A stretch of 10,133 nucleotides of DNA from an uncultured Candidatus Altimarinota bacterium (GTDB lineage: Bacteria > Patescibacteriota > Gracilibacteria > BD1-5 > UBA6164). Below, one piece after another: positions 1 through 10,133 of the stretch. The notes beneath the pieces are model-generated. The model saw nothing but the letters and a program-made list of their open reading frames with translations, did no database searches and was not told the DNA's origin. Position 1 is the first letter of the stretch. Each line of letters opens with the position of its first letter. Made by a program: the position numbers and the translations under genes. The stretch lies in the NCBI GenBank assembly GCA_937864995.1, contig CALMDL010000203.1, positions 1-10,133 on the forward strand, written 5' to 3'.

Positions 1-166
1 AAAAGATATATATGATGATATAATAGAAATACCTAAAACTCATCCTATATTGACTCCATTTTTACCTTTGATACCTTTATGGCTATTTTCTGTTGAGGTT
101 GCTAAAAACTTAAAAAAAGATATAGATAAACCTCAAAATTTAGCAAAAAGTGTTACTGTTGAATAA
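1..166 (+). CDS. glmS: Glutamine-fructose-6-phosphate aminotransferase (GlmS), C-terminal end
   Basis: This is the last ~54 codons of a gene that begins before the window. The frame ends in DKPQNLAKSVTVE and TAA, which is the signature C-terminus of GlmS (DxPRNLAKSVTVE in the family). Upstream of it, PILTPFLPLIPLWLFSVEVAK matches the end of the second SIS (sugar isomerase) domain. GlmS makes glucosamine-6-phosphate from fructose-6-phosphate and glutamine in the cytoplasm, the entry step to UDP-GlcNAc and the cell wall. In family members this tail contributes to the isomerase active site. The glutaminase half and any glmS leader lie outside the window. The gene converges on the DUF212 gene and shares a terminator with it. 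Confidence 0.9.
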   Translation, partial: KDIYDDIIEIPKTHPILTPFLPLIPLWLFSVEVAKNLKKDIDKPQNLAKSVTVE

Positions 167-172
167 TAAAAA

Positions 173-199
173 AAACTCCAATAAATTGGAGATTTTTTT
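173..199. terminator. Bidirectional intrinsic terminator between glmS and the DUF212 gene
   Basis: A 6-bp stem ctccaa / ttggag (176-181 and 186-191) has a taaa loop. It is preceded by an A-run and followed by seven T (193-199), so both strands read as hairpin plus U-tract. It sits 9 bases after the glmS stop and just beyond the DUF212 stop on the other strand. Confidence 0.85.
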
Positions 200-200
200 A

Positions 201-617
201 TTATATATAGTAAATTGCGACAGCAACTATTATACCAAGTAAACTTCAAGCAAATGCTTCACTTGGAAGATGTCATAATGATTCTTTAAATTTTTTATGT
301 CAAAGAGATTCATTTATAGCAATAGCATGTTGTCATGCTTCAAATCTTACGTTTATAGCATCATAAATGATAATAACAGTAAAACTCATAGCAATAGCAA
401 ATAGATCGTGGTTAACTCAATATTTTATAGCTATAGCTGTTGCTAATGAAACTACAACAGAAGAATGCACTGATGGCATTCATCAACTTCAAAGAGATCT
501 TGATAAATCAATTTTTCAAGTTTTTAATTTAACAAAAATTCATTTTAGAAATACAGTAACTACAAAAGTAATTGCTGGAACTAAAAGTAAATGTTCATAA
601 AAATAATTATATTGCAT
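201..617 (-). CDS. Divergent PAP2 family (DUF212, YuiD-like) membrane protein, 138 aa
   Basis: Read with TGA as Gly, this is one frame with the hallmarks of the DUF212 / divergent PAP2 (acid phosphatase / vanadium haloperoxidase-related) family. These are GGMPSVHS (residues 45-52), YDAINVRFEAGQHA (85-98) and LGHLPSE (114-120), followed by a hydrophobic C-terminal helix. The family is small (about 150 aa), membrane-embedded and of poorly known function. Its resemblance to lipid phosphatases suggests action on a polyprenyl or lipid phosphate, but that is inference. At least five glycines in these conserved blocks are TGA. The start at 615-617 is the only ATG that gives the usual family N-terminus, with no Shine-Dalgarno before it. 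It lies 13 bases after greA and is the last gene of the secE-nusG operon. Confidence 0.85.
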
Positions 618-630
618 ATATTAGTAATTG

Positions 631-1107
631 TTATTTAATACTCACAATTTCATATTGATACGATCCAGACATTGCTTTAACATCAACTTTATCTCATTGT
701 TTTTTTCAAAGTAGAGCACTTCAAACAGGAGATTCATTTGAAATAGTAGGTAATTCTGCTAATATATCAGACTCAGTAGCTCAAACTATTTTAAATTTTT
801 CTACTTCTTTTGTTTCAATATTTTTAATTTCAACAATTGATCACATATTAATTCTATTTTTTTTATCAATTGTTTCATCAATTAATTCATAGTTTTTTAA
901 TTGTTCTTCTAAATCTAGAATTCTAAGTTCAACTTGAGCTTGTTCATTTCTAGCATCTTCATATTCTGAGTTTTCAGATAAATCTCAAAATGATATAGCT
1001 TCTTTTAATTTTGCTGCTATTTCTACCCTTTTAGTTGTTTTTAAAAAATCTAATTCTTCTTGAAGTTTAGATAACCCCTCTTTTGTTAAATATATTTTAT
1101 TTGACAT
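631..1107 (-). CDS. greA: Transcription elongation factor GreA, 158 aa
   Basis: GreA enters the RNA polymerase secondary channel and stimulates cleavage of backtracked RNA. The N-terminus [19 protein letters not shown] begins the coiled coil. Its tip is [16 protein letters not shown] (residues 41-56), with the two acidic residues D42 and E45 that correspond to the catalytic-tip pair of the family. The C-terminal FKBP-like domain contains ISNESPVGSALLGKKQGDKV. At 158 aa it has the usual family length. Gly41, next to the catalytic tip, is TGA. ATG at 1105-1107 follows the stop of the membrane protein gene by only 7 bases, so the two are almost certainly co-transcribed and perhaps translationally coupled. 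Location between nusG and a DUF212 gene is not a textbook arrangement. Confidence 0.96.
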
Positions 1108-1114
1108 CTTTTTT

Positions 1115-1858
1115 TTAATTAGTTCTTAAAGTATTAAGTTTTTCTTTTATAAGATTATATTCATTTTTTTTAATTTTCAATCAAAAAACAACTCATTTGT
1201 GAGATATAACAACTCTAACAAAATTATCGCTTATATCTTGATTTAAATTTACAAAAAATGATTCTTCTCAAAATGTATTTGCTGCATTCATTTTAAACGG
1301 AAGTTCAAATTCTAATACAGAAAATATATCATAAACTTCTTTATATGTTTTTGTTGGGAAAAAATATAAAGTAAGTTCTTTTGAATAATATTCTAAATAA
1401 TTATCTGGATATTCATTTGTAATATCAAATAAATTAGTATTTAATTCTAGTGCTTGTAAATCATAATCATAAAAAATATCCAATATTTCTTTATAATTTT
1501 TTCATAAACTCACATTACTTTTTATTTTTACTTTATTATCTTTCTCATCGCTAAAAACAAGATTGTTTTCATCACTTGTTTTTACTATTTCTATATTTTC
1601 ATCCAATTTCATATCTTGAATTTCTGATTCTTGCAAATCTTGTCATACAATATCTTTATTTTCTTGTGCTGTTTCAACTTTTTGTTTATCAGTATAAGAA
1701 AAATCATCATTTAAAAAATCAGATTGTTCTTCTATTGTTAACTCATTTTTTTTAAGATTTTTAAGAAAAAATCTATAATCAGCTGAAATATAATAAAAAA
1801 TAACGTTAATTAAAAATGAAAATATCAAAAATATTATAAATAATATAGTATTTCTCAT
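1115..1858 (-). CDS. Unknown N-terminally membrane-anchored protein, 247 aa, between nusG and greA
   Basis: I do not recognise this gene. Residues ~4-25 form a hydrophobic helix (TILFIIFLIFSFLINVIFYY), followed by a polar part that is presumably either cytoplasmic or external. Residues ~35-110 are acidic, low-complexity and probably disordered (rich in D, E, K, N). A folded-looking C-terminal part follows, with FYDYDLQALELN, a YFFPTKTYKEVYDIF stretch, VRVVISHKGVVFGLK and a basic end. The frame is uninterrupted only when TGA is read as Gly (about six positions, for example KDIVGQDL and SHKGVVFGLK). It sits 16 bases after nusG and 7 bases before greA, inside an operon for elongation factors and SecE. 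An export- or translocon-related role is a guess from position only. Confidence 0.8.
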
Positions 1859-1874
1859 AATTTTTAAATGATTA

Positions 1875-2405
1875 TTAAACTTTTATATCTGAGTATTCTA
1901 GTTCAATTGGAGTATCTCTTCAAAGTAAATTAATATTAATTTTAACTGTTCATTTTTTATCATTTACTTCAGTTATAATTCATTCATTTCATTCAAATGC
2001 ACCTCTAATAATTAAAGCCATATCTCAAACTTGATATTTTGTTTCAAAAGTTTCAGATCTCTCAGAAACTTTTCATTTTAATTGTTCAAGTTCAGCTCCA
2101 GAAACTGGAACTGGAATATTTCAAGCTCATAAAAATCATGTAACATTTGGAGTATTTCTAACTATATACCAACTTTCATTTGTTACATTCATTTGAACTA
2201 AAATATAACCTGGTAATAAATTTTTTTGTTTTTTAACTTTTACTCATCCAGATCTAACAGAAACTACATCATGAGTAGGAACATATACATCTAATATATA
2301 TTCTTCTAATCAAAAACTTTCTCTTCTTTGGAAAAGTGATTTTTTTACATTTTCTTCTGTTCAAGAAATAACTTGAATAACATACCATTCTGGCTTTTTA
2401 AGCAT
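1875..2405 (-). CDS. nusG: Transcription termination/antitermination protein NusG, 176 aa
   Basis: NusG binds the RNA polymerase clamp, modulates pausing and termination, and links polymerase to Rho or ribosomal protein S10. The NGN domain (residues ~5-105) shows [18 protein letters not shown], then [10 protein letters not shown] and [18 protein letters not shown], the most conserved NusG block. The KOW domain follows: [16 protein letters not shown] then KKGTVKI. Several invariant glycines (VISG, VTGFLGAG, the KOW FEGNEG) are TGA, which is strong evidence for code 25. The length is normal. The ATG at 2403-2405 puts MLKKPEWYV at the N-terminus, as expected, and no Shine-Dalgarno is seen. It follows secE by 33 bases, the near-universal secE-nusG pair. 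The usual next genes rplK and rplA are absent and replaced by an unknown membrane protein and greA. Confidence 0.97.
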
Positions 2406-2438
2406 AGCGTTTATTTTTAAAATTTAAAATTATATCAA

Positions 2439-2621
2439 TTATGAAACCATATTTTTTAAATATAATAATCATTCAGAAAATAATGTAGAAGCCAAAAATA
2501 AATATATTCAAAATATAACTAAAACAGTTATAACTATAACAAAATATTTTGTTGTTTCTTCTCTTGTTGGCCATACAACATGCTTTAATTCTCTAACAGA
2601 ATCTTTTATAAATTGTAACAT
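2439..2621 (-). CDS. secE: Preprotein translocase subunit SecE, 60 aa
   Basis: This is a minimal single-helix SecE, the clamp subunit of the SecYEG protein-conducting channel in the inner membrane. The amphipathic surface helix FIKDSVRELKHVVWPTREET (residues 4-23) carries the conserved WPTREE signature, with Trp encoded by TGG. A single transmembrane helix (residues ~26-48, YFVIVITVLVIFGIYLFL) follows; its Gly is TGA. Sixty residues is normal for one-helix SecE proteins. This is the first gene of the operon. The start at 2619-2621 is preceded by an AT-rich leader holding a terminator-like hairpin. Confidence 0.95.
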
Positions 2622-2639
2622 ATAAAAAAAGTTAAAATT

Positions 2640-2676
2640 AAAAAAAATGTTGCAATTTAATATTCTTGCAACATTT
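2640..2676 (-). terminator. Terminator-like hairpin in the leader of the secE-nusG operon (putative attenuator)
   Basis: A perfect 11-bp inverted repeat (aaatgttgcaa at 2645-2655, ttgcaacattt at 2666-2676) has a 10-base loop. On the minus strand it is followed by about eight T (2640-2647 overlap the stem foot), which is the form of an intrinsic terminator. It ends ~20 bases before the secE ATG and should lie at the very 5' end of the mRNA made from the promoter at 2687-2714. No gene upstream on this strand needs it, because the surface-protein gene already has its own terminator at 3281-3295. Either it attenuates the operon or it protects the mRNA 5' end. Confidence 0.65.
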
Positions 2677-2686
2677 GTCAATAAGG

Positions 2687-2714
2687 ATTATATAATTATT
2701 TTACAAATAGTCAA
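2687..2714 (-). promoter_or_regulatory. Predicted sigma70-type promoter of the secE-nusG-greA operon
   Basis: On the minus strand, TTGACT (2709-2714) is followed by 16 bases and then TATAAT (2687-2692), close to the vegetative consensus. The predicted transcription start is near 2680, immediately before the hairpin. The -10 overlaps a plus-strand TATAAT (2691-2696) that could serve the divergent LemA-like gene. TATAAT occurs often by chance in DNA this AT-rich; the paired -35 is what supports this call. Confidence 0.6.
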
Positions 2715-2751
2715 AATAAAATTGTTATGTTTTTTGTAAAAAGTAATTTTT

Positions 2752-3276
2752 ATGTTAAAATTAAATAAATATTTGTTTAAATTAGATAATATGTGGTGGA
2801 TAATAATATCAATTATAATAGTTTTAATAATAATTTTTAATTTATTTGTATTGGTTTTAAATAGTAAAATTGAAGACTTGGAAAAAACTATAATATGATT
2901 ATTTAAAAAAAGAAACAATCAAGTAGTAAGTATATATCAAGTTTCTAAAAATTACTTAACAAAACCTGAAGAAATTTTTGAAAGTTTTTTTGAATTAAAA
3001 AGAAAAGATTTTTGAGAAAATAGTTTTAATATAGAATTAAAAGATAAATTAAATACCTATAAAAAAATACATAATGAAATAAATTTCATATTTAAAGTAT
3101 GTGAACAACATAAAAATATATATGTTAATTCAAAGTATTTATATTTAAAAGATTCTATTTTAGATAAAAGTGATGAAATTTGAAAAAAATTAGAAATATA
3201 TAACAAAATTAAAAAAGAATATAATTTTTATAAAAAATTAGCAAATATAACTATAATTTGAATTTTTATAAAATAA
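2752..3276 (+). CDS. LemA-like membrane-anchored protein, 174 aa
   Basis: The N-terminus has one hydrophobic helix (residues ~14-37, starting WWIIISIIIVLIIIF), then a helical, charged remainder. The topology and two weakly conserved places resemble the LemA family. After the helix, LFKKRNNQVVSIYQVSKNY recalls the LKRRxDLIPNLV block. Near the C-terminus YLYLKDSILDKSDEI then KKLEIYNKIKKEYN recalls the FxxLQxxLxxTExxIxxARxxYNxxVxxYN pattern. LemA proteins are common small membrane proteins of unclear function. The match is from memory and by eye, so the family call is moderate. Four glycine codons are TGA. The gene is divergent from secE, stands alone, and ends at a strong terminator. No Shine-Dalgarno is seen before ATG 2752. 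Confidence 0.75.
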
Positions 3277-3303
3277 AAAAGAAGCCTAAGGCTTCTTTTT
3301 ATT
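3275..3303. terminator. Bidirectional intrinsic terminator between LemA-like and surface-protein genes
   Basis: A stem gaagcc / ggcttc (3281-3286 and 3290-3295) with a 3-base loop is flanked by an A-run on the left and a T-run on the right, so it can stop transcripts arriving from both convergent genes. It lies directly after the TAA of the LemA-like gene and a dozen bases beyond the stop of the surface protein. Confidence 0.9.
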
Positions 3304-3306
3304 TTA

Positions 3307-4215
3307 TTATACTCTTCTAAATCTATATACAAATATAACTCATGATAAAACAAATGCTAATATAAAAATTAAAACTTGTTCTGGTCATGTTTTAGGTAAA
3401 TTTTTTGTATCTTCAGCTTCTGTTAAAACACTTGGATCAACATCTGCTGCATTTAAATCAACTCAACCTAATTCTCAATTATCTCCTTCAACTGCTTCTT
3501 CTTCAGTAGCTGCATTTAAATCTGGCATTGTTTCATCAATTTCTGATCAAACAAACGTAGCTTCAGAATCAACTCAAAATTCTATATTTTGATTTAAAAC
3601 ATCTCTTATGTTTAAAACAACTATTTTATATTCATTTCAAATTACAACTTCTTTATCTAATGTTAAAATCAAATTTTTTTTATTTGTTTTAGATACTTCA
3701 CTTTCCAAAACTTCTAAAATGTCATTTGTATCTTTAATATTTTCAATTCTAAATTCTCTTTCTTCTGCAGATAATTCATTTATTTCATTTGAAAAAGATA
3801 ATTCAACTTTATTTTTTCAAACCAAATTTGCATCTTCTAATACTAATGCTTTTGATTTTCAAGAATCACTTCATGGTGTAGTTACCATTATTTCATTTGA
3901 TTTATATGATTCATTTCATAATTCATCATATCAAACAAGTGTTAAATAATATGAAGTTCATGGTGTTAAATCAAAAAGCGTATATGAAGTACTATCAATA
4001 AAATCAGTATTTTTATCATAAGCTACATCTTTTGAAGAATCAACTCAATAATTTATTTTATAAATAAACACTTTATCAACTGCTTCCCAAGTAAAATCAA
4101 CACTAGTACTTTTTGTAGTTGCAGCTTTAAATTCAGCTGATACAGAAGAAATATTTAAAACTATAAAAAACGATATAAAAACCAAAGCAATTCTATTAAA
4201 AAATTTGTTAAACAT
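3307..4215 (-). CDS. Secreted fibronectin type III surface protein with LPKTG sorting signal, 302 aa
   Basis: The predicted order is a signal peptide (residues 1-27: basic start, hydrophobic core, SVSA cleavage site) and a fibronectin type III domain (~30-118; VDFTWEAVD, then DLTPGTSYYLTLVGYDELGN). Next comes a second beta-rich, Ig-like domain (~122-215; KNKVELSFSNEI, KNLILTLDKEVVIGNEYKI). An acidic linker follows with DLNAA twice. Then come LPKTGPE (from residue 273), a hydrophobic helix and a basic end RFRR. That tail is a classic sortase sorting signal: sortase cuts between Thr and Gly and links the protein to the envelope. The Gly of LPKTG is a TGA (3385-3387). The protein is probably an adhesin or surface-layer component. 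It is divergent from the pilin gene and stands alone. Confidence 0.88.
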
Positions 4216-4307
4216 AAACAAAAAATTAAAAAATATTTTGAACTTATTTTTTTATAAGTAAACTTACAAAGTAATTATAATTTTTTTTAAAAATTTACAA
4301 ATTTTTT
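4216..4307. promoter_or_regulatory. Divergent promoter region between the surface-protein and pilin genes
   Basis: attataat at 4274-4281 gives a TATAAT on both strands (minus 4274-4279, plus 4276-4281). On the minus strand TTGTAA (4295-4300) lies 15 bases upstream, a fair -35. No convincing -35 is seen for the plus strand. A weak AT-only inverted repeat acttat / ataagt (4242-4247 and 4254-4259) lies in the leader of the surface-protein gene. The region is nearly pure A+T, so all these calls are tentative. Confidence 0.35.
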
Positions 4308-4865
4308 ATGAATAAAAAAATAAATAATCTAGGTTTTACAATAGTAGAATTAGTTGTTTGAATAGCAATTACAGTAATAATTATAATGTGAAGCCTTAGT
4401 ATAAACTTTAAATCTATTTCTGATAGACAAAATTTAGAAATATTTACTAATAAAATAATTTGAGAAATTGAAAAAGTAAGGAACTATGCTCTTATATGAA
4501 AATGAATATGAGTAAATATAACTGTTCCTAGAACATGGAAAATAGAATTTAATAATTGATGGAATTGAACTTGATCATGAACACTGATTACTAGTTACTC
4601 AATGGATTGAAGTACTTGGACACAAGAAAATAAAATAAATGTAGATAAAAATATATCAATTCAAAATATACATTGTATAAGTGTATGATGAGCTGATGTA
4701 AACTTAACGACTACTCAAACTTGAACAATATTTTTTGAATGATGAAAATATAATTTATGATGAGATTGTTTAAGTTCATATTCAACTTTAAAAATTGATA
4801 CATTTAGTAGATGATATAATAGAACATTAGAGTTTGATGTTATAAACTGATTAATAAAAAAATAA
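4308..4865 (+). CDS. Type IV pilin-like protein / GspH-FimT-type pseudopilin, 185 aa
   Basis: A class III (prepilin) signal is clear: a short basic leader MNKKINNLG, cleavage after Gly9, then FTIVELVVGIAITVIIIMG with the invariant Glu at mature position 5 and a hydrophobic assembly helix. After the helix, KIIGEIEKVRNYALIGKG, a TIFFEGGKYN strand and a C-terminal RTLEFDVINGLIK recall the GspH/FimT minor pseudopilin pattern. Cys123 and Cys154 could form a disulfide. Glycine is abundant and 20 of its 21 codons are TGA, including three TGA-TGA pairs; the only GGT is at the cleavage site. Under the standard code this gene is invisible. The likely partner is PilB encoded at 5654-7003 on the other strand. 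The stop codon lies inside the terminator stem. Confidence 0.9.
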
Positions 4866-4891
4866 AGAAGATTAATCTTCTTTATTTTTTT
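4857..4891. terminator. Palindromic bidirectional terminator between the pilin gene and the convergent small genes
   Basis: A 28-base perfect palindrome at 4860-4887 (arms of 14; core gaagattaatcttc) is flanked by A on the left and T on the right, so it reads as a terminator on both strands. The pilin TAA (4863-4865) is inside the left arm, and the stop of the facing gene (4890-4892) lies two bases beyond the right arm. Confidence 0.88.
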
Positions 4892-5234
4892 ATGCAGCTT
4901 TTTTTATACCTCCATATTTTCTATCATTTGCAGCAGCTCTTGTAATATCAATTATTTTTTTACTACTAGATGATTGTAAAAGTTCTATTTTAGGAGATAA
5001 TTTATTATTTTCATCAATTATTACTTCCTTAGCATCTAATAATTCAGAAATTTTAATTCAAGTTTCAACAGAATCAAGAGCAAGAGCACGAGCAAAATCT
5101 GGGAATATTCAAAATACTTCCAATGTTTTCATTCTTTGTTCAACTTCCCTTTTATATTCAGGAGAATTTCTATATTTTTCAAAAGATTCTTCTAGGTTTT
5201 TAGAAAAACCTGAATTTAAGTTATTATTTAACAT
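4890..5234 (-). CDS. Unknown small protein, 114 aa, downstream of pilB
   Basis: I do not recognise this gene. It is soluble and mostly helical by composition, with no signal peptide or membrane helix. It begins MLNNNLNSGFSKNLEESFEK, has a charged helix with REVEQRMKTLEVFGIFPDFARALALD in the middle (residues ~29-54), and ends in a Ser-rich then basic tail, DITRAAANDRKYGGIKKAA. Two glycines are TGA. It lies 24 bases after the coiled-coil gene at 5259-5552 and probably shares its transcript. Its stop abuts the palindromic terminator. Confidence 0.72.
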
Positions 5235-5258
5235 TTTGTTTTTGTTTTAATTATAAAT

Positions 5259-5552
5259 TTATATTTCTCCTTTCAATAAATCTATTTCTTTTTTTATTTG
5301 CTCATCTATTTTTTGTTTTCTTTTTTCTAAAATAGAATTTCTTACTCTTTCAACTGAATTTCATATAAGAATTTCTTTTTCAAGTTCTAGAGTTTTTTCG
5401 ATTTTTTGTATTTTTAAAACTACAAATTCAAAATTATTAATTAAATTTTGTTTTTTTTCTTCAGATAAAAAAGTGTAAATTTGAAGTATTTCATATTTAT
5501 CTTTTTCTGACAATCTGTGTTTTTCAAATAATTTTTGTAAATATGCGTTCAT
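5259..5552 (-). CDS. Unknown small coiled-coil protein, 97 aa
   Basis: I do not recognise this gene. It is almost wholly helical and highly charged: FEKHRLSEKDKYEILQIYTF, then FVVLKIQKIEKTLELEKEIL, then NSILEKRKQKIDEQIKKEID. This suggests a coiled coil or helical bundle. One Gly (ILIGNSV) is TGA and joins what would otherwise be two short frames. An ATG at 5586-5588 would add 12 residues, but it sits where transcription from the TATAAT at 5594-5599 should begin. I therefore prefer ATG 5550-5552 (MNAYLQKLF). It lies ~100 bases downstream of pilB and upstream of the 114-aa gene, all on one strand. Confidence 0.7.
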
Positions 5553-5593
5553 TTTTTTATATAATTCTATATAACTAAATATTATCATATTGA

Positions 5594-5620
5594 ATTATAC
5601 TTAGCAAAAATTTTTATCAA
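5594..5620 (-). promoter_or_regulatory. Possible promoter for the two small genes downstream of pilB
   Basis: On the minus strand TTGATA (5615-5620) is followed by 15 bases and TATAAT (5594-5599); the spacing is short. Transcription would start near 5587 and give a ~35-base leader to ATG 5552. The pilB-to-small-gene gap (5553-5653) has no clear terminator, so read-through from pilB is also possible. Confidence 0.4.
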
Positions 5621-5653
5621 ATTTTTTTAAAATTATCTTTACTTTTTTATTAT

Positions 5654-7003
5654 TTAAGTTCATAAAACAGATAATAATTCTTCAAGCGATGTTTCTCATA
5701 AAATAACTTTTAATAATCAATCATCTTTAATCGGAACCATTCAATCTCATATTGCTTGAATTTCAAGTTGTAGACGAGATGCATTACTTAAAATAAGTGT
5801 TTCTAGTTTATCTGTAAGTTCCAAAACTTCATATAATCAAACTCTTCAATTATATCAAGTATTATTACATTTAGGACATCAATTTTCACTTGATTTAAAT
5901 AAAAGTAATTCCTCTTTATTTTTTATATATTTTCATACTTTTCAAACAATATAATCTTTTATTTTATCACTTGCTTTATACTGTACTTTACAATGTGGAC
6001 AAAGTTTTCTTGCTAATCTTTGTGATATAATCATCCTCAAACTTGAAGTTATAAGAAGTGGATCTACTCATAAATTTACAAGTCTTTGAATTGTATGTGT
6101 TGCTGAGTTTGTATGTATAGTTGAAAAAACTATATGTCATGTAATACTTGCTTCTACTGCCAATTTTGCAGTTTCTTCATCTCTTATTTCTCAAACCATT
6201 ATGATATCTGGATCTTGTCTCAATAAACTTCTAAGTCATCTTGCAAATGTAAAATCAATTGCTGGATTTATTTGAGTATGATTTACTCATGGAATCCTAT
6301 ATTCAACTGGATCTTCAAGTGTAGAAATATTTTCTAATTTTGGATCAAATTGACTAAGTAGTGAAAAAAGTGTAGTTGATTTACCAGAACCTGTTGGTCA
6401 TACAGCCAATATCATACCATAATTATCTGCTAAATGTTTTTTTAATTTCACCATATTATAAGGCATAATACCTAAATCCTTTAATTCAGGTGGTTTATCA
6501 TCCTTTTTAAGAATTCTTATTACACATTTTTCTCAATAAATAGTTGGTATTACTGAAACTCTCATATCTAATTGTTTTCAACCAAATAATTTATATGCTA
6601 TTTTTCAATCTTGAGGTAATCTATGCTCATCAATTCTAAGATAAGACATAATTTTAATTCTAGCAATAATTGAATCTTTATGTTTTAATTCTAAAGTTTT
6701 ATAATTAACAAAATTTCAATCTATTCTAAACCTAATAGTTATTCAATTATCTCCTGGTTCAATATGTACATCTGATGCTCTTAGTTTTATTGCATTTAAA
6801 AACATATCATTAACAATTGATATAAGAAATCAATCTTCTTTTTTTTCTCAATAAGAATTTAAGTTTAAATCTGAGTTTACAGTAGTTTTTATAGTTTTAG
6901 ATTCATCTGAAGAAGAGCCAAATAAATCCTCTACTTTTACATTTTTTCAAGTATTAGGTTTATTTTTAACAACTCATTTTTTAAAAAGTTCTCAGATATC
7001 CAT
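5654..7003 (-). CDS. pilB: Type IV pilus assembly ATPase PilB / GspE family, 449 aa
   Basis: PilB is the hexameric cytoplasmic motor that powers pilus extension or type II-like assembly. After a polar ~50-residue start, the N2 domain shows [10 protein letters not shown] and LPQDGKIAY. The ATPase core follows: Walker [10 protein letters not shown] (residues 202-210, first Gly TGA), [11 protein letters not shown] (Asp box), Walker [17 protein letters not shown] (264-279) and the His box [13 protein letters not shown] zinc site is formed by C335/C338 (LCPHC) and C376/C379 (GCPKC), followed by NNTGYNGRVGLYEV, typical of PilB/GspE and absent from PilT. The usual N-terminal MshEN region is missing, so the protein is shorter than typical PilB (~560 aa). 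It is the likely partner of the pilin at 4308-4865. Confidence 0.95.
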
Positions 7004-7060
7004 ATAAACTTATAATAAATTATATAGTATTATTCTAACATATTTCATTTATACAAACAA
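7004..7060 (-). promoter_or_regulatory. Possible promoter region of pilB
   Basis: Minus-strand TATAAT (7019-7024) lies 15 bases before the pilB ATG. A TGTTAGAAT extended -10-like sequence lies slightly further upstream. No good -35 is seen for either. A separate promoter is expected because a terminator sits between recQ and pilB. Confidence 0.3.
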
Positions 7061-7089
7061 AAAAACAAGCTTGACAAACTTGTTTTTTA
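7058..7089 (-). terminator. Intrinsic terminator of recQ
   Basis: On the minus strand acaag...cttgt arms (7079-7083 and 7065-7069) extend by T-G and T-A pairs to an 8-bp stem with a 3-base loop, then run into TTTTTTTG. The recQ stop codon overlaps the upstream foot. T also flanks the other side, but no plus-strand gene ends here. Confidence 0.75.
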
Positions 7090-9351
7090 TAAATCTTTTT
7101 TTTCTATCATTGCAATAGCCAATTTTATATCAAAATATGTTATATCCTTATTTCATAAATTTTCTATTTTTTCTTTTATAGGTTTAAGTTCAGAAACTAC
7201 TCAATTAAGTTCTTTATTAATGATATCTTTTACTATTTTTAACTTAGAAAAACTAGTATATTTCATAATATCTGAAAGTCATAATTTTCAATCTATATAG
7301 AGAGAAACAACATGACTTTCAATAGTTATAGATTTTAATTCTCTTAATTTTGATATATCATCTAAACTATTTCATAGTTTTAGTAATTTATATGTTTCTT
7401 CATAAGTATCTACTTTTTCCTTTTTTTCTTTAGGTTTTGATTCTTTTTTATAAAGAGATTTAGTTCAAAGTCTTATTTTAAGATATGTTTGAAGTTCTTC
7501 ATTATCATTTTTAAGTAAAAAATCTTTTGTAATAGCCAATCTACCAGTTTCAGTAATTCAAAGAAGTGGGAATTTACCATCACTTTTATATAGATACTCA
7601 AGAGACATAAGAGCTTCAATAACTGCCTGAATTAGTTCTGGAGTTAGATCACTAAGAGCTCCATAATTTTGATCATTATCCATATTCCACTCTAGAAGTT
7701 TTTTATCATTACTTCCCCGTAAAAATTTAACAAAAGTTTGTATTCAAAACTTTGTATCAAATTTTTTAACAGTCTCTAGGATAAGGCCAAAAACCGATAT
7801 TTTCACTATATCAACAATTTCTTGTTTTCAGAGATTTTTCTTTTCTATACAAAAATCACAACTTCCACAATTATCTCAGATTTTTTTTAAATCTTCCTCG
7901 TCAGCAAAATAATTTAAGATAAATTTTTTTCTACAACTTGGATAAAAAAGTAACTTTTTAATTTGTTCTAGTTTATAATAACTCTCTGCCTTTAAAGCTT
8001 CTTGATGAGCCCAATCTATTTTTATAGATGCAGGATTTTGTTTTGCTTGTAATAGCATTATTCATCTACCTCTAAAATCACTTGGAGTTTCAAAATCATC
8101 AAGTCACCTTTTGATTATATTATATTTTTCTAGTACCCTAATTATTGCTCAAACTTTTAAATCATTTACGATTCCAGATTCAGAGGCCATAACAAAATAT
8201 GTTTTTAAAATCTTAGCTCAAGCTCACTCTCAAGTAGAAAAATCTCTGTAAAGATAATTATAAAAATCAACAATTTCTTGTTTTGTTGGATATGAATTTT
8301 CTATAAAAAATTCTTGTATTTTAGTATCTGCAAATGATGCAATTACAACTCAATAACTATTTTTACCATCTCTTCATGCTCTACCTACTTCTTGATAATA
8401 ATTTTCTATACTTCAAGGTAAATTGTAGTGAATTACAAATCTGATATCACTTTTATCTATTCACATACCAAAGGCATTTGTAGCAACAATTACTTTATAA
8501 TTTGAATCCATAAAATTATTTTGTTCTATTTCTCTATTATCTCAAGTCATTTCTCAAGTATAAATTCAAGCAGAAACTCAATTTCAAATTAGATAATCAT
8601 ATACTTCTTTTACATTTTTTCTAGATGAACAATAGATGATTCAACTTCATGGTGTTTTTTCTAGTATCTCACTTACTTTCTCAAGTTTTTCTTCCTTTTT
8701 ACTTATTTCTCTAACTATTAAACTTATATTTTTTCTATCAAAACCAGTAGTAAAAATAGCTGGATTTACAAGTCATAATCTGAGAGTTATGTCTGCCCTA
8801 ACTTTTTGAGTTGCAGTTGCAGTAAGTGCTATAATTGGGAAATCATTATTTAATTTTAATCTTTCTAAAAAACCTTTAAGCTTCATATAACTTGGTCTAA
8901 AATCATGTCACCATTGACTTATACAATGAGCTTCATCTATAGCTACAAGAGATATTTTAACTCTTTCAATAATTCTTAAAAATTCATCACTATTTAGTCT
9001 TTCTGGAGCTATGTATAAAAACTTTATACTTCAATCATTTTTAGATATATCATTTAGTATTATTTGCTTATCATAGTTATCAATTGTAGAATTTATAAGT
9101 TCTGCTCTAAGTCACAAATTATTTAGTTTATCAACTTGATCTTTCATAAGAGAAATAAGTGGAGAAACAACTATAACAAGTCACTCTAAAACTACTCATG
9201 GTAATTGATAAGTAAGAGACTTTCAACCTCAAGTAGGCATAAAAACAAGTGTATCTTTTTTATTTAATACACTATCTATTATCTCTCTTTGCCCATCTCT
9301 AAAAGAACTTAAACCAAATTTTAATTGCAATATTTTTTCTAAATCGTTCAT
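7087..9351 (-). CDS. recQ: ATP-dependent DNA helicase RecQ, 754 aa
   Basis: RecQ is a 3'-5' DNA helicase of recombination and fork repair. The Q-motif region LKFGLSSFRDGQREII (10-25) is followed by Walker A MPTGGGKS (38-45), DEAHCISQWGHDFRPSY (139-155), LTATAT, then in the second RecA-like domain IIYCSS, VATNAFGMGIDK and EVGRAGRDGK. The RQC zinc site uses C473, C495, C498 and C501 (PSCRKK then DNCGSCDFC), followed by the winged helix with ALSDLTPELIQAVIEALMSLEYL and ITETGRLAI. The C-terminal ~110 residues (TYEETYKLLKLGNSLDDISK and ESHVVSLYI) look like an HTH_40 helicase C-terminal domain rather than HRDC. The adjacent TGG (W147) and TGA (G148) in QWGHDFRP fix the code. The start gives a standard N-terminus. 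Confidence 0.97.
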
Positions 9352-9409
9352 TTATTTTTATTTTATCTATAACTATTTTTGATTTTAATTATTTTTAAAA
9401 ATTAAACAA
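9352..9409 (-). promoter_or_regulatory. Short AT-only leader upstream of recQ
   Basis: The gap between the terminator of the upstream gene and recQ is almost pure A+T. It should hold the recQ promoter, but I see only weak candidates (minus-strand TATAGA near 9370) and no Shine-Dalgarno. Confidence 0.25.
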
Positions 9410-9437
9410 AAAAGAATATGTTTTTACATATTCTTTT
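9404..9437 (-). terminator. Strong intrinsic terminator after the unknown gene at the window end
   Basis: A perfect 12-bp stem aaaagaatatgt / acatattctttt (9410-9421 and 9426-9437) with a tttt loop is followed on the minus strand by TTTTTTGTTTAA. The stem begins at the stop codon of the gene. It separates that gene from recQ. Confidence 0.88.
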
Positions 9438-10133
9438 ACAATTTCATCATATAATCTTTCATATCTTCTATATGATTTGGTCTAAGTAGTTTTATATCTG
9501 TTGGTCAAGAAACTTTATCTAAAAAATATCTTAAATTTGGATTAAACCAAAAACTATTATCTTTTCTAAAATTATTTTTATTTAGATCTTTTAACCAAAC
9601 TCATTTTTCAAATAAAAAATTATCTACTCTTTTTTTATGTTCTAAATTATCAAAAGTTGGTAATCAAAGCAAAATTCATATATTTTCTAAGTCTTCAAAT
9701 GCTAAATTTGGTATAGTCTTTCAAATATTATTTTTGATATAAGTATTTATATCATTGTAAATATTTCAAATTTTTTGGAGTTTAAAAAGTCTTTTAAATC
9801 ATTTTATTCAATTAAATTGAAGTGAATAAGTACAATCAATTTTATTTTGTTTAAGTATATTTAAAATCAAAGATTTTGATCTTTGTTCATCAAGTTCAAA
9901 GTCTTTTGGTACTCAAGAAAGTCATACAAATCTAGCAAATCTTTTTAGATGATCAAGTCTATAGTCTTGCAAGTGAGTTAATCAAAAGCCTTCAAGTATT
10001 TCTCTACAAACTTTATCTTCCCACAATAATGCTCTTATCTCTGTTTTTGGATAATCTTTCAAATCAGAAAAATTTGAAATTTTATTATACTTTAAAAAAC
10101 TTAAAATATAAGAAGATTTATTTATCTCTTTTT
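9436..10133 (-). CDS. Unknown protein, C-terminal 231 residues (5' end outside the window)
   Basis: I do not recognise this protein. Its N-terminus lies beyond the window. The visible part is soluble, rich in Lys, Asn, Leu and Phe, with several Trp encoded by TGG and about 13 Gly encoded by TGA. Recognisable stretches are LLWEDKVCREILEGFGLTHL, DYRLDHLKRFARFVGLSGVP, a repeat-like middle with LQFNGIKGFKRLFKLQKIG, and PNLRYFLDKVSGPTDIKLLR near the end. It has no signal peptide, membrane helix or catalytic motif that I can name. Because both TGG and TGA are used and the frame is long and clean, it is surely a real gene. The 12-bp terminator follows its stop. Confidence 0.85.

What the first reader, a model, noticed from the sequence alone, without database searches (positions are those of the whole stretch)
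8908..8913. Adjacent TGG (Trp) and TGA (Gly) in an invariant RecQ motif fix the genetic code as UGA=Gly
The RecQ motif QWGHDFRP is nearly invariant. Here W147 is TGG and G148 is TGA. In-frame TGA also falls on PilB Walker A Gly202 (6398-6400), PilB Walker B-region Gly271, GreA Gly41, SecE and several NusG KOW glycines. This excludes UGA=Trp and places the DNA in Absconditabacteria or Gracilibacteria. Every gene call here depends on it.
Basis: partly seen in the sequence, partly recalled or inferred. Interest (0 to 1): 0.7.

Follow-up and report, generated by a model that had tools for sequence, protein, structure and literature searches.

The report
UGA read as glycine in Gracilibacteria
This bacterial DNA uses a known non-standard genetic code in which the usual stop signal UGA means the amino acid glycine, and it probably also reads a second codon, CGG, as tryptophan instead of arginine.

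Summary
Confirmed. At 8908-8913 (minus strand) RecQ codons 147-148 read TGG-TGA in QWGHDFRP. Thirteen ORFs hold 149 in-frame TGA and 38 GGN codons. Against 76 outside PilB loci, TGA columns are Gly in 67% of 1658 cells, Trp in none. In 13 RecQ relatives W147 is always TGG, G148 TGA or GGN. Among the window's genome and 20 relatives, RF1 passes its cut-off in 19, RF2 in none, and tRNA(UCA) with glycine bases occurs in 18; the window's own fragmented assembly shows none of these. Named relatives are Gracilibacteria; UGA=Gly there is in print.

Table 25 is probably incomplete here. In the window's family CGG sits at Trp columns (17 of 24 site groups, Arg 0); in sister families at Arg (20 of 58, Trp 0). 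A tRNA(CCG) with Trp-type end bases occurs in the family; CGA stays Arg. Against: one same-genus CGG stands at a strictly conserved Arg. PMC8629427 already mentions CGG=Trp for some Gracilibacteria. The window's one CGG is RecQ codon 545 (7717-7719).

The parts
8908..8910 (-). TGA codon 148 of RecQ, read as Gly (QWGHDFRP)
   Evidence: TGA in 8 and GGN in 5 of 13 relatives; Gly in 5 of 5 PDB alignments shown
8911..8913 (-). TGG codon 147 of RecQ, Trp
   Evidence: TGG in 13 of 13 relatives; Trp in 120 of 120 listed database relatives
7087..9351 (-). RecQ helicase ORF, 754 aa, 35 in-frame TGA
   Evidence: TIGR00614 431.7 bits, cut-off 219.8 (the narrower TIGR01389 is below its cut-off); Pfam domains
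7717..7719 (-). the only CGG codon among the 13 window ORFs (RecQ 545); probably Trp rather than Arg
5654..7003 (-). PilB/GspE-type ATPase ORF, 449 aa, 27 in-frame TGA
   Evidence: PF00437 400.4 bits, cut-off 24.9
6398..6400 (-). TGA codon 202 of PilB, Walker A Gly
   Evidence: Gly in 76 of 76 outside relatives
1875..2405 (-). NusG ORF, 176 aa, 12 in-frame TGA
   Evidence: TIGR00922 149.2 bits, cut-off 135.7; alignments
631..1107 (-). GreA ORF, 158 aa, 6 in-frame TGA
   Evidence: TIGR01462 164.4 bits, cut-off 139; alignments
2439..2621 (-). SecE ORF with 2 in-frame TGA
   Evidence: TIGR00964 56 bits, cut-off 27.55 (scanned as 2439-2681)

Best explanation
The window is chromosome of a Gracilibacteria-type bacterium whose translation reads UGA as glycine. 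Release factor 2 has been lost, so nothing ends translation at UGA (shown in relatives). A dedicated tRNA with anticodon UCA and glycine identity bases reads UGA (its presence is shown in relatives; charging is inferred). UGG stays Trp, and UAA, more rarely UAG, is stop. UGA has become the main glycine codon (149 of 187 in the window). A second change is likely in the same family: CGG is read as Trp by a tRNA(CCG) with Trp-type end bases, while CGA remains Arg (about 0.75 for the window's organism).
For: UGA: columns. RF1 over cut-off in 19 of 21 genomes and RF2 in 0 of 21, with every RF2-model hit lying on the RF1 locus. tRNA(UCA) in 18 of 21, all 18 with G1:C72, C2:G71, G3:C70, U73, the criteria of PMC8629427. 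Stops in sampled ORFs of the own genome: TAA 105, TAG 12 of 117. CGG: family f1 17 of 24 site groups Trp, 0 Arg; sister families 0 of 58 Trp, 20 Arg (Fisher p 2e-12). tRNA(CCG) with A1:U72 and G73 in 17 of 17 copies that ARAGORN calls. A TrmB CGG of G006 aligns to the Trp of 'DPW' in 4 of 4 PDB alignments shown.
Against: In the window's own assembly no tRNA(UCA), tRNA(CCG), tRNA-Trp, prfA or prfB was found. Neither release factor was found in G007, and tRNA(UCA) not in G010 or G019. A few TGA site groups have Trp as majority: 7 of 3147 in family f1 and 2 of 594 in the sister families. For CGG: in same-genus genome G003 a CGG sits at a column that is Arg in 120 of 120 listed database relatives and 4 of 4 PDB alignments shown. 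RecQ 545 itself is a variable column. The tRNA(CCG) D-loop may carry A20, an arginine identity base. Nine of the 21 f1 genomes listed in the class-wide draw, the window's own among them, show no such tRNA by BLAST.
Confidence: 0.95

Rival explanations
1. UGA is read as tryptophan (table 4, as in Mycoplasma), as many public protein records of this group imply.
For: 78 of 120 RecQ, 51 of 120 UGPase and 24 of 120 NusG listed relatives carry Trp at more of the UGA columns than Gly; I read this as the translation table those sources used.
Against: Trp in 0 of 1658 cells at PilB TGA columns; Trp in 0 of 166 non-TGA ortholog cells at RecQ TGA columns; tRNA(UCA) has the glycine end bases.
Confidence: 0.01
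2. UGA=Gly is the only change, so table 25 is complete and CGG is still Arg in the window's organism.
For: UGPase codon 252 of G003 is CGG at an invariant Arg column. Another G003 site has CGG opposite Lys in three genomes, Ala in one and Arg in one. CGG is Arg in sister families.
Against: In genus g1, 7 of 13 CGG site groups have Trp as majority and 0 have Arg; within the genus CGG is opposite TGG 4 times, AAA twice, CAA once, an Arg codon never, CGG itself 61 times. CGG outnumbers CGA 14 to 1 in G000 and 17 to 4 in G003 although AGA far outnumbers AGG. tRNA(CCG) of the genus has A1:U72 and G73.
Confidence: 0.2
3. CGG is unassigned or ambiguous in the genus, decoded weakly and tolerated only at rare sites.
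For: CGG is very rare, 14 in 54,067 codons of sampled G000, and its sites are a mixture of Trp, other aromatic and unrelated columns.
Against: RecQ 545 keeps CGG in 6 of 6 genus members and RF1 269 in the 5 of 6 whose RF1 was found. A whole tRNA(CCG) is kept in 4 of 6, and a fifth copy is cut by a contig end.
Confidence: 0.1

Closest known systems
UGA=Gly code of Absconditabacteria (SR1) and Gracilibacteria (NCBI table 25)
   Same: UGA is glycine, RF2 not found, tRNA-Gly(UCA) with G1:C72, C2:G71, G3:C70, U73, low G+C.
   Different: Nothing in the UGA part. The probable CGG change is not in table 25.
CGA and CGG = Trp in Absconditabacteria (PMC8629427)
   Same: CGG read as Trp, with a tRNA(CCG) of Trp type.
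   Different: Here CGA stays Arg in the family (Trp 0 in every genome's CGA cells; few CGA sites in the window's own genus). No Absconditabacteria genome was identified or compared by name. BLAST with the family's tRNA(CCG) gave only one 19-base piece among the 171 class genomes outside the 21 f1 genomes listed.
Gracilibacteria with CGG predicted as Trp (one sentence in PMC8629427, section 11)
   Same: Probably the same phenomenon: the paper says some Gracilibacteria read CGG as Trp and others as Arg.
   Different: Adds here a family boundary within one order, the tRNA end bases and odd loops, and within-genus TGG/CGG exchanges. Its figure supplement was not seen and may already show some of this.

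Membership tests
UGA=Gly code (table 25) | UGA codons at conserved Gly positions, not Trp | tested here: met
   Trp 0 of 166 and 0 of 1658 cells
UGA=Gly code (table 25) | UGG still Trp | tested here: met
   RecQ W147 TGG in 13 of 13 relatives; over 3 TGG columns 35 of 38 cells TGG, the rest 2 CGG and 1 GCA
UGA=Gly code (table 25) | no release factor 2 | tested here: met
   0 of 21 genomes over cut-off, against 10 of 14 controls; in the own genome RF1 was not found either, so its own lack of RF2 is weak
UGA=Gly code (table 25) | tRNA-Gly(UCA) gene | tested here: inconclusive
   in 18 of 21 genomes, but not found in the window's own assembly
UGA=Gly code (table 25) | glycine found in protein at UGA | not testable with these tools
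   needs proteomics
Gracilibacteria | closest named relatives are Gracilibacteria | tested here: met
   among the 120 listed relatives each of RecQ and NusG, records that name an organism say Candidatus Gracilibacteria, except P0090 'uncultured bacterium (gcode 4)'; no tree was built
Absconditabacteria CGA+CGG=Trp code | CGA read as Trp | tested here: not met
   in family f1 CGA is Arg in 36 of 80 site groups and Trp in 0; in genus g1 only 5 groups, Arg 2, Trp 0
CGG=Trp reassignment | CGG at Trp columns, not Arg | tested here: met
   family f1 17 of 24 Trp, 0 Arg; one contrary Arg column in G003 outside that count
CGG=Trp reassignment | tRNA(CCG) with G73 and no A20 | tested here: inconclusive
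   A1:U72 and G73 in 17 of 17 called copies; the D-loop lacks the usual GG, so N20 cannot be placed and may be A; not found in the window's own assembly

The most novel reading that the evidence does not exclude
The window's family runs a code with two changes, UGA=Gly and CGG=Trp, and splits the CGR pair (CGA=Arg, CGG=Trp) although no tRNA(UCG) was detected. CGG is read by an unusual tRNA-Trp(CCG) whose D-loop lacks GG and whose T-loop is UGCAAUU. This tRNA has no full-length BLAST match elsewhere in the sampled class, so the change may have arisen separately from that of Absconditabacteria.
Probability: 0.4. Interest if true: 0.55.

Novelty: new member of a known kind. Interest (0 to 1): 0.3.

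Why it matters
The UGA part is settled knowledge, but it has a practical edge: many public protein records of this group (78 of 120 listed RecQ relatives) carry Trp where Gly belongs. If CGG=Trp holds for the family, table 25 also mistranslates these genomes. The order would then hold close relatives on both sides of a sense-codon change, a good place to study how a codon changes meaning.

Tried and rejected
UGA=Trp was rejected by column counts. My first thought that the window's CGG (RecQ 545) shows CGG=Arg, because Arg stands there in the top PDB matches, was dropped: the column is variable in the family.

A DNA-pattern scan for tRNA(CCG) gave no match in 12 of 13 f1 genomes and one in G005 that ARAGORN does not call a tRNA(CCG). 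That negative is void, because the pattern assumed a normal T-loop and the real gene has TGCAATT. The Rfam tRNA search at E <= 0.001 also missed the tRNA(CCG) of G003, so tRNA absences in this report are not firm.

G001 stretches hold CGA and CGG at raised rates (126 and 175 of 91,674 codons), unlike the rest of the genus. I suspect foreign contigs. They were not removed, but few of these codons had orthologs (4 CGA and 11 CGG sites).

In one search my script printed empty sequences for minus-strand hits; one search repeats the work with ARAGORN. The alignment of the odd tRNA-like gene mixed strands and was not used.

Papers. PMC8629427: passages and section 11; its supplements were not seen. 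PMC13092985: passages. Campbell 2013 and Rinke 2013: seen only as citations in those passages. Other papers were seen only in the listings, which are also my only novelty searches; the library lacks most subscription papers and holds no preprints. The labels K-channel, TraD-like, CHAP, Obg, SerRS, pilin-like and sortase signal are my own reading. Wobble rules and identity elements are recalled except where the paper's passages give them.

Full report
WHAT IS THERE. The window is 10,133 bases of 23% G+C, contig C203 of an unnamed 1.2 Mb genome in 355 contigs, 85% complete. On the minus strand of 8908-8913 stand TGG and TGA, codons 147 and 148 of a 754-aa RecQ ORF, in the motif SQWGHDFRP. The 13 ORFs that I took as genes, of 23 listed, hold 149 in-frame TGA, 38 GGN and 15 TGG codons, and each ends in TAA.

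UGA IS GLYCINE. With TGA masked, PilB was compared with 76 loci from genome records (80 kept, of more found; the 4 titled Gracilibacteria were left out). The 27 TGA columns gave 1658 cells: 67% Gly, 11% Ala, no Trp. Six columns are Gly in 76 of 76. RecQ was found at E <= 1e-80 in 14 of 21 genomes, the window's own and 13 relatives. In those 13 the 35 TGA columns gave 281 TGA and 91 GGN codons; of the 166 cells that are not TGA, 91 are Gly and none Trp. W147 is TGG in all 13; G148 is TGA in 8 and GGN in 5. PDB alignments give Gly at RecQ 148 in 5 of 5 shown and at GreA 41 in 3 of 3. In NusG, G142 is Gly in 3 of 3 shown and G127 in 2 of 3, while G139 and G152 are not. Over the sampled genomes, TGA site groups have Gly as majority in 1382 of 3147 (family f1) and 288 of 594 (sister families), and Trp in 7 and 2 (groups count only orthologs that are not TGA).

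THE MACHINERY. In the window's genome and 20 relatives, RF1 is over its cut-off in 19 of 21 and RF2 in 0 of 21; the 19 RF2-model hits fall on the RF1 loci. RF1 genes themselves hold up to 17 TGA. A 79-nt tRNA(UCA) was found in 18 of 21 (E <= 1e-15). All 18 have G1:C72, C2:G71, G3:C70 and U73, the glycine criteria given in PMC8629427. ARAGORN labels it tRNA-SeC. tRNA-Trp(CCA) is separate, with A1:U72 and G73 in the 3 genomes looked at. In the window's own assembly 20 tRNA hits were found, but not tRNA(UCA), tRNA-Trp, RF1 or RF2, so for it the machinery is inferred from relatives.

WHO IT IS. Among the best 120 listed relatives each of RecQ and NusG, records that name an organism say Candidatus Gracilibacteria, except one 'uncultured bacterium (gcode 4)' (names are cut in the listing). 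The nearest RecQ and NusG (98% and 97%) lie on an 85,035-base contig, the length of G003 contig C7. Absconditabacteria is thus unlikely, though no tree was built. That UGA is Gly in both groups is in print (PMC8629427, passages). This part is ordinary.

A SECOND CHANGE. PMC8629427 reports CGA and CGG as Trp in Absconditabacteria and adds in one sentence that some Gracilibacteria are predicted to read CGG as Trp and others as Arg (section 11). I tested this near the window. ORFs of 100 codons or more from held stretches and loci of 21 genomes (8 of them sampled by 81 to 390 kb, 13 only by one or two loci) were compared with TGA, CGA and CGG masked. Sites were then grouped so that one inherited site counts once. 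In family f1 (the window's), 24 CGG groups have an informative ortholog: Trp is the majority in 17, Arg in 0; the other 7 are Thr, Leu, Lys, Ile, Gln, Tyr and a tie. In sister families f2 and f3, 58 CGG groups: Arg 20, Lys 13, Trp 0. Controls in f1: CGA Arg 36 of 80, Trp 0; CGT Arg 201 of 377, Trp 1; AGG Arg 257 of 448, Trp 1. In the window's genus alone: 13 CGG groups, Trp 7, Arg 0. Within the genus CGG stands opposite CGG 61 times, TGG 4 times, AAA twice (one site), CAA once and an Arg codon never. An outside check: a CGG of G006 TrmB aligns to the Trp of 'DPW' in 4 of 4 PDB alignments shown.

CODON USAGE. In the window's genome CGG outnumbers CGA 14 to 1 although AGA outnumbers AGG 1287 to 82; in G003 the figures are 17 to 4 and 2673 to 252. 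This argument holds for the genus only: G006 and G011, also in f1, have more CGA than CGG (215 to 31 and 36 to 7).

ITS tRNA. A tRNA(CCG) is found by BLAST in 11 of 13 f1 genomes (not in G000 or G007; the G002 copy is cut by a contig end) and in 0 of 8 f2 and f3 genomes at E <= 0.01. In a class-wide draw of 192 genomes it is found in 12 of the 21 f1 genomes listed, and outside them only as one 19-base piece at whose place ARAGORN calls no tRNA(CCG). The 17 copies called by ARAGORN all have A1:U72 and G73, as tRNA-Trp(CCA) has. The 10 Arg tRNAs printed for comparison have G1 and A73, including the tRNA(CCG) of f2 genomes G013 and G020. By overall identity the tRNA(CCG) is no nearer to tRNA-Trp than to tRNA-Arg (51-61% and 47-62%). 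Its D-loop lacks the usual GG and its T-loop is TGCAATT. PMC8629427 asks for G73 without A20 for Trp; N20 cannot be placed here and may be A.

AGAINST. In G003, codon 252 of a UGPase is CGG at a column that is Arg in 120 of 120 listed database relatives and 4 of 4 PDB alignments shown (databases translate CGG as Arg, so some of the 120 may be CGG). This site had no ortholog in the sampled DNA and so is not among the 24 groups. Another G003 site (L227) has CGG opposite Lys in three genomes, Ala in one and Arg in one. The window's own CGG, RecQ 545, is a variable column: elsewhere in f1 Trp, Tyr, Ala, Val and Thr, and TGA in G018. Nine f1 genomes of the draw show no such tRNA. I put CGG=Trp in the window's organism at about 0.75.

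OPEN. CGA is Arg in G006 and G011, but ARAGORN found no tRNA(UCG) among 35 tRNAs of G011, or among 29 of G006, whose set is visibly incomplete. Since the Rfam search missed one real tRNA(CCG), this absence is not firm.

CONSEQUENCE. Many public records look mistranslated: 78 of 120 RecQ, 51 of 120 UGPase and 24 of 120 NusG listed relatives have Trp at more UGA columns than Gly. RecQ 148 itself is Trp in 62 of 120.

Noticed in passing
database relatives P0001-P0360: Many public protein records of this group look translated with UGA=Trp: 78 of 120 RecQ, 51 of 120 UGPase, 24 of 120 NusG listed relatives have Trp at more UGA columns than Gly.
   Followed up: partly
L077:1498-1600 (minus), L186, L187: A tRNA-like gene about 103 nt long with roughly 30 extra bases in the anticodon arm occurs in three of six genus members (G001, G003, G005; 88-89% identity to the G003 copy). 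ARAGORN calls it only when an intron is allowed.
   Followed up: partly
window 3307-4221 (minus): A 304-aa protein with a fibronectin type III domain ends in LPKTG, a hydrophobic stretch and RFRR, like a sortase sorting signal (motif recalled).
   Followed up: no
window 4308-4865 (plus): A 185-aa ORF starting with a type IV pilin-like segment (GFTIVELVV) holds 20 in-frame TGA, the highest density among the 13 ORFs; no NCBIfam or Pfam match at E <= 0.001.
   Followed up: no
G006, G011 (L246-L271): CGA is an arginine codon in these genomes, yet no tRNA(UCG) was seen.
   Followed up: partly
G000-G020: UGA share of glycine codons in the held ORFs runs from about 2.5% (G015, G+C 0.54) to about 84% (G007, G+C 0.23) within one order; both of these samples are only a few genes.
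   Followed up: no
G001 stretches L383-L402: CGA and CGG counts are far above those of G000 and G003 of the same genus, perhaps from foreign contigs in that assembly.
   Followed up: no
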